NCBI RefSeq assembly: GCF_017569185.1
Contig: NZ_CP071869.1
Span: 1,540,001-1,604,000, forward strand
Direction: 5' to 3'
DNA: 64,000 bases
DNA from: Polaribacter cellanae
Lineage (GTDB): Bacteria > Bacteroidota > Bacteroidia > Flavobacteriales > Flavobacteriaceae
In this document: in pieces, positions 1 through 64,000 of the stretch
Numbering within the stretch: position 1 is the stretch's first letter
How the letters are laid out: every line of letters begins with the position of its first letter
Translations under genes and position numbers: made by a program
Notes under the pieces: model-generated
Told to the model about the DNA's origin: nothing
What the model saw: only the letters and a program-made list of their open reading frames with translations
Database searches by the model: none

Positions 1-1574
1 TAAGTGAAAGAAAATGTTAACCCAGCAATAAATTGTTGGTCGAAACTACGCTGTAAAAAAGGATTGTTTTCTAAAATATCTTCAAAAGTTTTTGTGGTGT
101 TCGACAAGCGTGTATAATTTACAGAAATAGGATTTATTTCGTAAGTAATATACCTGTTTGCATTCCAAACATAGCCAAAAAATAAATTTCCAGATAATAA
201 GGTGTATAATTTGCTTCTGCTTAAATAGGTCGCACTTAAACTCGTTTTGGTTTTAGGAATCGAATACTCGAAAAAGTCTTCTTTAAATGAAAATGGCGCA
301 ATTACTCTTGGAAAAATAAGTTCCGTTTTTAAACCTAATTCTAAGCTACTTAGCCCTAGATTATCGCCACTAGAAATTTGCGTTTCATAGCCAATATTCG
401 AACTTATGTTTAGCGTTTCTCCTCCTTTGAATAAATTTCTGTTGCTATATGTTACCGCCAACTTTGGTCCAGCAAAATTATTAGATTTTGTTACTGCTTG
501 TAACTCTGCTCTAATGGCGCGTTTTGTTAATGGAGAGAGAAAAACATTTGCTTCTAAACCACCCATTTTATTCGTTAAAGAAGTATCTAGTTCTTTATAT
601 TGAATGTTTACATATTTGTAGACTCCAATTCCAGAAAGTCTTCTCGCTGTATTTTTTGAAGTAATTGGATTGTAAAATTCTCCTTCTTTTAAAGTGATAA
701 ATTCATCTAAATACTTTTGTTTAAAGTATACCGAATCTTGATGATAACTTTTTTCGTTATAACGTTCTCCTTCTGTATTAATGCTATCTTTTAAATCGTA
801 ATTTGGATATACATTAATTCTTTCTATTTTATAAGGAACTGTCGCTTTTTTGGGTACATCTGCTTTCATCTTTAAAAATAAATCGAATCTTTTATTTTTA
901 TATTGATTGGTATCTGCTTCAAAAAGTAAAAAGTTAGAGTTAAAATTATAATATCCTTTCTTTTTTAATTCTGCATCTAATCTTTGGCGTTCTAATTTTA
1001 AATTTTGCAAATCGAAACGCATGTCTTTTTTAAAAATAGATTTTTTAGATAACTCTTTCACTTCAGTATAAATTGGAGATACCATACTATCTACTTTATA
1101 AGTTTCCATTTTATAAGGTGCAGGTATTTTTAAACTATAAGTTACAGAAGCTTCTTTTTCTTCTTCCTTGAAAGATGATGCTACTCTACTGTAGAAAAAA
1201 CCATGATTTTCGAGCCTATTTCTTAGAATTTCCTCCATATCATATACCTCTACATCAGATTGATAAACGGGTTTTTGTCCAAATTGTTTGTACAACCACC
1301 TGTTTATAAAATTCGGATTTTCTTTCTGATTTTTATAGTAATAATACAAACCCAAATGCATTCCTAAGAGTTTAGAATTGGGTTCTGGACGTAAAACTGA
1401 TTCTAAATCTGTTTTTAACTCACTAACTTTTCGAACGCTAGAATCTGCTTTCAATTCGATTTTTGCTCCAGTATACAAACGTTCATTGTCAGGAATAAAT
1501 TTTTGAATGCTACATGAATAAAGCACTGTTCCTAAGAATAATAAAATTACGATATGTTTTAATGTTGTTTTCAA
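1..1574 (-). CDS. tamL: TamL, lipidated TamA/BamA-family outer-membrane protein (partial, C-terminus off the left edge)
   Basis: An open frame on the minus strand runs from 1574 to the window edge. It begins with a lipoprotein signal (KTTLKHIVILLFLGTVLYSC, lipobox cysteine at about residue 21). POTRA-like sequence follows, then the start of an Omp85 beta-barrel with alternating aromatic strands. A lipidated Omp85 protein beside tamB is the TamL arrangement known from Bacteroidetes; with TamB it acts in outer-membrane assembly or lipid transport across the envelope. The first usable start is TTG at 1574-1572. An in-frame stop lies at 1598-1596 and there is no upstream ATG, and the next Met would remove the signal peptide. 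The tamB stop codon ends 4 bp upstream, so translation is probably coupled. The barrel C-terminus is not in the window. Confidence 0.85.
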   Translation of the reverse strand, partial: MKTTLKHIVILLFLGTVLYSCSIQKFIPDNERLYTGAKIELKADSSVRKVSELKTDLESVLRPEPNSKLLGMHLGLYYYYKNQKENPNFINRWLYKQFGQKPVYQSDVEVYDMEEILRNRLENHGFFYSRVASSFKEEEKEASVTYSLKIPAPYKMETYKVDSMVSPIYTEVKELSKKSIFKKDMRFDLQNLKLERQRLDAELKKKGYYNFNSNFLLFEADTNQYKNKRFDLFLKMKADVPKKATVPYKIERINVYPNYDLKDSINTEGERYNEKSYHQDSVYFKQKYLDEFITLKEGEFYNPITSKNTARRLSGIGVYKYVNIQYKELDTSLTNKMGGLEANVFLSPLTKRAIRAELQAVTKSNNFAGPKLAVTYSNRNLFKGGETLNISSNIGYETQISSGDNLGLSSLELGLKTELIFPRVIAPFSFKEDFFEYSIPKTKTSLSATYLSRSKLYTLLSGNLFFGYVWNANRYITYEINPISVNYTRLSNTTKTFEDILENNPFLQRSFDQQFIAGLTFSFT

Positions 1575-1578
1575 AAAC

Positions 1579-4500
1579 TTAGTTTTTTTGCTTCTTTACA
1601 CTCTTTTTAGCAATTTTCTCTTTCTCTTTCTCTTTCTCTTTCTCTTTCTCTTTCTCTTTCTCTTTTGCTTTTGTTTGGCTCCCTACTTCTTTCTTTTTCG
1701 AGTTTGTATCTTCTTCTTTTTTCTTTGGAGAACGTAAAATCGCATCCCAAAGTTCGCTAAATTGGTTGAATTCTTGGGTAAAAATCAAAGCAATTCCACT
1801 TACGATGGTTTGCCCATCAATTACATTTTCGAACTTACTTTCTCTAAAACCTTTTAAACGATATCTACCATTTTCGGTAATTTTATACTCTAAACTTACA
1901 TTTCCAATCAATGGAGCTTTTTCGCCTGTTGTACTACTTCCTTGGATATCTACTTCGCTTCCAACTCTAACTGTAAGTCTATCGTTAAATAATTTTTTTT
2001 GCGCAGCAATATCTAACTGAGTTCTGTCTGTTGGTGCATCTCCTTGATAATCTGTAAAACTATTTAAACCAAAATCGAGTTCAATACCAGAACCTCCTAA
2101 AATTTTATTTGAAAAAGCATTTAATTGACCAGAAACTGCATCGTTTAAATTATCTCTTGCCACAGTTGCAAAACCTCCAGAACTACCATCACTGCCTGCA
2201 TCTGGATAAAAACGATTTAATACCAATAAAGAAAAAACTTGTTTATTTAATTCTGCTTCTTGTTGGTTTACTTGTTGCACTCTCCCATAAACTTGCCCAC
2301 CAATGGAACCTCTTTCTTCTTCTGGCATATCTAAACCAAAAGATATTTTGGGCTGTAGTAATTCGCCATCGATATTTAAAGAAACCTCGAAAGGAAGTAC
2401 TTGTTTGAATTTGCTTTTTACAGATGCTTCTGCTCCAGAAACTTGTGGTGCCATTAATGGAGAAGCAGATGTTTCTAACTTATAAATTGCTTTAACATCT
2501 AAATCTGCATCAAAAGGATCGCCAGACCAACTAACTCTACTTCCTGGGGCAATTAAAAACTTTCTATCCACTAAATTGTATAGATTTAATTCGTAATGTC
2601 CTTCAGAAATTTCGTAAGCTCCTGTTAAATTAATTCTTCCATTTGGTACCATTGTAAAGATAAAATCTCCATCACCAACAGCTTTAAAATTGTCGCCAGT
2701 ATCTTTGTTAATTACTACTGTAATAGCTGCTTTTTTATCTATTTTTAAAGATGCAGAAATATCGAAACCAGTTATTGTAGCTGTTTGTTCTTCGGTTCTT
2801 GTGAGAATTGCTTTTGGGTTTTCTCTATTTACGAAAGCAACAATGCCATCTCTTTCTTCTACATTTGCATATACAGAAGGTATCACATACGTTACATCTG
2901 TACCTTCTCCTAAGGTTAATTTCGCATCTAATTTAGGGATTTGCAAATCTCCTGTTAGTTTTGCGTTGGCATTAAAAGTAGCTGTTCCATATAAAGATTC
3001 GTTATCTTCTTTGGTCGCATTTAAAACTTGGAAATTTTTAGCATCTACACTTAAGTCGAAAGTTGGATTTATAAAACGTTCTGTGCCGATTTTTCCTGAA
3101 AGCACCAATGCATTTTTCTTAGCATCTAAAACTTTGAAATTAGATAATGTTAATCCACTATTATCTACTTTTAAGGTTTCGTTGTTTAGTAAAAATTTGG
3201 TGTTGAGTTTAGAAATATTAAACCCTGCATTTTTAAAAGTAATATCTCCATTATATTTTGGTTTGGAAGTGGTTCCTGTAACTTTAAATTCTCCTGAAAA
3301 ACTTCCATTGGTCTCCTTAATTTCTCCTAACGAAAACGTATTTAATGCTTTCATTTTAAACTCATTAATCACCAAATCTAAGTTTAAATTTGCTTTTGTA
3401 TTGCTTACGAAGTAATCTCCTTTTAAATCTAAATTAACATCTCCTCCTTTTAAAGCTGCATTAAAATCATATTTGCTATTTCCTAAAGATTTAGCATCTA
3501 ACTTTAAAGTTCCTAAGTTCGTTTTTAAAACTTCTAATTTACTTATATCTAAGTCTGCAATAATTCCAGTATCTTTAAAAGGATCTTCTAAAATAAAACG
3601 ACCATTTAAAACCCCTGTAGCTATTTCTGTTTCTGGATTTAAGTAATTAAAAACCTCGTTTATTTTAAAGTTTTTATAATCGATTGCAATGTGTTTCTTA
3701 TTTACATTAGGCAACTTATCTGTAATTTCTATAGATTGATTGTCCTTGGAAATTTTAAAATTCTTAAATACTATTTTATTATTTATTAATGCTATTTCGT
3801 TATCACTTGGAATACTCCATTTTCCTTTATTTAACAATAAACTATCTGGATTAACAGTAAACCTTAAATCGTTTCTATTTCCAGATATCTTTGTATTTAC
3901 ATTCATTAATTTTTCTCCTTTGTGTGAACCTAAAAAATTAAGAGATAATTTGTTTTTTGCCTGATTTCCTGTAATATAAGTTCTTGGAATATCTAAAGGC
4001 CCTGCTTTAATTCGTTTGAAACCTAAATCGAAATTAAAATTATCTGTATCTGTATTCATAGAAAATGCTAAACTATCTAGCTCGTTTCCACTATAATTAA
4101 TATGTGGAGCTGTAATTTTAGCTTCTAAGTTTTTGTCTTTTTCGTTAAAATCGACAGCGATATCAATGGTATCTACATCTTTAACATTCACTAAAAAAAC
4201 ATCTTTTAATAATGAGGATTGTGCAATTTTTCCTTCGAATTTTAAATTTACAGGCTTTTTAATGGAATCTCCAATTTTTTCATCTCTATAAAAATAACTA
4301 AAAATATGTCGCTCAATTGCCTTTGTAAATGTCTGAGGATCTGTGTTAGATTCTAAGTCTAAATTTAGCATTTTATTGGTTACAGAAAAAGAGGTTGTAT
4401 CTTTATCTACATACGCTTTTGCATCAATTGCACCCAACAAATAAGTTCTATTATCGTACACGAAAACTCCGTTTATAATTTTGCTTTCTATATCGTAATT

Positions 4501-6660
4501 TTTACTATTTCCTTTAAAGTCTAAAGAAATATCCATTCCTGTTTTTACGTTTCTTTTCATTAACCCCAAGGCTTGTAAATCTGCTCCAATTACATCTAAT
4601 TTAATATTTGCTTTAGATGCAATAGAGTCTAAAAACACTTTACCATTTAAAGCAATATTTAAATTCTCGTCTTTGTATTTAGAGGTAATTTTTCCTTCGC
4701 CATTTTTAACATCTCCTTGGATGCTTAAATCTTTTATTGCATAGTTATTTAAGGTAAATTTAGATACATTCGCTTCTAAAGTTGCCTCTAAATTATTTAA
4801 GTTTTTTCCTGCTCCTTTGGAGTTTAGGGTGAAACTTAATGCTCCAAATTGAGGATTCTTTAACAATTCGTTTACTTTATAATCTTCTATTTTTACAACA
4901 GCATCGTAACTTATCGTATTTTTATTTTTGAAGTTTCCGTTAATTTTAGCAATTCCTTGGGTGGTGGTTATTTTTGCTTTTGCTGAAATATTATCCAAAG
5001 AACCTGTTGCATTTCCAGTTAACAATATATTTTCTGGAAGCTGTATTCCTAATTCTTTTTCATCTACAAACTGAAGAATATTTGCACGTTTTGTTTGCGC
5101 TTTTAAGGTTGAAATATCTACCAATAATTTGTTAGAATCTGTAACATTTTTAAACGTTCCTTTTACTGATATTTCTGTAGCATTTCCCCAGTTTACTTTT
5201 GCATTTCTAAGATTCATAGAAGCCAGACTTCCATTTGCCTGAATGTTTCCTGTAATTAATTTTTTACTTGCTTTTTTTAAATAAACATTCTTTCTAAGTG
5301 AAGGTTGAAATTTAAAAAGCTCATTTAAAGACACTTTAAAAGTAGGTATATTTAAGTTGATTTTCGTATTTTCTGGTGTTGCTAAAAGCTTATTTAAAGA
5401 AGCGTATTTTAAATCGGCACTCCCAACAAGAGCATTGTTATTCAATTTAAAATCTAAATCGTTTAGATTTAATTTGCTGTCTGTTGCCTCTAAATTAAAT
5501 GTAAGTTGATGCAAGTTTAAACCAGAAGCTTCATTAAAATTTAACTTAGAAATTTCTGCGCCTGCTTTTTTATCTTTCAAGAAAATATCTGTTCCTTTAA
5601 AAGTTACATTTTCTAACGAAATGGCTTTCGGATTGAATGCATTTTTTTGAGGTTTTGTATTGTCTTCAAAATAATGAATCGCATTATTTTCTATATTAAT
5701 AGCTGTAATATTTATAGTGAATTCTGGCCATTCTACTTTTACGGATTTACTACTTTTTAGAGTAGCTACACTTCTTTTAGAAACTGTGTTTAAAGCAATT
5801 CTAGAATTACTTAATTGTAATTTATCTAAATCGATATTGTTTTTTGCCAAGTCTATTTGAGGGATTTCTGCATAAAAATTATCAATATGTATGTCTGAAG
5901 AAATATTATCTACTTTCGATTCGTAAAATGCAATTACATTTTCAACTGTAAGATTATCAACCGTAAATTTTGGTAATGGAGCCTCTTCTGTAGAAACAAT
6001 TTGAGGTGGATTTTGAATAAACTTTATATTCGAGTTTAAAAGTTTGATATTTGAAGCTTCAAAATTCATGTTCTTCAAATCCGTTTTTTCCATATTCGCC
6101 TCTAATTCGCCAACTTTAAAACGTCCATCCAATCCTAAAACATCATCTTTCAACAAAAAATCGATGTCTTTAAAAGACAAATCTCCAATAACAATATCTA
6201 AAGGTTTTGCAGTTGAATCTTTTACAGCTGGAGCTGGGTTTTCTGGCGCAAAAGCGTCTATCAAAAATTGAAAATTGTAACCAGAAACAGTGTCTTTTCT
6301 TATAATATTTGCGTGTAAACCTTCTAAGTTTAAATTATCTACACCTATTCCATTTCCACGAATTATTGCCCAGAGTGGAATATTTGCTTCCAAAGATTTC
6401 GAATAGACTAAGGTGTCGCCTTTGGTATCTTCTAAATACAAGCCATCTAATTGTACACTTCCATCGAAAGTAACAAATAATTTTTCTACTGCAACTTTCG
6501 TATTTGTTTTATCGGAAACATAACGAACTACTTTATTTACAATAATGTTTTGCCCCCAAGAACTTCGGATAAAAAGAATAATTAAAAATAGAAATAAAAG
6601 TATGCCCAAAAACACTCTTAATGTTCTTCTTAAAAAACGATATTTCCTTTTTTTTGGCAT
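1579..6660 (-). CDS. tamB: TamB-family translocation/assembly module protein (DUF490)
   Basis: This 1693-residue protein has one N-terminal membrane anchor (about residues 14-33, hydrophobic LFLGILLFLFLIILFI type) followed by very long AsmA/TamB beta-taco repeats of alternating hydrophobic strands. The C-terminal DUF490 region (about 1330-1640) contains the typical GRINLTGAYEISEGHY and NFILDFGLNS-type strands. TamB spans the periplasm from the inner membrane to a TamA/TamL barrel. tamL lies directly downstream in the same operon. The length is at the upper end for the family. The extreme C-terminus carries a lysine/glutamate tail built from a perfect hexanucleotide repeat (1615-1662), which is outside the conserved domain. 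A -7 box lies at 6697-6704. Confidence 0.92.
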   Translation of the reverse strand: MPKKRKYRFLRRTLRVFLGILLFLFLIILFIRSSWGQNIIVNKVVRYVSDKTNTKVAVEKLFVTFDGSVQLDGLYLEDTKGDTLVYSKSLEANIPLWAIIRGNGIGVDNLNLEGLHANIIRKDTVSGYNFQFLIDAFAPENPAPAVKDSTAKPLDIVIGDLSFKDIDFLLKDDVLGLDGRFKVGELEANMEKTDLKNMNFEASNIKLLNSNIKFIQNPPQIVSTEEAPLPKFTVDNLTVENVIAFYESKVDNISSDIHIDNFYAEIPQIDLAKNNIDLDKLQLSNSRIALNTVSKRSVATLKSSKSVKVEWPEFTINITAINIENNAIHYFEDNTKPQKNAFNPKAISLENVTFKGTDIFLKDKKAGAEISKLNFNEASGLNLHQLTFNLEATDSKLNLNDLDFKLNNNALVGSADLKYASLNKLLATPENTKINLNIPTFKVSLNELFKFQPSLRKNVYLKKASKKLITGNIQANGSLASMNLRNAKVNWGNATEISVKGTFKNVTDSNKLLVDISTLKAQTKRANILQFVDEKELGIQLPENILLTGNATGSLDNISAKAKITTTQGIAKINGNFKNKNTISYDAVVKIEDYKVNELLKNPQFGALSFTLNSKGAGKNLNNLEATLEANVSKFTLNNYAIKDLSIQGDVKNGEGKITSKYKDENLNIALNGKVFLDSIASKANIKLDVIGADLQALGLMKRNVKTGMDISLDFKGNSKNYDIESKIINGVFVYDNRTYLLGAIDAKAYVDKDTTSFSVTNKMLNLDLESNTDPQTFTKAIERHIFSYFYRDEKIGDSIKKPVNLKFEGKIAQSSLLKDVFLVNVKDVDTIDIAVDFNEKDKNLEAKITAPHINYSGNELDSLAFSMNTDTDNFNFDLGFKRIKAGPLDIPRTYITGNQAKNKLSLNFLGSHKGEKLMNVNTKISGNRNDLRFTVNPDSLLLNKGKWSIPSDNEIALINNKIVFKNFKISKDNQSIEITDKLPNVNKKHIAIDYKNFKINEVFNYLNPETEIATGVLNGRFILEDPFKDTGIIADLDISKLEVLKTNLGTLKLDAKSLGNSKYDFNAALKGGDVNLDLKGDYFVSNTKANLNLDLVINEFKMKALNTFSLGEIKETNGSFSGEFKVTGTTSKPKYNGDITFKNAGFNISKLNTKFLLNNETLKVDNSGLTLSNFKVLDAKKNALVLSGKIGTERFINPTFDLSVDAKNFQVLNATKEDNESLYGTATFNANAKLTGDLQIPKLDAKLTLGEGTDVTYVIPSVYANVEERDGIVAFVNRENPKAILTRTEEQTATITGFDISASLKIDKKAAITVVINKDTGDNFKAVGDGDFIFTMVPNGRINLTGAYEISEGHYELNLYNLVDRKFLIAPGSRVSWSGDPFDADLDVKAIYKLETSASPLMAPQVSGAEASVKSKFKQVLPFEVSLNIDGELLQPKISFGLDMPEEERGSIGGQVYGRVQQVNQQEAELNKQVFSLLVLNRFYPDAGSDGSSGGFATVARDNLNDAVSGQLNAFSNKILGGSGIELDFGLNSFTDYQGDAPTDRTQLDIAAQKKLFNDRLTVRVGSEVDIQGSSTTGEKAPLIGNVSLEYKITENGRYRLKGFRESKFENVIDGQTIVSGIALIFTQEFNQFSELWDAILRSPKKKEEDTNSKKKEVGSQTKAKEKEKEKEKEKEKEKEKIAKKSVKKQKN
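1615..1662 (-). repeat. Hexanucleotide tandem repeat (8 x tttctc) coding for Glu-Lys pairs in TamB
   Basis: Eight perfect copies of a 6-bp unit (GAGAAA on the coding strand) encode an alternating Glu-Lys tail just before the TamB C-terminus. The unit is a multiple of three, so slippage would change tail length without breaking the frame or the downstream tamL start. Confidence 0.95.
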
Positions 6661-6696
6661 GTATGGGATGCTATTTAGCTGTAATTTTTAAAATTG

Positions 6697-6704
6697 CAAA
6701 TATA
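6697..6704 (-). promoter_or_regulatory. Probable -7 box of the tamB promoter
   Basis: The minus strand reads TATATTTG, a full match to the Bacteroidetes -7 consensus TAnnTTTG, 36 bp upstream of the tamB ATG. I saw no clear -33 TTG at the right distance. Confidence 0.45.
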
Positions 6705-6791
6705 AAGTGCTAATTTCATTAATATTATCTGTAATAGAAGTTATTTTAACTCCTTTAACATTTAGCTTTTAACTTTTAAAAATAATGGCAT

Positions 6792-6836
6792 AAAAAAATC
6801 CCATCAATTTTAATCTTCGACTAAAATAATGGGATT
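6792..6836 (-). terminator. Rho-independent terminator of the amino-sugar operon
   Basis: Downstream of the nagB stop, minus-strand AAATCCCAT pairs with ATGGGATTT. Further A/T pairing surrounds a small loop containing GTCGAAG, and a run of seven T follows. It ends the minus-strand transcript before the tamB promoter. Confidence 0.75.
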
Positions 6837-6858
6837 TGGAATATTACTTACTAAAATT

Positions 6859-8787
6859 TTAATAATGCCACCTTACAAAAGCTTCCATTGCAGCGTAATG
6901 AGACAAGCCTAATTTATCGTATAATTCTGCGGTTTCTCTATTTCTATCTTCTGCTCTTTGCCAAAATTCTCTACTATCTGCTCCTTGGAAAACAACACCA
7001 TCTTTTTGCGATTGGTGTTTAAAAATTCCTTTTCGTTTTTCCAATACTTGGTCTGGTCCCATTGGAACTGCCATTTCAATCTCGTCTATTCCCCATTCTT
7101 GCCAAGCTCCTCTGTACAACCAAACCCAACAATCTTTCATGAATTTCTTAGGTTTTAATTCTTTTACTGCTGCAAAAATGGCATCTAAACAAACTTTGTG
7201 TGTTCCATGAGGATCTGCCAAATCGCCTGCTGCATAAATTTGATGTGGTTTTATTTTTTCAATCAAATCTTTGGTTATTTCTACGTCTCCAACACCAATT
7301 GGATTCTTCTTTATAGCTCCTGTTTCATAGAAAGGAAGGTTCATAAAATGAATATTTAAGTCTGGTAAACCTACAAAATGACAAGTAGCTCTTGCTTCTC
7401 CTTTTCGAATTAATCCTTTAATATACCTCACTTCTGGAGTATCTATTTCGCTCGACTTTTTGTTCTTTAAAAAAGTCGCTGCTTTTTTATAAATTTTGGT
7501 TGCTTCAGAATTATCGATGCCAAATTTCTCGTTATAATCGCACACAAAACTTGCAAAACGCAATGCTTCATCATCTGCAACTGCAATGTTTCCTGAAGTT
7601 TGATAGCCTACATGTACTTCGTGACCTTGTTCGTGTAATCTTTTAAAAGTACCACCCATACTAATAATATCATCATCTGGATGTGGACTAAAAATTAACA
7701 CACGTTTTTTTGCTGGTTCTGCTCTTTCAGGTCTTTTATTATCGTCGGAATTTGGTTTTCCTCCAGGCCAACCTGTAATGGTGTTTTGTAATTTGTTAAA
7801 GATTTTTATGTTGATGTCGTAAGCTGGGCCTGAGTCTGCCAACAAATCACTCATACCATTCTCGATATAATCTGCATCTGTTAACATTAAAATTGGCTTT
7901 TTTAAGTTTAAAGCCAAACTTAGTACTGCTTTTCTAATTAATTGATCTGTCCAAACAATTTTTTCTACCAACCAAGGGGTATTGATTCTTGTTAATTTAG
8001 AGGCTGCTGCTTGGTCTAAAATAAAAGTTGCATTTCTATGTTCTTGCAAATACGATGCAGGTACTAAACTGGTAACTTCGTCTTCTACAGAGGCTTTTAT
8101 GATGTTCGATTTTCTTTCTCCCCAAGCCAATAAAATAACTCTTTTGGCTTCCATTATTTTCTTCACCCCTAATGTAATTGCTGTTCTTGGTGTGTTTTCT
8201 AATCCAGAAAAATCGCCACTTGCTGCCACTCTTGTAATATGGTCTAAGGCTACTAAACGTGTTTTGGAATTTTGAAGTGAACCAGATTCATTAAAACCAA
8301 TATGTCCATTACCTCCAATTCCTAAAATTTGCAAATCTAAACCACCTAAGGCTTCAATTTTCGATTCATATTGGTCGCAATAATCTCTAATTTCTTCTTT
8401 CGACAGTGTTCCATCTGGAATGTAGTAATTCTCTGGTAAAATATCTACGTGATTAAACAATTGCTCTTGCATAAATCGTACGTAGCTATTTACAGAATCT
8501 GGCTCCATTGGATAATATTCATCCAAATTAAAAGAAATTACATTCTTAAAGCTTAAGCCTTCTTCTTTATGTAAGCGTACCAATTCTGCATACAAACCTT
8601 TTGGAGAAGATCCTGTTGCCAAACCTAAAATACAAGGTTGTTTTTGCGATTGTTTTACTTTTATTAAATCTGCGATTTCTTTTGCAACTTGTGCAGAGGC
8701 TTCTTTCGAATCTTCGAAAACTACAGTGCCAATATTCTCGAATCTTTTCTCGAATCCAGTTGCTTTGTCAATTTTACTTTTTAACAT
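6859..8787 (-). CDS. nagB: Glucosamine-6-phosphate deaminase fused to a PIG-L/LmbE deacetylase domain
   Basis: This 642-residue protein has two enzymes in one chain. Residues 1-300 are NagB: phosphate-loop LATGSSPKG near 56, catalytic-region FNLDEYYP (Asp89) and GIGGNGHIGFNE (His162, Glu167). Residues 360-640 form a PIG-L/LmbE zinc deacetylase fold with HPDDD at 369-373 and the second metal motif DPHGTH at 525-530. NagB converts GlcN-6-P to fructose-6-P and ammonia. The deacetylase half could act on an N-acetylated sugar, but its substrate is not shown by sequence. Standard NagB is about 260 residues, so this is the long fused form found in Bacteroidetes. It is the last gene of the operon, 35 bp after the transporter, and no nagA lies in the operon. 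Confidence 0.92.
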   Translation of the reverse strand: MLKSKIDKATGFEKRFENIGTVVFEDSKEASAQVAKEIADLIKVKQSQKQPCILGLATGSSPKGLYAELVRLHKEEGLSFKNVISFNLDEYYPMEPDSVNSYVRFMQEQLFNHVDILPENYYIPDGTLSKEEIRDYCDQYESKIEALGGLDLQILGIGGNGHIGFNESGSLQNSKTRLVALDHITRVAASGDFSGLENTPRTAITLGVKKIMEAKRVILLAWGERKSNIIKASVEDEVTSLVPASYLQEHRNATFILDQAAASKLTRINTPWLVEKIVWTDQLIRKAVLSLALNLKKPILMLTDADYIENGMSDLLADSGPAYDINIKIFNKLQNTITGWPGGKPNSDDNKRPERAEPAKKRVLIFSPHPDDDIISMGGTFKRLHEQGHEVHVGYQTSGNIAVADDEALRFASFVCDYNEKFGIDNSEATKIYKKAATFLKNKKSSEIDTPEVRYIKGLIRKGEARATCHFVGLPDLNIHFMNLPFYETGAIKKNPIGVGDVEITKDLIEKIKPHQIYAAGDLADPHGTHKVCLDAIFAAVKELKPKKFMKDCWVWLYRGAWQEWGIDEIEMAVPMGPDQVLEKRKGIFKHQSQKDGVVFQGADSREFWQRAEDRNRETAELYDKLGLSHYAAMEAFVRWHY

Positions 8788-8822
8788 GATGTATTACTTG
8801 TCTCTATTAAAATTAATCTCAA

Positions 8823-10127
8823 TTATTTACTCCAATTTTTTATTTTATGTCCCCAAATTGCAAAGAATAAGATAATTGCATAACAAGGGATTAAGATCCA
8901 ATAACTTTCTGTAGAAGCAGTTGCAATTGCGTCTGCTTCTTGCAAACCTTTTGCAATTAACTCGTGTTTATTGGCATCTACAATTCTTCCATACAAAGGA
9001 GGGATAATTGCCCCACCAGAAATTGCCATAATTAAAAGTGCAGAACCTGTTTTGGTAAACTTTCCTAAACCATCTAAAGTTAAAGGCCAAATTGCTGGCC
9101 AAACCAATGCATTTGCAATACCTAAAGCCGCTACAAACAATACAGAGGTAAAACCTGTAGTGCTTAAGATGCAAAAACTAAATATAATTCCTAAAACTGC
9201 ACTGGCGATTAACGCTGTTTTTTGTTTTACATATTTAGGTATTAAAAGCACTCCTAAAGCATAAGTTGCAACCATTGCCATTAATGTATAAGTAGTAAAG
9301 AATTTTGCTTCTTCTCCTGTAAATCCTAAGGAAATTCCATAAGCGATAATGGTATCTCCTGCAATAACTTCTGCCCCCACATAAACGAATAAAGCAATTA
9401 CACCTAACCAAAGATTAGGGAATTGAAAAATACTTGTTTTTGCTGTTTTCCCTTCTTCTAAAACTGGTTCTTCTGTTGCTTCTACTTGTGGCAATGGTGC
9501 TCTTCTTATTAAAATTCCTAATAAAAATAGGGCTATTGCCATTATAACGTAAGGCATAAAAACACTATCTGCCATGGTATCTAACAACACATTGGTCTCC
9601 TCTAAAGTTGCACCTGCCAATTTTTCTTTTGTTTCATCGATTCCAGAAAGTAATAAAGCTCCAAAAATTAAAGATCCTAACGCTCCTGCAACTTTGTTTG
9701 CAATTCCCATAATTGCGATACGTTTTGCACCACTCTCTATGGGACCTAAAATGGTTATGTATGGATTTGCAGCAGTTTGTAAAATGGTCATTCCAATTCC
9801 TTGAATAAAAATCCCTGCTAAAAACACCCAATAGGTTCTTGCTTCTGCAGCCGGAATAAAAACCAAAGCACCAATTGCCATTATAATTAGTCCTAAAGAC
9901 ATGCCTTTTTTGTAACCAATTTTTCCTAAAATGTAAGAAGCTGGCAATGCCATTACAACAAACGAAATGTAAGAAGCTGTTGCTACTAAATAAGATTGCG
10001 ATTCTGTTAACTCGTTTATGGTTTTCATAAACGGAATTAACGCACCATTAATCCACGTTACAAAGCCAAAAATGAAGAATAAACTCGCAATAATGATTAT
10101 TGCAGTTGTGTTATTTTTTTGTTGCAT
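8823..10127 (-). CDS. FHS-type sugar MFS transporter (probable N-acetylhexosamine or hexose/H+ symporter)
   Basis: 434 residues with about 12 membrane helices. The opening ASLFFIFGFVTWINGALIPF and the segment GMTILQTAANPY are typical of the fucose/glucose-galactose (FHS) branch of the major facilitator superfamily, which includes FucP, GluP and NagP. It imports a sugar across the inner membrane. The exact substrate cannot be read from the sequence. Its position between a NahK-like kinase and NagB makes GlcNAc or GalNAc the best guess. The start ATG at 10127 sits right before the first hydrophobic helix. It is probably co-transcribed with the kinase 99 bp upstream and nagB 35 bp downstream. 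Confidence 0.85.
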   Translation of the reverse strand: MQQKNNTTAIIIIASLFFIFGFVTWINGALIPFMKTINELTESQSYLVATASYISFVVMALPASYILGKIGYKKGMSLGLIIMAIGALVFIPAAEARTYWVFLAGIFIQGIGMTILQTAANPYITILGPIESGAKRIAIMGIANKVAGALGSLIFGALLLSGIDETKEKLAGATLEETNVLLDTMADSVFMPYVIMAIALFLLGILIRRAPLPQVEATEEPVLEEGKTAKTSIFQFPNLWLGVIALFVYVGAEVIAGDTIIAYGISLGFTGEEAKFFTTYTLMAMVATYALGVLLIPKYVKQKTALIASAVLGIIFSFCILSTTGFTSVLFVAALGIANALVWPAIWPLTLDGLGKFTKTGSALLIMAISGGAIIPPLYGRIVDANKHELIAKGLQEADAIATASTESYWILIPCYAIILFFAIWGHKIKNWSK

Positions 10128-10226
10128 AATTTTTATTTTTTTAGGTTAGTTTTTATTAAATTACAAGAATTTAAAGTTAGACTTTTAATAACTTTAATTT
10201 TTTATAAACATGCACTTTTCTTTTTA

Positions 10227-11294
10227 CTAATTCATTTGTATTTTTTCAGAAAAACTTTCTATCAATTTAAATTGATTTTTGGCTCTGTCTAAGTTGTGCT
10301 CTGGGTAATTGGTTTTATAATAAACATCGTTATTTAAATAATCTGTTAAGAAACGAAGTGCCATTATAAAAATCATTGTTTTGGCTGCTAATGGTAAATA
10401 TTTTAACTCCACATTAGATAAAGAATCTTTAGATTTCTCTAAAAAGCCTTTTTCATACGCTTTGTAATATTCTATATTAAACTCTACTTTAGACAAGTCT
10501 TTTTCGTCTTCTGCTGCAGTATTACAAATGGTTCTTATTGCATCTCCAAAATCGTAGTGAATTATACCTGACATTACTGTATCTGTATCTATCATACAAA
10601 TACCTTTATTGTCTTTCGTAAAAAGAGAGTTAGATATTTTAGTATCGTTATGTGTAACTCTTACAGGAATTTCCCCTGCTTCTTTCAATTTTTGAAGAAT
10701 GTGCATTTCCTCCTTTAAATCTGCCACAATTTTTGTGTATTTAGTAGCGCTAAATAACCTGTCTTTAGAAGCACTTTGTACTGAAGATGCATACTGCTTA
10801 TAACGAAAAGACATATCGTGAAAATTAGGAATTACGTCTATTAATTTACTGCTATCTAAATCTGCAGTTAAATTTAAAAATTCACCTAAAAGTTTTCCTC
10901 CTTCGTAAGCAATTTCTTTATCTTTTACAATTTCGTGTGTTACACTGTCGTCAATAAAAACCATGACGTTCCAAAAATGCCCTCCTTTTTTAAAATAGTA
11001 AAAATCGCTGTTTTTAGTTTTAACAAAACTTACTACTTTTTTAGTTAGCTCTTCTTGCGAAAGATTGGGGAATTTACTTTTTATATGCTCGCTTGTTAAA
11101 ACTTTATTATTAACCAAACCAGGTACATCTTTAAATATGTTGTGGTTTATTCGTTGAAGAATGTAGTTCTTAGAACCCTGTGTTTTTACTAAAAAAGTAT
11201 CGTTAATGTGCCCAGAGTTTAATTCTGAATGACTTACATAATTAGCTTGATGGTCGAACTCGTTAAAAATGGATTTTATAGTTTCTGCATTCAT
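10227..11294 (-). CDS. APH-family kinase, probable N-acetylhexosamine 1-kinase (NahK-like)
   Basis: 355 residues with the aminoglycoside phosphotransferase fold. The catalytic loop is HNDTKISN (His215, Asp217, Asn222) and the metal-binding segment is CMIDTDTV (Asp236). An N-terminal SGHINDTFLV glycine-rich loop is also visible. NahK-type enzymes phosphorylate GlcNAc or GalNAc at C1 with ATP. The gene starts one base after the stop of a nucleotidyltransferase, so the pair could make a sugar-1-phosphate and then a nucleotide sugar. The context of NagB and a sugar transporter supports a sugar rather than a drug substrate. Choline or homoserine kinases of the same fold are alternatives. Confidence 0.75.
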   Translation of the reverse strand: MNAETIKSIFNEFDHQANYVSHSELNSGHINDTFLVKTQGSKNYILQRINHNIFKDVPGLVNNKVLTSEHIKSKFPNLSQEELTKKVVSFVKTKNSDFYYFKKGGHFWNVMVFIDDSVTHEIVKDKEIAYEGGKLLGEFLNLTADLDSSKLIDVIPNFHDMSFRYKQYASSVQSASKDRLFSATKYTKIVADLKEEMHILQKLKEAGEIPVRVTHNDTKISNSLFTKDNKGICMIDTDTVMSGIIHYDFGDAIRTICNTAAEDEKDLSKVEFNIEYYKAYEKGFLEKSKDSLSNVELKYLPLAAKTMIFIMALRFLTDYLNNDVYYKTNYPEHNLDRAKNQFKLIESFSEKIQMN

Positions 11295-11295
11295 A

Positions 11296-12201
11296 TTAAC
11301 TCCATAATTTAGTTGGATAGACTCCGTTTTCTTTTAATTTATTAATTGCTTTTTCCACCTTTTCCTTATCATCATTATAAGTTACCCCAAACCATTTAGA
11401 GCTTGATTCTAATACTTTTACAGATGCTTTTTTACTTTCTAACATTTTATTTACAATTGTTGGTAAATAAAATTCTGCTTTTAAGTTTTCTTTATTTTTC
11501 TCTAAAAATTCTAAGAATAATTCATCACCAAACTCGAAACATTTTGGAGTGAAACCCCAAAAATTCATAGAAACAGTGGTGTTTTCGTCTATTGGAATCA
11601 TTTTTCCATTGCTATTTTCGCATTGTAAAACTCCATCTATTTTTTCGATTCGAACTCGTTCTGTAACATCTGTTAAAAAACCATGCTCGTCTACACTACA
11701 TTCTCCTCTGGAAACATAGCCATTTTCTGAAATTGTATTTTTTAAAGAATAAGCAATCATACTAAAGTTATAGCTATTTTTAGCTGTATTCCTTAACTGT
11801 TCTGCAATTGCCATAAATGCTTGCCTACTGTAAAAATCGTCTGCATTTATAATCGCGAAATTTTCTTTTACAACCTCTTTTGTCATTAATAAAGCATGTC
11901 CTGTTCCCCAAGGTTTTATTCTTTCTGGGTTTACGTATTTCTCTGGAACATTATCTAATTCTTGATACACATATTCAACTTCAACTTTACCCTCTAATTT
12001 CTTATCGAATGTTGCTTTAAACTCAGCTTGAAAACTCTTCCTGATGATAAAAACAACCTTTCCAAAACCAGCTGCTATTGCATCATATAAAGAAAAATCG
12101 ATAATTGTATCTCCTTCTGGAGTAAAAACATCCATTTGTTTTAATCCTCCATATCTGCTCCCCATTCCTGCTGCTAGTATGACTAAAGTTGGTTTATTCA
12201 T
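11296..12201 (-). CDS. Sugar-phosphate nucleotidyltransferase
   Basis: 301 residues with the Rossmann-like nucleotidyltransferase fold. The N-terminal loop ILAAGMGSRYGGLKQMD binds the nucleotide, and IINADDFYS (about 116-124) carries the metal-binding Asp. These enzymes couple NTP and sugar-1-phosphate to give NDP-sugar and pyrophosphate. It is the first gene of the amino-sugar operon, with the NahK-like kinase one base downstream. The likely substrate is therefore HexNAc-1-P, giving UDP-HexNAc; this is inferred from context only. A minus-strand -7 box (12304-12311) lies upstream, and the LacI operators lie further up. Confidence 0.82.
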   Translation of the reverse strand: MNKPTLVILAAGMGSRYGGLKQMDVFTPEGDTIIDFSLYDAIAAGFGKVVFIIRKSFQAEFKATFDKKLEGKVEVEYVYQELDNVPEKYVNPERIKPWGTGHALLMTKEVVKENFAIINADDFYSRQAFMAIAEQLRNTAKNSYNFSMIAYSLKNTISENGYVSRGECSVDEHGFLTDVTERVRIEKIDGVLQCENSNGKMIPIDENTTVSMNFWGFTPKCFEFGDELFLEFLEKNKENLKAEFYLPTIVNKMLESKKASVKVLESSSKWFGVTYNDDKEKVEKAINKLKENGVYPTKLWS

Positions 12202-12303
12202 CTTATTTTTTTCTATATTTTTCTAGACCAAAAAAGATTTAAAACCCTAAAATAAAGCTACTTAATCCTTTTTCTAAAAATCTAAATTCCTTTTTAATTC
12301 TCA

Positions 12304-12311
12304 CAAATCTA
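12304..12311 (-). promoter_or_regulatory. Probable -7 box for the amino-sugar operon
   Basis: Minus-strand TAGATTTG matches TAnnTTTG exactly, about 100 bp upstream of the first operon gene and about 40 bp from the nearer LacI operator. No good -33 TTG is visible, which would fit a regulated promoter. Confidence 0.4.
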
Positions 12312-12350
12312 ATTAATAAAACTATAAAAAAAAAGGAAAAAGAGAAAAAT

Positions 12351-12386
12351 TGTGCTCGAACACATAATTTTTTGTTCTCGAGCACA
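12351..12386. promoter_or_regulatory. Pair of LacI-type palindromic operators
   Basis: Two 14-bp near-palindromes occur: TGTGCTCGAACACA at 12351-12364 and TGTTCTCGAGCACA at 12373-12386. Each has six of seven symmetric pairs, and both are close to the perfect palindrome TGTGCTCGAGCACA with the central CG usual in LacI-family sites. Centres are 22 bp apart, about two helical turns. They lie between the divergent promoters of the LacI gene and the amino-sugar operon, so one repressor could control both. Confidence 0.7.
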
Positions 12387-12412
12387 TTTTTATAAATCTA
12401 CAACTTTTTGTA

Positions 12413-12420
12413 TATATTTG
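12413..12420 (+). promoter_or_regulatory. -7 box of the lacI-type regulator gene
   Basis: TATATTTG matches TAnnTTTG exactly and ends 8 nt before the ATG at 12429. The transcript would have almost no leader. The second operator (12373-12386) lies just upstream of the expected -33 region. Confidence 0.55.
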
Positions 12421-12428
12421 TCTTCAAG

Positions 12429-13460
12429 ATGAAAAAACACACAATAAAGGATATTGCAGAAATAGCAGGTGTTTCTAAAGGAACTGTTGATAGAGTTATA
12501 CATAAACGAGGAAAAGTATCTGCAAAAGCTTTAGAAAAAGTAAATGCTGTTTTAAACGAAATAGATTACAAACCCAATTTATTAGCTAGAAGTTTAAAGA
12601 ACACGAAAGAATATCATATTTGTGTAATTATGCCAGACTATAAAGAGGATTCTTTTTGGCTGCCTTGTTTTGAAGGTATCCAAGAAGCAATTGGTGAATT
12701 TAGTGCTTTTGGTATTTTTATTGAACCTTTCTTTTTTAATACAAATGAAGTTAAAACTTTTATAGATGTAAATAAAAAAGTTTTAGAATTATCGCCAAAT
12801 GCTGTTTTATTAACACCTTTATTTTATAAAGAAACCATAGAAATTGTTAATAATTATGCAACCTCTAATATTATTGTAAGCAAGTTTAATAATCAATTAG
12901 AAACAGAAAATACCCAAAATTTTGTTGGACAAGATTTGTTTAAAAGTGGAAGAATTGCTGCGAGTCTTATGGAAATTATAATTCCTAAAAACTCTAATAT
13001 TGCTATTATTCATATCGATGAAGATTTTAACAATGCAATACATATGCAACAAAAAGAAAAAGGATTTAGAAGTTATTTTTTTGAATTACCAAACTCTAGT
13101 TATCAAATAACTACTTATGGTTCTAAAAATGCTGATCTTAAAAATAAAATAAAATATATTTTAAATATTTCTAGAAATTTAAAAGGGATTTTTGTGACTA
13201 CCTCAAAAACATACAGAGTTGCTGAATTTACAAAAGAAGAAAATATTAAAATTATTGGATATGATTTATTAGATGAAAACATTCGATATCTTAAAGAGAA
13301 TCGAATTAATTTTTTAATACATCAAAACCCTAAAAAACAAGTTTTCTTAGGATTAACTTATTTGGTTGAACATTTGCTTTTTGGAAAAGAAATTCCTGCA
13401 AAAAGCTTATTACCTATAGATATTATTAATGCAGAAAACTTAGACAGTTATTTAGAATAA
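12429..13460 (+). CDS. LacI-family transcriptional regulator of the amino-sugar operon
   Basis: 343 residues. The N-terminal helix-turn-helix (TIKDIAEIAGVSKGTVDRVI, followed by the VNAVLNEIDYKPNLLARSL hinge) is classic LacI. A periplasmic-binding-protein-like sensor domain follows (about 60-340). An ATG 21 bp upstream would add MYIFVFK before the HTH. The start at 12429 is preferred because LacI proteins begin just before the HTH and because the -7 box overlaps the longer start. Divergent placement with paired palindromes suggests it represses both itself and the transport/kinase/NagB operon. The ligand is probably an amino sugar or its phosphate, inferred from context. Confidence 0.88.
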   Translation: MKKHTIKDIAEIAGVSKGTVDRVIHKRGKVSAKALEKVNAVLNEIDYKPNLLARSLKNTKEYHICVIMPDYKEDSFWLPCFEGIQEAIGEFSAFGIFIEPFFFNTNEVKTFIDVNKKVLELSPNAVLLTPLFYKETIEIVNNYATSNIIVSKFNNQLETENTQNFVGQDLFKSGRIAASLMEIIIPKNSNIAIIHIDEDFNNAIHMQQKEKGFRSYFFELPNSSYQITTYGSKNADLKNKIKYILNISRNLKGIFVTTSKTYRVAEFTKEENIKIIGYDLLDENIRYLKENRINFLIHQNPKKQVFLGLTYLVEHLLFGKEIPAKSLLPIDIINAENLDSYLE

Positions 13461-13917
13461 CGAAACAAGAAACCTTTTTGCATTATTTAAAATTCTTTTA
13501 TTTCTGCTATTACAACTTACATTCTCTTAACTTCTTTAAATAGAGATTATTTCTTTAGCTTGTTTTCTTAATGCAAAATTATCTTTAACAAGACATATAT
13601 TCTTTGTAAAAATTAAAATCTTTTTATAACGTAAGATTGATATACTACCAATTGTTTATCAATTACTTAAATGTTTTTTATTCTGAAAACAAATATCATT
13701 TCAATGATGCAAAAAAGAGGGACTTTACAAATTGTAGTTAAAAATTATGAGATTTCTTCTATAGTGGAAATGATAAAACAAAACTAAACAACTATTTATC
13801 AATAGATTAAAGTAGAGTTATATATTTACTCTTAAATCGAACTCACGTTTATAGTTTGTTAGAAAAAAAAACTATACATAAAAAAGGAATAAATTAATAA
13901 TTTTTTTGCCCTATATT
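13461..13917. other. Gene-free convergent gap
   Basis: 457 bp between the 3' ends of the LacI gene and the DUF3472 gene. It is AT-rich with no open frame of note and no strong hairpin. An 8-bp TATAGTTT/AAACTATA stem (13850-13876) has no T-run and is weak. I see no convincing terminator or repeat here. Confidence 0.6.
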
Positions 13918-15267
13918 TTAAAGAGTAGGTTTTGGCAATTTAGAGAAGTTAATATTGGGAGCTTTCCCATTTGCTTGTCTAGAAAAATCTGTTTTTAGAG
14001 TTACATTTTCTTTAAAAAACCCACAATTTTTTAAGAAAAATTGGTTACCTTCAACTCCACCTGCATAATCTAACCTCTCATTTGCATTTGCTGTGGCATC
14101 TGCTGTAAACTTTCCTTCCGTAATTTCTACCCATTCTTTATTTGTTGTGTAAACCCATTGGTTTCCAAAATTTGCTTTTCTGGTTTGATTTCCAGTACTT
14201 GGGTAAAAATTCTCTAAAAAAGAATACAATCTTTTTAAATGAGTAGAGGTCTTTGGTCTTCTTAAACTTGCAATTACTTGCCAATCTCCAACTAATGGAT
14301 CGAAAAAATAGGCAGTGTAATCTGTAGAGCCTGCCACTGAAGAAGGCTCTCCTTTTAATAAAAACTTGTAGGTAGTATCTACTTTCCAATTTACATTTTT
14401 AAAACTTTGTATTCCAGAACCTTCTCCACCAAAATTTTTAATAGTTACCCCTTCTCCACCTCCTAAACTTGTTACTGTATAATCTTTTGGAATTTGATTT
14501 GGATCATCTGTTACAAAAGCACTCCAAATAGAAAATAACACACGTCTTTCTGTTTTAGAGTTTACTTGCATTCCAAAATAACCTTGTGCATGTCCATTTG
14601 CCATAAAGAAGCTTCCTAATACATCTTCTCCTGTTGGCACTGTAATTTCGTTATAAAAATATTGCACTTCTCCACTTTTTGGTTGCTTATAATTAAAATG
14701 TACAGAAGGACCTCTTCTTCCAAAATGATGGTTTGTTGTTGGCACAAAATCTAAAATTGTTGCGATTGCTGATCCTCCAAAAAGAACCTCATCTATATCT
14801 GCAATAATATTTCCTTCTTTTTCTTTTCCTTGAATTTCGATTTTCACATATCCTTTATCAACATTAAAAACGCCTACATCTAACGTTTTGTATTCTTTAT
14901 TTTCTACGTTAATTGTTTTTGTAATCTTGTTTATGGTAACGTTAATTTTAGAGTTTCCATCTGGAGATTTTAATTTTAAACCAACTTTTAATTCTCCACT
15001 TCCTGTTCTTACATAAGTGTTAATTATATTATCTAAAGATTTCCAATTACGAATTCCTTCTTTTTTAATAATACCTTCATCCTCTGCTTTGTTTCCAGCA
15101 ACCCAACTATTGGATCCAATTGGAACATTTGCCGTAAAAACGATATCTGCTGAAACAACTTCTTTTGTTCTATTTGAACAAGAAAAATTAAAAAATACAA
15201 TTTGTAGTAAAAACAACATAGAAAACACTTTTTTAACAGTGCTATTTTTTTTTGTGGTGATATTCAT
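13918..15267 (-). CDS. DUF5077/DUF3472 domain lipoprotein, probable carbohydrate-binding or polysaccharide-active protein
   Basis: 449 residues with a lipoprotein signal ending in NFSC (Cys30). Residues about 40-165 resemble DUF5077, a beta-sandwich often attached to carbohydrate enzymes. Residues about 180-440 resemble DUF3472 (VHFNYKQP, YNEITVP, FFMANGHAQGYFGMQVNS). It should sit on the cell surface or in the periplasm. No catalytic residues can be assigned. It stands alone on the minus strand with 265 bp before the next gene, so it looks monocistronic. The domain naming rests on recognisable conserved segments and is not certain at the boundaries. Confidence 0.7.
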   Translation of the reverse strand: MNITTKKNSTVKKVFSMLFLLQIVFFNFSCSNRTKEVVSADIVFTANVPIGSNSWVAGNKAEDEGIIKKEGIRNWKSLDNIINTYVRTGSGELKVGLKLKSPDGNSKINVTINKITKTINVENKEYKTLDVGVFNVDKGYVKIEIQGKEKEGNIIADIDEVLFGGSAIATILDFVPTTNHHFGRRGPSVHFNYKQPKSGEVQYFYNEITVPTGEDVLGSFFMANGHAQGYFGMQVNSKTERRVLFSIWSAFVTDDPNQIPKDYTVTSLGGGEGVTIKNFGGEGSGIQSFKNVNWKVDTTYKFLLKGEPSSVAGSTDYTAYFFDPLVGDWQVIASLRRPKTSTHLKRLYSFLENFYPSTGNQTRKANFGNQWVYTTNKEWVEITEGKFTADATANANERLDYAGGVEGNQFFLKNCGFFKENVTLKTDFSRQANGKAPNINFSKLPKPTL

Positions 15268-15532
15268 TTTTTTATTAAAATTTCTGATTGGTAATTATTG
15301 AAGTAAAACTTCTATACAAATTTGACTTATTTTTATTTAAAAATGGGCGACATTTTCATCAAAAAAGGAGACTTATTTAAAATAGTGCTATTTTTTTAAT
15401 TATTTATCTTTTAAAGGTGTTTTATATCGCTAAACTTCTAATACGTTTACTCTGGCCACAGACACAGAAAGTATTTAGTTATTTTTAGAAAAAAACAACA
15501 TCGATTTTAAACATTTTAACGAAGCTTAAAAC

Positions 15533-17632
15533 TTATTTTTTTATAAACTCTAATGCCTTTTCAACATCGGAAACTGGTAATTTACAGGCCTTATTTACAC
15601 AAACATAAATTAGTGTTTTTAAAGGATTGTACCTATTTTCTAACAAAGGCATATTACTTTCTCTTAAACTGCCAGCAATTAATTTATTAGGAATGTATTT
15701 TTTATTCAATTCTTTTACTTTGTCTTTTGCCTTTTCGCCAACAATTGCAATTTCGTAATATGGGTTCGAAAAATTTATCATTAAATCTAACCAATTCGAA
15801 AAGGCAGAAGGATATTCCTCTAGTTCTGGTTGTACGTTATTTAACATAATTCTTGCAGTTTCTAAATAGTTTTTGTTATCGAAATAATGCGATAATTTAA
15901 ATAAGTTTTTCGCCATTACAGAGTTACTCGAAGGCATAACATTATCCCTAAACGCTATACTTCTGGCAACTAAAGAAGCATCTTTATTGGAAGTGAAGTA
16001 AAACATCTTGCTATTCTCATCAAAGAAATGAGCAAATGTATAATCTGCCAAATCATGTGAAATTTTAAGCCACTTTTCGTCTAAGGTATTTTCATATAAA
16101 TTAATAAAAGCTTCAATTGTAAATGCATAATCTTCCAAGTACCCATTTATTGTACTTTTTCCATCTTTATAAGTATGTAACAAACTCCCCTCTTTTTTAA
16201 GCTGATGATCGACAATAAAATTTGCATTTTTTTCTGCAATTTTTAAATAGTTTTCATCTCCAAAAACACGATAGGCATCTACAAATCCATTTAACATAAG
16301 CGCATTCCAAGAGGTTAACATTTTATCATCTAACCTTGGTTTTTTTCTACTTTGTTTTGCTTTTTTTAGTGTTTCTTTCCAATTTTTCTTTTTAGCTTTT
16401 AACGCTTCAATTGTAATATTGTGTTTTTGTATAAAATCTGCATCATTCGTATTTCTTATTAAAACATAATTTTCTTTTTCCCAAAAACCATAATCGTTTA
16501 CGTTGTAATAATCTTCGAACAATAAATAATCTTCATTTAACAAAGACTGTAATTCTTTTTTCGTCCAAACATAATAAACACCTTCTTCTAAATCTTTATT
16601 TTCAGTTTCGCTATCTGCATCTAAAGAAGAGAAAAAAGAACCTTTCTCGCCAATCATGTATGCTTTTACATATTCTAAAGTCTCTAAAACCACTTCTTTA
16701 TAAAGCGGATTTTTGGTAATCGAATAAGCATCTGAATACAAACTAACCAATTGTGCATTGTCGTAAAGCATTTTTTCGAAATGCGGAATGTGCCATTTTT
16801 CGTCTACAGAATATCTAGAAAAACCACCTTCAATAGGATCATAAATTCCTCCAAAAGCCATCTTTTCTAAAGTTAGATTTACATAATCTTGTAATTCTCT
16901 ATCCTCTTTTTGAATTGCATAACGCAATAAAAAATGATAGTTATTAGGCATCATAAATTTTGGAGCGCTTTTTAAGCCTCCCAAAGAAGTATCGAAATTT
17001 GCAGACCAGACATCAATAGATTTTTTTATAATCTCGTTTGTAAAATCTGTTTTTTTTGAATTTAATTCTACAACATCTATAGATTTTATTCCTTTTTCTA
17101 ACTTATCTGCGAAAGCAATTAATTTTTCTGGATTTTTCTCATAAACTTCCGAAAGTTGATTCAAAATACCAATCCATTGTTCTTTCTCGAAATAAGTTCC
17201 TCCCCAAATTGGTCTTCCATCTGGCAAAGCAACAACATTTAATGGCCAACCACCTTCTCCATTCATTAATTGCACTGCACTCATATAAACTTTATCTACA
17301 TCTGGTCTTTCCTCTCTATCTACCTTAATATTTATAAAATTAGTATTCATGGTTTTCGCAACCAAAGTATCTTTAAAACTTTCTTCTTCCATTACATGGC
17401 ACCAGTGACAGGAAGCATAACCAATACTTATAAGCATTAATTTTTTGCTCGATTTTGCTTTCGAAAGTGTTTTATCGTTCCAGGCATGCCAATTTACTGG
17501 ATTGTGTGCATGTTGTAATAAATACGGACTCGTTTCGCCTATCAAATTATTTGTATGCGCATATTCTTTAATATTCGATTTTTTACAACTAATAAAAAAA
17601 AGTAAAACTGTTATTATAAGTAATTTCTTCAT
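15533..17632 (-). CDS. DUF255 thioredoxin-domain lipoprotein (YyaL/SSP411 family)
   Basis: 699 residues. Lipobox FFISC gives Cys16. The family signature [17 protein letters not shown] comes next, then a thioredoxin-like CxxC site [15 protein letters not shown] (Cys75, Cys78). The rest (about 200-690) is an (alpha/alpha)6 barrel like that of N-acylglucosamine 2-epimerases. Members occur from bacteria to mammals, and the biochemical role is unclear. Here the protein is predicted to be exported and lipidated, unlike cytosolic relatives. It is a full-length, single-gene unit. Whether it acts on disulfides or carbohydrate cannot be told from sequence. Confidence 0.85.
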
Positions 17633-17750
17633 TATTTACGGTTTCTCTTCAAAAAGCTATTCTAACTAAAAAAAAAAAATTAAGCTTTTGAATTTTACAA
17701 AAATAGTAAAGAATAACTCAACTTCATTAAATATCAGTATTTTAAACATT

Positions 17751-17796
17751 CTACTTCAGTTAAAACAACAACTGAATTTACTTTTAAGACAGCCTC
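17751..17796 (+). repeat. Partial copy of a dispersed intergenic repeat
   Basis: The last 22 bases here, including TACTTTTAAGACAGCCTC, are identical to the right arm of the inverted-repeat element at 31664-31798. The preceding 25 bases are similar but diverged. It looks like a decayed copy that has lost its left arm. Confidence 0.6.
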
Positions 17797-17893
17797 ATTT
17801 AAAATTTTATTAGTACATATTTTGTTGACGAATAACTTAAAATATCTTCCAAATCTTTACTATCATTTATGTAAAGTTTAGCAATAAAAACAT

Positions 17894-17909
17894 ACTAGTA
17901 CCTACCAGT
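17894..17909. promoter_or_regulatory. AraR-like GntR operator
   Basis: ACTAGTACCTACCAGT is an inverted repeat of ACTrGTA around two bases, with 6 of 7 pairs matching. Its geometry resembles known AraR-type GntR operators (ANTNGTA/TACNANT). It lies 21 bp upstream of the -7 box of the GntR gene, where it would cover the -33 region. Confidence 0.55.
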
Positions 17910-17930
17910 AGTATTTATGTAAATTATTAA

Positions 17931-17938
17931 TATCTTTG
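17931..17938 (+). promoter_or_regulatory. -7 box of the galactose operon
   Basis: TATCTTTG matches TAnnTTTG exactly and ends 4 nt before the ATG of the GntR gene. Transcription would begin at or within a few bases of the start codon, giving a leaderless message. Confidence 0.6.
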
Positions 17939-17942
17939 TAAG

Positions 17943-18938
17943 ATGAAAATGGTATCTCTAAAAAAATCTGGAATTCCAAAATACAAACAAATTGTAACCT
18001 CTATTGAGCATGCAATTGTTAGCGGTAAACTTAAAAAAGGAGACAAATTACCTTCTTTAAATGTTATAAAAAATCAACATAAATTATCTAGAGACACTGT
18101 TTTAAACGCTTTTAACGAACTTAAAACAAGAGGCATCATTTATTCTGTAGTTGGCAAAGGGTATTTTGTAAGCACTGAAGATGTGTTTGTAAAAAAGAAA
18201 ATTTTTCTACTTTTTGATGAATTAAATTCTTTTAAAGAAGATCTATACAATTCATTTTTAAATAGTTTGGGCGATAACTGTCAGGTTGATATTTTTTTTC
18301 ATCATTTTAACGAAGATATTTTTAATAAATTGATAAACGACAATAATGGCAATTACAGCTCTTATGTAATTATGCCAGCGAATCTAAAAAATGTAAATGC
18401 TTCTGTAGCAAGTTTACCCAAAGAAAACGTTTACATTTTAGATCAAAAACATCCTGAATTATTGGACTATCCTGTTATTTTTCAAAATTTCGAAAAAGAT
18501 ATTTTCAACGGACTTTCCAATGCTTCAATCAAGTTAAAAAATTATAAAAAATTAATTTTATTGTTTCCAAAAGAGAGACAGCCAAAAGGAATTTTAAGTG
18601 GTTTTCAGCTTTTTTGTGATGCGAATAATTTTACTTCGCAAGTAATCTCTTCCTTAGAAAACAAAACTCCCCAAAAAGGAGAAGTGTACTTAATTTTAGA
18701 TGATAAAAACCTGATTCGAATTATTAAAAAAATAAAAGAGAACAACTTACAATTATCTAAAGATATTGGTTTAATTTCTTTTAACGATACTATTTTAAAG
18801 GAAGTTGTGGCAGATGGAATTACAACAATTTCAACAGATTTTAATTTAATGGGAGAAAAATTGGCGCAAATGATTTTAAATAACGAACACTCGAAAATCG
18901 AAAATCCGAGTGCCTTAATTTTAAGAAAATCTTTATAA
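17943..18938 (+). CDS. GntR-family regulator with periplasmic-binding-like sensor domain
   Basis: 331 residues. The N-terminal winged helix (about 8-78: YKQIVTSIEHAIVSGKLKKG, then KLSRDTVLNAFNELKTRGI) is GntR. The remainder resembles the LacI/PBP1 sugar-sensor fold, as in AraR-like proteins. It leads the galactose operon, ending 2 bp before the galM-like gene, so it most likely senses galactose or a related sugar and autoregulates. An ATG six bases downstream (MVSLKK) is an alternative start. The -7 box is almost against the ATG. Confidence 0.85.
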   Translation: MKMVSLKKSGIPKYKQIVTSIEHAIVSGKLKKGDKLPSLNVIKNQHKLSRDTVLNAFNELKTRGIIYSVVGKGYFVSTEDVFVKKKIFLLFDELNSFKEDLYNSFLNSLGDNCQVDIFFHHFNEDIFNKLINDNNGNYSSYVIMPANLKNVNASVASLPKENVYILDQKHPELLDYPVIFQNFEKDIFNGLSNASIKLKNYKKLILLFPKERQPKGILSGFQLFCDANNFTSQVISSLENKTPQKGEVYLILDDKNLIRIIKKIKENNLQLSKDIGLISFNDTILKEVVADGITTISTDFNLMGEKLAQMILNNEHSKIENPSALILRKSL

Positions 18939-18940
18939 AA

Positions 18941-19831
18941 ATGTTTACAATTAAAGAAACAAAACAAGATAGTTTAAACTTAATAAAGTTACAAAACATT
19001 AAAAATAATTCGTTTGCTCGTATTTCTCTAAATGAAGGTGGAAGATTAGAAAACTTACAATTTAAAGGAGTTTCTATTATTGAAGATCAACCCAATTTCA
19101 ATTATAAAAATGGTTACTCTTCTGCCATTTTATTTCCATTTGCCAATAGAATCGAAGATGGAAAATATACTTACAAGAATAAAGAATATCAATTTAAAAG
19201 TAACGAACCTAAAAGTAAAAACGCTTTACATGGTTTGGTTTTTAACAAAGAATTTAAAATTTTAGAAAAAGAAATTACTTCTAACAGTGCTTCTGTTAGT
19301 ATTTATTATTCAGAAAAAAACGACTGTAAGAGCTTTCCTTTTAAATATTCGCTTTATGCAACCTACACGCTTTTAGAAGAAGAATTACAGCTAAAAATAA
19401 CTGTAAAAAACGATGACTCAACATCATTTCCATTTGTTTTAGGCTGGCATCCTTATTTTAATTGCGACAATTTTAAAAACAGTTTCCTCAATTTTAAAAG
19501 CAATAAAAAAATAATTTTCGATAACAACTTAATTACAAAAGAAATAGTAGCCCATAAAACAGCTTCAAAATTTGAAATCGCAAACAAACAATTAGACGAT
19601 TGCTTTGTACTAAAAGATAATATTGTGCAGTTTTCTACGCCAAAATATAAGTTAGAGTTATCGTCGACAGCTAAAGAAAACTTTTTACAATTATACAGTC
19701 CAAAAGACAAACCAATCATTGCCATTGAACCTATGACTGGAATTTCTAACAGTTTTAATAATAAAATTGGCTTGCAAGAATTAGAAGCTAAGAAAACCTA
19801 CGCTTTAACTTGGGGTGTAAAATTTTTATAA
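18941..19831 (+). CDS. Aldose 1-epimerase family protein (galactose mutarotase-like)
   Basis: 296 residues of the galactose-mutarotase-like beta-sandwich fold. Recognisable segments are SAILFPFANRIEDGKY (Arg for sugar binding), NALHGLVFNKEF (catalytic-type His) and FVLGWHPYFN (second His). The C-terminal acid segment is IAIEPMTGISN. It interconverts alpha and beta anomers of galactose or a related hexose. It is the second gene of the operon, 2 bp after the GntR gene and 6 bp before galK, which supports a role in the Leloir pathway. Confidence 0.85.
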   Translation: MFTIKETKQDSLNLIKLQNIKNNSFARISLNEGGRLENLQFKGVSIIEDQPNFNYKNGYSSAILFPFANRIEDGKYTYKNKEYQFKSNEPKSKNALHGLVFNKEFKILEKEITSNSASVSIYYSEKNDCKSFPFKYSLYATYTLLEEELQLKITVKNDDSTSFPFVLGWHPYFNCDNFKNSFLNFKSNKKIIFDNNLITKEIVAHKTASKFEIANKQLDDCFVLKDNIVQFSTPKYKLELSSTAKENFLQLYSPKDKPIIAIEPMTGISNSFNNKIGLQELEAKKTYALTWGVKFL

Positions 19832-19837
19832 AACCGA

Positions 19838-20992
19838 ATGATTATGAGTAACCAATTAATTAAAGAAGTAAAAGAGGAATTCCAAAAAAAATTTGCTACG
19901 AATCCTTTATTGATATTTTCTCCAGGAAGAATAAATATTATTGGAGAACATACAGATTATAATGGCGGTTTTGTATTTCCTGCGGCTGTAGATAAAGGAA
20001 TTGTAGCCGCAATTCAAAAAAGCGATTCTGTTTCTTGTACTGCAATTGCAATGGATTTAGATAGTACAATCGAATTCGAATTAGACAAATTAAAACCATC
20101 TAAAGAAGGTAGTTGGGAAAATTATGTTTTTGGTGTGGTCGCAGAAATACAGAATAGAAATAAAATAATTGGCAATTTTAACATCATTTTTAAAGGAAAT
20201 ATTCCTGGAGGTGCAGGCATGTCTTCTTCTGCTGCTTTAGAAAACAGTGTCGTTTTTGGTTTAAACGAATTGTTCGATTTAGGTTTAACAAAAACAGAAA
20301 TGATTTTAATTTCACAAAAAGCAGAACACAATTATGTGGGGGTAAAATGTGGCATTATGGACCAATATGCAAGTATGTTTGGTATTAAAGATAATGCTTT
20401 GTTGTTAGATTGTAGAACGATAAAATCGAAACCATATAAAATCGATTTTAAAGATCATCAATTAATGCTCATCAACACAAATGTAAAGCATAGCTTGTCT
20501 AACAGTGCTTATAACGATAGACGCTCTGCCTGTGAAAGTATTGCAGAATTGTTAGGTGTAGAAACATTAAGAGAAGCATCTGAAGAGGATTTAGAAAAAA
20601 TTATTGACAAAGTTACATCAGAAAATTACCAAAAAGCATTGTATGTAATTCAAGAAATTGAAAGAACTCAAAAAGCAGCAAAAGCCATTGAAGAAAACGA
20701 TTTGGAAACTCTAGGTGTTTTAATTTACGGTTCTCATAATGGTTTGCAACACCAATATAAAGTAAGTTGCAATGAGTTGGATTTTTTGGTAAACCAAGCT
20801 AAGAAAAACAAAAACGTTTTAGGCGCAAGGATGATGGGTGGTGGTTTTGGTGGCTGTACCATTAACTTAATTAAAAAAGACGAAGCAAAAAACTTTGCAA
20901 AATCTGCCTCTTTAGCTTATAAAAATAAATTCAACAAAGACTGTTCTGTGTATTTTATAGAACTTTCTAATGGTACACATTTGGTAAAATAA
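19838..20992 (+). CDS. galK: Galactokinase
   Basis: 384 residues of the GHMP kinase family. The galactokinase signature GRINIIGEHTDYNGGFVFP is at about 30-48, the ATP-binding GGAGMSSSAALE at 124-135, and the third motif GARMMGGGFGGC near the C-terminus. The enzyme phosphorylates galactose at C1. A second ATG two codons in (MSNQL) is an equally plausible start. It lies 6 bp after the mutarotase gene and 20 bp before galT. Confidence 0.97.
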   Translation: MIMSNQLIKEVKEEFQKKFATNPLLIFSPGRINIIGEHTDYNGGFVFPAAVDKGIVAAIQKSDSVSCTAIAMDLDSTIEFELDKLKPSKEGSWENYVFGVVAEIQNRNKIIGNFNIIFKGNIPGGAGMSSSAALENSVVFGLNELFDLGLTKTEMILISQKAEHNYVGVKCGIMDQYASMFGIKDNALLLDCRTIKSKPYKIDFKDHQLMLINTNVKHSLSNSAYNDRRSACESIAELLGVETLREASEEDLEKIIDKVTSENYQKALYVIQEIERTQKAAKAIEENDLETLGVLIYGSHNGLQHQYKVSCNELDFLVNQAKKNKNVLGARMMGGGFGGCTINLIKKDEAKNFAKSASLAYKNKFNKDCSVYFIELSNGTHLVK

Positions 20993-21012
20993 TCAACAAA
21001 AAAAACAATCGT

Positions 21013-22035
21013 ATGAAAAATACAAATTTGCAAGATTATTCGCATAAAAGATATAATATTTTAACTGGAGAATGGGTTTTGGTTTCTCCTCACAGAGCAA
21101 AAAGACCTTGGCAAGGACAAAATGAAGAAATTTCTACAGAAAAAAGACCTTCTTATGATGATAAGTGCTATTTATGTGCGACAAACACAAGAATTAATGG
21201 CAAAATAAATCCAGATTATAAAGATGTTTTTATTTTTACGAACGATTTTGCTGCACTTCAAAAAGATTCGCCAAAATTTAATGTAAATGATGGTTTGTTG
21301 AAAGCACAAAGCGAAAACGGAATTTGCAAAGTAATTTGTTTTAGTCCAGATCATTCCAAAAGTTTGGCAGATATGGAAGTTGCTGACATTAAAAAAGTGG
21401 TACATGCTTGGCAAAAAGAATATGTTTCTATTGGCGAAATTGAAGGTATCAACTACGTGCAGATTTTTGAAAACAAAGGAGCAGTAATGGGTTGTAGCAA
21501 TCCTCATCCTCATGGACAAATTTGGAGTCAGACCTCGTTACCTAACGAAGTTGATAAAAAAAATCAGCAACAATTAACCTATTATAAAGAGAAAAAAAGT
21601 AGTCTTTTAGGAGATTATTTACAACAAGAACAAACTGCTAAAGAAAGAATTATTTTCGAAAATGACGATTTTTTAGTGCTCACTCCATTTTGGGCAATTT
21701 GGCCTTTTGAAGTGATGATTGCTCCTAAAAAAGCACAGAAAAATATTACAGAAATAACAGAAAATGAAGCTTTAAATTTCGCAGAAGCAATTTCTGTAAT
21801 TACAAAAGCATATGACAAGTTGTTCAACACTTCTTTTCCATATTCTTCTGGCATACATCAGTCACCCACAGATGGTAAAGAAAACAAACATTGGCATTGG
21901 CACATGAGTTTTTATCCGCCTTTGTTAAGAAGCGCAACTGTAAAGAAATTTATGGTGGGTTACGAAATGTTTGGATCGCCACAAAGAGATATCACTGCAG
22001 AAATTGCTGCGACAAGATTAAGAGAATTAATCTAG
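21013..22035 (+). CDS. galT: Galactose-1-phosphate uridylyltransferase
   Basis: 340 residues of the HIT superfamily. The active-site segment is SNPHPHGQIW, with nucleophile His167. Zinc-type cysteines occur in CYLC (52 and 55), and the C-terminal HWHWHMSFYPP is typical of GalT. It exchanges UMP between UDP-glucose and galactose-1-phosphate. It is the last gene of the operon; galE is not in this stretch and must be elsewhere. It is followed by two strong hairpins. Confidence 0.97.
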   Translation: MKNTNLQDYSHKRYNILTGEWVLVSPHRAKRPWQGQNEEISTEKRPSYDDKCYLCATNTRINGKINPDYKDVFIFTNDFAALQKDSPKFNVNDGLLKAQSENGICKVICFSPDHSKSLADMEVADIKKVVHAWQKEYVSIGEIEGINYVQIFENKGAVMGCSNPHPHGQIWSQTSLPNEVDKKNQQQLTYYKEKKSSLLGDYLQQEQTAKERIIFENDDFLVLTPFWAIWPFEVMIAPKKAQKNITEITENEALNFAEAISVITKAYDKLFNTSFPYSSGIHQSPTDGKENKHWHWHMSFYPPLLRSATVKKFMVGYEMFGSPQRDITAEIAATRLRELI

Positions 22036-22063
22036 AAATTATTAAATAAATTTAACTAAACCA

Positions 22064-22085
22064 CCCTGCACTGAAAGGTGCAGGG
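22064..22085 (+). terminator. First hairpin after galT
   Basis: CCCTGCAC and GTGCAGGG form a perfect 8-bp stem around TGAAAG, 28 bp after the galT stop. The following bases are GTTTGCTTG, a poor T-run, so it may stabilise the 3' end rather than terminate alone. Confidence 0.5.
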
Positions 22086-22163
22086 GTTTGCTTGACAAAG
22101 GACTGAAAGTCCTACATATTTAAAACGTCTCAAACATTTAAAACAGATAGCGAAATAGCCTTG

Positions 22164-22208
22164 AAAAGTAAAAATCACACCTTCTAAGAAGGTGTGATTT
22201 TTACTTTT
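22164..22208. terminator. Very long perfect hairpin, bidirectional terminator
   Basis: Two perfectly complementary 22-base arms (22164-22185 and 22187-22208) are separated by one base. The core is ATCACACCTTCT/AGAAGGTGTGAT, with T-rich ends on both strands. It lies between the convergent galT and the gene at 22327. Confidence 0.8.
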
Positions 22209-22264
22209 ATGACTTTTCATTTTTAAAAATAAGGTATATAAAATTTTATTTATTGTGTAATTTT

Positions 22265-22318
22265 AATTCATAAAAAAAAGGTTGTTTATAGCTATAAACA
22301 ACCTTTTTTTTATGAATT
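22265..22318. terminator. 54-bp perfect palindrome, bidirectional terminator
   Basis: Two 27-base arms (22265-22291 and 22292-22318) are perfectly complementary with no spacer. GGTTGTTTATAG/CTATAAACAACC is at the core and eight-base A and T runs flank it. It ends 9 bp before the stop codon of the minus-strand gene at 22327, so it serves that gene and is a second stop for the gal transcript. Confidence 0.85.
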
Positions 22319-22326
22319 AGTATTTC

Positions 22327-22941
22327 TTATTTGTTTTTATCGTAAAATTCTGCAACTTCAAAAATGTTTCTGTATTTAAACCATTTTTTATCTTTAGACT
22401 TTTCTACCCAAGTTGGGTTGTCGCCAAATAATTTTCTAATTTGCTTTCTATATTTATATTTTTTAATTTTAGTAAGTTTATTGTCTTTATGTACTAAAAA
22501 ACTTAAATTTTCTCCAAAATTAATTCCTCCAAAACCTGCTTTATTTGCTTTTGGATCAAAATATACTGATATATTTTTACCATAATATAGTGCTACGTAA
22601 AATTTATAGCCTTTTTTGGGTTTTTTGAAATTTTTTAAAACAGGAACTATAAATGTGTCTCCCCATTTTATTAATTTACAGTCGTTCGCTTTAAACTTTT
22701 CAGTGTCAGCATCTTTGTCTGCTCTAAATTTCATAGTTTTAACTTGGTCTCCTGAAAAGCTATATCCTTTAGTTTCTCCTTCTTTAACAGTACCATCTTT
22801 TAAAACTACCAATCCTTTTTTCCAAACACCTGTTATTGATTTTCCTTGAACATCGGAATCTATAGATATTGTTGTTTGTGCCTTTGTGGTTGCTACTATT
22901 GCAAAAATGAATAGCAAAGAAATTATTTTTAAAATTTTCAT
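22327..22941 (-). CDS. Exported protein of unknown function
   Basis: 204 residues. A Sec signal peptide is clear (MKILKIISLLFIFAIVATTKAQ, cleavage after about residue 22). The mature part is beta-rich and Lys-rich, with a stretch like GVWKKGLVVLKDGTVKEGETKGYSFSG suggesting a barrel or sandwich. I do not recognise a family. It looks monocistronic, with its own palindromic terminator, and lies 53 bp from the trigger factor gene. Confidence 0.75.
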   Translation of the reverse strand: MKILKIISLLFIFAIVATTKAQTTISIDSDVQGKSITGVWKKGLVVLKDGTVKEGETKGYSFSGDQVKTMKFRADKDADTEKFKANDCKLIKWGDTFIVPVLKNFKKPKKGYKFYVALYYGKNISVYFDPKANKAGFGGINFGENLSFLVHKDNKLTKIKKYKYRKQIRKLFGDNPTWVEKSKDKKWFKYRNIFEVAEFYDKNK

Positions 22942-22994
22942 TATTTATATATGTTTTTAGTTTGAAAAACTATTAACAATGATTGTGCCAAAAA

Positions 22995-24317
22995 CTATTT
23001 ATAAACTTCTTTTATGAACTCTTCGTAAGAAACTTCTTTCGATTTAAAGCTCATATTTTCTTTGTAAAAAGCCAATAATTTCTGACTAATTAATTGAGAT
23101 TGTAATTTTTGAGCCTCTTCTTGGTTTTGTAAAATTCTTCCAGCAATATCGTCTAATTCTTTTTCTTCTGGATTTGTATTACCAAATTGTGCCATTTGCG
23201 TGCGGATAAATCCTTTTGCATAATCTACCAATTCTGCATAATCTAATTTAATGTCGTTATCTTTCATAACTTTTCCTTCGATTAATTGGTAACGTAATCC
23301 TTTTTCAGATTTTTCGAATTCAGCTTTTGCTTCTTCTGGAGTTAATTCTTTTTCTCCTGCAGTTGCTAGCCATTTTTGTAAAAATTCTGCAGGTAAATCG
23401 AATTTTGTATTTTCTACTAAATGTTCTGTAACTGCGTTTAACAATTGCTGGTCTCCTTGTTGTGCGAATTGCTTTTCTGCATCTTCTTTAATTTTTTCTC
23501 TTAATTCTGATGACGTTTTTACACTTCCATCAGGAAATAATTTATCGAACAATTCTTGATCCAAATCTGCAGGTTCCGTTTTTGTAATCTCTTCGATGGT
23601 TAAAGTTACTTTAATGTCTAAATCGTGAATTTCTTCATGAGAAACCCCTAAAATATGCTGTAATTTATGGTCGTCTTTGAATAATTTCTTTGTTTCTAAC
23701 TCAATTACATCGCCAACTTTAGCGCCAACAAGTTTCTTTTCGTTTTTCTTTCCTTCTAAATCGCTTACTAAAAAAGTTCCTTTTTTATTAATTTCCTTTT
23801 CTTCGTTTATGAAAGTTCCTGTTATATTTGCTTCTTTAATTACTTCTTCTAAAGGAGACATTTTTCCATAACGAGTTTGAATGTTCTTTACTTCTTCCTC
23901 CAACAACTCTTCAGTTGCAATAATTTTATATTCTGTAACTTTCTTTTTAGGCTTTAAATCTACATCGAATTCTGGCACTAAACCTAATTCGAATTCAAAA
24001 GAAAATTTGTCTGCATCCCAATTGAAATCGTCTTGAACTCTTGGTAACGGATTTCCTAAAATGTCTATTTTTTCTTCTGTAATAAATTTATTTAAAGATT
24101 CTTGTAAAAGCTTGTTTACCTCATCTATCATTATAGATTTACCATATTGTTTTTTAATCATTCCCATTGGCACATGCCCTTTTCTAAAACCAGGAACGTC
24201 TGCCTTTTTACGGTAATCTGTTAACAATTGGTTTACTTTTGTTTGATAATCGTCTGCAACAATATCAACTTTTACAACTGCGTTTAACGCATCTATGTTC
24301 TCTCTTGTAATATTCAT
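22995..24317 (-). CDS. tig: Trigger factor
   Basis: 440 residues. The ribosome-binding signature GFRKGHVPMGMIKKQYG is at about 43-59, with the N-terminal tail domain before it. The middle region is an FKBP-like domain and the C-terminal helical arms follow. Trigger factor binds near the ribosome exit tunnel and protects nascent chains. The start matches the usual MNITREN opening. The gene has a near-ideal promoter upstream (24350-24380). Confidence 0.93.
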   Translation of the reverse strand: MNITRENIDALNAVVKVDIVADDYQTKVNQLLTDYRKKADVPGFRKGHVPMGMIKKQYGKSIMIDEVNKLLQESLNKFITEEKIDILGNPLPRVQDDFNWDADKFSFEFELGLVPEFDVDLKPKKKVTEYKIIATEELLEEEVKNIQTRYGKMSPLEEVIKEANITGTFINEEKEINKKGTFLVSDLEGKKNEKKLVGAKVGDVIELETKKLFKDDHKLQHILGVSHEEIHDLDIKVTLTIEEITKTEPADLDQELFDKLFPDGSVKTSSELREKIKEDAEKQFAQQGDQQLLNAVTEHLVENTKFDLPAEFLQKWLATAGEKELTPEEAKAEFEKSEKGLRYQLIEGKVMKDNDIKLDYAELVDYAKGFIRTQMAQFGNTNPEEKELDDIAGRILQNQEEAQKLQSQLISQKLLAFYKENMSFKSKEVSYEEFIKEVYK

Positions 24318-24349
24318 TTATTTGTCTTTTATCTTGAAAAAATCGAGTG

Positions 24350-24380
24350 CAAAATTACGCTTTTTAATTGATTGCACAAA
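24350..24380 (-). promoter_or_regulatory. tig promoter with -33 and -7 elements
   Basis: On the minus strand, TTTG (24377-24380), a 19-bp spacer and TAATTTTG (24350-24357) match the Bacteroidetes sigma-A consensus fully. The box is 32 bp from the tig ATG. Confidence 0.7.
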
Positions 24381-24394
24381 TGTTTAAGTGGTTC

Positions 24395-24411
24395 TATTTC
24401 AGTGTGAAATA
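24395..24411. promoter_or_regulatory. Palindrome upstream of the tig promoter
   Basis: TATTTCA-GTG-TGAAATA is a perfect 7-bp inverted repeat, 14 bp upstream of the -33 element. It could be a regulator site; nothing else supports this. Confidence 0.3.
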
Positions 24412-24501
24412 AATTATTGGTTTAATAATCTGTATACTAATCTTTAGCCATAAATTCACGAATAAAAAAATTGTGAATTCGCAGCTTTTAAAATACTTCT
24501 T

Positions 24502-24861
24502 TTATGAATTCAGTTGTTTTCTATCATCTTTTAATAAAGAGAATAACGCAGATCTAAAAATGGACAATAAAATACTAAATAACAATGCCCACCAAAAGTT
24601 AGCAACTGCAAAACCATCTACTAATTTGTCTGCTAACATAATTATTATTGCATTTATTACAAAAATAAATAAGCCAAACGTAACGATAGTTGCTGGCAAT
24701 GTAAAGAAGATTAATAAGGGTCTTACAATCATATTTAATAAGGCAATTACTGCAGCTACTATAATTGCAGATACATAACCTGCAACAGAGACTCCTGGTA
24801 AAATATTCGCCAAAATAATTACTGCCAAAGCCGTTAATAATATTTTTAAAAATGTTTTCAT
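24502..24861 (-). CDS. Phage-holin-family (YvlD-like) small membrane protein
   Basis: 119 residues from the preferred start at 24861, with four hydrophobic helices covering almost the entire length (ILLTALAVIILANILPG, AIIVAAVIALLNMIV, LFIFVINAIIIML, FWWALLFSILLSIF). The LNMIVRPLLIFFTLPATIVTFGLF segment is typical of the YvlD/'phage holin family' group of chromosomal four-TM proteins. These are not phage genes. An in-frame ATG nine codons upstream exists, but MKTFLKILL is the usual beginning. Function unknown, inner membrane. Confidence 0.8.
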   Translation of the reverse strand: MKTFLKILLTALAVIILANILPGVSVAGYVSAIIVAAVIALLNMIVRPLLIFFTLPATIVTFGLFIFVINAIIIMLADKLVDGFAVANFWWALLFSILLSIFRSALFSLLKDDRKQLNS

Positions 24862-24984
24862 TTTAATTAATTTAATTTCTCTACCCAATTAAATAGCGAA
24901 AAGCATACCAAGTTTAAAAACTGACAAAAGAGCAGTGTTATCTATTTTTATATTAATATTGCTACTTTCGTTAAAAAAATATTT

Positions 24985-25689
24985 GTGAATAATACAGGTT
25001 TACTTCCCCTTGAAAATCAAATTAAATGTGTTGAGAGTTTTTATGATCTTTTATCTACAGATTTTCATAACAAAATAAATGCAATTTATTGGAAACGTGC
25101 TTTAATTGGCGATTTTGGAGAGATTGTTCATAAAATATCTTTTCAAGAAAACATAAAAATTTTAAATGAAGATGAACTTCTTAAGCTTCAATTAAGCGAA
25201 AATGGAGAACTTGCGCGTGAAATTCTTTTAAATGACCTAAAAGTTTTAAAAGATCATGGCGCAAAACCAACGCTTAACATTATTAAAAATTACGAAAGAG
25301 ATACAGATTTTCCTTTTTTACCAACGGATGTTTATTCTTTTCATGTAGATCGCTCTCCAATTCTTGTCGACACTTTTTTATGCACTTATTTTGGAGAACC
25401 TAGTGATATTATTCCCAATTCGAAAGCCACACAAAAAATTCTTATTCCAGAAATTCGAGAAGAACTTAAAAAATTATATGATGGAAATGATGCTGGTTTT
25501 GAAGCCTTTTTAAGTGAATATTTTTTTGATTTGCATTATGCCCTAAAACCGAATGCAAAACCAATTAGTTTAGGAATTGGAAATTTATGGAAATTAGCAG
25601 TAGATTGCCCTGAAAGTAAGGTTTTACCTTGTTTACATCGCGCTCCAAAAGAAAAAAAAGGGCAGAGTAGATTGTTGCTAATTTGTTAG
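24985..25689 (+). CDS. DUF1826-like protein of unknown function
   Basis: 234 residues, with a GTG start at 24985 because the protein contains no other Met. No signal peptide or membrane segment. Conserved-looking pieces are DVYSFHVDRSPILVDTFLCTYFG and KPISLGIGNLWKLAV, then HRAPK near the end. They resemble DUF1826 proteins, whose His/Asp pattern suggests a metal-dependent cupin-like fold. This assignment is from memory of the pattern and is moderate. It is a single plus-strand gene between minus-strand neighbours. Confidence 0.6.
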   Translation: MNNTGLLPLENQIKCVESFYDLLSTDFHNKINAIYWKRALIGDFGEIVHKISFQENIKILNEDELLKLQLSENGELAREILLNDLKVLKDHGAKPTLNIIKNYERDTDFPFLPTDVYSFHVDRSPILVDTFLCTYFGEPSDIIPNSKATQKILIPEIREELKKLYDGNDAGFEAFLSEYFFDLHYALKPNAKPISLGIGNLWKLAVDCPESKVLPCLHRAPKEKKGQSRLLLIC

Positions 25690-25890
25690 GTATAAAGTTT
25701 TAAAAATTACTATTAAATAGTAGAGTTTCTTAAAATAGAGTCTTTTTAATTGCAACTAGATTTAGCTGGTTATTGATAGTAAATTACATAGCTGGCTTTG
25801 GCTAAAACACGCATTATCTTTGAATAATTTTGGTTAAAGCTAGCATTATTTATAACATTTTTTCAATGAGTTAAACCCATTGCTATTGAA

Positions 25891-27705
25891 TTACTTGTTC
25901 GCATTCTGCAACTCTGTAGCCTTCCTTTCCAACTCTGCTTGAAACTCTTCCATTACAGGTTTTACTGTACTATCTGGAATGTCTGCCACTTTAATATACA
26001 TTAAACCATCTACAGCATTGTTGAATTTTGGGTCTTCATTAAAAGCCACCAAACGTGCATTTTGCTTCACATATTTCTTTATTAAAACCGGAATTCTTAA
26101 AGCTCCAGGCTCAATTTCATCAATAATTTTATCGAATTTTTGCATGTCTGCCTTTGTGGAATCAAAAACAAAATCTTTATCTGCGTCTTTTAATTTTACT
26201 TTGTATTCTTTCTTCGGGCAAATGTATTGTGCAATGTATGGATCGTAATAATGCGATTTCATAAACTCAATCATTAACGATTTAGAAAAATCTGAAAACT
26301 GATTGCTAATAGAAACACCACCCATTAAATATTTATATTCTGGATAACGTAAAGTAACGTGCACAATTCCTTTCCATAATAAAAATAAAGGCATTGGTTT
26401 TTGTTGATATTCGCCAATAATAAAGGCACGACCCATTTCAATGGTGTTTTCCATCATTTGGTGCAATTCTGGTTCAATTCTAAACAACGTTTGAACATAG
26501 AAACCATTAATTCCGTATTTTTTAAAAATCTCTTTTCCAAGCCCCATTCTGTACGCACCCACCAAACAATTTGCCTCTCTATCCCACAATAGTAAATGGT
26601 GATAATATTTATCGAACTTATCTAAATCGATCTCTTTATTGGTTCCCTCGCCAACTTCTCTAAATGTAATTTCACGTAATCTACCAATCTCATGTAATAA
26701 ATTAGGAATCTCTTTTGCGCTTGCAAAAAACACTTCGTAATTTTTACTTTCTAATAAGCGAACTTCTTTTTCTCTTAGCGTATTTATTTCTTTAACAAAT
26801 AAATTGGTATTTCTTTGAGGTGCAATTTTTTTAGCTGGTTTTTTAGGAATTTTTATGTTCTGTGTAGAAATTAATTTATGGGCTTTTTCAAAAGGATTTG
26901 CTAACATATATGTTTTTTTCCTTATAAATTCATAAAAAGCAGGTATTTCTTTAAACTCATTTTGGTCTGTAACCGAAATTGGTTTTCCAATTCTAACTTT
27001 TACGACTTTTCCATTTTGAGAAATTACTTCCGAAGGCAATTTTGCCGTTCTTAACGTGTCTGAAATTCTTGACAAAAAGTAAAAAAGACGACTGTTTTTT
27101 GCGTGAAAATAAATTGGAATTACTGGAACATTCGCTTTTTTAATTAAGCGAACTGCACCTTCTTCCCAAGGTTTATCTACCTTTAATTTTCCATCTTTAT
27201 AGGTAGATACTTCTCCTGCTGGGAAAATTCCCAATGGTTTTCCTTCTTTTAAATGTAATAATGCACTTTTAATTCCTCTAACACTCGATTTTGCATCCTT
27301 TCTTGTTTCAAAAGGGTTTACAGGCATTACATAAGGTTTTAATGGCTCTATTCTATGCAGTAAAAAGTTGGCAATTATTTTATAATCGGTTCTTTTTTCT
27401 ATTAATAATTTTAACAACAATACACCATCTATTCCTCCTAAAGGATGGTTAGAAACCGTTATAAAAGCACCATCTTTTGGAATTCTTTTTAAATCTTCTT
27501 CTGGAATTTCGAATTTAATATTACAATCGTCTAAAACTCCATTTAAGAAATTTAAGTCCGATTTATTTTTATTGTTTTCGTAAATTTTATTGATAGCCGA
27601 AATACGAAGAACTCTTAAAAGAACCCACCCAACAAATGTTCCAAGAAAACCAAATTTCTCTAAACCAATTACTTGCGAAATTTCCTTAGATGTTACTAAT
27701 GCCAT
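25891..27705 (-). CDS. Bifunctional acyltransferase, OlsF-like ornithine/aminolipid synthase
   Basis: 604 residues in two halves. Residues about 1-270 are a PlsC-like lysophospholipid acyltransferase (SNHPLGGIDG with His87 and Asp93, FPAGEVSTY about 162-170). Residues about 310-560 form a hemolysin/GNAT-type N-acyltransferase (GAYRMGLGKEIF, MGRAFIIGEYQ). This domain order matches OlsF, described in Flavobacterium and Serratia, which makes ornithine lipids by N-acylating the amino acid and then O-acylating it. The amino acid used here (ornithine, glycine or serine) cannot be read. A -7 box TATGTTTG lies at 27728-27735 on the minus strand. Confidence 0.82.
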   Translation of the reverse strand: MALVTSKEISQVIGLEKFGFLGTFVGWVLLRVLRISAINKIYENNKNKSDLNFLNGVLDDCNIKFEIPEEDLKRIPKDGAFITVSNHPLGGIDGVLLLKLLIEKRTDYKIIANFLLHRIEPLKPYVMPVNPFETRKDAKSSVRGIKSALLHLKEGKPLGIFPAGEVSTYKDGKLKVDKPWEEGAVRLIKKANVPVIPIYFHAKNSRLFYFLSRISDTLRTAKLPSEVISQNGKVVKVRIGKPISVTDQNEFKEIPAFYEFIRKKTYMLANPFEKAHKLISTQNIKIPKKPAKKIAPQRNTNLFVKEINTLREKEVRLLESKNYEVFFASAKEIPNLLHEIGRLREITFREVGEGTNKEIDLDKFDKYYHHLLLWDREANCLVGAYRMGLGKEIFKKYGINGFYVQTLFRIEPELHQMMENTIEMGRAFIIGEYQQKPMPLFLLWKGIVHVTLRYPEYKYLMGGVSISNQFSDFSKSLMIEFMKSHYYDPYIAQYICPKKEYKVKLKDADKDFVFDSTKADMQKFDKIIDEIEPGALRIPVLIKKYVKQNARLVAFNEDPKFNNAVDGLMYIKVADIPDSTVKPVMEEFQAELERKATELQNANK

Positions 27706-27868
27706 AAGTTTTTATTAGACGTATTTGCAAACATACTAAAAAAAGAAATATGTAAATATTAATTTGTTGCCAAAACGAATAAAGACACGAACTGCATGAA
27801 TTACATGAATTAATTATACAGATGTACTTTTGCCGTTCTTAAAAATTACTTTACTAATTTTAATATTA

Positions 27869-29122
27869 TTATGCTGTTGCCAAAACAATTTGTATCGTTT
27901 CTTTATTTACTTGTGTTAGTAAAGATGTTCCTTTTTCTTCGATGCTTTCAATGGCTTTGTCGTCGAAATGTCGCACAGTAAACATATCTACTCCTTTTTG
28001 AACATCAATTTTAAACTCTTTTTTTAAATCGTTGTAAAAAGCATCGAAATTTTTGAATTTATTATCAATACAAACAGAAAAACTAATCGCAGAATTTTGA
28101 ATTAAATTCACTTTTAATTGATATTCATGTAATTTCTGAAAAATATAACTGATATTATTTTCCACCATAAAAGAGAAATCTAATGCAGAAATAGAAACTA
28201 AAATTTGATCTTTCTTTACAATAAAACAAGGAATTAAAGGTTCTAAATCCGATCCTTTAGAAATTCTTGTTCCAAGCTCTTTTGGATTTACAAAAGAACG
28301 AACCAATAAAGGAATTTCCTTTCTTTCTAAAGGTTGTAAAGTTTTTGGGTGAATTACAGAAGCTCCGTAAAATGCCATTTCAATCGCTTCTTCGTAAGAA
28401 ATTTGTCTTAGCAAAGTCGTTTCTTCAAAAACTCTTGGATCTGCATTTAACACTCCTGGAACATCTTTCCAAATCGTTACATTTTCCGCATTTAAACAAT
28501 AGGCAAAAATTCCTGCTGTGTAATCCGATCCTTCTCTACCTAAAGTAGTTGTATTTTCTGTATCGTTTGCAGCAATAAAACCTTGGGTAATATTTAGTTT
28601 TGAAGCATCTAATTTAGCATTGATAATATCTTGCGTTAATTCCCAATTTACTTTTGCATCTCTATAATTACTATCGGTTTTTACATAATTTCTTACATCA
28701 AACCAGTTATTTTCTACGTCTATTTTGGTTAAATATGCACTTATTATTTTGGTTGATAATAATTCTCCAAAACAAATAATTTGGTCATACACATAATCGA
28801 ATCTTTGTGAAGTATTCCTCGCTAAAAACCAACTTAATTCTCCTAAAAGAATGTCTATTTCTTTGTAAATTTCTTCATTTTCTTCAAACAAATCATTCAT
28901 TATTGTTTTATGAAAATCTTCAATAATACCTAATTTTTCTGATAATTTATTAGTTTTATTATAGTAAGCAATTACAACTTCTTCAAAAGCATTGGTTATT
29001 TTTCCCATGGCAGAAATTACAACCAATGTATTTTCTGTTCCTTCGCTTTGTAAAATGTTTGCTACATTTTTTACACTTGTTGCATCTTTTACGGATGCTC
29101 CTCCAAATTTAAATATTTTCAT
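27869..29122 (-). CDS. lysC: Aspartate kinase (monofunctional)
   Basis: 417 residues from the preferred start (MKIFKFGGASV). The kinase signature KFGGASVKD is at 4-12, the active-site region GREGSDYTAG lies near residue 200, and two C-terminal ACT-like segments follow (ILVSISALDFSFMVE and ISFSVCIDNK). It makes aspartyl-phosphate, the first step to Lys, Thr, Met and diaminopimelate. An ATG six codons upstream (MFNKSD) is possible but less typical. The ACT domains suggest end-product feedback control. The gene lies 75 bp downstream of a GNAT gene on the same strand. Confidence 0.93.
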   Translation of the reverse strand: MKIFKFGGASVKDATSVKNVANILQSEGTENTLVVISAMGKITNAFEEVVIAYYNKTNKLSEKLGIIEDFHKTIMNDLFEENEEIYKEIDILLGELSWFLARNTSQRFDYVYDQIICFGELLSTKIISAYLTKIDVENNWFDVRNYVKTDSNYRDAKVNWELTQDIINAKLDASKLNITQGFIAANDTENTTTLGREGSDYTAGIFAYCLNAENVTIWKDVPGVLNADPRVFEETTLLRQISYEEAIEMAFYGASVIHPKTLQPLERKEIPLLVRSFVNPKELGTRISKGSDLEPLIPCFIVKKDQILVSISALDFSFMVENNISYIFQKLHEYQLKVNLIQNSAISFSVCIDNKFKNFDAFYNDLKKEFKIDVQKGVDMFTVRHFDDKAIESIEEKGTSLLTQVNKETIQIVLATA

Positions 29123-29197
29123 ATCAGATTTATTAAACACAAGACTTCTCGATACAATTTTCTCTAAAAGTCGAAAACCACTCGAAGTGACATTTTC

Positions 29198-29677
29198 TTA
29201 ATTATTTTGAATATATGTTGTTAAATTTTCTTTGTTCATTTGTACTACAGACCAATCTTTTAAATAGGTTGCTCCTGTACTTTTATAAAAATCAATAGCA
29301 TTGGTGTTCCAATCGATAACTTCCCAAGCAACTCTATTAAAACCATTGTCGTGCGCATATTTTAAAACAGCAGAATACAATGCTTTTCCTGCACCAATTT
29401 TCTGTTTACTTTTGGTAACTATTAAATCTTCTAAATGAATCGTTTTTCCTTTCCATGTTGAATATCGTTCGTAAAACAACGCTATTCCAATAATTTTAGC
29501 ATCTTGTTCTGCAACAAATAAATTAAATCTTGGGGTTTCAGAAAAACCGTCTTTTAATAAATCTTCTACAGTAATTTCTACGGCTTCTGGCTCTTTCTCG
29601 AAAACTGCCAATTCTGTAATTAAATCGAACACAGATTGTACGTCTTTTTCTTCTCCTTTTCTTATGATAAAACTCAT
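29198..29677 (-). CDS. GNAT-family N-acetyltransferase
   Basis: 159 residues from MSFIIRKGEEKDV at 29677. An ATG seven codons earlier would add MPLNEQQ. The core motif KQKIGAGKALYSAVLKYA (acetyl-CoA pyrophosphate loop, Q/R-x-x-G-x-G/A), preceded by the IHLEDLIVT strand, is typical of spermidine/diamine-type acetyltransferases. WEVIDWNTNAIDFYKSTGA is the C-terminal part. It acetylates an amine, and the exact substrate is unknown. It sits just upstream of lysC and may share its transcript. Confidence 0.85.
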   Translation of the reverse strand: MSFIIRKGEEKDVQSVFDLITELAVFEKEPEAVEITVEDLLKDGFSETPRFNLFVAEQDAKIIGIALFYERYSTWKGKTIHLEDLIVTKSKQKIGAGKALYSAVLKYAHDNGFNRVAWEVIDWNTNAIDFYKSTGATYLKDWSVVQMNKENLTTYIQNN

Positions 29678-29814
29678 TTGTTGTTCATTTAGAGGCAAAG
29701 ATAGTTGTTTTGTTATCTTCTAAAAATATTTGAATATTTTACACAATTAATTTCAATTTGTTTAAAAATTATCGAACTTCACACGGTTACCTCCCTAAAA
29801 GCGAACACGAAAAC

Positions 29815-29845
29815 GTTGTAGTTTTAAAAATAAATGGCATCTTTG
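29815..29845 (+). promoter_or_regulatory. Probable fbp promoter
   Basis: GTTG (29815-29818), a 19-bp spacer and CATCTTTG (29838-29845, one mismatch to TAnnTTTG) lie 24 bp upstream of the fbp ATG. Confidence 0.5.
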
Positions 29846-29868
29846 TAACACAAACTATATGCTAAAAA

Positions 29869-30879
29869 ATGACCATAAAAAAACAAACTTTAGGAGAATT
29901 TATTATTGAAAACCAGCATGCTTTTAAATACAGTTCTGGAGAACTTTCCAGTCTTTTAAACTCAATTCGATTGGCTGCGAAAGTGGTAAATCACGAAGTA
30001 AATAAAGCTGGTTTGGTAGATATTATTGGTGCTTATGGAGACACAAATATCCAGGGAGAAGATCAACAAAAATTAGATGTGTATGCGAATGATAAGTTTA
30101 TACAAACCTTAACTCGAAGAAATATTGTTTGTGGAATTGCCAGTGAAGAAGAAGATAGTTTTATAAGTGTAAATAGTATTGATGAGAATCATCAAAATAA
30201 ATATATTGTTTTAATTGATCCTTTAGATGGTTCTTCGAATATTGATGTAAATGTTTCTGTGGGAACCATTTTTTCAATATACAGAAGAGTAACTCCTGTT
30301 GGAACTCCTGTACAATTAGAAGATTTTTTACAAAAAGGAAGTGAGCAAGTTGCTGCTGGCTATGTAGTTTATGGAACTTCTACTATGTTGGTTTATACGA
30401 CTGGAAATGGTGTAAATGGTTTTACATTAAACCCTGCAATTGGCACTTTTTATTTATCGCACCCAAATATGACTTTTCCTGAAGATGGAAATATGTATTC
30501 TGTAAACGAAGGAAATTATTTAGACTTTCCTTTAGGTGTAAAAAAATACATTAAATACTGTCAGGAAGAAGAAGGAGACAGACCTTACACAAGTAGATAT
30601 ATTGGTTCTTTGGTTTCCGATTTTCATAGAAATATGATAAAAGGTGGCATTTATATGTATCCTAAAGGTTCTAGAAACCCAAATGGAAAATTACGTTTAT
30701 TGTACGAATGCAACCCTATTGCTTTTATTGCAGAACAGGCGAATGGAAAATCTTCTGATGGTTACACAAGAACTATGGATGTAGAACCAACTGAATTACA
30801 CCAAAGAGTGCCTTTTATTTGTGGAAGTAAAAACATGGTAGAAAAGTTAGAAGCTTTTATGCAAGAGTTTGGCGAATAA
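29869..30879 (+). CDS. fbp: Fructose-1,6-bisphosphatase class I
   Basis: 336 residues. The metal-binding [19 protein letters not shown] (about 121-139) and the substrate-loop segments [18 protein letters not shown] and [20 protein letters not shown] are diagnostic of class I FBPase. It removes the C1 phosphate from fructose-1,6-bisphosphate in gluconeogenesis, which fits growth on fucose-, galactose- or aminosugar-derived carbon. Monocistronic, with a recognisable promoter. Confidence 0.97.
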
Positions 30880-30919
30880 ATACTCTTTATACTGTTATAA
30901 GTTAAGAAAGCCTTAATAT

Positions 30920-30951
30920 TTTGGGAAACTGTTATAGATTGATTAGATTTA
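30920..30951 (+). promoter_or_regulatory. Probable superoxide dismutase promoter
   Basis: TTTG (30920-30923), a 20-bp spacer and TAGATTTA (30944-30951, one mismatch to the -7 consensus) lie 38 bp upstream of the sod ATG. This leaves the upstream in-frame ATG at 30921 outside the transcript and supports the shorter start. Confidence 0.5.
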
Positions 30952-30989
30952 CATCAGAAAAACTAATATTAACTTTAAAAAATAAAAAA

Positions 30990-31598
30990 ATGGCTTTTAA
31001 ATTACCGGAATTAGGTTATGCTTATGATGCTTTAGAACCGCATATTGATGCAAAAACGATGGAAATTCATCACACAAAACATCATAATGGATATACAACA
31101 AAATTAAACGGAGCTATAGAAGGAACTGATTTAGAAGGAAAATCTATCGAAGATATTTTAACGAACTTAGATATGAGTAATAATGCTGTTAGAAATAATG
31201 GAGGTGGTTTTTACAATCACTCTTTGTTTTGGACTGTTATGAATCCTGAAGATAAAGGATATCTTTCTGGAGAGTTAAAAGATGCTATTGAAGCTGCATT
31301 TGGTTCTAAAGACAAATTTATGGATGCTTTTTCTAAAGCTGCAGCAACTCAATTTGGTTCAGGTTGGGCTTGGTTGTGTGTGCATAAAGGAGGAAAAGTA
31401 GAAGTTTGTTCTACTCCTAATCAAGACAATCCTTTAATGCCAGGTGTTTCTTGTGGAGGAACTCCAATTTTAGGTTTAGATGTTTGGGAACATGCTTATT
31501 ACTTAAATTACCAAAACAGAAGACCAGATTATATTAATGCTTTCTTTAAAGTAATTAACTGGAACGAAGTTGAACGCAGATATGCAGAAGCAAAATAA
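30990..31598 (+). CDS. Superoxide dismutase, Mn or Mn/Fe type
   Basis: 202 residues starting [20 protein letters not shown]. Metal ligands by family alignment are His27 (MEIHHTKHH), His77 ([11 protein letters not shown]), Asp164 and His168 (LDVWEHAYY). Gly72 region GGGFYNH and Gln in STPNQDNP (Gln145) are the pattern of Mn-type rather than Fe-type enzymes, though cambialistic activity is possible. An ATG at 30921 would add 23 residues with no family match, and the promoter lies inside that stretch. The enzyme is cytoplasmic and dismutates superoxide. Confidence 0.95.
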
Positions 31599-31618
31599 AC
31601 AGTATCGTTGCTCTTTAT

Positions 31619-31644
31619 ATCTCATTTTTTTATTAAAATGAGAT
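31619..31644 (+). terminator. Probable terminator after sod
   Basis: ATCTCATTTT and AAAATGAGAT form a perfect 10-bp stem around TTTATT, 20 bp after the sod stop. The 3' tail is only TTC, so termination strength is uncertain. Confidence 0.5.
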
Positions 31645-31663
31645 TTCAAAAATTATAAAATAG

Positions 31664-31798
31664 AAGAGGCTGTTTTAAAAGTATTATAATTTGTTATTTC
31701 GACTGTAATGAAGAAATCTTATTTATTGAATTTCAATGTTTTAGATTTTTCGACTTCTCTCAAAACGACAGCTAAATTTACTTTTAAGACAGCCTCTT
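31664..31798. repeat. 135-bp inverted-repeat element with REP-like core
   Basis: Arms AAGAGGCTGTTTTAAAAGTA (31664-31683) and its complement at 31779-31798 match at 19 of 20 positions. The inside contains TTATTTCGACTGTAATG and TCGACTTCTCTCAAAACGAC, the kind of 'TTCGAC' intergenic repeat common in flavobacterial genomes. A partial copy occurs at 17751-17796. It carries no coding sequence. Confidence 0.7.
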
Positions 31799-32003
31799 TT
31801 TATAACCTAAAGTAGCTTGTTAATATTTTCTTTGAAAAAGTGCCTTTATTGGTTACTAATTTTATAATATAAACTGCGGATAAAAGTTTAGAAACATTAA
31901 CAATTATTTTACTTTTTTGTTTTACTAAAAGCTAAATTTATATTCAAATATATCAACTTGATTTCTTTGTAAAAAACTGGTTAAACTCTAAAAAATTAGC
32001 CTA

Positions 32004-32145
32004 ATACCATTTCTGTTTTGAAAAATTGCTGTAAAAGAAAATAATTTTTTTTCTATCTGCAAAAAAGAAAAACAGAGCATAGCTTTAGGTAGTAAAGAGA
32101 AAAAAAGCGTGTTTTATTACGGAAATTTTAATGCAGAAATGGTAT
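32004..32145. repeat. MITE-like element with 12-bp terminal inverted repeats
   Basis: ATACCATTTCTG (32004-32015) and CAGAAATGGTAT (32134-32145) are perfect inverted repeats bounding 118 bp of AT-rich non-coding DNA. The size and termini suit a non-autonomous transposable element. No clear target-site duplication is visible. Confidence 0.45.
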
Positions 32146-32166
32146 AATATATAAATTTATCAATAT

Positions 32167-33342
32167 TTATAACAATCGTTTTAATTTAAAGCTAATTTTT
32201 TTTGTTTTACCTTTTAAATTAATAAGCTTTAAATGGACTATATTATTTTCTTTTTTTAGCAAAGACCTATAGCTTTTAAGGTTTCTAGAAAAGTTTTTAT
32301 TTATGGCAATTAACTTATCTCCTTTTCTAACGCCTTTTTTGTAAGCTGGGCTAGTTTTCTCTACTTTATTTACAATAATATCATCATCAATTTTTTTAAG
32401 ACTAATGCCACTAATAGGAAAATCAAATGTTTTATTAAAAGAAGAGTTAGGTTTTAAATACAAGGTAGAAGTTGTGTAGTCTAAAATAACATTAAACCTA
32501 CTTATTATTTTACTACCTAAAATGCCCAAATAGTTTTTATAGCTACTTACTCCATTTTTATCGTGTGCTATAGATATGGGTATATCATTTAATTTATAAC
32601 CAGCTACATTTAAAGATTCTATTGCAATTACTTCAGAAATAGACTCTCCATATAAGTTTTCAGACTTAGAAATTAAACTTTTACCTGCTTTTTTATTTAT
32701 ATTATGTTGCTTATTATATGGTGTGTTTATTAACAATGTTAGGGCTGCTCCACTATCAAAAAGAATTTTATCTGTGTAGGATTCTCCATTTTTTAAGACT
32801 ATAGAAACGTTAAATTGAGGTATAGGAATTCCGTTACCAAATTCAAAATTAATAGCTTTATATCCTTTAATATCTACATTTTTAATTTTATTATATAATA
32901 GTATTTTTTTATTTACATAATCTATTTTTGTAATGTATTGTTTAAGTAAACTATATCCAATAATTCCATCAAAACCACCTTCATCAATTTCTTTTAATCT
33001 TGTTAAATCTGCAATAACTAAATTTGTGTTGTGTATTTCTATATTTTGCTGAAGTGTAAGTTTTTGAGAAAGTATAATATCATAAGATTTTGTTCCGCCA
33101 GCACCAGAAACATTTTCTTTATGGTTTGCTTTTAAACCAAGTTCTTTTGCGGATGTAGCATCTATCAAATCAGATGTGGCACCAGTGTCGAAAATAAAAG
33201 TATTTGCTTTGGTATTGTTATTAATTTTTACTTTTACATAAATAGTAGCATTTTTAAGCTTAAAAGGTATTTCCGCGACCTGTGTATGTATATTAATAGA
33301 AACTAGACAGGTTAAAAGTAATGTTGTTATTGTAGTTTTCAT
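32167..33342 (-). CDS. Retropepsin-like aspartyl protease with C-terminal PDZ domain
   Basis: 391 residues with a Sec signal (first about 20 residues, ends NIHTQ). Two half-sites of the retroviral-type aspartyl protease fold are present: FDTGATSD (Asp52) and FDSGAALT (Asp196), so the enzyme has both catalytic aspartates in one chain. Residues about 300-391 form a PDZ domain (ISLKKIDDDIIVNKVEKTSPAYKKGVRKGDKLIAIN). It should act in the periplasm or on the cell surface. The target is unknown. A minus-strand -7 box TAGGTTTG lies at 33359-33366, 17 bp from the ATG. Confidence 0.88.
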   Translation of the reverse strand: MKTTITTLLLTCLVSINIHTQVAEIPFKLKNATIYVKVKINNNTKANTFIFDTGATSDLIDATSAKELGLKANHKENVSGAGGTKSYDIILSQKLTLQQNIEIHNTNLVIADLTRLKEIDEGGFDGIIGYSLLKQYITKIDYVNKKILLYNKIKNVDIKGYKAINFEFGNGIPIPQFNVSIVLKNGESYTDKILFDSGAALTLLINTPYNKQHNINKKAGKSLISKSENLYGESISEVIAIESLNVAGYKLNDIPISIAHDKNGVSSYKNYLGILGSKIISRFNVILDYTTSTLYLKPNSSFNKTFDFPISGISLKKIDDDIIVNKVEKTSPAYKKGVRKGDKLIAINKNFSRNLKSYRSLLKKENNIVHLKLINLKGKTKKISFKLKRLL

Positions 33343-33475
33343 TATTTGTTTTTTTTTGCAAACCTATAACTACTTTACAAATAATTTTGTTAAATAATGT
33401 TATCTAGTGTTAATAAAGTTTTTTTAATAGGCACTTTCAGAAATAACGTAACAAATTTACCTTGAAAAATAAAAG

Positions 33476-33495
33476 AGGTACTTCTGAAAGTACCT
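33476..33495 (-). terminator. Hairpin downstream of the T9SS cargo gene
   Basis: AGGTACTT-CTGA-AAGTACCT is a perfect 8-bp stem. On the minus strand it is followed by CTTTTATTTTT, fitting an intrinsic terminator about 110 bp past the stop at 33606. Confidence 0.6.
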
Positions 33496-33605
33496 AAATA
33501 AACTCAGTTTTCTTGAACATACAGCTCGTTTTCGAGGTTTATTTCAACTAAAACAAATTCACTTAAGTGACAATAAATTAGTAGATTATATCGAACTAAC
33601 GTTAA

Positions 33606-36600
33606 CTATAGTATTATCTTTTTATTTATAATTCCTTTTGCTGTTTTTATGGAAATAATATAAATACCTTGGGGTATTTTGTTGATATTTAAAATTATTT
33701 TCTTAGTATTAGCAATGTTATTAGTGTTGTAATTTAACATACTAGCTCCTAACAAGTTAAAAACTTTAATATTTTTTATTTTTAATAGTGATGTATTTTG
33801 AACAACTAACTTATTAGCTTCTTGTTTAAAAACAGTTATTAAATTTTCTTCTTTAAGAATTTCTGTATTTCCTAAGGTCTCTTTCGAAAAAGTAATAAAA
33901 AACCGGTTTTTATAAACACCCTTTGCCAATTTTAACTTTAATGGTTTGTTAGTTTCGTAAGTTACACCTGTATATGCATCTTTAAAGAAAGTAGGCATAT
34001 TTATGTTTTGTTTTTCATCAATCATAAGAAAAACTGGAGCATCTGAATCGTTTTTTACAACAATAGGTATTTCTAAATCTTTACGAATTTCTCCTATTCC
34101 AGCAATTACTAAATTATCTTCAATACCAGAAAAATTAAAATAAATATCAGAAGCATTAATTTCATATTTTCTACTATCATATCCTATATCATAGTTTTTT
34201 GTATTTCCTTTCTTAAAAGATATTCCTATTTGAGAGTGTAAATAGATGTCTTTTGAGTCTTTTGCTTCGAAGCCAACTTTTAAATAGGTTATCTTATTTT
34301 TATAGAGCTCTTTAGCTGTCTTTTTAGATTTAAAAAAATAAGAATCGCCAGATTCTGTTACAAAAGAACGTTGGCTATTTTTAAAGTTTACAGTGGCTGC
34401 AAGACCAGAAGCGGGTTCTACAAAAAAACCTTGCCCAACAGGAATGTATCTTTTTGGAGCTGTATACGTTTCATTTCCCAAACCTGCAGTTCCTGTAACA
34501 GCAGTTGTTGCTGCTGTACCCATAGTAGCATTTCGAGTTCCATAGCCTCCAATATATCCATTTTTGTAATGACCTTCGATTCCAGTTCCTACCAATTCGT
34601 TTTTATGTTCCCAAAAATACAAAGCAGCGATATTAGAGCTTTCGGTAAAAAGCAAATTTGCATCTATCGCAGAAGGATATGGATTACCAAGTAAACTTGT
34701 ATGACCTGCATCTATAGAAAAACTAATATCACCATCATTTGGTACACCTTTAAATGTGTAATTTTGTGCAGCTCCTGGGCTTTTTAGTAAAAAACCTTCT
34801 CCTACATTAAATGTACCTGATTCTTGTTTTTTAGACCATCCTGTTCCACTTCCATCTCCATTAACATAACCATAAATCCAATTACTAGATATGGTTAAAG
34901 GTGTTGTATTACCATCAAGATTTTTTGTAAAATTTAAATTTGGTGGGTTAGAATTTACGGAGGTTGGTAACGTACCGTTTTTCATTACACCTGCAACAGT
35001 ATATGAACTTGATCCAACAGCTGAAGATACTGGAGAAGACCAATAGTTATACCTATAAACACTGGCTAAATCGCTATTTTGATCTTTAAATAAATTACCT
35101 GTTCCACTATTTAAAGATGTACCTGTATGTTTTTGAATTAATTGAGAGCTACCAATTAATCTAATATCTCCATTATTTACTATGCCATCTTCTACTTCTA
35201 ATTTAAAACCAGAATCTACCACTAAATTACCTCCAGATTCTATTTCTATTTCTTTTACATTTGCATTTTCTGTTAATTTAAGGTTACCATTTACTGTATT
35301 TTTTACTAATAATTTATAACAAGCATCTAAAGTATTTGGTTTATTTAAGGCACCTGAACCATTAAATGCTGTAGTATTGTCTAAAACAATAGTATCTACA
35401 TATTCTAAAGTAAAATGATCTTGGTTTTCTAAGTTTACATCTGTAGCAATATAAGATGTACCAGATTTTGTAAATGTATACGTTCTTTTAATAGATGAAA
35501 AATTACTATTATCATCAATAATTAATTGTAGTTTACATGGAGATTTACCTGAAAAATCTAAATCTGCCTCATCAACAATTAAAGTTACGTTTCCTAGACC
35601 TACTCTCCCAGTCACACCTACATCAGAGAACGTAAAATTGGTTTTACTAACCTTCCACTTTGTGTCTAGTCTTTGTTTATAGTTTGATGTGGTAGAGAAA
35701 TTGTAATTTGCATTTTTTTTATCTTCTCCCCAAATTAAAAAATCTCCATTACTTAATGCGCTTGGTGTATTTATTCTAATAATACCAGTACCTTTAGAAT
35801 CTGTGTGTTTAGAGCCATCATTTGCCTGACCAATTCCTGCTACATTAAAATCAAAACCAGATGCGTCTTTTTTATATATATCATTATTAGAGAGGGTAAG
35901 ACCATATTTAGCTGCTAAATAATTTTCGATAATAATTCTTTCAGCCAAGTTAATAGATTTTCCGAAAACCATCAATTCTGCAATATTTCCATCAAAATAA
36001 TAAGCCCCTGAAGTTGACCCAATGTCTCCTATATGTAAGTTATTAGAAGCTTCTGGAGCAAAATTAGAAGTAAATGTTCTTTGAGGTTTTCCATTCGCAT
36101 AAACAGTTGAACCATTTGTAACATCTTCTTGATATGCCACTGTTGTAATAACAGGTGTAAGTCTAGGAAAAATACCTGTAATATTTAATTCTGGTCCTGT
36201 ACCTTTTGAAACCATAGAATTAAGATTTGTTCCTTTATCTAAAATAAAACGATCCCAACCTTCATCATCTTCCCCCCAAACACCACCAGAACCATCTATT
36301 CTAGGAACATACAAAGCAATTACTGTTAAATTTGGAAAAACACCTGCATTGATACTTAAATTAGTTACAATATGGTCATCAACACCATCGAATGTAATAA
36401 CACTTTGACCGTTTAAAGAATTTGTTGTTAAAGTAGGCCCGCCAGTTATCGTATTACCAACAGCATTACCCGACAAATCTAACCAATTAGTAACAGGGGC
36501 GCCTGTAACATTCTTATTAGCATCTATCCAGTATTCTAAATTAGATGTACCATCTACAGTACCAACACCTCCAGGACCTGTTTGTGAAACTATTGTGTTT

Positions 36601-36650
36601 ATTGAAAGTAAAATTGCAAAAAATAAAGCTTTATGTAATTGATTAATCAT
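33606..36650 (-). CDS. Large secreted T9SS cargo protein with LamG-like domain
   Basis: 1014 residues with a Sec signal (ALFFAILLSINTIVSQ). Residues about 35-250 look like a concanavalin-like (LamG) domain: NLEYWIDANKNVTG, NWLDLSGNAVGN, and FDGNIAELMVFGKSIN with NYLAAKYGLTL. The middle is beta-rich, of the kind seen in surface adhesins. The last 75 residues (about 940-1014, ending GIYIISIKTAKGIINKKIIL) are a type A T9SS C-terminal sorting domain. It is expected to be secreted and surface-anchored. A minus-strand -7 box TATTTTTG is at 36716-36723. A role in adhesion or polysaccharide binding is inference. Confidence 0.85.
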   Translation of the reverse strand: MINQLHKALFFAILLSINTIVSQTGPGGVGTVDGTSNLEYWIDANKNVTGAPVTNWLDLSGNAVGNTITGGPTLTTNSLNGQSVITFDGVDDHIVTNLSINAGVFPNLTVIALYVPRIDGSGGVWGEDDEGWDRFILDKGTNLNSMVSKGTGPELNITGIFPRLTPVITTVAYQEDVTNGSTVYANGKPQRTFTSNFAPEASNNLHIGDIGSTSGAYYFDGNIAELMVFGKSINLAERIIIENYLAAKYGLTLSNNDIYKKDASGFDFNVAGIGQANDGSKHTDSKGTGIIRINTPSALSNGDFLIWGEDKKNANYNFSTTSNYKQRLDTKWKVSKTNFTFSDVGVTGRVGLGNVTLIVDEADLDFSGKSPCKLQLIIDDNSNFSSIKRTYTFTKSGTSYIATDVNLENQDHFTLEYVDTIVLDNTTAFNGSGALNKPNTLDACYKLLVKNTVNGNLKLTENANVKEIEIESGGNLVVDSGFKLEVEDGIVNNGDIRLIGSSQLIQKHTGTSLNSGTGNLFKDQNSDLASVYRYNYWSSPVSSAVGSSSYTVAGVMKNGTLPTSVNSNPPNLNFTKNLDGNTTPLTISSNWIYGYVNGDGSGTGWSKKQESGTFNVGEGFLLKSPGAAQNYTFKGVPNDGDISFSIDAGHTSLLGNPYPSAIDANLLFTESSNIAALYFWEHKNELVGTGIEGHYKNGYIGGYGTRNATMGTAATTAVTGTAGLGNETYTAPKRYIPVGQGFFVEPASGLAATVNFKNSQRSFVTESGDSYFFKSKKTAKELYKNKITYLKVGFEAKDSKDIYLHSQIGISFKKGNTKNYDIGYDSRKYEINASDIYFNFSGIEDNLVIAGIGEIRKDLEIPIVVKNDSDAPVFLMIDEKQNINMPTFFKDAYTGVTYETNKPLKLKLAKGVYKNRFFITFSKETLGNTEILKEENLITVFKQEANKLVVQNTSLLKIKNIKVFNLLGASMLNYNTNNIANTKKIILNINKIPQGIYIISIKTAKGIINKKIIL

Positions 36651-36762
36651 AACTATATTATTTAAAAATACTATGTGGTAGTAGTATAATAATTGGGGAA
36701 TAGTATTAAGTTATGCAAAAATAATTATTTTTCTAATTTTAAAAAAAAAATTTAATTACACA

Positions 36763-38661
36763 TTAATAAGCTCTCTTATTATTACCTTCATAGAAATTAA
36801 TAAATGCTTGATTTACAACTCGCATTCCACCAGGTGTTGGGTAATTTCCTGTAAAATACCAATCTCCTAAATTATCTGGGCACGCTTTGTGCAAACCTTC
36901 TATTGTTTGGTAAATAACTTCTACCTCTGCTTTAATATCATCGGTCTTTAACATTTCTGCTATTTTTGCCGAAATTTCTTTGGCAGTAAATGGCTTATAA
37001 ATTTCTTTTACAAAGTTTACAATTTCTGTATCATTTTCTGTTTGTTGAGCTTTCGATTTTTTATAAACTTCGTCAATAATATGTTCTTGTTTTGTGTCTT
37101 TTAATAACTCTATTGCTGCTTTAAATGCTATAAATGCATCTATTCTTGCCATGTCAATTCCATAACAATCTGGGTAACGAATTTGTGGAGCAGAAGAAAC
37201 TACGACTATCTTCTTGGGACTTAACCTGTCTAAAATTCTAATAATACTTTTCTTTAAAGTCGTTCCACGTACAATACTATCGTCTATAATTACCAAATTG
37301 TCTGTTGGCTTTACAACTCCGTAAGTAATATCGTAAACATGCTCTACTAAATCGTCTCTGCTGCTATCGTCTGCAATAAAAGTTCTTAGTTTTGCATCTT
37401 TAATGGCAATTTTTTCGAAACGTGGTCTTTCAGATAAAATTTCAGTAACTTTATTTGCTGAAAGCTCTTTTCCTCCCGCTAAAATTTTAGCCGTTTTTTG
37501 TTGATTTAATAAATCCTCTGCAGCTTCTGTCATCCCATAAAAAGAGGTTTCTGCTGTGTTTGGTATGTAAGAAAATACAGTATTAGAAATATCGCTATCT
37601 ATAGATTTTAAAATTTCTGGAAACACTAATTTTCCTAAATTTTTTCGTTCTTCGTAAATACTTGCATCACTTCCTCTTGAGAAATAAATGCGTTCGAAAG
37701 AACACGATTTTTTTTCTTTTGGCTCTAAAACTTGTTTAATAGAAGTTTTTCCACTTTTTTTAATGATTAATGCATGCCCTCTTTCTAACTCCTTTACATC
37801 ATCAATCTTAACATTAAAAACAGTTTGAATTACAGGTCTTTCTGAAGCAACTACAACAACTTCTTCATCTTCATAAAAATAAGTAGGTCTAATTCCATTT
37901 GGATCCCTTAACACAAAAGCATCTCCATGACCTACCAAGCCAGCCATAGCATAACCACCATCCCAGTTTTTTGAAGACCTTTTTAATATCTTTTTAAGAC
38001 TTAAATTTTCTTCGATATATGGGGAGGCGTTCTTTTTTGTGAACCCTTTTTTCTTCGCTTTTTGATATAATTTAGCCACTTCATCTTCTAAAAAATGACC
38101 TATTTTTTCCATTACAGTTACAGTGTCTGTAAACTCTTTTGGGTGTTGTCCTAACTCAATTAGTTCTTCTAATAACTGTTTAGAATTCGTCATATTAAAA
38201 TTCCCAGCAACAATTAAATTTTGATGCCTCCAATTACTCTGACGCAAAAATGGATGCACACTTTCGATACTATTTTTACCAAAAGTTCCATAACGAACGT
38301 GTCCTAAAAACAAGTTACCAATGTAAGGCATGTTTTCTTCTTGCCAAGCAACATCGTCTTTTTTATCTGGGTGCTGCTCCAAAACACCATTTAAACGATT
38401 GTTAATTTGGGCAAAAATATCTTGTATGGGTTGCGATTGATTGGAACGTACTCTACTTACATATCTTGTACCTGGTGCTACATTAAATTTTACGCTTGCA
38501 AAACCAGCTCCATCTTGACCACGATTGTGCTGTTTTTCCATTAATAAATACATTTTATTTATCCCGTAAAAAGCAGAACCGTATTTATCTTTATAAAATT
38601 GTAAAGGTTTTTTTAATCGAACAAGTGCAATTCCACATTCGTGTTTAATAGCGTCACTCAT
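36763..38661 (-). CDS. Amidophosphoribosyltransferase (PurF family, long form)
   Basis: 632 residues from MSDAIKHECGIA. A further upstream ATG would add 12 residues. Cys9 is the expected N-terminal nucleophile after removal of a short propeptide, as in PurF. Glutaminase landmarks are HNRGQDGAGFAS and GHVRYGTFG, and the PRPP-binding loop is VIIDDSIVRGTTLKKS. It transfers ammonia from glutamine to PRPP in purine synthesis. It is about 130-150 residues longer than E. coli PurF because of insertions and a C-terminal extension. The long form is usual in Bacteroidetes. Confidence 0.88.
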   Translation of the reverse strand: MSDAIKHECGIALVRLKKPLQFYKDKYGSAFYGINKMYLLMEKQHNRGQDGAGFASVKFNVAPGTRYVSRVRSNQSQPIQDIFAQINNRLNGVLEQHPDKKDDVAWQEENMPYIGNLFLGHVRYGTFGKNSIESVHPFLRQSNWRHQNLIVAGNFNMTNSKQLLEELIELGQHPKEFTDTVTVMEKIGHFLEDEVAKLYQKAKKKGFTKKNASPYIEENLSLKKILKRSSKNWDGGYAMAGLVGHGDAFVLRDPNGIRPTYFYEDEEVVVVASERPVIQTVFNVKIDDVKELERGHALIIKKSGKTSIKQVLEPKEKKSCSFERIYFSRGSDASIYEERKNLGKLVFPEILKSIDSDISNTVFSYIPNTAETSFYGMTEAAEDLLNQQKTAKILAGGKELSANKVTEILSERPRFEKIAIKDAKLRTFIADDSSRDDLVEHVYDITYGVVKPTDNLVIIDDSIVRGTTLKKSIIRILDRLSPKKIVVVSSAPQIRYPDCYGIDMARIDAFIAFKAAIELLKDTKQEHIIDEVYKKSKAQQTENDTEIVNFVKEIYKPFTAKEISAKIAEMLKTDDIKAEVEVIYQTIEGLHKACPDNLGDWYFTGNYPTPGGMRVVNQAFINFYEGNNKRAY

Positions 38662-38698
38662 TGGTATTTGTAGTTTTTTATTGTGTTTTTGTAACAAA

Positions 38699-38722
38699 AA
38701 TCCGCGGTCGAAACCGCGGATT
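38699..38722 (-). terminator. Intrinsic terminator after the PfkB kinase gene
   Basis: AATCCGCGGT-CGAA-ACCGCGGATT is a perfect 10-bp GC-rich stem. On the minus strand it is followed by TTTTTG, 4 bp after the kinase stop. The purF-like gene starts only 38 bp beyond, so its expression may depend on read-through, or the hairpin may act as an attenuator. Confidence 0.8.
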
Positions 38723-38726
38723 AAAA

Positions 38727-39653
38727 TTAAGATATTTTTATATCAAATTGTGTTAAATCTTTAAAAGCTTGTAAACGTGTTTTAACTTCTTTTGCTGTAA
38801 GCTCTTGCATGCGTTCTGTCCCAAACTTTTCTACACAAAAAGAAGCTAAATTAGATCCGTAAATAATTGCATTCTTCATATTTTCGAAAGATACATCTTC
38901 TGTTTTTGCTAAATAACCACAAAACCCTCCTGCAAATGTATCTCCAGCTCCTGTTGGATCGAAAACTTCTGCCAATGGTAAAGCTGGTGCAAAAAACATT
39001 TTCCCATCATTAAATAACAATGCTCCATGTTCTCCTTTTTTAATTACCACATACTTTGGGCCCATTGTATGAATCTTTTTCGCTGCATTTACCAAAGAAT
39101 ATTCTCCAGAAAGTTGGCGTGCTTCTTCGTCGTTAATTGTAATTACATCTACTCTTTTTAAAACAGCATATAAATCGTCTAAAGCAATATCCATCCAAAA
39201 ATTCATCGTGTCTAAAACAACTAATTTTGGTTTTTTAGACATTTGATCTAAAACAGATGCTTGTGTTAGTGGATGTAAATTACCCAACATTACAATACCT
39301 GCATCTTTAAAACTGTCTGGAACCACTGGTGTAAATGTTTCTAAAACATTTAATTCTGTAATTAAAGTATCACGTGAATTCATATCGTTATGATATTTTC
39401 CACTCCAGAAAAATGTTTTTCCGTTTTTATCAATCTCTACTCCCTCTGTATTTATTCCTTTGGAATTCATCATCTCTAAATAAGATTGTGGAAAATCTCC
39501 TCCAACCACAGAAACAATGCCTGTTTTTACTCCAAATTGAGATGCAGATAACCCTATATAAGACCCAGAACCTCCTAAAATTTTATCGGTTTTTCCAAAA
39601 GGTGTTTCAATTGCGTCAAACGCAACAGTTCCAACTGCTAATAATTTACTCAT
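38727..39653 (-). CDS. PfkB-family sugar/nucleoside kinase
   Basis: 308 residues of the ribokinase fold. The N-terminal signature GGSGSYIGLSASQFG is at about 28-42 and the C-terminal active-site motif DPTGAGDTFAGGFCGYL is at about 238-254, with the catalytic Asp in GAGD. Members phosphorylate ribose, adenosine or other small alcohols. The substrate is not determined here. Its position next to a purine-synthesis enzyme makes a nucleoside or ribose possible. It has its own terminator and lies divergent from sufE. Confidence 0.88.
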   Translation of the reverse strand: MSKLLAVGTVAFDAIETPFGKTDKILGGSGSYIGLSASQFGVKTGIVSVVGGDFPQSYLEMMNSKGINTEGVEIDKNGKTFFWSGKYHNDMNSRDTLITELNVLETFTPVVPDSFKDAGIVMLGNLHPLTQASVLDQMSKKPKLVVLDTMNFWMDIALDDLYAVLKRVDVITINDEEARQLSGEYSLVNAAKKIHTMGPKYVVIKKGEHGALLFNDGKMFFAPALPLAEVFDPTGAGDTFAGGFCGYLAKTEDVSFENMKNAIIYGSNLASFCVEKFGTERMQELTAKEVKTRLQAFKDLTQFDIKIS

Positions 39654-39668
39654 TCCTTATTTTTTGTG

Positions 39669-39715
39669 TAATTTTGCCTTTTTTAAAAAGACTGTTTTAA
39701 TACAGCGCAAAAATA
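39669..39715. promoter_or_regulatory. Face-to-face -7 boxes between pfkB-family gene and sufE
   Basis: TAATTTTG on the plus strand (39669-39676) and TATTTTTG on the minus strand (39708-39715) both match TAnnTTTG exactly. The two transcripts would overlap head-on for about 40 bp. -33 elements are not obvious. Confidence 0.4.
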
Positions 39716-39725
39716 AGTTTTAAAA

Positions 39726-40151
39726 ATGACTATCAAAGAAATACAAGAAGAAATTATTGACGAGTTTTCGATGTTCGACGATTGGATGGAACGCTATGAA
39801 TACATTATAGAACTTGGAAAATCTTTACCAATTATAGATGAAAAGTTTAAACTGGATGAGAACCTGATAAAAGGTTGCCAATCTAAAGTTTGGTTATATT
39901 CTGAATTAGAGGACGATAAAGTTAAATTTACAGCCGATAGCGATGCCATTTTAACCAAAGGTATTGTGGCATTATTATTGAGGGTCTTTTCCGAACAAAA
40001 ACCAGAAGATATTCTAACTGCAGAAACCACTTTTATAGACGAAATTGGTTTAAAAGAACATTTATCGCCTACAAGAGCTAATGGTTTGGTTTCTATGATT
40101 AAGCAAATAAAAATGTATGCGATTGCGCAACAAACAAAAATTGAAAATTAA
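39726..40151 (+). CDS. sufE: SufE-family cysteine desulfuration protein
   Basis: 141 residues. The conserved sulfur-accepting Cys is in LIKGCQSKVWL (Cys51). SufE takes persulfide sulfur from the desulfurase SufS and passes it to the SufBCD scaffold in Fe-S cluster assembly. sufT follows 37 bp downstream, supporting the assignment. The core suf genes are not in this window. Cytoplasmic. Confidence 0.93.
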   Translation: MTIKEIQEEIIDEFSMFDDWMERYEYIIELGKSLPIIDEKFKLDENLIKGCQSKVWLYSELEDDKVKFTADSDAILTKGIVALLLRVFSEQKPEDILTAETTFIDEIGLKEHLSPTRANGLVSMIKQIKMYAIAQQTKIEN

Positions 40152-40188
40152 ATTACAATAGGTTTGACCTCTTGCAAAGAAAAATATA

Positions 40189-40509
40189 ATGACTGACAAA
40201 GAATTAGAAGAAATTGGAGACAAAATTGTACGTGTTTTAAAAACAATTTATGATCCAGAAATTCCTGTAGATATTTACGAATTGGGTTTAATTTACGATG
40301 TTTTTGTTTCTGATGAAAACAACGCAAAAATATTAATGACCTTAACCTCGCCAAACTGCCCTGTTGCAGAATCTTTACCAAGAGATGTAGAAGAAAAAGT
40401 AAAGTCTTTAAAAGAAATTGAAGATTGTGAGGTAGAAATTACTTTCGACCCAACTTGGACACAAGAAATGATGAGCGAAGAGGCGAAGTTAGAGTTAGGA
40501 ATGTTATAG
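40189..40509 (+). CDS. MIP18/DUF59 Fe-S assembly protein, SufT-like
   Basis: 106 residues of the DUF59 family. The segments YDPEIPVDIYELGLIYDV and TSPNCPVAESLPRDV (with the conserved Cys) and VEITFDPTW are all typical. SufT-like proteins help mature Fe-S proteins. It is directly after sufE. Confidence 0.9.
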   Translation: MTDKELEEIGDKIVRVLKTIYDPEIPVDIYELGLIYDVFVSDENNAKILMTLTSPNCPVAESLPRDVEEKVKSLKEIEDCEVEITFDPTWTQEMMSEEAKLELGML

Positions 40510-40529
40510 AGCTCAATAGACAGTCGAAA

Positions 40530-40556
40530 TATTCAGTATTCAGTATTCAGTATTCA
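40530..40556 (+). repeat. Short 7-bp tandem repeat
   Basis: Almost four copies of TATTCAG lie in the spacer between sufT and the DUF2480 gene. The flanks (CAGTCGAAA before, TGTCATTTCTACGATAGGAG after) resemble the dispersed 'TTCGAC' intergenic repeats. Confidence 0.7.
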
Positions 40557-40644
40557 AAACTAAAAATCCTAACGGCTGTCATTTCTACGATAGGAGAAAC
40601 CTCAACTTTTGAAACCTTAAAACTTTGAAACTAAATAAGAAAAG

Positions 40645-41154
40645 ATGCAAGAAGAAATTATCAATAGAATTGCAAATAGCAAATTAAAAACGTTCGATTT
40701 AGAGGAGATTTACCCTGAAGGAGATAGAGTTTTATTTGATATTAAAGACTGGTTGTTTCAAGAATTGATATTAAAAGAAAGAGATTTTAGAATGCTTGTA
40801 AAAAATCACGATTGGTCTCTGTATAAAAATAAATTTGTAGCAATTACCTGTTCTGTAGATGCTATAATACCTTCTTGGGCTTTTATGTTAGTTGCCTCTG
40901 AATTAACACCTTTTGCAAACAAAGTAGTGATTGGTAACTTGGAATTATTAGAAACGATTTTATATCAAGAGTTGTTGCAATTTATAGATTTTAGAGACTT
41001 TACAAATGTTCCTGTAATTATTAAAGGTTGTGCAGATAAGCCGATTCCAAAATCTGCATATGCATTTTTAATAGCAAAATTACAACCCATTGCAAAATCG
41101 ATTATGTTTGGAGAAGCATGCTCTACAGTTCCATTATTTAAAGCAAAAAAATAA
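40645..41154 (+). CDS. DUF2480 family protein
   Basis: 169 residues, cytoplasmic, no signal or membrane segment. The opening EEIINRIANSKLKTFDLEEI and the segment WSLYKNKFVAITCSVDAIIPSWAFMLVA are typical of DUF2480, a conserved Bacteroidetes family of unknown function commonly found near suf genes. Cysteines at IKGCADKP and GEACSTVP might be functional. It is 135 bp after the sufT-like gene and 11 bp before the next gene, so it belongs to the same run of genes. Confidence 0.85.
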   Translation: MQEEIINRIANSKLKTFDLEEIYPEGDRVLFDIKDWLFQELILKERDFRMLVKNHDWSLYKNKFVAITCSVDAIIPSWAFMLVASELTPFANKVVIGNLELLETILYQELLQFIDFRDFTNVPVIIKGCADKPIPKSAYAFLIAKLQPIAKSIMFGEACSTVPLFKAKK

Positions 41155-41165
41155 ACTATCGCATT

Positions 41166-42056
41166 TTGTTTAAAACCAACCCAACTTTTAGATATTTATT
41201 TCTAACGCTATTTCTTGTGTTTTCCATTGCTGTAAACTCGCAGCAAAAAAAAGTAGAAAAGAAGAAAGTGCCTGTTCCAAAATGGAAAATTCTTGGTAGG
41301 TTTACTTTTATTTTTAATCAATCTGCTTTTTCGAATTGGGCTGCTGGAGGGCAAAATACAGTTGCAGGAAACGTAACTATTAACTACGATTTTAATTACA
41401 AAAAAAATAAATGGAACTGGGATACCAGGTTAATAACAGGCTATGGATTAAGTTATTTAACTGCAAAAGGATATAGAAAAACGGATGATAGATTCGAACT
41501 CAACACTCTTTTAGGTTTAAAATCTTCTAAATATTGGTTCTTCTCTTATTTTACAAATATAAAAACACAATATACAAGAGGTTTCGATTATTCTAAAACG
41601 CCAGAACTACCTGTTTCCGACTTTCTTTCTCCTGCTTACTTAAGTTTTGGACCTGGAATGTTATGGAAAAAATCGGATAACTTAAACATAAACATCGCTC
41701 CAGCAACCGCAAGACTTACATTCGTAAACGATATTTTTTCTGGAAAATTTGGTGTCGATAAAGGGAAAAACACAGCATTAAGTTTAGGTTTTAATTTAGC
41801 AGGTTATTACAAAACAAATATTATGACCAATGTTGAGCTAGAAAATATCTTAACAGTGTATTCCGATTATTTAAATAAACCACAAAATATAGATTTAGAA
41901 TATCAAGCGAACCTTCGATTTAAGGTAAATAAAAGCATTAAAATGCATATTACTGTCCACACAATTTTCGATGATAACGCTTCTGGAAGGTTGCAATATC
42001 GAGAACTGTTTGGTTTGGGGATAAATTATAGTTTCCACGAAAAAGTGACTTATTAA
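41166..42056 (+). CDS. DUF3078 family outer-membrane protein
   Basis: 296 residues. The start is TTG at 41166; no in-frame ATG lies near, and the TTG gives a complete Sec signal (FRYLFLTLFLVFSIAVNSQ). The mature protein has repeated amphipathic strands with aromatic ends (FSNWAAGGQNTVAGNVTINYDFNYKKNKWNWDTRL), typical of DUF3078 beta-barrels. Likely in the outer membrane; function unknown. 47 bp before a second DUF3078 gene. Confidence 0.85.
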   Translation: MFKTNPTFRYLFLTLFLVFSIAVNSQQKKVEKKKVPVPKWKILGRFTFIFNQSAFSNWAAGGQNTVAGNVTINYDFNYKKNKWNWDTRLITGYGLSYLTAKGYRKTDDRFELNTLLGLKSSKYWFFSYFTNIKTQYTRGFDYSKTPELPVSDFLSPAYLSFGPGMLWKKSDNLNINIAPATARLTFVNDIFSGKFGVDKGKNTALSLGFNLAGYYKTNIMTNVELENILTVYSDYLNKPQNIDLEYQANLRFKVNKSIKMHITVHTIFDDNASGRLQYRELFGLGINYSFHEKVTY

Positions 42057-42103
42057 AAAGTAAACTGTCTTAACAATAAAATTAAATTAAAATAGATATT
42101 AAA

Positions 42104-43033
42104 ATGAAAAAATTATCGACCCTATTATTATTTGTTTTCTTAGGTTTTGCCTCAAATGCGCAAACTAAAGAAGAATTAAAAAAAGAACAAGCTCCCAAAA
42201 AAGAGCAAATTAAAAAGTTACAAGGAGAAGTAAAAGCGATTCAGGCTAAAATAGACGCACTTCCAGGGTGGAGAAAAGGAGCCTTTGGTACTGTAGGTGG
42301 AAGTCTTTCTGGTTTTAAAAACTGGTACTCTAGATCTGCACCAACTGCATCTGCAGGAAATATTGGTATTACTGTAAACGCTTTCGCAAATTTAATTGAA
42401 GAAGATTTCTTTTGGAGAAATTCTGCAGCCGTAAATTTAGGTTGGGTAAAATTAGACGAAAAAGGTGTTTCTGGAGACGAAGGTTTTGATACTGCAACAG
42501 ATGTTTTTACAATTTCTTCTTTATATGGTAGAAAAATAAGTAAAACTTGGGCATTATCTGCTTTGGCTGAATACAGAACTACAATTATCGACAATTTTAA
42601 TGATCCTGGTTATTTAGATTTTGGTGCTGGTGCAACTTGGACTCCAACAAATAACTTAGTAGTTGTGATACACCCTGGAAACTACAACTTTGTTTTTAGT
42701 AGTGGAGAGACCGTTTTTGAATCTTCTCTAGGTGCTAAAGTTGTTGCAGATTACACAAAGAAATATAATAAATTGAGTGTAAAATCTAATTTATCTGTTT
42801 TCCAAAGTTATAAATCTTCAGATTTTTCTAACTGGACTTGGACTAACTCTTTAGGATATACACTTTGGAAAGGAATTGGTGTAGGTTTCGAATTAGGTTT
42901 GCGTAAAAACAAACAAGAAGCTTTAGACAATTTACAAACAAGAACTAATAACCCTAACCCAAATGCAACATTTAATGATGTTGACAACAAATTACAATCT
43001 TATTTCTTAGTTGGCTTGAGCTATGCTTTCTAA
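42104..43033 (+). CDS. DUF3078 family outer-membrane protein, with coiled-coil N-terminus
   Basis: 309 residues with a Sec signal (MKKLSTLLLFVFLGFASNAQ). Residues about 21-52 are a charged coiled coil (KKEQIKKLQGEVKAIQAKI). The remainder is a DUF3078-type barrel (GFKNWYSRSAPTASAGNIGITVNAFANL; ends in SYFLVGLSYAF with terminal Phe as in outer-membrane barrels). It is a paralogue of the preceding gene. Terminator at 43052-43090. Confidence 0.87.
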   Translation: MKKLSTLLLFVFLGFASNAQTKEELKKEQAPKKEQIKKLQGEVKAIQAKIDALPGWRKGAFGTVGGSLSGFKNWYSRSAPTASAGNIGITVNAFANLIEEDFFWRNSAAVNLGWVKLDEKGVSGDEGFDTATDVFTISSLYGRKISKTWALSALAEYRTTIIDNFNDPGYLDFGAGATWTPTNNLVVVIHPGNYNFVFSSGETVFESSLGAKVVADYTKKYNKLSVKSNLSVFQSYKSSDFSNWTWTNSLGYTLWKGIGVGFELGLRKNKQEALDNLQTRTNNPNPNATFNDVDNKLQSYFLVGLSYAF

Positions 43034-43051
43034 AAAATAAAATTCGAAATT

Positions 43052-43090
43052 AAAAAGGGAGTGTGATTTTAAAAAATCTACTCCCTTTTT
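43052..43090 (+). terminator. Terminator of the suf-DUF3078 run
   Basis: AAAAAGGGAGT and ACTCCCTTTTT form a perfect 11-bp stem with a T-tail, 19 bp after the DUF3078 stop. Confidence 0.85.
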
Positions 43091-43168
43091 AGTTTTGCAC
43101 AAAACATTGCTTTTTTACTCCTTTTACAATTTTATAAAAAAAACCTCCTATCTTAAATTTTTGAAATT

Positions 43169-44620
43169 TTACTGCTTGAAATATCCTGTTGCTTTTAAAA
43201 TAAAATTTACAATTGGTGTTGGGTTTTTTAAACTATGTGGATGATGCCCCACACCTTCCTTGTAAATTACCTCTATTTTTCCACCAGCTTCTTTTATTTT
43301 TTGCTCAAAAATTCGAGTATTTTCATCAACAGGAACTACTTTATCTGCAACACCACAAACATGAAACATTGGGAAACCTCCTTTTGCAATAGTCTCTATT
43401 TTATGAATTGGATTTCCTTTAAAATCAGCCATTTTATCTTCCGAAAAGATGTTATACATTTTTTTAAAGTTTTCCCAATCTGCTTTACTTCCAACACCTT
43501 TTCCTTTTCCTCCTGGCCAACTTGTTCCATCTAAAACTGGAGCATCTGCATAAATACAGGCAACTTTTTCTAAATTTTCTGCTGCCCAATTGTAAATAAT
43601 TAATCCTCCTCGACTCATTCCTTCTAAAACTACTTTTTTAGAGAAGTTATTTTCAATCATTAAATCGTAAAATTTATTCCAACGATTTACGGCTTCATTA
43701 TTTCCAAATAAATTAGCAACATCGCAATAAACTATATGAAAACCTCTGTCTAAAAGAGCAATATCGGTTTGTGGTTCATGACCCCAAAAACGGGCACGTA
43801 AAACCCAAGGTTTTCCTTTTAAAATTCTTTTTGGTGATACTATTTTACAAGAAATAGTATTAAAATTGAAATTGGTTTGTTTGTAACCGTAAAAATTAGA
43901 TTCACTTTTTTTATCTACTTTCGAAAAATCAAATCCGTTATTATTACTTTCAAATTCCTGAATTACAGATTCGTAAACTCTTTTTGCCATTCGAGTTGCA
44001 CCTAAAGCAGATGGGTGAATATTGTCTGGAAATAAATCGGGTTTATTCTCAAATAAATGGTATAAATCAATCATTTCGCTATTCGTTTCGAATGCTACCT
44101 TTTGGGTTAAAGGAATTATTTTATTCTTAATAATCGGATTCCAAATTCTTGAAGTATCCTTTGCATAGGAAGGAACTGGTAACAATAAAACGATTCTTGC
44201 CTCTTTATTTCTCTGTTTAAATGAATTGATAAGTTCTTTATAATCATTCACAAAATCTGCCTTTAAATGAACTCGATTTTGTAATTTACTGTCATTTGTA
44301 CCTAATTTAATAAAAACAATATCTGGTTTAAATGCTAATGCTTCTTTGTATTTATCGGATTTCCAATATGGGTAATCGCCCCTTTTAAGTAACGTATTTC
44401 CATTCACTCCAAAATTTTCTACTTTGTAGTTATCGCCTAAAAATTCTTGAAGTTGTTGTGGGTAGCAATCATGCTCTCTATCTGCCAAACCTGCTCCATA
44501 AGTAATACTGTTTCCAATGCAAGCAATTTTTATGGGTTCTTGCTTTTTTGCTTCTTGTTCTTTACAAGTAATAAAAAGTAAACTTAGAAGCAATAGTCTA
44601 TAAAATCGAAAATAATTCAT
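43169..44620 (-). CDS. Two-domain esterase lipoprotein: SGNH/GDSL hydrolase plus alpha/beta hydrolase
   Basis: 483 residues from MNYFRFYRLLLL, with lipobox FITC (Cys19). Residues about 28-220 are an SGNH esterase: nucleophile Ser38 in IGNSITYG, block III GTND (about 107-110), and Asp199/His202 in DNIHPS. Residues about 250-483 are an alpha/beta hydrolase: nucleophile elbow EGMSRGG (Ser336), acid Asp426 in GVADKVVP, and His459/460 in GVGHHPHS. Both triads look complete. Located at the end of the fucosidase/GH16 cluster, it probably deacylates a polysaccharide. An ATG eight codons upstream is less likely because it would precede the signal with MINYKQKN. Confidence 0.85.
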   Translation of the reverse strand: MNYFRFYRLLLLSLLFITCKEQEAKKQEPIKIACIGNSITYGAGLADREHDCYPQQLQEFLGDNYKVENFGVNGNTLLKRGDYPYWKSDKYKEALAFKPDIVFIKLGTNDSKLQNRVHLKADFVNDYKELINSFKQRNKEARIVLLLPVPSYAKDTSRIWNPIIKNKIIPLTQKVAFETNSEMIDLYHLFENKPDLFPDNIHPSALGATRMAKRVYESVIQEFESNNNGFDFSKVDKKSESNFYGYKQTNFNFNTISCKIVSPKRILKGKPWVLRARFWGHEPQTDIALLDRGFHIVYCDVANLFGNNEAVNRWNKFYDLMIENNFSKKVVLEGMSRGGLIIYNWAAENLEKVACIYADAPVLDGTSWPGGKGKGVGSKADWENFKKMYNIFSEDKMADFKGNPIHKIETIAKGGFPMFHVCGVADKVVPVDENTRIFEQKIKEAGGKIEVIYKEGVGHHPHSLKNPTPIVNFILKATGYFKQ

Positions 44621-44827
44621 GTTTTTTTGTTTATAATTAATCAAATACTATTAGGTTTATATTTTACGGCTCTTAAACTTGCTTTTTCTGCATTTACTTC
44701 TATTAAAGAAACCGCTGTTTTATACTTTTCTTATTTTTTTTTGAACGCTAAGAGTTTTTATTTTTAGATTGTTATTTATAACCTAAAAAACAAATAAAGC
44801 GAATACGATTAATAACCTATTTTTTAT

Positions 44828-45655
44828 TTATTGATATACTTTTACCCAATCTATCATCATATTTACTGGTAAATCTTCGGAATTAACTTTTCCAACCCAA
44901 GAACCTTCTAATTGTTGATCAATCAAAATATAAAATGGTTGATTAAATGGCCATTGAGATTTATCTACATTTTCTATTCTTGGATAGGTATATGTTTCCT
45001 CTCCATTTAATGTGTAAACCAATTTATCTGGATACCATTCTAAGCCGTAAATATTAAACTTTTTTGTATTGGCTTTGGTTGTCTTATAATATGATGGATT
45101 ATCTTTTTGCTTAAGTTCTAATGTGTAGTACGAATGTGTGGTTTGATAAATGATAGAATCGTAATTTAGATGCTCCATAATATCTATTTCTCCATTTCTT
45201 GGATATTTTCCGTATTTATTATTTTCGGATAACATCCAAATAGCAGGCCAAGCACCTTGTGCACTTTCTAATTTTGCTCTTATTTCAATTTTACCATATT
45301 GAAACGCAAACTTGCCTTTTGTATAAATACCTCCTGTTAAATATGGTCTTGAATCTGAAAGCGTATCTTTATTTACAATACCTTTTAAAGACAATATTCC
45401 ATTAGAAATATTGTAACACTTAGAATTACTGGTCATATAATTTCCCCAATCTGCATTATTTCTGGGAATACGTGTCCATTTTAGGCTATCTATTTCTGTT
45501 TGATCAAAATTATCTAACCATATTAATTTCCAGTCTTTTCCCTTAAGAGTATCTTGCTGAATGTATAGGTAACCATTAACAATTTTTGTTGGTGAATTTT
45601 TACAATTCATCAACAAAATTAAAAATAGAACTAGCACTAGGTTGTTTTTTGACAT
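44828..45655 (-). CDS. GH16 family endo-glycosidase lipoprotein
   Basis: 275 residues. Lipobox LLMNC gives Cys18. The catalytic GH16 motif NGEIDIMEH has nucleophile Glu156 and acid/base Glu161, with Asp158 between. GAWPAIWML and YGLEWYPDKLVYTLNGE are typical of the laminarinase-like branch (probably GH16_3). The enzyme cleaves beta-1,3 or beta-1,4 glucans or galactans. Subfamily assignment by eye is tentative. It lies between the esterase and the fusion fucosidase on the same strand but with gaps of 207 and 306 bp, so it may have separate promoters. Confidence 0.9.
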   Translation of the reverse strand: MSKNNLVLVLFLILLMNCKNSPTKIVNGYLYIQQDTLKGKDWKLIWLDNFDQTEIDSLKWTRIPRNNADWGNYMTSNSKCYNISNGILSLKGIVNKDTLSDSRPYLTGGIYTKGKFAFQYGKIEIRAKLESAQGAWPAIWMLSENNKYGKYPRNGEIDIMEHLNYDSIIYQTTHSYYTLELKQKDNPSYYKTTKANTKKFNIYGLEWYPDKLVYTLNGEETYTYPRIENVDKSQWPFNQPFYILIDQQLEGSWVGKVNSEDLPVNMMIDWVKVYQ

Positions 45656-45961
45656 TTTTTACTTTATATTTTATGTTAAAACAAATTGTTTTTACTACAA
45701 TTCTTTCTTTTACAGCTTATATTAGTTTTTTTTAAAAAAATTTCTCTTGAAAGAAACTTCGTAATTTTTCCATGTATTTTATCTCGATTTCCTTGTATTT
45801 TAGAATTTTTGTTTTGATAGCATAAATCGCATAAGCCCTTGTTAAACTGAATTATATTCCAACCGTTATTACCTATTTATTCATTCTTTATTTTTTTTAA
45901 CCAGTACAATTAATAAAGTCATAACCACTATGAGTAATAATATGTTATGATTAACTTTTTA
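45656..45961. other. Gene-free gap in the CAZyme cluster
   Basis: 306 bp of AT-rich DNA between the GH16 gene and the fusion fucosidase. It has a 7-bp TCATAAC/GTTATGA inverted repeat at 45919-45950 with an 18-nt spacer and no T-run. Nothing else is recognisable. Confidence 0.5.
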
Positions 45962-48355
45962 TCATTTTTTTGGAGTTATTACATTGTAAACACTTAAATT
46001 TTTTATTTGAGGTTCTCTATCTGCTTTTAAAATTTTGAGTTTAATTTTACTGACTTCTACTGTTTTAAATTGCGCTATTCTTTTGTGTCCTATACTTTCT
46101 CCTTTTGTAAGTGTTTTCCATTTTCCATTAACTAAACCTTCCACAATATAAGTTCTAACACGTTCTCCTTTTGTAATATCTTCTTGAATAATTATATGGT
46201 TAATTAACGTTTTTTTATTCAATTTTAATGTTATTTTTTTTCCTTTTGCAGATGTTGAAGCGATTGGGTTTTGAAATCTTCTTTTAATTTCGTCTCCCCA
46301 TTCTTTTAATCTTTTTACATCTGGTACTGGCATTAATCCATCAGGATTTGGAGTTAATCCCATAATTAAAGTTGAATTTCTTCCAACAGATTTGTAATAC
46401 ATTTCCATTAAATTTTCTACTGGAAAAATATGTGCTTCATCTCCAGGTTCCCAGAACCATTCATGGCGACCATTAAAACCTCTTAATGGAGCATCTGCCA
46501 TTGCTGGAACCCAAAACTTACCATTTTTATCTCCTTCCTTTAATAATTTATAATCGTTTTTATAAATATCTTTTTGTGCACTTTTACCTGCTCCTATAGA
46601 AATGTATGGAAAAGTAGACCAGTTAGGATAACCTATTGTTCCAGATTCTGAGCCTCCCCAACGTGCTTCTGCCAATTGTCTATTATGATAAAACAAACAA
46701 TTAGGTTGGTATTTTCTTACAATTGGTAACACATCTGGTGCTCCATTATCTGGGTGATCGGCTCCACCATCGAACCAAATTTCAAAAAGGTCTCCATATT
46801 TGGTACAAATTTCTTTTACCATTCCTTCTACCATTTTATTGTACCATTTTTGACGATTCTCTCTAAATACGCCTTCTCCATTTACCTTAAAATCATGAAC
46901 TCCCATAAATGAATTCCAACGAATTCCTAAATAAATTCCTGGTTTTATTCCATATTTTTTACAAGAAGCTACAAAATCTGCAACAATATCTCCTTTTCCT
47001 TCTTTCCACTTTAAAGCCTTTAAACTATAAGGGTTTACATCCGATTGATACAAAGCAAAACCTGTTTCGTGAGTCGCAGTTAAAATCGCAAATTTTGCAC
47101 CAGCATCTTTAGCAGATTTTACCCATTGATCGGTATCTAATTCTTTCGGATTAAAAATTTGATAATCTGGAATTGGATCAATTCTATTGCCTCCTTGTTT
47201 GTATTTTACGCCATCAAAAACATGTAAATCGTAATGGAAAACCACACCTAATTCTGCCTCTTGCCAAGCCAATTGCCTTTTATTTGGAACTGGATATTTA
47301 TTTTCTTTTATAGGAATAAAAATACTGTAAGATTCATTGTCTTTTTTTACGGTTAAACTTAGTACTTTAGGTTTCCCATTTTCATGATAAATAAATGGAC
47401 GCTCTAATTTATCTGGAATTAACTGAGAGCCATCTGCCATTTTTACTTTTTTAGACATTAAAACATATTCGTTAGATTTTTTCCAATTAATGCCATCTTC
47501 TGATGTAACCATTCCAATAAATCCATTGGCATGGAAAACACCATAAAAACGCTCTCTTGTTTTATCATACCAAAGAGACATATCTTCTGTATCTATATAA
47601 TCTATTACCGGTTTTTCTTGTATTTCGAAAGGCCCTAAAGGAGAATTTGAAATCGCCATTGCTTTATTTCTAACAAAATTCTTATCATTAGGCTTATCTC
47701 CTTTTACAATTAAGTAATATTTACCATCTTTCCCTTTATCGATGGCAGGGTTTACAGTAAGTGTAGTTATTGGCCCAGCAGGTTCAATTAAAGGTTTGTC
47801 CATTGTTTTCCATGGCCCATTAATGGAGTTTGAAACTGCGACTCCTGTTCGTTGGTTTACACGTAAAGCATTCCAATTAGGGTGGCTATATCCTGTGAGT
47901 GCAATTGCTACTAATTCTTTTTCTGTAAATGGTTTGTCTCCAAAATTAGTGGCGATATAATACAGGTAGTATTTCCCATCGAAATGCTTTATTTTAGGAT
48001 TGTGAGCCGTAATTGCATCCCATCTGTTTTTTCGTGTACCTTCTAAAACCGTTTCTTTAAATTTCCATGGACCAGCAGGATTTTTAGAAGTTGCATGTGC
48101 AATTTCTGAATGTGTTAACCAGCCATAAAACGAATATTCTTTTTTCCATCTGGAATAAAACAGGTGGTATTTTCCATCATTTCCTTTAATAATAGAAGTT
48201 CCACAATTATAATACCCGTCAGTTTTAAAAATATTATCTGTTGAAATAGGTTCAAATTTATCATACAAACGTAAATCGTCTGTATTGTTTTGAGCGTTTC
48301 CAAAAACAGAAAAAAGTAAAATTGAAATAATAAAAAGATTGTTCTTTATTTTCAT
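45962..48355 (-). CDS. Fusion of a GH43/GH32-like beta-propeller and a GH29 alpha-L-fucosidase-like domain
   Basis: 797 residues with a Sec signal ending FSVFGNAQ. Residues about 40-350 show a five-bladed propeller with repeated GKYHLFYSR, GKYYLYYIA and GKYYLIVKG blades. Residues about 355-690 form a GH29-like barrel: VVFHYDLHVF, AGAKFAILTATHETGFALY, and FEIWFDGGADH with candidate nucleophile Asp529. Residues about 700-797 form a discoidin/jelly-roll-like end (KTLINHIIIQEDITKGERVRTYIVEG). GH29 enzymes usually have about 450 residues and no propeller. It is 14 bp downstream of a GH29 gene. Propeller activity is unknown. Confidence 0.85.
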   Translation of the reverse strand: MKIKNNLFIISILLFSVFGNAQNNTDDLRLYDKFEPISTDNIFKTDGYYNCGTSIIKGNDGKYHLFYSRWKKEYSFYGWLTHSEIAHATSKNPAGPWKFKETVLEGTRKNRWDAITAHNPKIKHFDGKYYLYYIATNFGDKPFTEKELVAIALTGYSHPNWNALRVNQRTGVAVSNSINGPWKTMDKPLIEPAGPITTLTVNPAIDKGKDGKYYLIVKGDKPNDKNFVRNKAMAISNSPLGPFEIQEKPVIDYIDTEDMSLWYDKTRERFYGVFHANGFIGMVTSEDGINWKKSNEYVLMSKKVKMADGSQLIPDKLERPFIYHENGKPKVLSLTVKKDNESYSIFIPIKENKYPVPNKRQLAWQEAELGVVFHYDLHVFDGVKYKQGGNRIDPIPDYQIFNPKELDTDQWVKSAKDAGAKFAILTATHETGFALYQSDVNPYSLKALKWKEGKGDIVADFVASCKKYGIKPGIYLGIRWNSFMGVHDFKVNGEGVFRENRQKWYNKMVEGMVKEICTKYGDLFEIWFDGGADHPDNGAPDVLPIVRKYQPNCLFYHNRQLAEARWGGSESGTIGYPNWSTFPYISIGAGKSAQKDIYKNDYKLLKEGDKNGKFWVPAMADAPLRGFNGRHEWFWEPGDEAHIFPVENLMEMYYKSVGRNSTLIMGLTPNPDGLMPVPDVKRLKEWGDEIKRRFQNPIASTSAKGKKITLKLNKKTLINHIIIQEDITKGERVRTYIVEGLVNGKWKTLTKGESIGHKRIAQFKTVEVSKIKLKILKADREPQIKNLSVYNVITPKK

Positions 48356-48369
48356 TGAGTATTCTTAAT

Positions 48370-50601
48370 TTATTTATAAAAATTTAATTCAGCAATGGAA
48401 GCTTGTTTTTTATTTCCTGCAATTGTTTTAGATTCTATTCTTACAAAGCGTGTAGTTATTTCTTTTTTAAAATAATGAATTCTTGGTGTTGGGTCGTTTA
48501 TTAAGTTTCCAAACTCGAAATTTTCGTAAGTTTTCCAAGTTTTACCATTACTGCTAACTTTTACAACTCCTTGTTCTATCATTCCGTTTGAATTTTTAGT
48601 TTGCGGAGTGTAACCAAACGCTTTTAAGGTGTATTCTTCGCCTAAATCAATTTCAATAAAATGCGATTTTCCTTTTTCATTCGACATCCAAAAAGTAGTT
48701 GAATTTTCGTCGATTGCAAATTCTCCAACATGAGTAGATGCCCAGCTATCTTCGTTTAAAACTTTCCATTTCTTTTTTAGAATTCCTATTTTTCTTGAAA
48801 CAACACTTCCTTTTTTATCTTTTGAAAAAGCCAATGCTTTTACTTCTCCTGAAGTTACTAAAAATGGTTCTTTATAAATTTTTGAAGTTTTGTTAGGAAC
48901 ACTTCCATCTATAGTATATCTAATTTCTATTCCCGAATTTATATTTTTTGAAGTATCTTCTCCATGTGGTTTCCAGCCAAATTTGTGTTTTTTAGGTTGA
49001 AGACTCACCAAACCATCCAAATTTCTTGTAATACTTAACTGTGGTGGACGCGTTTTATAATAATGTGCTGTAATAATAGAAATTGCAGGACTTAAACGAG
49101 ATTCCAAAACGCGGATTCTAAACTTGTTTGATGTTACTTCTGGAAAACGTAAAATTCGCTTATAACCAATATTTGTAGCCGAAACAATTTCTTTCCAAGC
49201 ATTATTTACCCAAGCATCCACTACATGTTTTTCTACGCGTTCGCTATGTGTAACAATTGCTTCTTTAAGAACTAAGCGATTTATAGTTATATTATTTTTC
49301 GTTTTAATAATAATTTCTTTTTTCTTTGAATTTAACAATTCGTATGTAGTTGTGTCGTTATCTAATGCATCTTCTGCACCTGAAGCATCTGAAAATAAAT
49401 TTGTTCCATACGTTTCTTTAATTCGTTGCCCAACTTCTTCTAAAACCCTTACATCTTCAGAGGAAAATTTACCTTCTCTATTTGGTGGAATGTTTAATAA
49501 AAAAGTTGAATTACCTCCTACAGAACGTTCGTACATATCAAAAACATCGTCTGCACTTCTTACTTTTTGCTTGTCTTCATCTCTATAAAACCAGCCTTCT
49601 CGAATGGAGGTATTTGTTTCTGCTTGCTGATAGTGTAAAAATTTGGCTTTATATAATTTTTCTCTACTACCAATATCTTTCCCTGTAATGTCTGCGAAAC
49701 TATTCATTGCATGAGGATTGTTTTCATACGGAATTACATTCCACTCTGTATTTCTTGTTGCTCCAGATTCATTTCCACACCAACGAATATCTTGTTTTCC
49801 AAAAACAACAGCTTCTGGAGCTAAGGTTGAAATTAATTCTTTCCAAGCGATGTAATTGTATTTTTGTCCTCCTTTTCGTTTTGGATGCGCTCCATCAAAC
49901 CAAACTTCGTGGATTGGGCCATACTCTGTTAATAATTCGAATAATTGGTTTAAGAAATACTCATTATAATCATCTACATTAAAAGTAAAAGTTGTTTTAT
50001 TTTTGAATGGACGACCTCCAACCTTTCTTGGAATTACACGATCTGTATACTTGCTTAAATTTCCATAAAGACCTTCTTTGTTTTCAATTTGATATAAATC
50101 TGCTGGTGATAAATACACGCCTAATTTTAAGCCGTATTTCTGGCAAGAAGCAGACAATTCTTTTAAAATATCTCCTTTCCCATCTCTAAAACCAGTAGAC
50201 ATAATACCATGTTTTGTATAACGACTTTGCCACAATACAAAACCATCATGATGTTTAACAGTAATAATTACCATTTTCATTTGTGCATCTTTCATCGTTT
50301 TACACCATTGATCTGTGTCTAAATTTTTAAGGTCGAAAATTTTAGGATCTTCCATTCCATTTCCCCATTCCATTCGTGTAAATGTATTGGGACCAAAATG
50401 AATAAACGCAATGTATTCGTTTTTTAAAGCTTCGTATTGATTTTTAGTTGGTACAACATGTGCGGCTTTAAAAATAATAGAGTCTTTCGTATCATCTGCA
50501 TCAATTGCAATTGTAGAACTTGTTTTAGGCAACTCTTCTCTTGAGGTATTACAAGATACTATGCTTAAAAGAAAGACAAATAATCCGAGACATTTTTTCA
50601 T
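48370..50601 (-). CDS. GH29 alpha-L-fucosidase lipoprotein with C-terminal discoidin and chitobiase-C-like domains
   Basis: 743 residues. Lipobox LSIVSC gives Cys17. Residues about 45-400 form the GH29 barrel: AFIHFGPNTFT, VKHHDGFVLWQSRYT, and GPIHEVWFDGAHP with nucleophile Asp236. After that come a jelly-roll segment (about 425-510), a CHB_HEX_C-like piece (RYTIDGSVPNKTSKIYKEPF), and a C-terminal F5/8 discoidin domain (HFIEIDLGEEYTLKAFGYTP). The enzyme releases L-fucose by a retaining mechanism and should sit at the outer membrane surface or periplasm. It lies 29 bp after the next GH29 gene. Confidence 0.92.
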   Translation of the reverse strand: MKKCLGLFVFLLSIVSCNTSREELPKTSSTIAIDADDTKDSIIFKAAHVVPTKNQYEALKNEYIAFIHFGPNTFTRMEWGNGMEDPKIFDLKNLDTDQWCKTMKDAQMKMVIITVKHHDGFVLWQSRYTKHGIMSTGFRDGKGDILKELSASCQKYGLKLGVYLSPADLYQIENKEGLYGNLSKYTDRVIPRKVGGRPFKNKTTFTFNVDDYNEYFLNQLFELLTEYGPIHEVWFDGAHPKRKGGQKYNYIAWKELISTLAPEAVVFGKQDIRWCGNESGATRNTEWNVIPYENNPHAMNSFADITGKDIGSREKLYKAKFLHYQQAETNTSIREGWFYRDEDKQKVRSADDVFDMYERSVGGNSTFLLNIPPNREGKFSSEDVRVLEEVGQRIKETYGTNLFSDASGAEDALDNDTTTYELLNSKKKEIIIKTKNNITINRLVLKEAIVTHSERVEKHVVDAWVNNAWKEIVSATNIGYKRILRFPEVTSNKFRIRVLESRLSPAISIITAHYYKTRPPQLSITRNLDGLVSLQPKKHKFGWKPHGEDTSKNINSGIEIRYTIDGSVPNKTSKIYKEPFLVTSGEVKALAFSKDKKGSVVSRKIGILKKKWKVLNEDSWASTHVGEFAIDENSTTFWMSNEKGKSHFIEIDLGEEYTLKAFGYTPQTKNSNGMIEQGVVKVSSNGKTWKTYENFEFGNLINDPTPRIHYFKKEITTRFVRIESKTIAGNKKQASIAELNFYK

Positions 50602-50630
50602 AATTATACTTTATTTTTTTTACTAACTTT

Positions 50631-51962
50631 TTATCTTAATGTAATTTCTATAATTGTATCAACAGTATTTTTATCAAATTCAGGAAGGTTAATTACTAAT
50701 TGTCCTTTTTTAAGGTTGAATTTAACCCTACTTTTATCTTCAAATAAAACTACTTTTTTAATGCGTTCTTTAAAATCATCAATATTTAATTTTTCTATTT
50801 TATTATTTAAAACATGTAAATAAAGTATTTTGTTCTTTTGAGTGGAAACATAATTGTCTGTTGCAGGAATAATTCCTCCACGAGTTCCATAAATTGTTTC
50901 GCCATTTTTTTTTAACCATGCTCCAACTGCTTTTAAACGCATAATATGTTCTTTTTGAATTTCTCCATTTGGCATTGGTCCCACATTTAGTAAGAAATTG
51001 GCGTTATTTCCAGCAGCTTTAATTACATATTTAATTAAAGCGTTTACAGATTTGTGTTTATCGTCCTGAAGGTTAAACCCCCAAGAATGATTAATCGTTT
51101 CGCAAGTTTCTAATGGCAAATCTCCAATACTTAAACCTCCAAAGCCAGTAGTATTTTTTCCTGGTAAATCTTTCTCGAACATTTGAAAGTCTTCCCCTTC
51201 AAAAGGTGCTAAGTGATGGTTGTTTCCAATTAATAATTTAGGATTTACATCGTGAATCATTTTATAAGTTTGTTCGATTTTCCATCGATCTTCTCCTGCT
51301 TTTCTGGTTTCTGGTGTGCGTCCTTTTTCTTTTAAAACATCCCAAAATCCATCGAACCAAAAACCAGCAATGTTATAATTTTCTGCCAATTCTTTAATTT
51401 GAGCATCTTGGTATTTTAGGTAATTTTCCCAATCTCCAGATTCTGGTCTACCCACTCCATTTCCTGTGTAACCTCTTGGAAAATAATCTTTATGATGCCA
51501 ATCTAACTGAGAGTAATAAGCGTATAATTTTATTCCTTGGTTTTCGCATTCTTGCTCTAATTCTCTAAAAATATCCCTTTTAAAAGGTGTGTTATCCACA
51601 ATGTTATATTTCGATACTTTAGAATGATACATCGCAAAACCATCATGATGTTTTGTGGTAATTGTAATATATTTCATACCTGCATCTTTGGCTAATTTTA
51701 CTATTTTTTTAGCATCGAAATCTATAGGATTAAAAAAAGATGGTAATAATTCGTAACGATTTACTTTAATATTTTGGTTTGTCATAACCCACTCTGCGTC
51801 TCCTAAAATACTATACACTCCCCAATGAATAAACATACCAAACTTATCGTTTTGAAATTCTTGCCTTGCCTCTAAATTTTCTTTAGTTGGTTGGTAATTG
51901 CTCTGTGCAAATACAGATTGAGCTATAAGTAATACTACTAAAATATTTACGGCTTTTTTCAT
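50631..51962 (-). CDS. GH29 alpha-L-fucosidase
   Basis: 443 residues with a Sec signal (MKKAVNILVVLLIAQSVFAQ). The barrel has FGMFIHWGVYSILGDAEWV, ITTKHHDGFAMYHS (His pair), and NIAGFWFDGFW with nucleophile Asp204. A small beta-domain ends the protein, as in standard GH29 enzymes. It is exported, probably periplasmic because there is no lipobox. It is the first gene of the minus-strand run with the two other GH29-type genes. A promoter is at 52002-52034. Confidence 0.94.
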   Translation of the reverse strand: MKKAVNILVVLLIAQSVFAQSNYQPTKENLEARQEFQNDKFGMFIHWGVYSILGDAEWVMTNQNIKVNRYELLPSFFNPIDFDAKKIVKLAKDAGMKYITITTKHHDGFAMYHSKVSKYNIVDNTPFKRDIFRELEQECENQGIKLYAYYSQLDWHHKDYFPRGYTGNGVGRPESGDWENYLKYQDAQIKELAENYNIAGFWFDGFWDVLKEKGRTPETRKAGEDRWKIEQTYKMIHDVNPKLLIGNNHHLAPFEGEDFQMFEKDLPGKNTTGFGGLSIGDLPLETCETINHSWGFNLQDDKHKSVNALIKYVIKAAGNNANFLLNVGPMPNGEIQKEHIMRLKAVGAWLKKNGETIYGTRGGIIPATDNYVSTQKNKILYLHVLNNKIEKLNIDDFKERIKKVVLFEDKSRVKFNLKKGQLVINLPEFDKNTVDTIIEITLR

Positions 51963-51986
51963 TTGTATGCTATATTTATTTTTTTG

Positions 51987-52073
51987 ATATAATGCATCTT
52001 ACAAATTTATTAATATAAAAATATAATGCTACAACAAAAACGGATGCTTCTAATACTATTTTTGCATTATATT
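51987..52073. repeat. Three ATATAATGC motifs in the fucosidase promoter region
   Basis: ATATAATGC occurs at 51987-51995 and 52021-52029 in direct order, and as GCATTATAT at 52064-52072 in inverse order. Spacings are 34 bp start-to-start, then 34 bp between arms. They flank the -7 box of the GH29 operon and might be regulator sites. Confidence 0.5.
52002..52034 (-). promoter_or_regulatory. Probable promoter of the GH29 operon
   Basis: On the minus strand, TTG (52032-52034), a 22-bp spacer and TAAATTTG (52002-52009) match the -33/-7 pattern, 39 bp upstream of the GH29 ATG. Confidence 0.55.
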
Positions 52074-52153
52074 ATAATTTTTCACTTAAAAAAATACTTT
52101 TACCACTATAAAATTTAGAATGAAGTCTCGAAGCATTGAGGTTTTTTATTTTG

Positions 52154-52161
52154 TAACTTTG
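52154..52161 (+). promoter_or_regulatory. -7 box of the CNNM transporter gene
   Basis: TAACTTTG matches TAnnTTTG exactly, 19 bp upstream of the ATG at 52181. A TTG lies 15 bp further up, slightly short for a -33 element. Confidence 0.5.
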
Positions 52162-52180
52162 CTATTCAAAATAATTATTT

Positions 52181-53296
52181 ATGACATTACTAATAATTTT
52201 TGCTACCATTTCTATATTTTTCTCTTTTCTGTGTTCTATTTTAGAAGCAGTTTTATTGAGTATTACTCCTACTTTTATCAACCTTAAAAAGAGTGAAGGA
52301 TTAGATTATGCAAATCAATTAGAAACTTTTAAAAAGGATGTAGATAAACCTTTAATTGCTATTTTAACCATAAATACGATTGCACACACAGTTGGTGCGA
52401 TTTTAGTTGGTGTGCAAGCAAAAGTTGCCTATGCAGAAATGTATGGAACAGAAGCAAAAACCATTTTGGGTTTAAAAATCACTGAAGATGTAATGGTTGG
52501 AATTGTTTCTACAATTATGACGATTTTAATATTAGTGGCTTCAGAAATTATACCAAAAACTATTGGTGCAACTTATTGGAAACAGTTGGCTAATTTTACC
52601 TCGAAAGCCTTAAAAGTAATGATTTTTCCACTAAAATACACTGGTATTCTTTGGATTTTACAATTAACTACAAAGCTAATTGGCGGAAAGGGTCATGGAA
52701 GTATTTTAAGTAGAGAAAGCTTTTTAGTGATGGCAGATATGGCTGAAAAAGAAGGTGTTTTTAAAGAAAATGAAAGCAAGGTAATTAGAAATTTATTGGG
52801 CTTTAAAGAGATAAAAGTAAATGATGTAATGACGCCAAGAGTTGTTCTAGAAATTGCGGATGAAACCCAAACGATTGAAGATTTTTACAAAGAACATAAA
52901 AAATTGCGTTTTTCTAGAATTCCTGTTTTTTCTGAAAATCCAGATGCTGTTACTGGTTATTTTCTAAAAGATGATATGCTAGAAGCCTTAATAAATAAAA
53001 AAGGAAACGAAACTTTGGCTTCCATAAAAAGAAATATTTTAGTGACTGATAGAGAATTATCTATCCCAGATTTGTTCGATAAATTAATCAAAGAAAAAGA
53101 ACATATTGCCTTGGTTGTAGATGAATATGGTTCTGTAAGTGGTATTGTTTCTCAGGAAGACGTAATTGAAACTTTACTAGGTTTAGAAATTATGGACGAG
53201 AGCGATTCTGTGGCAGATTTACAAGCTTTAGCAAGAAAGTCTTGGGAAAATCGTGCAAAAAGAATGGGAATTATTGAGGAAGAAAATCTTGAATAA
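52181..53296 (+). CDS. CNNM/HlyC-family (DUF21 plus CBS) membrane transporter
   Basis: 371 residues. The N-terminal DUF21 domain (about 1-190) has about three to four membrane helices. Two CBS domains follow (about 205-330: VNDVMTPRVVLEIADETQTIEDFY, VVDEYGSVSGIVSQEDVIETLLG). Family members transport Mg2+ or Na+ and bind nucleotides at the CBS pair. The C-terminal CorC_HlyC domain of longer homologues is absent, which is common in this family. Monocistronic, divergent from the fucosidase operon. Confidence 0.9.
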   Translation: MTLLIIFATISIFFSFLCSILEAVLLSITPTFINLKKSEGLDYANQLETFKKDVDKPLIAILTINTIAHTVGAILVGVQAKVAYAEMYGTEAKTILGLKITEDVMVGIVSTIMTILILVASEIIPKTIGATYWKQLANFTSKALKVMIFPLKYTGILWILQLTTKLIGGKGHGSILSRESFLVMADMAEKEGVFKENESKVIRNLLGFKEIKVNDVMTPRVVLEIADETQTIEDFYKEHKKLRFSRIPVFSENPDAVTGYFLKDDMLEALINKKGNETLASIKRNILVTDRELSIPDLFDKLIKEKEHIALVVDEYGSVSGIVSQEDVIETLLGLEIMDESDSVADLQALARKSWENRAKRMGIIEEENLE

Positions 53297-53417
53297 AAAT
53301 TATAGATTTTTGAGTTAAAATTCTGCAAAATTTCAAAAACTTTTTAGGCATTACAATAATGGGAAAAGTTATACATACAAGCTCAAAAAAGAGAGCTTGC
53401 AGGATATGCTAAAACTC

Positions 53418-54629
53418 CTACTCCTCTCCTTTATACTCATAATACAAAAAGTCGTTATAAGGAAAACGTTGAATGTGAATTTTCTTTACTTCTTCGTATG
53501 TTTTCTCCTTAAAATCTTCTAAATTCTCTTTGTTTAAGGCAGAAATAAAAATAGATTCTACCTCTTTGTCGTTCATCCACGTTTTTTTCCAATCTTGTAA
53601 AGTGTAATGTTCTTTGTTTTTTTCGGTTACCAAATCGTCTTCTTCTATAGTTTCATGCTCGTAAGCATCAATCTTATTAAACACCATTAAAGTTGGTTTG
53701 TCTGCACATTTAATATCATCTAGAATGGTATTTACAGAAGCAATATGATCTTCAAAATTTGGGTGAGAAATATCTACCACATGCAATAATAAATCTGCTT
53801 CGCGAACTTCATCTAAGGTAGATTTAAAAGATTCTACCAATTGTGTTGGTAATTTTCTAATAAAACCAACAGTATCTGTCATTAAAAAAGGAATATTTTT
53901 AATAACCACTTTACGAACAGTGGTATCTAAAGTTGCAAAGAGTTTGTTTTCTGCAAAAACATCGCTTTTACTAATTACATTCATTAACGTAGATTTTCCA
54001 ACGTTTGTATAACCCACCAACGCAACTCGCACCATTTTTCCACGGTTTTTGCGTTGTACAGCCATTTGCTTATCAATCGTTTTTAGCTTCTTTTTTAAGA
54101 GCGCAATTCTATCGTTAATAATACGCCTATCTGTTTCTATTTCTGTTTCTCCAGGTCCACGCATTCCAATTCCTCCTTTTTGCTTATCTAAGTGCGTCCA
54201 AAGTCGGGTTAATCTTGGTAATAAATATTGATGTTGCGCCAACTCTACTTGGGTTTTTGCAGAACTTGTTTGTGCTCTTTGTGCGAAAATATCTAAAATT
54301 AAATTGGTTCTGTCTAAGATTTTACAATCGAGAATTTTTTCGATATTTCTTAATTGCGCTGGCGATAATTCGTCATCGAAAATGGCGGTTCCTATATTAT
54401 GAGCATCTATATATGCTTTTACATCGTCTAATTTACCTGTTCCTAAAAAAGTTTTAGGGTTGGGTCTTTCCATTTTTTGAACAAAACGTTTTACAGGAAC
54501 TCCACCTGCAGTTTCTGTTAAAAATTGTAATTCATCTAAATATTCTTCCGATTTTTCTTCGTCTTGAAGTTGTGTAATAATACCAATTAACACAGCTTTT
54601 TCGGAAATGGCTTCTTTTGCGTCTATCAT
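53418..54629 (-). CDS. hflX: GTPase HflX
   Basis: 403 residues. The HflX linker signature GPGETEIETDRR is at 158-169 and the G1 motif is VALVGYTNVGKSTL (about 202-215). G3 DTVG and G4 NKID follow. HflX binds the 50S ribosome and splits or rescues stalled ribosomes. The gene is convergent with the CNNM gene. The -7 box lies 6 bp upstream of the ATG, implying a near-leaderless transcript. Confidence 0.95.
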   Translation of the reverse strand: MIDAKEAISEKAVLIGIITQLQDEEKSEEYLDELQFLTETAGGVPVKRFVQKMERPNPKTFLGTGKLDDVKAYIDAHNIGTAIFDDELSPAQLRNIEKILDCKILDRTNLILDIFAQRAQTSSAKTQVELAQHQYLLPRLTRLWTHLDKQKGGIGMRGPGETEIETDRRIINDRIALLKKKLKTIDKQMAVQRKNRGKMVRVALVGYTNVGKSTLMNVISKSDVFAENKLFATLDTTVRKVVIKNIPFLMTDTVGFIRKLPTQLVESFKSTLDEVREADLLLHVVDISHPNFEDHIASVNTILDDIKCADKPTLMVFNKIDAYEHETIEEDDLVTEKNKEHYTLQDWKKTWMNDKEVESIFISALNKENLEDFKEKTYEEVKKIHIQRFPYNDFLYYEYKGEE

Positions 54630-54635
54630 AGATTA

Positions 54636-54643
54636 CAAAAGTA
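54636..54643 (-). promoter_or_regulatory. -7 box of hflX
   Basis: Minus-strand TACTTTTG matches TAnnTTTG exactly and ends 6 nt before the hflX ATG, so the message should be almost leaderless. Confidence 0.5.
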
Positions 54644-54665
54644 CAAAGTTTTAGTTTTAAAACAG

Positions 54666-54698
54666 CATAAAAAAAACCTCGACAAAAGCCGAGGTTTT
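54666..54698 (-). terminator. Terminator of the gene at 54820
   Basis: AAAACCTCG and CGAGGTTTT form a perfect 9-bp stem around ACAAAAGC, followed on the minus strand by a run of eight T. It lies between the stop at 54820 and the hflX promoter. Confidence 0.85.
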
Positions 54699-54819
54699 CT
54701 TAATTAATTCAAATTCAGTTTCAAATTTTTCAAACTCTTACTACGAAACAAAATTAGTGCCTTAAAGGCTTTTTAAAGAATAATTCTTATTAAGAAATCT
54801 TATTATTAATGTTAATTAA

Positions 54820-55164
54820 TTATTTCGAAATAAATTTTACAGGAACAATATAGGTATTCATTCTTTGCGATTTTTTTAAAGAAACCTTTTGGTAATTTAA
54901 TCTCGTTTTTACGAATTTTACGACGCTTTCTTCTTTCGAATCTACAGAAAGTACAACAATTTCTCCTTCAGAATTTATAATAAATTTAATTGAAACTGCG
55001 ATATTTTCTTTTAATTCTATTTTAAAACTCTTTAAAAGATTTACAACTTTTGTTCTTAATTCAATATTTTCTTTTTTTATTTTCTCATCTTTATTTTCAT
55101 TGTTAGAAAATGTAGATAAGGTTGTCATAACAGTTACTAAAAATACAATTGTTAGCTTTTTCAT
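54820..55164 (-). CDS. Small exported TonB-C-terminal-like protein
   Basis: 114 residues with a Sec signal (MKKLTIVFLVTVMTTLSTFS). The mature part has the pattern SIKFIINSEGEIVVLSVDS and IVPVKFISK, resembling the beta-alpha-beta C-terminal domain of TonB-like proteins without a membrane anchor or Pro-rich spacer. Function unknown. Monocistronic with a strong terminator and a minus-strand -7 box TAAGTTTG at 55236-55243. Confidence 0.7.
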   Translation of the reverse strand: MKKLTIVFLVTVMTTLSTFSNNENKDEKIKKENIELRTKVVNLLKSFKIELKENIAVSIKFIINSEGEIVVLSVDSKEESVVKFVKTRLNYQKVSLKKSQRMNTYIVPVKFISK

Positions 55165-55503
55165 TTTTTTAAATTTTAATTTCTTTTTGTTTTTAAATTT
55201 TTATGTGTTGCTTGCCAGCGATGTAAATTTACATACAAACTTATTTTTAAAATGATTTTTTATGTTATGATACAATTTAGTTTTGGTTATCTTAATGCGT
55301 ATTTTTTAAAAATTTACATTTATCTTAAATTGATGAAAATGTAGCATAAACTAGAAAAACATATCATATTTTTACTGATAATAAAATTCTAATAATAAAT
55401 AACAAACAAAACATTTAATTTACCCTAAAGTCCCTAAAACACAATGTTAAATTACCGCTAAATTCAGCAATTATTTCGTTACATTTACAACTAAACTTTT
55501 TCT
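55165..55503. other. Gene-free divergent gap
   Basis: 339 bp between divergent genes. It holds the -7 box TAAGTTTG for the minus-strand gene (55236-55243) and a weaker TACATTTA (55480-55487) for the plus-strand gene. No hairpin or repeat of note. Confidence 0.5.
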
Positions 55504-56478
55504 ATGTTTCCATCTATTTCGTCTAAAAAACAAAGTGAAAAAATTACAACCATCGCATTTTATAATGTCGAGAATTTGTTTGATACTATTGATGATCCAA
55601 AAACTTTAGATAACGATTATACAAATGAAGGAAAATACAAGTGGACGAATAAACGCTACAGAATAAAAATTAAAAAATTGGGTTCTGTAATTTCTCAATT
55701 AGGAATGAATCGTTCTAAAAACCCTCCTGCAATTGTTGGTTTGGTGGAAGTTGAAAATGCAAAAGTGGTGGATGATTTGGTAAATTCTTCCAACTTAAAA
55801 AAACATCCATATGGATTTGTGCATCACGATTCTCCAGACGAAAGAGGAATTGATGTCGCTCTTTTATACAACAAACACGCTTTTGAACTTTTGGGGTCGA
55901 AAACTTATGTTTTAGAGATAGAAAATGAGCCTGGTGTTAGAGATTATACAAGAGATGTTTTAAAAGTTACTGGAAATTTACATGGAGAGTTGGTTCATAT
56001 TTTAGTAAATCATTGGCCTTCGAGAAGAGATGGCCCAGAGACTACTGAATATAAAAGAATAAAAGCTGCAGAACTTAATAGAAGTATTATTGCGAAAATT
56101 ACTGCACAAAGTTTTGATGCTAAAATTATAATTATGGGCGATTTTAATGATAATCCAAACAGTGTTAGTTTACAAATTTTGGCTAACAACGATTTTACAA
56201 ATCCGATGAAAAAGTTGCTACACAAAGAAAAATACGGAACTACTACTTATAATAAAAAGTGGAATTTGTTCGATCAAATTTTGTTTTCTAAGAATTTTTT
56301 AGAAAAAAAAGATCACAAACTTTATTTTAAACATGCAGAAGTTTTTAATAAAAAATGGCTAAAAGTATTTAAAGGAAAATTAAAAGGAAGTCCTTTTAGA
56401 ACTTATATTGGTCCTTGGTACCAAGGTGGTTTTTCGGATCATTTCCCTGTATATGCATTTTTGAAAAAAGAAGATTAG
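55504..56478 (+). CDS. Endonuclease/exonuclease/phosphatase (EEP) family protein
   Basis: 324 residues. EEP landmarks are FYNVENLFDTIDDP (Asn/Glu metal region), VGLVEVEN (Glu), VHILVNHWPSRRDG (His), IIMGDFNDNP (Asp and Asn) and FSDHFPVYAFL (catalytic His at the end). No clear signal peptide. The family includes DNases, sphingomyelinases and phosphoesterases; the substrate cannot be chosen here. The stop codon overlaps that of the convergent small gene by 3 bp. Confidence 0.9.
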   Translation: MFPSISSKKQSEKITTIAFYNVENLFDTIDDPKTLDNDYTNEGKYKWTNKRYRIKIKKLGSVISQLGMNRSKNPPAIVGLVEVENAKVVDDLVNSSNLKKHPYGFVHHDSPDERGIDVALLYNKHAFELLGSKTYVLEIENEPGVRDYTRDVLKVTGNLHGELVHILVNHWPSRRDGPETTEYKRIKAAELNRSIIAKITAQSFDAKIIIMGDFNDNPNSVSLQILANNDFTNPMKKLLHKEKYGTTTYNKKWNLFDQILFSKNFLEKKDHKLYFKHAEVFNKKWLKVFKGKLKGSPFRTYIGPWYQGGFSDHFPVYAFLKKED

Positions 56479-56714
56479 CTTTTTCCTTGTTGCTTAAAAG
56501 CGTTTCTTAGTTTATCATCATTTATAATATACTTTTTGTATTTACCATCTCTATACCTAAAATAAATAAAAATTGGCATACATATAAAAGACAAATATAA
56601 AACACATAAACCCATAACTATTTTTGCTTTCTCGTGGTTAGTATTTATCAAGTAAGCACCAACTGTTACCCAAACTAAAAAAACAATAAAAAGTATTTTT
56701 AATAAAATTTTCAT
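56475..56714 (-). CDS. Small two-helix membrane protein of unknown function
   Basis: 79 residues with two hydrophobic helices (ILLKILFIVFLVWVTVGAYLI and VMGLCVLYLSFICMPIFIYF) followed by a basic tail (FRYRDGKYKKYI). It ends inside the stop codon of the EEP gene (4-bp tail-to-tail overlap). Its hydrophobic pattern and basic tail support a real gene, but no family is recognised. Confidence 0.65.
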   Translation of the reverse strand: MKILLKILFIVFLVWVTVGAYLINTNHEKAKIVMGLCVLYLSFICMPIFIYFRYRDGKYKKYIINDDKLRNAFKQQGKS

Positions 56715-56764
56715 ACTGCAAAACTACAAAAAGTCTATCTTTATTTTTTAAAAATTAGTAATTA

Positions 56765-56832
56765 TGTCTGGTTGAGCGCAGTCGAAACCTAATTATAATG
56801 AAAAATTATAAATCTCTCGACTTCGTTCGAGG
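56765..56832. repeat. Dispersed 'TTCGAC'-type intergenic repeat
   Basis: GGTTGAGCGCAGTCGAAACC, an AT-rich centre, then ATCTCTCGACTTCGTTCGAGG is the usual layout of short flavobacterial intergenic repeats. Related sequence occurs in the 31664-31798 element. It lies between the small membrane gene and the GlpQ-like gene. Confidence 0.6.
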
Positions 56833-56850
56833 AAACAAAAAATTTTATAA

Positions 56851-57825
56851 ATGAAATCAATTTTATTATTTTTAATAGGTTTGCTATTCATTTCTTGTAG
56901 TGAAACTAAAAAACAACCTGTTATGAACAAAAAAGTAGTAATTGCTCACAGAGGCGCTTCTGGCTATTTACCTGAACATACCATGGAAGCAAAGGCTATG
57001 GCTTATGCAATGAATCCCGATTTTATCGAGCAAGATTTGGTGCTGAGTAAAGATAATGTTCCTATTGTAATTCATGATATTTATTTGGATGATGTTACAG
57101 ATGTTGCCACAAAATTTCCTAGCAAAAAAAGGGAAGATAACCGTTATTATGTAATTGATTTTACCTTTGAAGAGCTACAAACTTTAGCAGTTTCCGAACG
57201 TTTTAACCCTAAAACTGGCGAACAATTTTACAAAAACCGATTTCCAAAAGGAAAAGGAAATTTTAAACTACATTCTTTTCAACAAGAAATAGAAATGATA
57301 CAAGGTTTAAATAAAGCTACTGGAAAAAATATTGGGATTTATCCAGAAATTAAAGAACCTGAATTTCATAAAAAAGAAGGAAAGAATCTAACTAAAATTG
57401 TTTTAAAAATACTTGCGGATTATGGTTACAAAACCAAAAAAGATAATTGTATTTTACAATGTTTCGATGCCAAAGAATTAGAAAGAATTCGCAAAGAATT
57501 AAAGTCTAATTTATTTTTGGTACAATTAATGGAATTTCCAGAAGAGGCTAAAAATTTAAAACATTTTGCAAGGTATGCAGATGGAATTGGCCCTTGGTAC
57601 AAACAAATTCTAGACAAAAAAGTGGATGGTAAATGGCAATTTACCCCTTTAGTTTCTAAGGCGCATCAATTAGGTTTAAAAGTGCATCCTTACACCTTTA
57701 GAGCAGACCAATTAGATGAATTTAATTCGTTTGAAGAAATGATGCAAACCTTGTTAATTGATGCAAATGTCGACGGCGCTTTTACTGATTTTCCTGACAA
57801 ATTACTTCTTTTTTTACAACTATAA
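56851..57825 (+). CDS. Glycerophosphodiester phosphodiesterase lipoprotein (GlpQ-like)
   Basis: 324 residues. Lipobox LLFISC gives Cys16. The GDPD catalytic region AHRGASGYLPEHTMEA holds the first catalytic His; the metal residues are in IEQDLVLSKDNVPIVIHD (Glu, Asp and second His). GlpQ-type enzymes split glycerophosphodiesters into glycerol-3-phosphate and an alcohol. Cell-envelope location is predicted. Its stop touches the stop of the convergent ClC gene with no gap. Confidence 0.92.
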   Translation: MKSILLFLIGLLFISCSETKKQPVMNKKVVIAHRGASGYLPEHTMEAKAMAYAMNPDFIEQDLVLSKDNVPIVIHDIYLDDVTDVATKFPSKKREDNRYYVIDFTFEELQTLAVSERFNPKTGEQFYKNRFPKGKGNFKLHSFQQEIEMIQGLNKATGKNIGIYPEIKEPEFHKKEGKNLTKIVLKILADYGYKTKKDNCILQCFDAKELERIRKELKSNLFLVQLMEFPEEAKNLKHFARYADGIGPWYKQILDKKVDGKWQFTPLVSKAHQLGLKVHPYTFRADQLDEFNSFEEMMQTLLIDANVDGAFTDFPDKLLLFLQL

Positions 57826-59610
57826 TTACGAGGTTACTTCAATTAACTTATTCCTATAAGCTGTTAATAGTTTCGATTTTGAAATAAAACCAACGTATTT
57901 AGAATTATTTACTACAGGTAAATTCCATGCATTACTTTGTTTAAATTTTTGCATAACAACCTCTAGTTTATCTTCACTAAAAATAACTTCTGGAGCAGAT
58001 TTCATAATATCTGCAACTTTAATTTTCTCATACAATTCTCTATTAAACATCATAGATCTAATGTCGTCTAAAAGAACAATGCCTAAAAAATGGTTTTCTT
58101 CATCTACAACAGGGTATATATTTCTGCTCGATTTTGCGACGTTATTTGTTAATAGTTCGCCCAAATTCATTTCTAATAGTATCGATTTAAAATTCGTTTC
58201 TATTAAATCTTCAATTTGCATTAGCATTAGCACATTTTTATCTTTATTATGTGTAATAAGTTCTCCTCTTTTTGCCAATTGTGCTGCATAAATATTATGC
58301 GGAATGTATCTTTTGGTAATTATAAAAGAGATTGAAGCAACAATCATTAAAGGTACAAATAGTTCGTAACCTCCTGTAATTTCTGCTATTAAAAAAATAG
58401 CGGTTAATGGCGCCAATAGTACACCTGCCATTAAACCAGCCATACCTACCATAGCATAATTTACTACTAATAATTTATGAGTAAATAAATTGGTATAATT
58501 AATAAAAGTTGCAAAAACATAACCAGTAATACTGCCCGTAAAAAGTGTTGGAGCAAAAATACCTCCAATACCACCTGCCCCAAAAGTTAAAGAAGCTGCA
58601 ACAATTTTTAAGAGAATTAACCCTATTAAAAATACAATAACCGTTAAAATATTGTCTGCAACAAAATTAAAAATGTTTGTATTTATAATCGGAGTAACGT
58701 TTCCTCTTAAAATATTATTAATCGTTTCGTAACCTTCACCAAATAATGGAGGTACTATATAGACGAGTATGCCTAATAAGATTCCACCAACCAATAAACG
58801 TTTGTAAACATTTTTAGTTTTCTTAAATAAATCTGCTATTAAGAAATATATTTTACTAAAATAAACAGAAATTGTTGCAGAAAAAACACCCAATAAAATA
58901 TAAAAAGGAACGTCTATTAATAAAAATTTATCTTTTAAATCGAAATGTAGTAAAACATCATCTCCTAAAAAGAAATAAGAAGTTAAAATTGCAGTTATAG
59001 ATGCTAATAATAAAGGAACCATAGAGGCCAATGTTAATTCTAAGCTAAAAATTTCTACGGCAAAAACAATTGCTGCAATTGGTGCTTTAAAAATAGAAGA
59101 CATGGCTCCTGCTGCTGCTGCACCAATTAATAACGTTTTTGTTGTTTGATTTAAACGAAAAAGTCGTGCAAAATTAGATCCTAAAGCAGCTCCTGTAGCT
59201 ACTGTTGGCCCCTCTAAACCAACAGAACCCCCAAAACCAACAGTTAATGGTGCTGTAAAAATTGATGCCCACATTTGATGTTTTGGCATCATTCCTTTTT
59301 GTTTGGAAATTGCATACAATGTAGAAGGAATACCATGACCTACTTTTTTCTTAATAATATATTTAACAATTAAAAGAACAATAAAAAGCCCTAAAATTGG
59401 AAAAATAAAATAAAACGCTGTGTGTATTTCTTTAATAAAATCTTCTTCTAATAAATGCTGAATAAAATGCGTAAAATTCTTTAAAGTTACTGCTCCTAAA
59501 CCTGCCAATAAACCAATTACTGCACTGGAAATATTAGTAAATTGCTGATTGGAAATATGCTTATATTTCCATTTTAGAATTTTTTTTAGAATTTTATTTT
59601 TTGCTGACAT
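57826..59610 (-). CDS. ClC-family chloride channel/transporter with C-terminal CBS domains
   Basis: 594 residues. Selectivity segments are GHGIPSTLY (91-99), GGSVGLEGPTVATG (gating Glu133) and GGIGGIFAPTLF (about 345-356), with about 10-12 membrane helices. Two CBS domains lie at about 450-590 (NIYPVVDEENHFLGIVLLDDI, NLPVVNNSKYVGFISK). The gating glutamate is retained, so both channel and H+/Cl- exchange are possible. It lies 2 bp after the DUF6503 gene in the same orientation, so the two are co-transcribed. Confidence 0.93.
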   Translation of the reverse strand: MSAKNKILKKILKWKYKHISNQQFTNISSAVIGLLAGLGAVTLKNFTHFIQHLLEEDFIKEIHTAFYFIFPILGLFIVLLIVKYIIKKKVGHGIPSTLYAISKQKGMMPKHQMWASIFTAPLTVGFGGSVGLEGPTVATGAALGSNFARLFRLNQTTKTLLIGAAAAGAMSSIFKAPIAAIVFAVEIFSLELTLASMVPLLLASITAILTSYFFLGDDVLLHFDLKDKFLLIDVPFYILLGVFSATISVYFSKIYFLIADLFKKTKNVYKRLLVGGILLGILVYIVPPLFGEGYETINNILRGNVTPIINTNIFNFVADNILTVIVFLIGLILLKIVAASLTFGAGGIGGIFAPTLFTGSITGYVFATFINYTNLFTHKLLVVNYAMVGMAGLMAGVLLAPLTAIFLIAEITGGYELFVPLMIVASISFIITKRYIPHNIYAAQLAKRGELITHNKDKNVLMLMQIEDLIETNFKSILLEMNLGELLTNNVAKSSRNIYPVVDEENHFLGIVLLDDIRSMMFNRELYEKIKVADIMKSAPEVIFSEDKLEVVMQKFKQSNAWNLPVVNNSKYVGFISKSKLLTAYRNKLIEVTS

Positions 59611-59612
59611 TT

Positions 59613-60323
59613 TTAATTATTTGTTTTCGACAAAATATCCGTTCCTAAATAACCATTATCTTTATTATAATACCAAGCTCTATTTTTGGGCATTTTTACA
59701 CCATTAATCGTTTCTAAACCAGATAATAAAACATATTCTCCACTATCTTTTGCTTCTTTAAAAAATTGATACACTTCCATAGCATACGTTTTGGAATTAA
59801 AATAAAAGCACCAAGTATCTTTACCAACTTCTTTGTTATACGTTGCTTTTAAAACTAAATACTTTTTTCCTTTGAACATTTTTCTTTCTACCTTTTTATC
59901 GATAATTGTTCCTTTATCTTTCAACTTCATTGGCAAACCATATAAATATGTGTAATAATTTTTGAAGCGTTTTGCACGCTCACAACTTAAACCATGTTTC
60001 TTTTTAAGTTCTTCAGACGGTTTTGTATTACCATTAACTGCCATACTACAATCTCCTTTGTGAATTGCGTATTCTGTAGTAATCTTATCTCTTTTGGCTT
60101 TCACAAAAAAGTATTGTTTAGGTAAATTAATTCTAATTCTACTTTCTCTTGACTGTCCTTTGGGAGTTTCCATGGTTACAAAAAGTTCGCCTTTAAAGGT
60201 TTTCCAATTTCCATTTGGGTCGTGAAATTCAATGGCTTTTTCCAATAATTGATTTCCTGTAATCTCTTGTGAAAATGAAATTATTGTGGTAAAAAGTATT
60301 GTAAGTGAGATTAGATTTTTCAT
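59613..60323 (-). CDS. DUF6503 family exported protein
   Basis: 236 residues with a Sec signal (MKNLISLTILFTTIISFSQ). The region LLEKAIEFHDPNGNWKTFKGELFV and the C-terminal GLETINGVKMPKNRAWYYN resemble DUF6503/LolA-like periplasmic proteins of Bacteroidetes. Two-strand patterns suggest a lipoprotein-carrier-like beta fold. Function unknown. It is first in a two-gene unit with the ClC gene. Confidence 0.75.
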   Translation of the reverse strand: MKNLISLTILFTTIISFSQEITGNQLLEKAIEFHDPNGNWKTFKGELFVTMETPKGQSRESRIRINLPKQYFFVKAKRDKITTEYAIHKGDCSMAVNGNTKPSEELKKKHGLSCERAKRFKNYYTYLYGLPMKLKDKGTIIDKKVERKMFKGKKYLVLKATYNKEVGKDTWCFYFNSKTYAMEVYQFFKEAKDSGEYVLLSGLETINGVKMPKNRAWYYNKDNGYLGTDILSKTNN

Positions 60324-60338
60324 ACTTTAAATTTAACA

Positions 60339-60364
60339 AAAAATCCCGCTTTTGCGGGATTTTT
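60339..60364 (-). terminator. Intrinsic terminator of aspS
   Basis: AAAAATCCCGC and GCGGGATTTTT form a perfect 11-bp stem around TTTT, with a T-run on the minus strand. It lies 2 bp after the aspS stop and 15 bp upstream of the DUF6503 gene. Confidence 0.9.
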
Positions 60365-60366
60365 AT

Positions 60367-62121
60367 TTATTCTTGAATATTTAATTTTAAGCTTAATTCT
60401 TTCAATTGTTCTTCGTCGATAAAAGCAGGTGCATCTATCATAACATCTCTTCCAGAATTATTTTTTGGAAATGCAATAAAATCGCGGATGGTTTCTTGTC
60501 CGCCTAAAATGGCAACTAATCTATCCAAACCAAAAGCCAAACCTCCATGAGGTGGTGCTCCATATTCGAATGCGTCCATTAAGAAACCAAATTGTGCTTT
60601 TGCATCTTCTTCAGAAAAACCTAAATGCTTTAACATGGTTGCTTGCATTTGCTTATCGTGAATACGAATTGAACCTCCGCCAATTTCATTTCCGTTTAAA
60701 ACCAAATCGTATGCGTTTGCTTTTACTGCTCCAGGATTTGTTTCTAACAACTCCATTTGACCAGGTTTTGGTGAAGTAAATGGATGGTGCATGGCATGAT
60801 AATGCCCTGTTTCTTCATCTAATTCTAATAATGGAAAATCTATTACCCAAAGTGGCGCAAATACTTTTGGATCTCTCAATCCTAAACGTTCTGCCAACTC
60901 CATTCTTAAAGCAGATAATTGTGCTCTTACTTTATTGGTTTCTCCAGACAAAATACAGATTAAATCTCCAGGTTTTGCACCTGTAGCTTCTGCCCATTTT
61001 GCCAAGTCTTCTTGGTCATAAAATTTATCTACAGAAGATTTAAAAGTACCATCTTCGTTTACACGACAATAAATCATTCCTAAAGCACCTACTTGTGGTC
61101 TTTTAACCCATTTTATAATATTGTCAATTTCTTTTCTTGTGTATGAGTTTCCTCCTGGAACTGCAATTCCAACTACCAATTCAGCATTGTTAAAAACACC
61201 AAAATCTTTGTGTTGTGTAACTGAATTTAATTCAGCGAATTCCATTCCAAAACGGATGTCTGGTTTGTCATTTCCATACAAACGCATTGCATCATCATAC
61301 AACATTCTTGGAAATTTATCTACTTCAACTCCATTTACTTCTTTTAGTAAATGACGCGTTAATCCTTCGAAAATATTTAAAATATCTTCTTGTTCCACAA
61401 ACGCCATTTCACAGTCAATTTGTGTAAATTCAGGCTGTCTGTCTGCACGTAAATCTTCATCTCTAAAACATTTTACAATCTGAAAATATTTATCCATTCC
61501 ACCAACCATTAATAGTTGTTTGAAAGTTTGTGGAGATTGTGGTAAGGCATAAAACTGACCTTCATTCATTCTCGAAGGAACCACAAAATCTCTTGCACCT
61601 TCTGGTGTAGATTTTATTAAATAAGGCGTTTCAACTTCAATAAATTCTTGGTCAGACAAGTATTTACGAACTTCCATCGAAACTTTATGACGGAAAATTA
61701 AACTCTCTTTTACCGGATTTCTTCGAATATCCAAGTATCTGTATTTCATTCTTAGGTCATCTCCACCATCGGTTTTGTCTTCAATCGTAAAAGGCGGAGT
61801 TACAGATTCATTCAAAATTTCTAATTTAGAAACTAAAACTTCCACATTTCCAGTTGGCATTTTACTGTTTTTCGACTCACGTTCAATCACCCTTCCAGTA
61901 ACCTGAATTACAAACTCTCTTCCCAGAGATTTTGCTTTCTCCATCATTTCTTTTGGTGTGCGTTCTTCATCGAACATTAACTGTGTAACTCCATAACGAT
62001 CGCGTAAATCTACCCAAATCATAAAACCTTTATCGCGCGATTTTTGTACCCAACCAGCCAAGGTTACTTCTGTATTTATATGCGAATCTCTTAACTCGCC
62101 ACAAGAATGACTTTTATACAT
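60367..62121 (-). CDS. aspS: Aspartyl-tRNA synthetase
   Basis: 584 residues, class II synthetase. The N-terminal OB fold is [22 protein letters not shown]. Motif 2 is [23 protein letters not shown], and motif 3 is [20 protein letters not shown]. The GAD insertion domain is present (about 290-410), so this is the bacterial form. It charges tRNA-Asp with aspartate. Convincing full length for the family. Confidence 0.97.
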
Positions 62122-62313
62122 TTCTATGAATAATTTAAGTTGCGAAATTAATCATTTTCCATTAAATATGAATGTTTTGGGTGTTCATTTCTAAACAGAA
62201 ATACTACGCTTTTCGCACTCACTTTTTTTAAACAAAAAGAGTTTAAACATTAGCCTGTGCTTAGCGAATTCGAAGTACTTTAATCGGTAACGCAGAATCC
62301 GTCTAATTCTTCG

Positions 62314-62321
62314 TAAATTTG
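62314..62321 (+). promoter_or_regulatory. -7 box of the cupin gene
   Basis: TAAATTTG matches TAnnTTTG exactly, 5 nt before the ATG at 62327. The transcript should be nearly leaderless. Confidence 0.5.
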
Positions 62322-62326
62322 TCTTT

Positions 62327-62686
62327 ATGAGTGTAATTAATATTCAAGAGAAATTCAATTTATTTTCAGATTATTGGTCGCCAAAGAAAATAGGAGAATT
62401 AAACGAACAACAGATTTTATTAGCCAAAATAAAAGGAGAATTTGTTTTTCATAAGCACGACAATGAAGACGAGCTTTTTATGGTACAAAAAGGCGTTTTA
62501 GAAATCCATTTAAGAGATAAAATTATTACGATTAACGAAGGCGAGTTTTATATTGTTCCAAAAGGAGTGGAGCATAAACCAGTTGCCAAAGAAGAAGTTT
62601 TTATTTTGTTGTTTGAGCCACTTACTACAAAACACACTGGCGATATTGTTGCAAATATTACTGTGGAAGCATATGAATCTATTTAA
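62327..62686 (+). CDS. Cupin-domain protein
   Basis: 119 residues of a single cupin barrel. The metal motif has EFVFHKHDNEDELFMVQKG (His-x-His-x-x-x-x-Glu pattern) and GEFYIVPKGVEHKPVAKE (His). Small stand-alone cupins of this type occur widely, and the substrate is not known. It lies 106 bp upstream of the Fic gene. The first Fic operator begins 2 bp after its stop codon. Confidence 0.85.
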   Translation: MSVINIQEKFNLFSDYWSPKKIGELNEQQILLAKIKGEFVFHKHDNEDELFMVQKGVLEIHLRDKIITINEGEFYIVPKGVEHKPVAKEEVFILLFEPLTTKHTGDIVANITVEAYESI

Positions 62687-62688
62687 AA

Positions 62689-62795
62689 CATAATAAGAAA
62701 ATCAATTATTATGCTTTTTATATGAAATTCATAATAATAAAATATTTAATTATGATTTTTTATATATTTACATAATAACAAAAACTCTTATTATG
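62689..62795. promoter_or_regulatory. Three helically phased operators of the Fic gene
   Basis: The motif CATAATAA, then 9 nt, then TTATTATG occurs at 62689-62713 and 62771-62795 without mismatch, and at 62730-62754 with one mismatch (right half TAATTATG). Centres lie at 62701, 62742 and 62783, exactly 41 bp apart. The last copy ends on the ATG of the Fic gene. A weak -7 box TATATTTA (62763-62770) touches it, so binding there would block transcription. Confidence 0.75.
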
Positions 62796-63917
62796 ATAAA
62801 TTTTAAATCTGGATTATATCAAAATCAAGGATATTATAAAAGTTTTCAACCTACTCAAATTAATAGAGATTGGATGATTAACGACATGAAACTAATTCAG
62901 TTATTAAGTCTTGCAGATAGACAATTAGGAAGGTTAGATATGTATTCTGAATATGTAAATGTTGATTTATTTACACAGATGCATATTGCAAAAGAGGCCA
63001 CACAATCTTCTAAAATAGAAGGTACACAGACTAATATGGAAGAAGTCTTTCTAAAAAAAGAAGATGTTTCAAGTGAAAAAAGAGATGATTGGGAAGAAGT
63101 ACAAAATTATATTCAAGCAATGAACCATGCAGTTGGTTTGTTACATAAGCTTCCTTTTTCAAGTCGACTAATAAAACAAACTCATAAAATTTTATTACAA
63201 GGTGTAAGAGGTAATCACAAATTACCTGGAGAGTATAGAAGCAGTCAAAATTGGATTGGTGGAGCTTCTATAAATGATGCCGTTTTTATACCTCCTATTC
63301 ACAATACTGTAAACGATTTTATTTCTGACATTGAAAAATTTGCAAACGATTTAGAAAATCCTATGCCAGATTTATTAAAAATAGCTCTAATTCATTATCA
63401 ATTCGAAACTATCCACCCTTTTTTAGATGGAAATGGAAGAGTTGGAAGACTTTTAATTACTTTATATTTAGTAAACAAAGGAATTTTAAAACGGCCTATT
63501 TTATATTTATCAGATTTTTTTGAAAAACACAGAACTTTATATTATGATAACCTAATGAGAGTCAGAACCCATAATGATATCAATCAATGGTTTAAATTTT
63601 TTCTAACAGGAATTATAGAAACTTCCAAGAAAGGTGTAGATACTTTTAATTCAATTATGCATCTTTCAAAATCTACAGAAGAGAAAATTACTAAACTAGG
63701 GGCAAGAAGTTCCGATGCTCATAAAATAGTTGATTATCTATATAGCAATCCTGTTGTTGATGCCCAAAAAGTTGGAGAAATTATAGAGAAAAACCCACAA
63801 TCTGCATATCAACTAATAAACAAACTTGAAAACTTGAAAATCTTAAAAGAAATAACAGGTTCTCAAAGAAATCGTCTTTATACTTTTGATGATTATTTAG
63901 AAATTTTTAACGGCTAA
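62793..63917 (+). CDS. Fic-family AMP transferase with N-terminal inhibitory motif and C-terminal winged helix
   Basis: 374 residues. The Fic motif HPFLDGNGRVGR is at 208-219, with all key residues (His208, Asp212, Asn214, Arg219). The inhibitory motif SSKIEG (72-77, Glu76) sits in the N-terminal region, so this is a class II, self-inhibited Fic protein. Residues about 305-370 look like a winged helix-turn-helix (DAHKIVDYLYSNPVVDAQKVGEIIE, AYQLINKLENLKIL). It should transfer AMP to a hydroxyl on a target protein when relieved. The promoter carries three phased operators. The gene ends 5 bp before rsmI. Confidence 0.92.
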   Translation: MINFKSGLYQNQGYYKSFQPTQINRDWMINDMKLIQLLSLADRQLGRLDMYSEYVNVDLFTQMHIAKEATQSSKIEGTQTNMEEVFLKKEDVSSEKRDDWEEVQNYIQAMNHAVGLLHKLPFSSRLIKQTHKILLQGVRGNHKLPGEYRSSQNWIGGASINDAVFIPPIHNTVNDFISDIEKFANDLENPMPDLLKIALIHYQFETIHPFLDGNGRVGRLLITLYLVNKGILKRPILYLSDFFEKHRTLYYDNLMRVRTHNDINQWFKFFLTGIIETSKKGVDTFNSIMHLSKSTEEKITKLGARSSDAHKIVDYLYSNPVVDAQKVGEIIEKNPQSAYQLINKLENLKILKEITGSQRNRLYTFDDYLEIFNG

Positions 63918-63922
63918 TTAAA

Positions 63923-64000
63923 ATGAGCAAATTATATATAGTCCCAACACCAATTGGTAATTTAGAAGACATAACTTTTAGAGCGATTAGAATTCTAAAA
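63923..64000 (+). CDS. rsmI: 16S rRNA (cytidine-2'-O)-methyltransferase RsmI (partial, runs off the right edge)
   Basis: The first 26 codons read MSKLYIVPTPIGNLEDITFR and on to the edge, the typical N-terminus of RsmI (VPTPIGNLxDIT). The gene starts 5 bp after the Fic stop, so it is probably co-transcribed with it. RsmI methylates C1402 of 16S rRNA at the ribose. Confidence 0.93.
   Translation, partial: MSKLYIVPTPIGNLEDITFRAIRILK

Follow-up and report, generated by a model that had tools for sequence, protein, structure and literature searches.

Autoregulated type II toxin-antitoxin loci are shut by their own product, which acts on inverted repeats over the promoter. In the Fic family a case of this kind is CccR of Yersinia pseudotuberculosis, a class II Fic protein and T6SS effector with a C-terminal HTH; it binds to inverted repeats before that gene's own coding sequence, in the promoter, and thereby shuts off its own expression, for which the dimer is required (PMC9755527, in the parts of that article used here). 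The CccR operator is given there as one pair of 10-bp half-sites, AGATAATCAT-N26-ATGATAATCT, about 36 bp apart from left to right.

EcSofic is a dimeric class II Fic protein that is toxic when expressed and is followed by the gene of a 47-aa antitoxin, AS1; Sofic toxicity is reported to depend on contact between the C-terminal and the AMPylase domains (PMC12249575). In the portion of that article drawn on here the activation mechanism of Sofic upon phage infection is called elusive, and the terms HTH, helix-turn, winged and transcription are not mentioned. CbFic2 of Coxiella burnetii, a class II Fic protein with a C-terminal winged helix, binds DNA; that study used random DNA, reported stimulation of the enzyme by DNA and, in the sections used here, gives no operator for CbFic2 (PMC10628234). 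According to the same sections, published in 2023, SoFic had yet to be shown to bind DNA.

No array like the one described below was found before a Fic gene among the titles and abstract openings listed in searches of the open literature, subscription papers and preprints lying outside this scope. Here we present the analysis of a Fic locus of Polaribacter cellanae; in the best reading it encodes a Fic toxin, probably directed against phages, that represses itself through a multi-site operator of fixed pitch.

The Fic protein and its genomic setting

The window, i.e., the whole stretch of 64,000 nucleotides analysed here (NZ_CP071869.1, positions 1,540,001 to 1,604,000), carries at 62793..63917 on the forward strand the gene for a SoFic-type class II Fic adenylyltransferase of 374 aa, an assignment that draws on Pfam, PADLOC, the PDB, sequence motifs and a predicted model. 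The Pfam domains of the open reading frame are Fic_N and Fic, and its best PADLOC model is SoFic (residues 14-372, E 5.4e-118). The nearest solved chains in the PDB, where SoFic is represented by the entries 9tb0, 9tc4, 9tch and 9tcl, are named SoFic and match residues 59-365 including the C-terminal domain; the agreement with the SoFic family model and with the solved chains is full-length. The Fic motif, HPFx[DE]GN[GK]R, is present as HPFLDGNGR at 208-216, with H208, P209, F210, G213, N214, G215 and R216 invariant among 32 aligned relatives, and the inhibitory motif, [ST]-x3-E-[GN], is found at the N-terminus as S72-x3-E76-G77, all three residues being invariant in the 32 rows. The gene probably encodes an anti-phage toxin. 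A class I Fic toxin-antitoxin system of the VbhT/VbhA kind was considered and rejected: the inhibitory motif lies in the same chain, and the neighbours are cupin and rsmI.

The predicted model of the protein has a mean pLDDT of 82, with block values of 93-95 for residues 301-350. It places C-terminal helices at 303-318, 324-331 and 335-347 and a strand at 362-364, a predicted secondary structure which reads as a winged helix. The third helix, 335-347, is the predicted recognition helix, and residues 336 and 340 lie about one turn apart at its start.

Upstream of fic a cupin protein is encoded at 62327..62686 (forward strand), outside the system and at the edge of the apparent cassette, and the gene downstream is, from its sequence, presumably rsmI. 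Cupin and rsmI adjoin in the genus (cupin match in 30 of 40 genomes), and in nine of 12 loci, the own locus being included in the count, the gap between them measures 2-185 bases, too short for fic. In the own genome this gap spans 1236 bases, taken up by the array and fic alone; its edges are tight, 2 bases separating the cupin stop from the array and 5 bases fic from rsmI. Because of this difference in gap length, array and fic look like one single gained cassette. The cupin-rsmI junction (62687-63922 in the window; L191-L201 in the genus) looks like an insertion spot. At L198 a different ORF of 152 aa, which we take by eye to resemble an acetyltransferase, lies between cupin and rsmI, and at L191 rsmI was not seen in the stretch examined.

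The repeat array in the window

The inverted repeat CATAATAA-N9-TTATTATG occurs three times in front of fic, and a motif scan confirmed what the sequence-only reading had described, namely two exact copies and one with a single mismatch at a pitch of 41 bp. Repeat 1 (62689..62713; half-sites 62689-62696 and 62706-62713) is an exact match and starts 2 bases past the cupin stop, repeat 2 (62730..62754; half-sites CATAATAA at 62730-62737 and TAATTATG at 62747-62754) has one mismatch, and repeat 3 (62771..62795) is again exact. The right half-site of repeat 3 (62788-62795) contains the fic ATG at 62793-62795, with which the repeat ends, so the earlier placement of the last site on the start codon holds. 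The centres lie at 62701, 62742 and 62783, 41 bp at each step. The DNA between the half-sites has diverged, while the half-sites are kept.

When up to two mismatches are allowed, 0.22 sites are expected by chance in the 64-kb window, and three or more sites appeared in none of 100 shuffles of it. A three-dyad fit that was given no motif, run on 175 bases around the start, returned the same array with period 41 and the first half-site at 62689; its score of 59.9 compares with a maximum of 46.2 among 300 dinucleotide shuffles. The own genome is a single contig of 4.14 Mb; it has just one further site with at most one mismatch, at C1:2197428 within a long ORF, and a second cluster of sites was not found. 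Single sites with up to two mismatches are at chance level genome-wide (25 versus 27 for a reversed control pattern); in this genome the cluster alone is special, not the single sites. The three-repeat array before fic is real: chance, or a motif common in A/T-rich DNA, is ruled out by the shuffles, the genome scan, the three-dyad fit and the control segments of the related loci.

A second, partial SoFic match (E 2.8e-25) is present in the own genome at C1:2776851-2777540 (L203), and no copy of the window operator within two mismatches was found near it.

Recurrence in related loci

Related loci were taken from the best 80 of at least 570 encoding a relative, from whole genomes (14 of 249 at E 1e-40 and, in three sets at 1e-80, 13, 60 and 39 of 395; each count includes the own genome) with at most 30 loci per genome set, and from 24 viral contigs. 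The start was usable in 182 of the 185 sequences. Removal of 22 that were at least 92% identical to another one and of three that were short or contained N left 157.

When 92 upstream regions were autocorrelated, the signal was strongest at lag 41 (combined z 23.0, with 14.2 at lag 40 and 8.6 at lag 42). The coding and far-upstream controls gave -2.8 and -0.4 at lag 41, the coding control reaching 12.0 at another lag; four of the 92 regions (L087, L089, L090 and L097) had been read from the wrong strand, an error that should not produce a peak of this kind. When two dyads were fitted with no motif prior and with the period free between 25 and 60, 40-42 bp was chosen in 110 of the 157 loci. This fit exceeded the 99% shuffle level in 61 of them (52 at 40-42 bp, six at 50-52 bp), the window array lying outside these 61. 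With a family prior for register and free spacings (12-39 and 30-65), 131 of 157 loci scored above the 95% level set by 314 resampled sequences, 114 of the 131 with a period of 40-42 bp. The 26 loci below this level, 21 of them with less than 60% identity, include the window, which misses it because its half-site is out of the register of the prior; the support for the window itself comes from the motif scan and the three-dyad fit and not from the family tests. A period of 40-42 bp together with a spacing of 23-24 bp was found in 108 of 157 real regions versus two of 285 control segments from far upstream at these loci; the control segments are less A/T-rich (58% versus 72%), the composition-matched control being the resampled null.

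The sequence-only reading had looked to orthologous Fic genes for the same motif at the same pitch. The pitch recurs, in that arrays of 40-42 bp precede related Fic genes (114 of 131 significant loci, n = 157), whereas the motif itself is not conserved. Such arrays are also rare in other DNA, the second point which that reading had raised: seven of 285 far-upstream segments lay above the 95% level, and no other array was seen in the own genome. Inverted repeats in the promoter region of the own gene, as in a self-repressing Fic system, were found in the window and in the relatives.

At L010 (Tannerella forsythia) three perfect copies of one 41-bp unit lie just before the fic start, which suggests that arrays grow by tandem duplication of the whole period. 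Distant plasmid Fic loci (seven of 40 listed), ambiguous in the orientation of their half-sites, were left out of the tests above; the top-ranked spacing was nominally 41 bp in three of the seven, namely L205, L206 and L210, on plasmids of Phyllobacterium, Microvirga and Sinorhizobium, with other half-sites. A distant group with a period of 50-52 bp and mostly TGAAATAA as half-site is formed by L174, L175, L177-L181 and L187. Their contigs are classified as viral, so a Fic of this kind may also be present, together with its operator, in some phages or prophages.

Spacing and overlap with promoter-like boxes

For the relatives a nine-letter register is used, with CTTAAATAA as left half and TTATTTAAG as right half. 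Among the 131 significant loci the distance from left to right half is mostly 17 or 18 bp, and the distance from right to left half, i.e., between the operators as first read, is the least variable (23 bp in 90 of them, 24 bp in another 22). A left-to-right distance of 17 goes with period 40 and one of 18 with period 41 (two-by-two counts 30, 16, 1 and 53; Fisher p 8e-13). The window has spacings of 17 and 24 bp with eight-letter half-sites. Best left-to-right distances of 35 bp (L022) and 38 bp (L149) occur in two of 131 loci, L149 also fitting the 41-bp layout. In the 50-52 bp group, i.e., the eight viral-contig loci (38-41% identity) and L071, the distance is 28-29 bp, and 28 minus 17.5 bp is one helical turn. 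This lengthening of the period from 41 to 51 bp among remote relatives supports the earlier proposal that all sites lie on the same face of the DNA, and we infer that neighbouring dimers keep helical phase.

The outer half-sites fit the locus consensus worse than the inner ones, with 7.06 and 7.00 of 9 versus 7.71-8.03 in 35 three-dyad arrays, and 7.45 and 7.42 versus 7.79 and 7.73 in 67 two-dyad arrays. Since the spacing is most constant between the operators as first read, a dimer may sit there, and TTATTTAAG-N14-CTTAAATAA is probably bound as a rigid unit, likely by a protein dimer. In the window the proposed dimer units would be 62706..62737, from the right half of repeat 1 to the left half of repeat 2, and 62747..62778, between repeats 2 and 3 with the same least-variable spacing; one extra half-site lies on each side of these two pairs. 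The count of three sites is upheld, but the term 'three operators' is perhaps better replaced by six half-sites with a dimer on each between-operator pair. Alternatively, the dimers may sit on the operators as first read, with a rigid contact from dimer to dimer.

The Bacteroidetes -7 box is TAnnTTTG. It occurs in the upstream regions of 54 of 109 relatives, versus 15.2 expected from shuffled letters and seven on the other strand, and for 24 matches in these 109 loci the distance to the axis of the gene-proximal repeat is 2-5 bp. In the window a candidate -7 box, TATATTTA at 62763..62770 on the forward strand, is TAnnTTTG with the last letter different and touches the left half-site of repeat 3; this box is imperfect, and a -33 box was not recognisable in the window. 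Half-sites at the candidate promoter boxes would fit repression via a block of the polymerase; the transcription start that the sequence-only reading put under the third site is likewise a predicted one.

Co-variation of half-sites and recognition helix

The letters of the half-sites vary by lineage. Their co-variation with the protein was calculated for the 109 of 157 loci with at least two dyads, 48 being omitted; half-sites were called with a shared register prior and fixed spacing ranges, which should blunt differences rather than create them. Residue 336 ranks first among 333 variable columns (2.64 bits over shuffles, z 24) and residue 340 second (1.55 bits), the best column outside the helix being 292 (1.22). 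The same two residues head the ranking among the 74 loci with at least 58% identity (1.89 for 336 and 1.18 for 340; next 0.85).

Residue 336 goes with bases 3-4 of the half-site as follows: P with TA in 36 of 37 loci, V with TA in 17 of 19, A with AA in 13 of 13, S with CA in seven of seven, N with GA in seven of eight, and R with GC or AC in eight of ten. The corresponding half-sites are CTTAAATAA for the P and V members and CTAAAATAA for the A members. Loci with K are split (AA six, CC three, CA one), and Q, the residue of the window protein, is accompanied by three different combinations of bases 3-4 in four loci.

When whole-protein distance was corrected for, the best of 367 seven-column windows of the alignment was 334-340 (0.42; at most 0.28 elsewhere). 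In the 74-locus subset the windows starting at 334 (0.429) and 335 (0.398) lead, followed by that at 54 (0.333). A tree simulation based on residues 1-300 of the 74 loci gave at most 0.80 bits versus 1.38 observed, none of 1000 runs being as strong. From the distance-corrected windows and the simulation it follows that relatedness does not explain the co-variation. Independent pairs on strongly supported branches, too few for a sign test, went the same way about four times and the opposite way once; by residue, again in few cases, A versus P/V agreed in two of two and R versus C at base 4 in one of two.

Of 25 new loci 24 were usable (at most 53% identity). A significant array was present in 13 of the 24 and absent in 11, one of these 11 (L224) being 98% identical to a locus used before. 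Among the 13, which could be scored, the exact geometry was seen in eight, and the residue-336 rule held in 12, nine of these 12 via K. The co-variation of the half-sites with its own recognition helix makes it very probable that Fic is the reader of the array and its own repressor.

Proposed mechanism and alternatives

The features computed above, namely the array, its recurrence, the spacing rule, the overlap with promoter-like boxes in the relatives and the co-variation, form the ground for the following proposal, in which binding, repression, cooperativity, dimer state and purpose are what we infer. We hold it to be highly likely that the array is the autoregulatory operator of fic, read by the winged helix of Fic itself, with self-repression as the predicted outcome. 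The protein would form a dimer in which each chain ends in a winged helix, and its recognition helix, chiefly residues 336 and 340, would read the A/T-rich half-sites. Several dimers would be aligned on one face of the DNA at the 41-bp pitch, over promoter and start codon, and little protein would suffice to shut down fic, so that a self-poisoning AMPylating enzyme is kept scarce. The purpose may be to hold the toxin low until phage infection.

That Fic binds the array and activates the gene, or serves another purpose than repression, is improbable. An array for an activator could also have sites upstream of the promoter, and the letters are silent on the direction of the effect; however, the half-sites at the promoter-like boxes and the start codon occupy positions expected to block the polymerase, and CccR, the relative for which the effect was measured, is a repressor in the account used here (PMC9755527). 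Still less probable is that another regulator of the host binds the array, with fic as one of its targets. The array by itself does not name its binder, and DNA of random sequence was bound by CbFic2, a winged-helix relative, in the part of the study used here (PMC10628234). Against this, the half-site letters follow the recognition helix of Fic better than the rest of the protein, the own genome has no second cluster of sites, and array and gene appear to form one insert.

We give very little credence to an RNA structure, with the repeats as leader hairpins or terminators: each repeat could pair as RNA and repeat 3 overlaps the start codon, but co-variation with a DNA-reading helix and a change of pitch by a helical turn are unexpected for RNA, the candidate -7 box comes only after repeats 1 and 2, and no Rfam match at the gathering level was found in 61500-64000. 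A functionless, decaying 41-bp tandem repeat in A/T-rich DNA can practically be dismissed, for although duplication does make such copies, as the perfect units of Tannerella forsythia illustrate, the half-sites are kept while the intervening DNA diverges, many lineages have different half-sites in the same geometry, and the co-variation likewise speaks against decay.

Within the preferred reading of a self-repressing Fic, a speculative and rather doubtful extension is that the array doubles as antitoxin, operator-bound dimers being both repressing and disarmed. If the operator pulled the C-terminal domain off the AMPylase domain, the DNA-bound dimer would be disarmed; phage take-over of the host DNA, or incoming DNA capturing the protein, would then free armed dimers, and the gene would be a single-gene alarm with the host DNA as its safety catch. 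The sign of the DNA effect could also be the opposite, by analogy with the stimulation of CbFic2 by DNA described in the part of PMC10628234 used here.

The self-repression proposed here bears on how the level of SoFic-type (class II) Fic toxins is set and on how these toxins are triggered. With a widely shared operator, a measurable pitch and a rule from residue to base, binding, self-repression and a link between DNA occupancy and toxicity are directly testable. The loci also offer a family of natural pairs of winged helix and operator for studies of DNA recognition.

Comparison with known systems

The protein resembles the SoFic/Sofic anti-phage proteins in its best PADLOC model, its nearest solved chains and its class II arrangement; since only 5 bases separate fic from rsmI in the window, no AS1-like gene follows it. 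With CbFic2, as described in the sections of PMC10628234 used here, it shares class II and a C-terminal winged helix, which is predicted in the present case. Like CccR (PMC9755527, parts used here), it is a class II Fic protein with a C-terminal DNA-binding domain, again a predicted one, and with inverted repeats before its own gene. Through CccR an autorepressing Fic is already known; the operator geometry differs here. The spacing of about 36 bp was not found in the window, where the distances are 17 and 24 bp, and two of 131 relatives come near it, which might be a third step of one helical turn. Compared by description, CccR has one pair of half-sites, whereas the window has an array at 41-bp pitch. 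In type II toxin-antitoxin systems the antitoxin carries the DNA-binding part, whereas here the toxin and the predicted reader of the operator are one chain.
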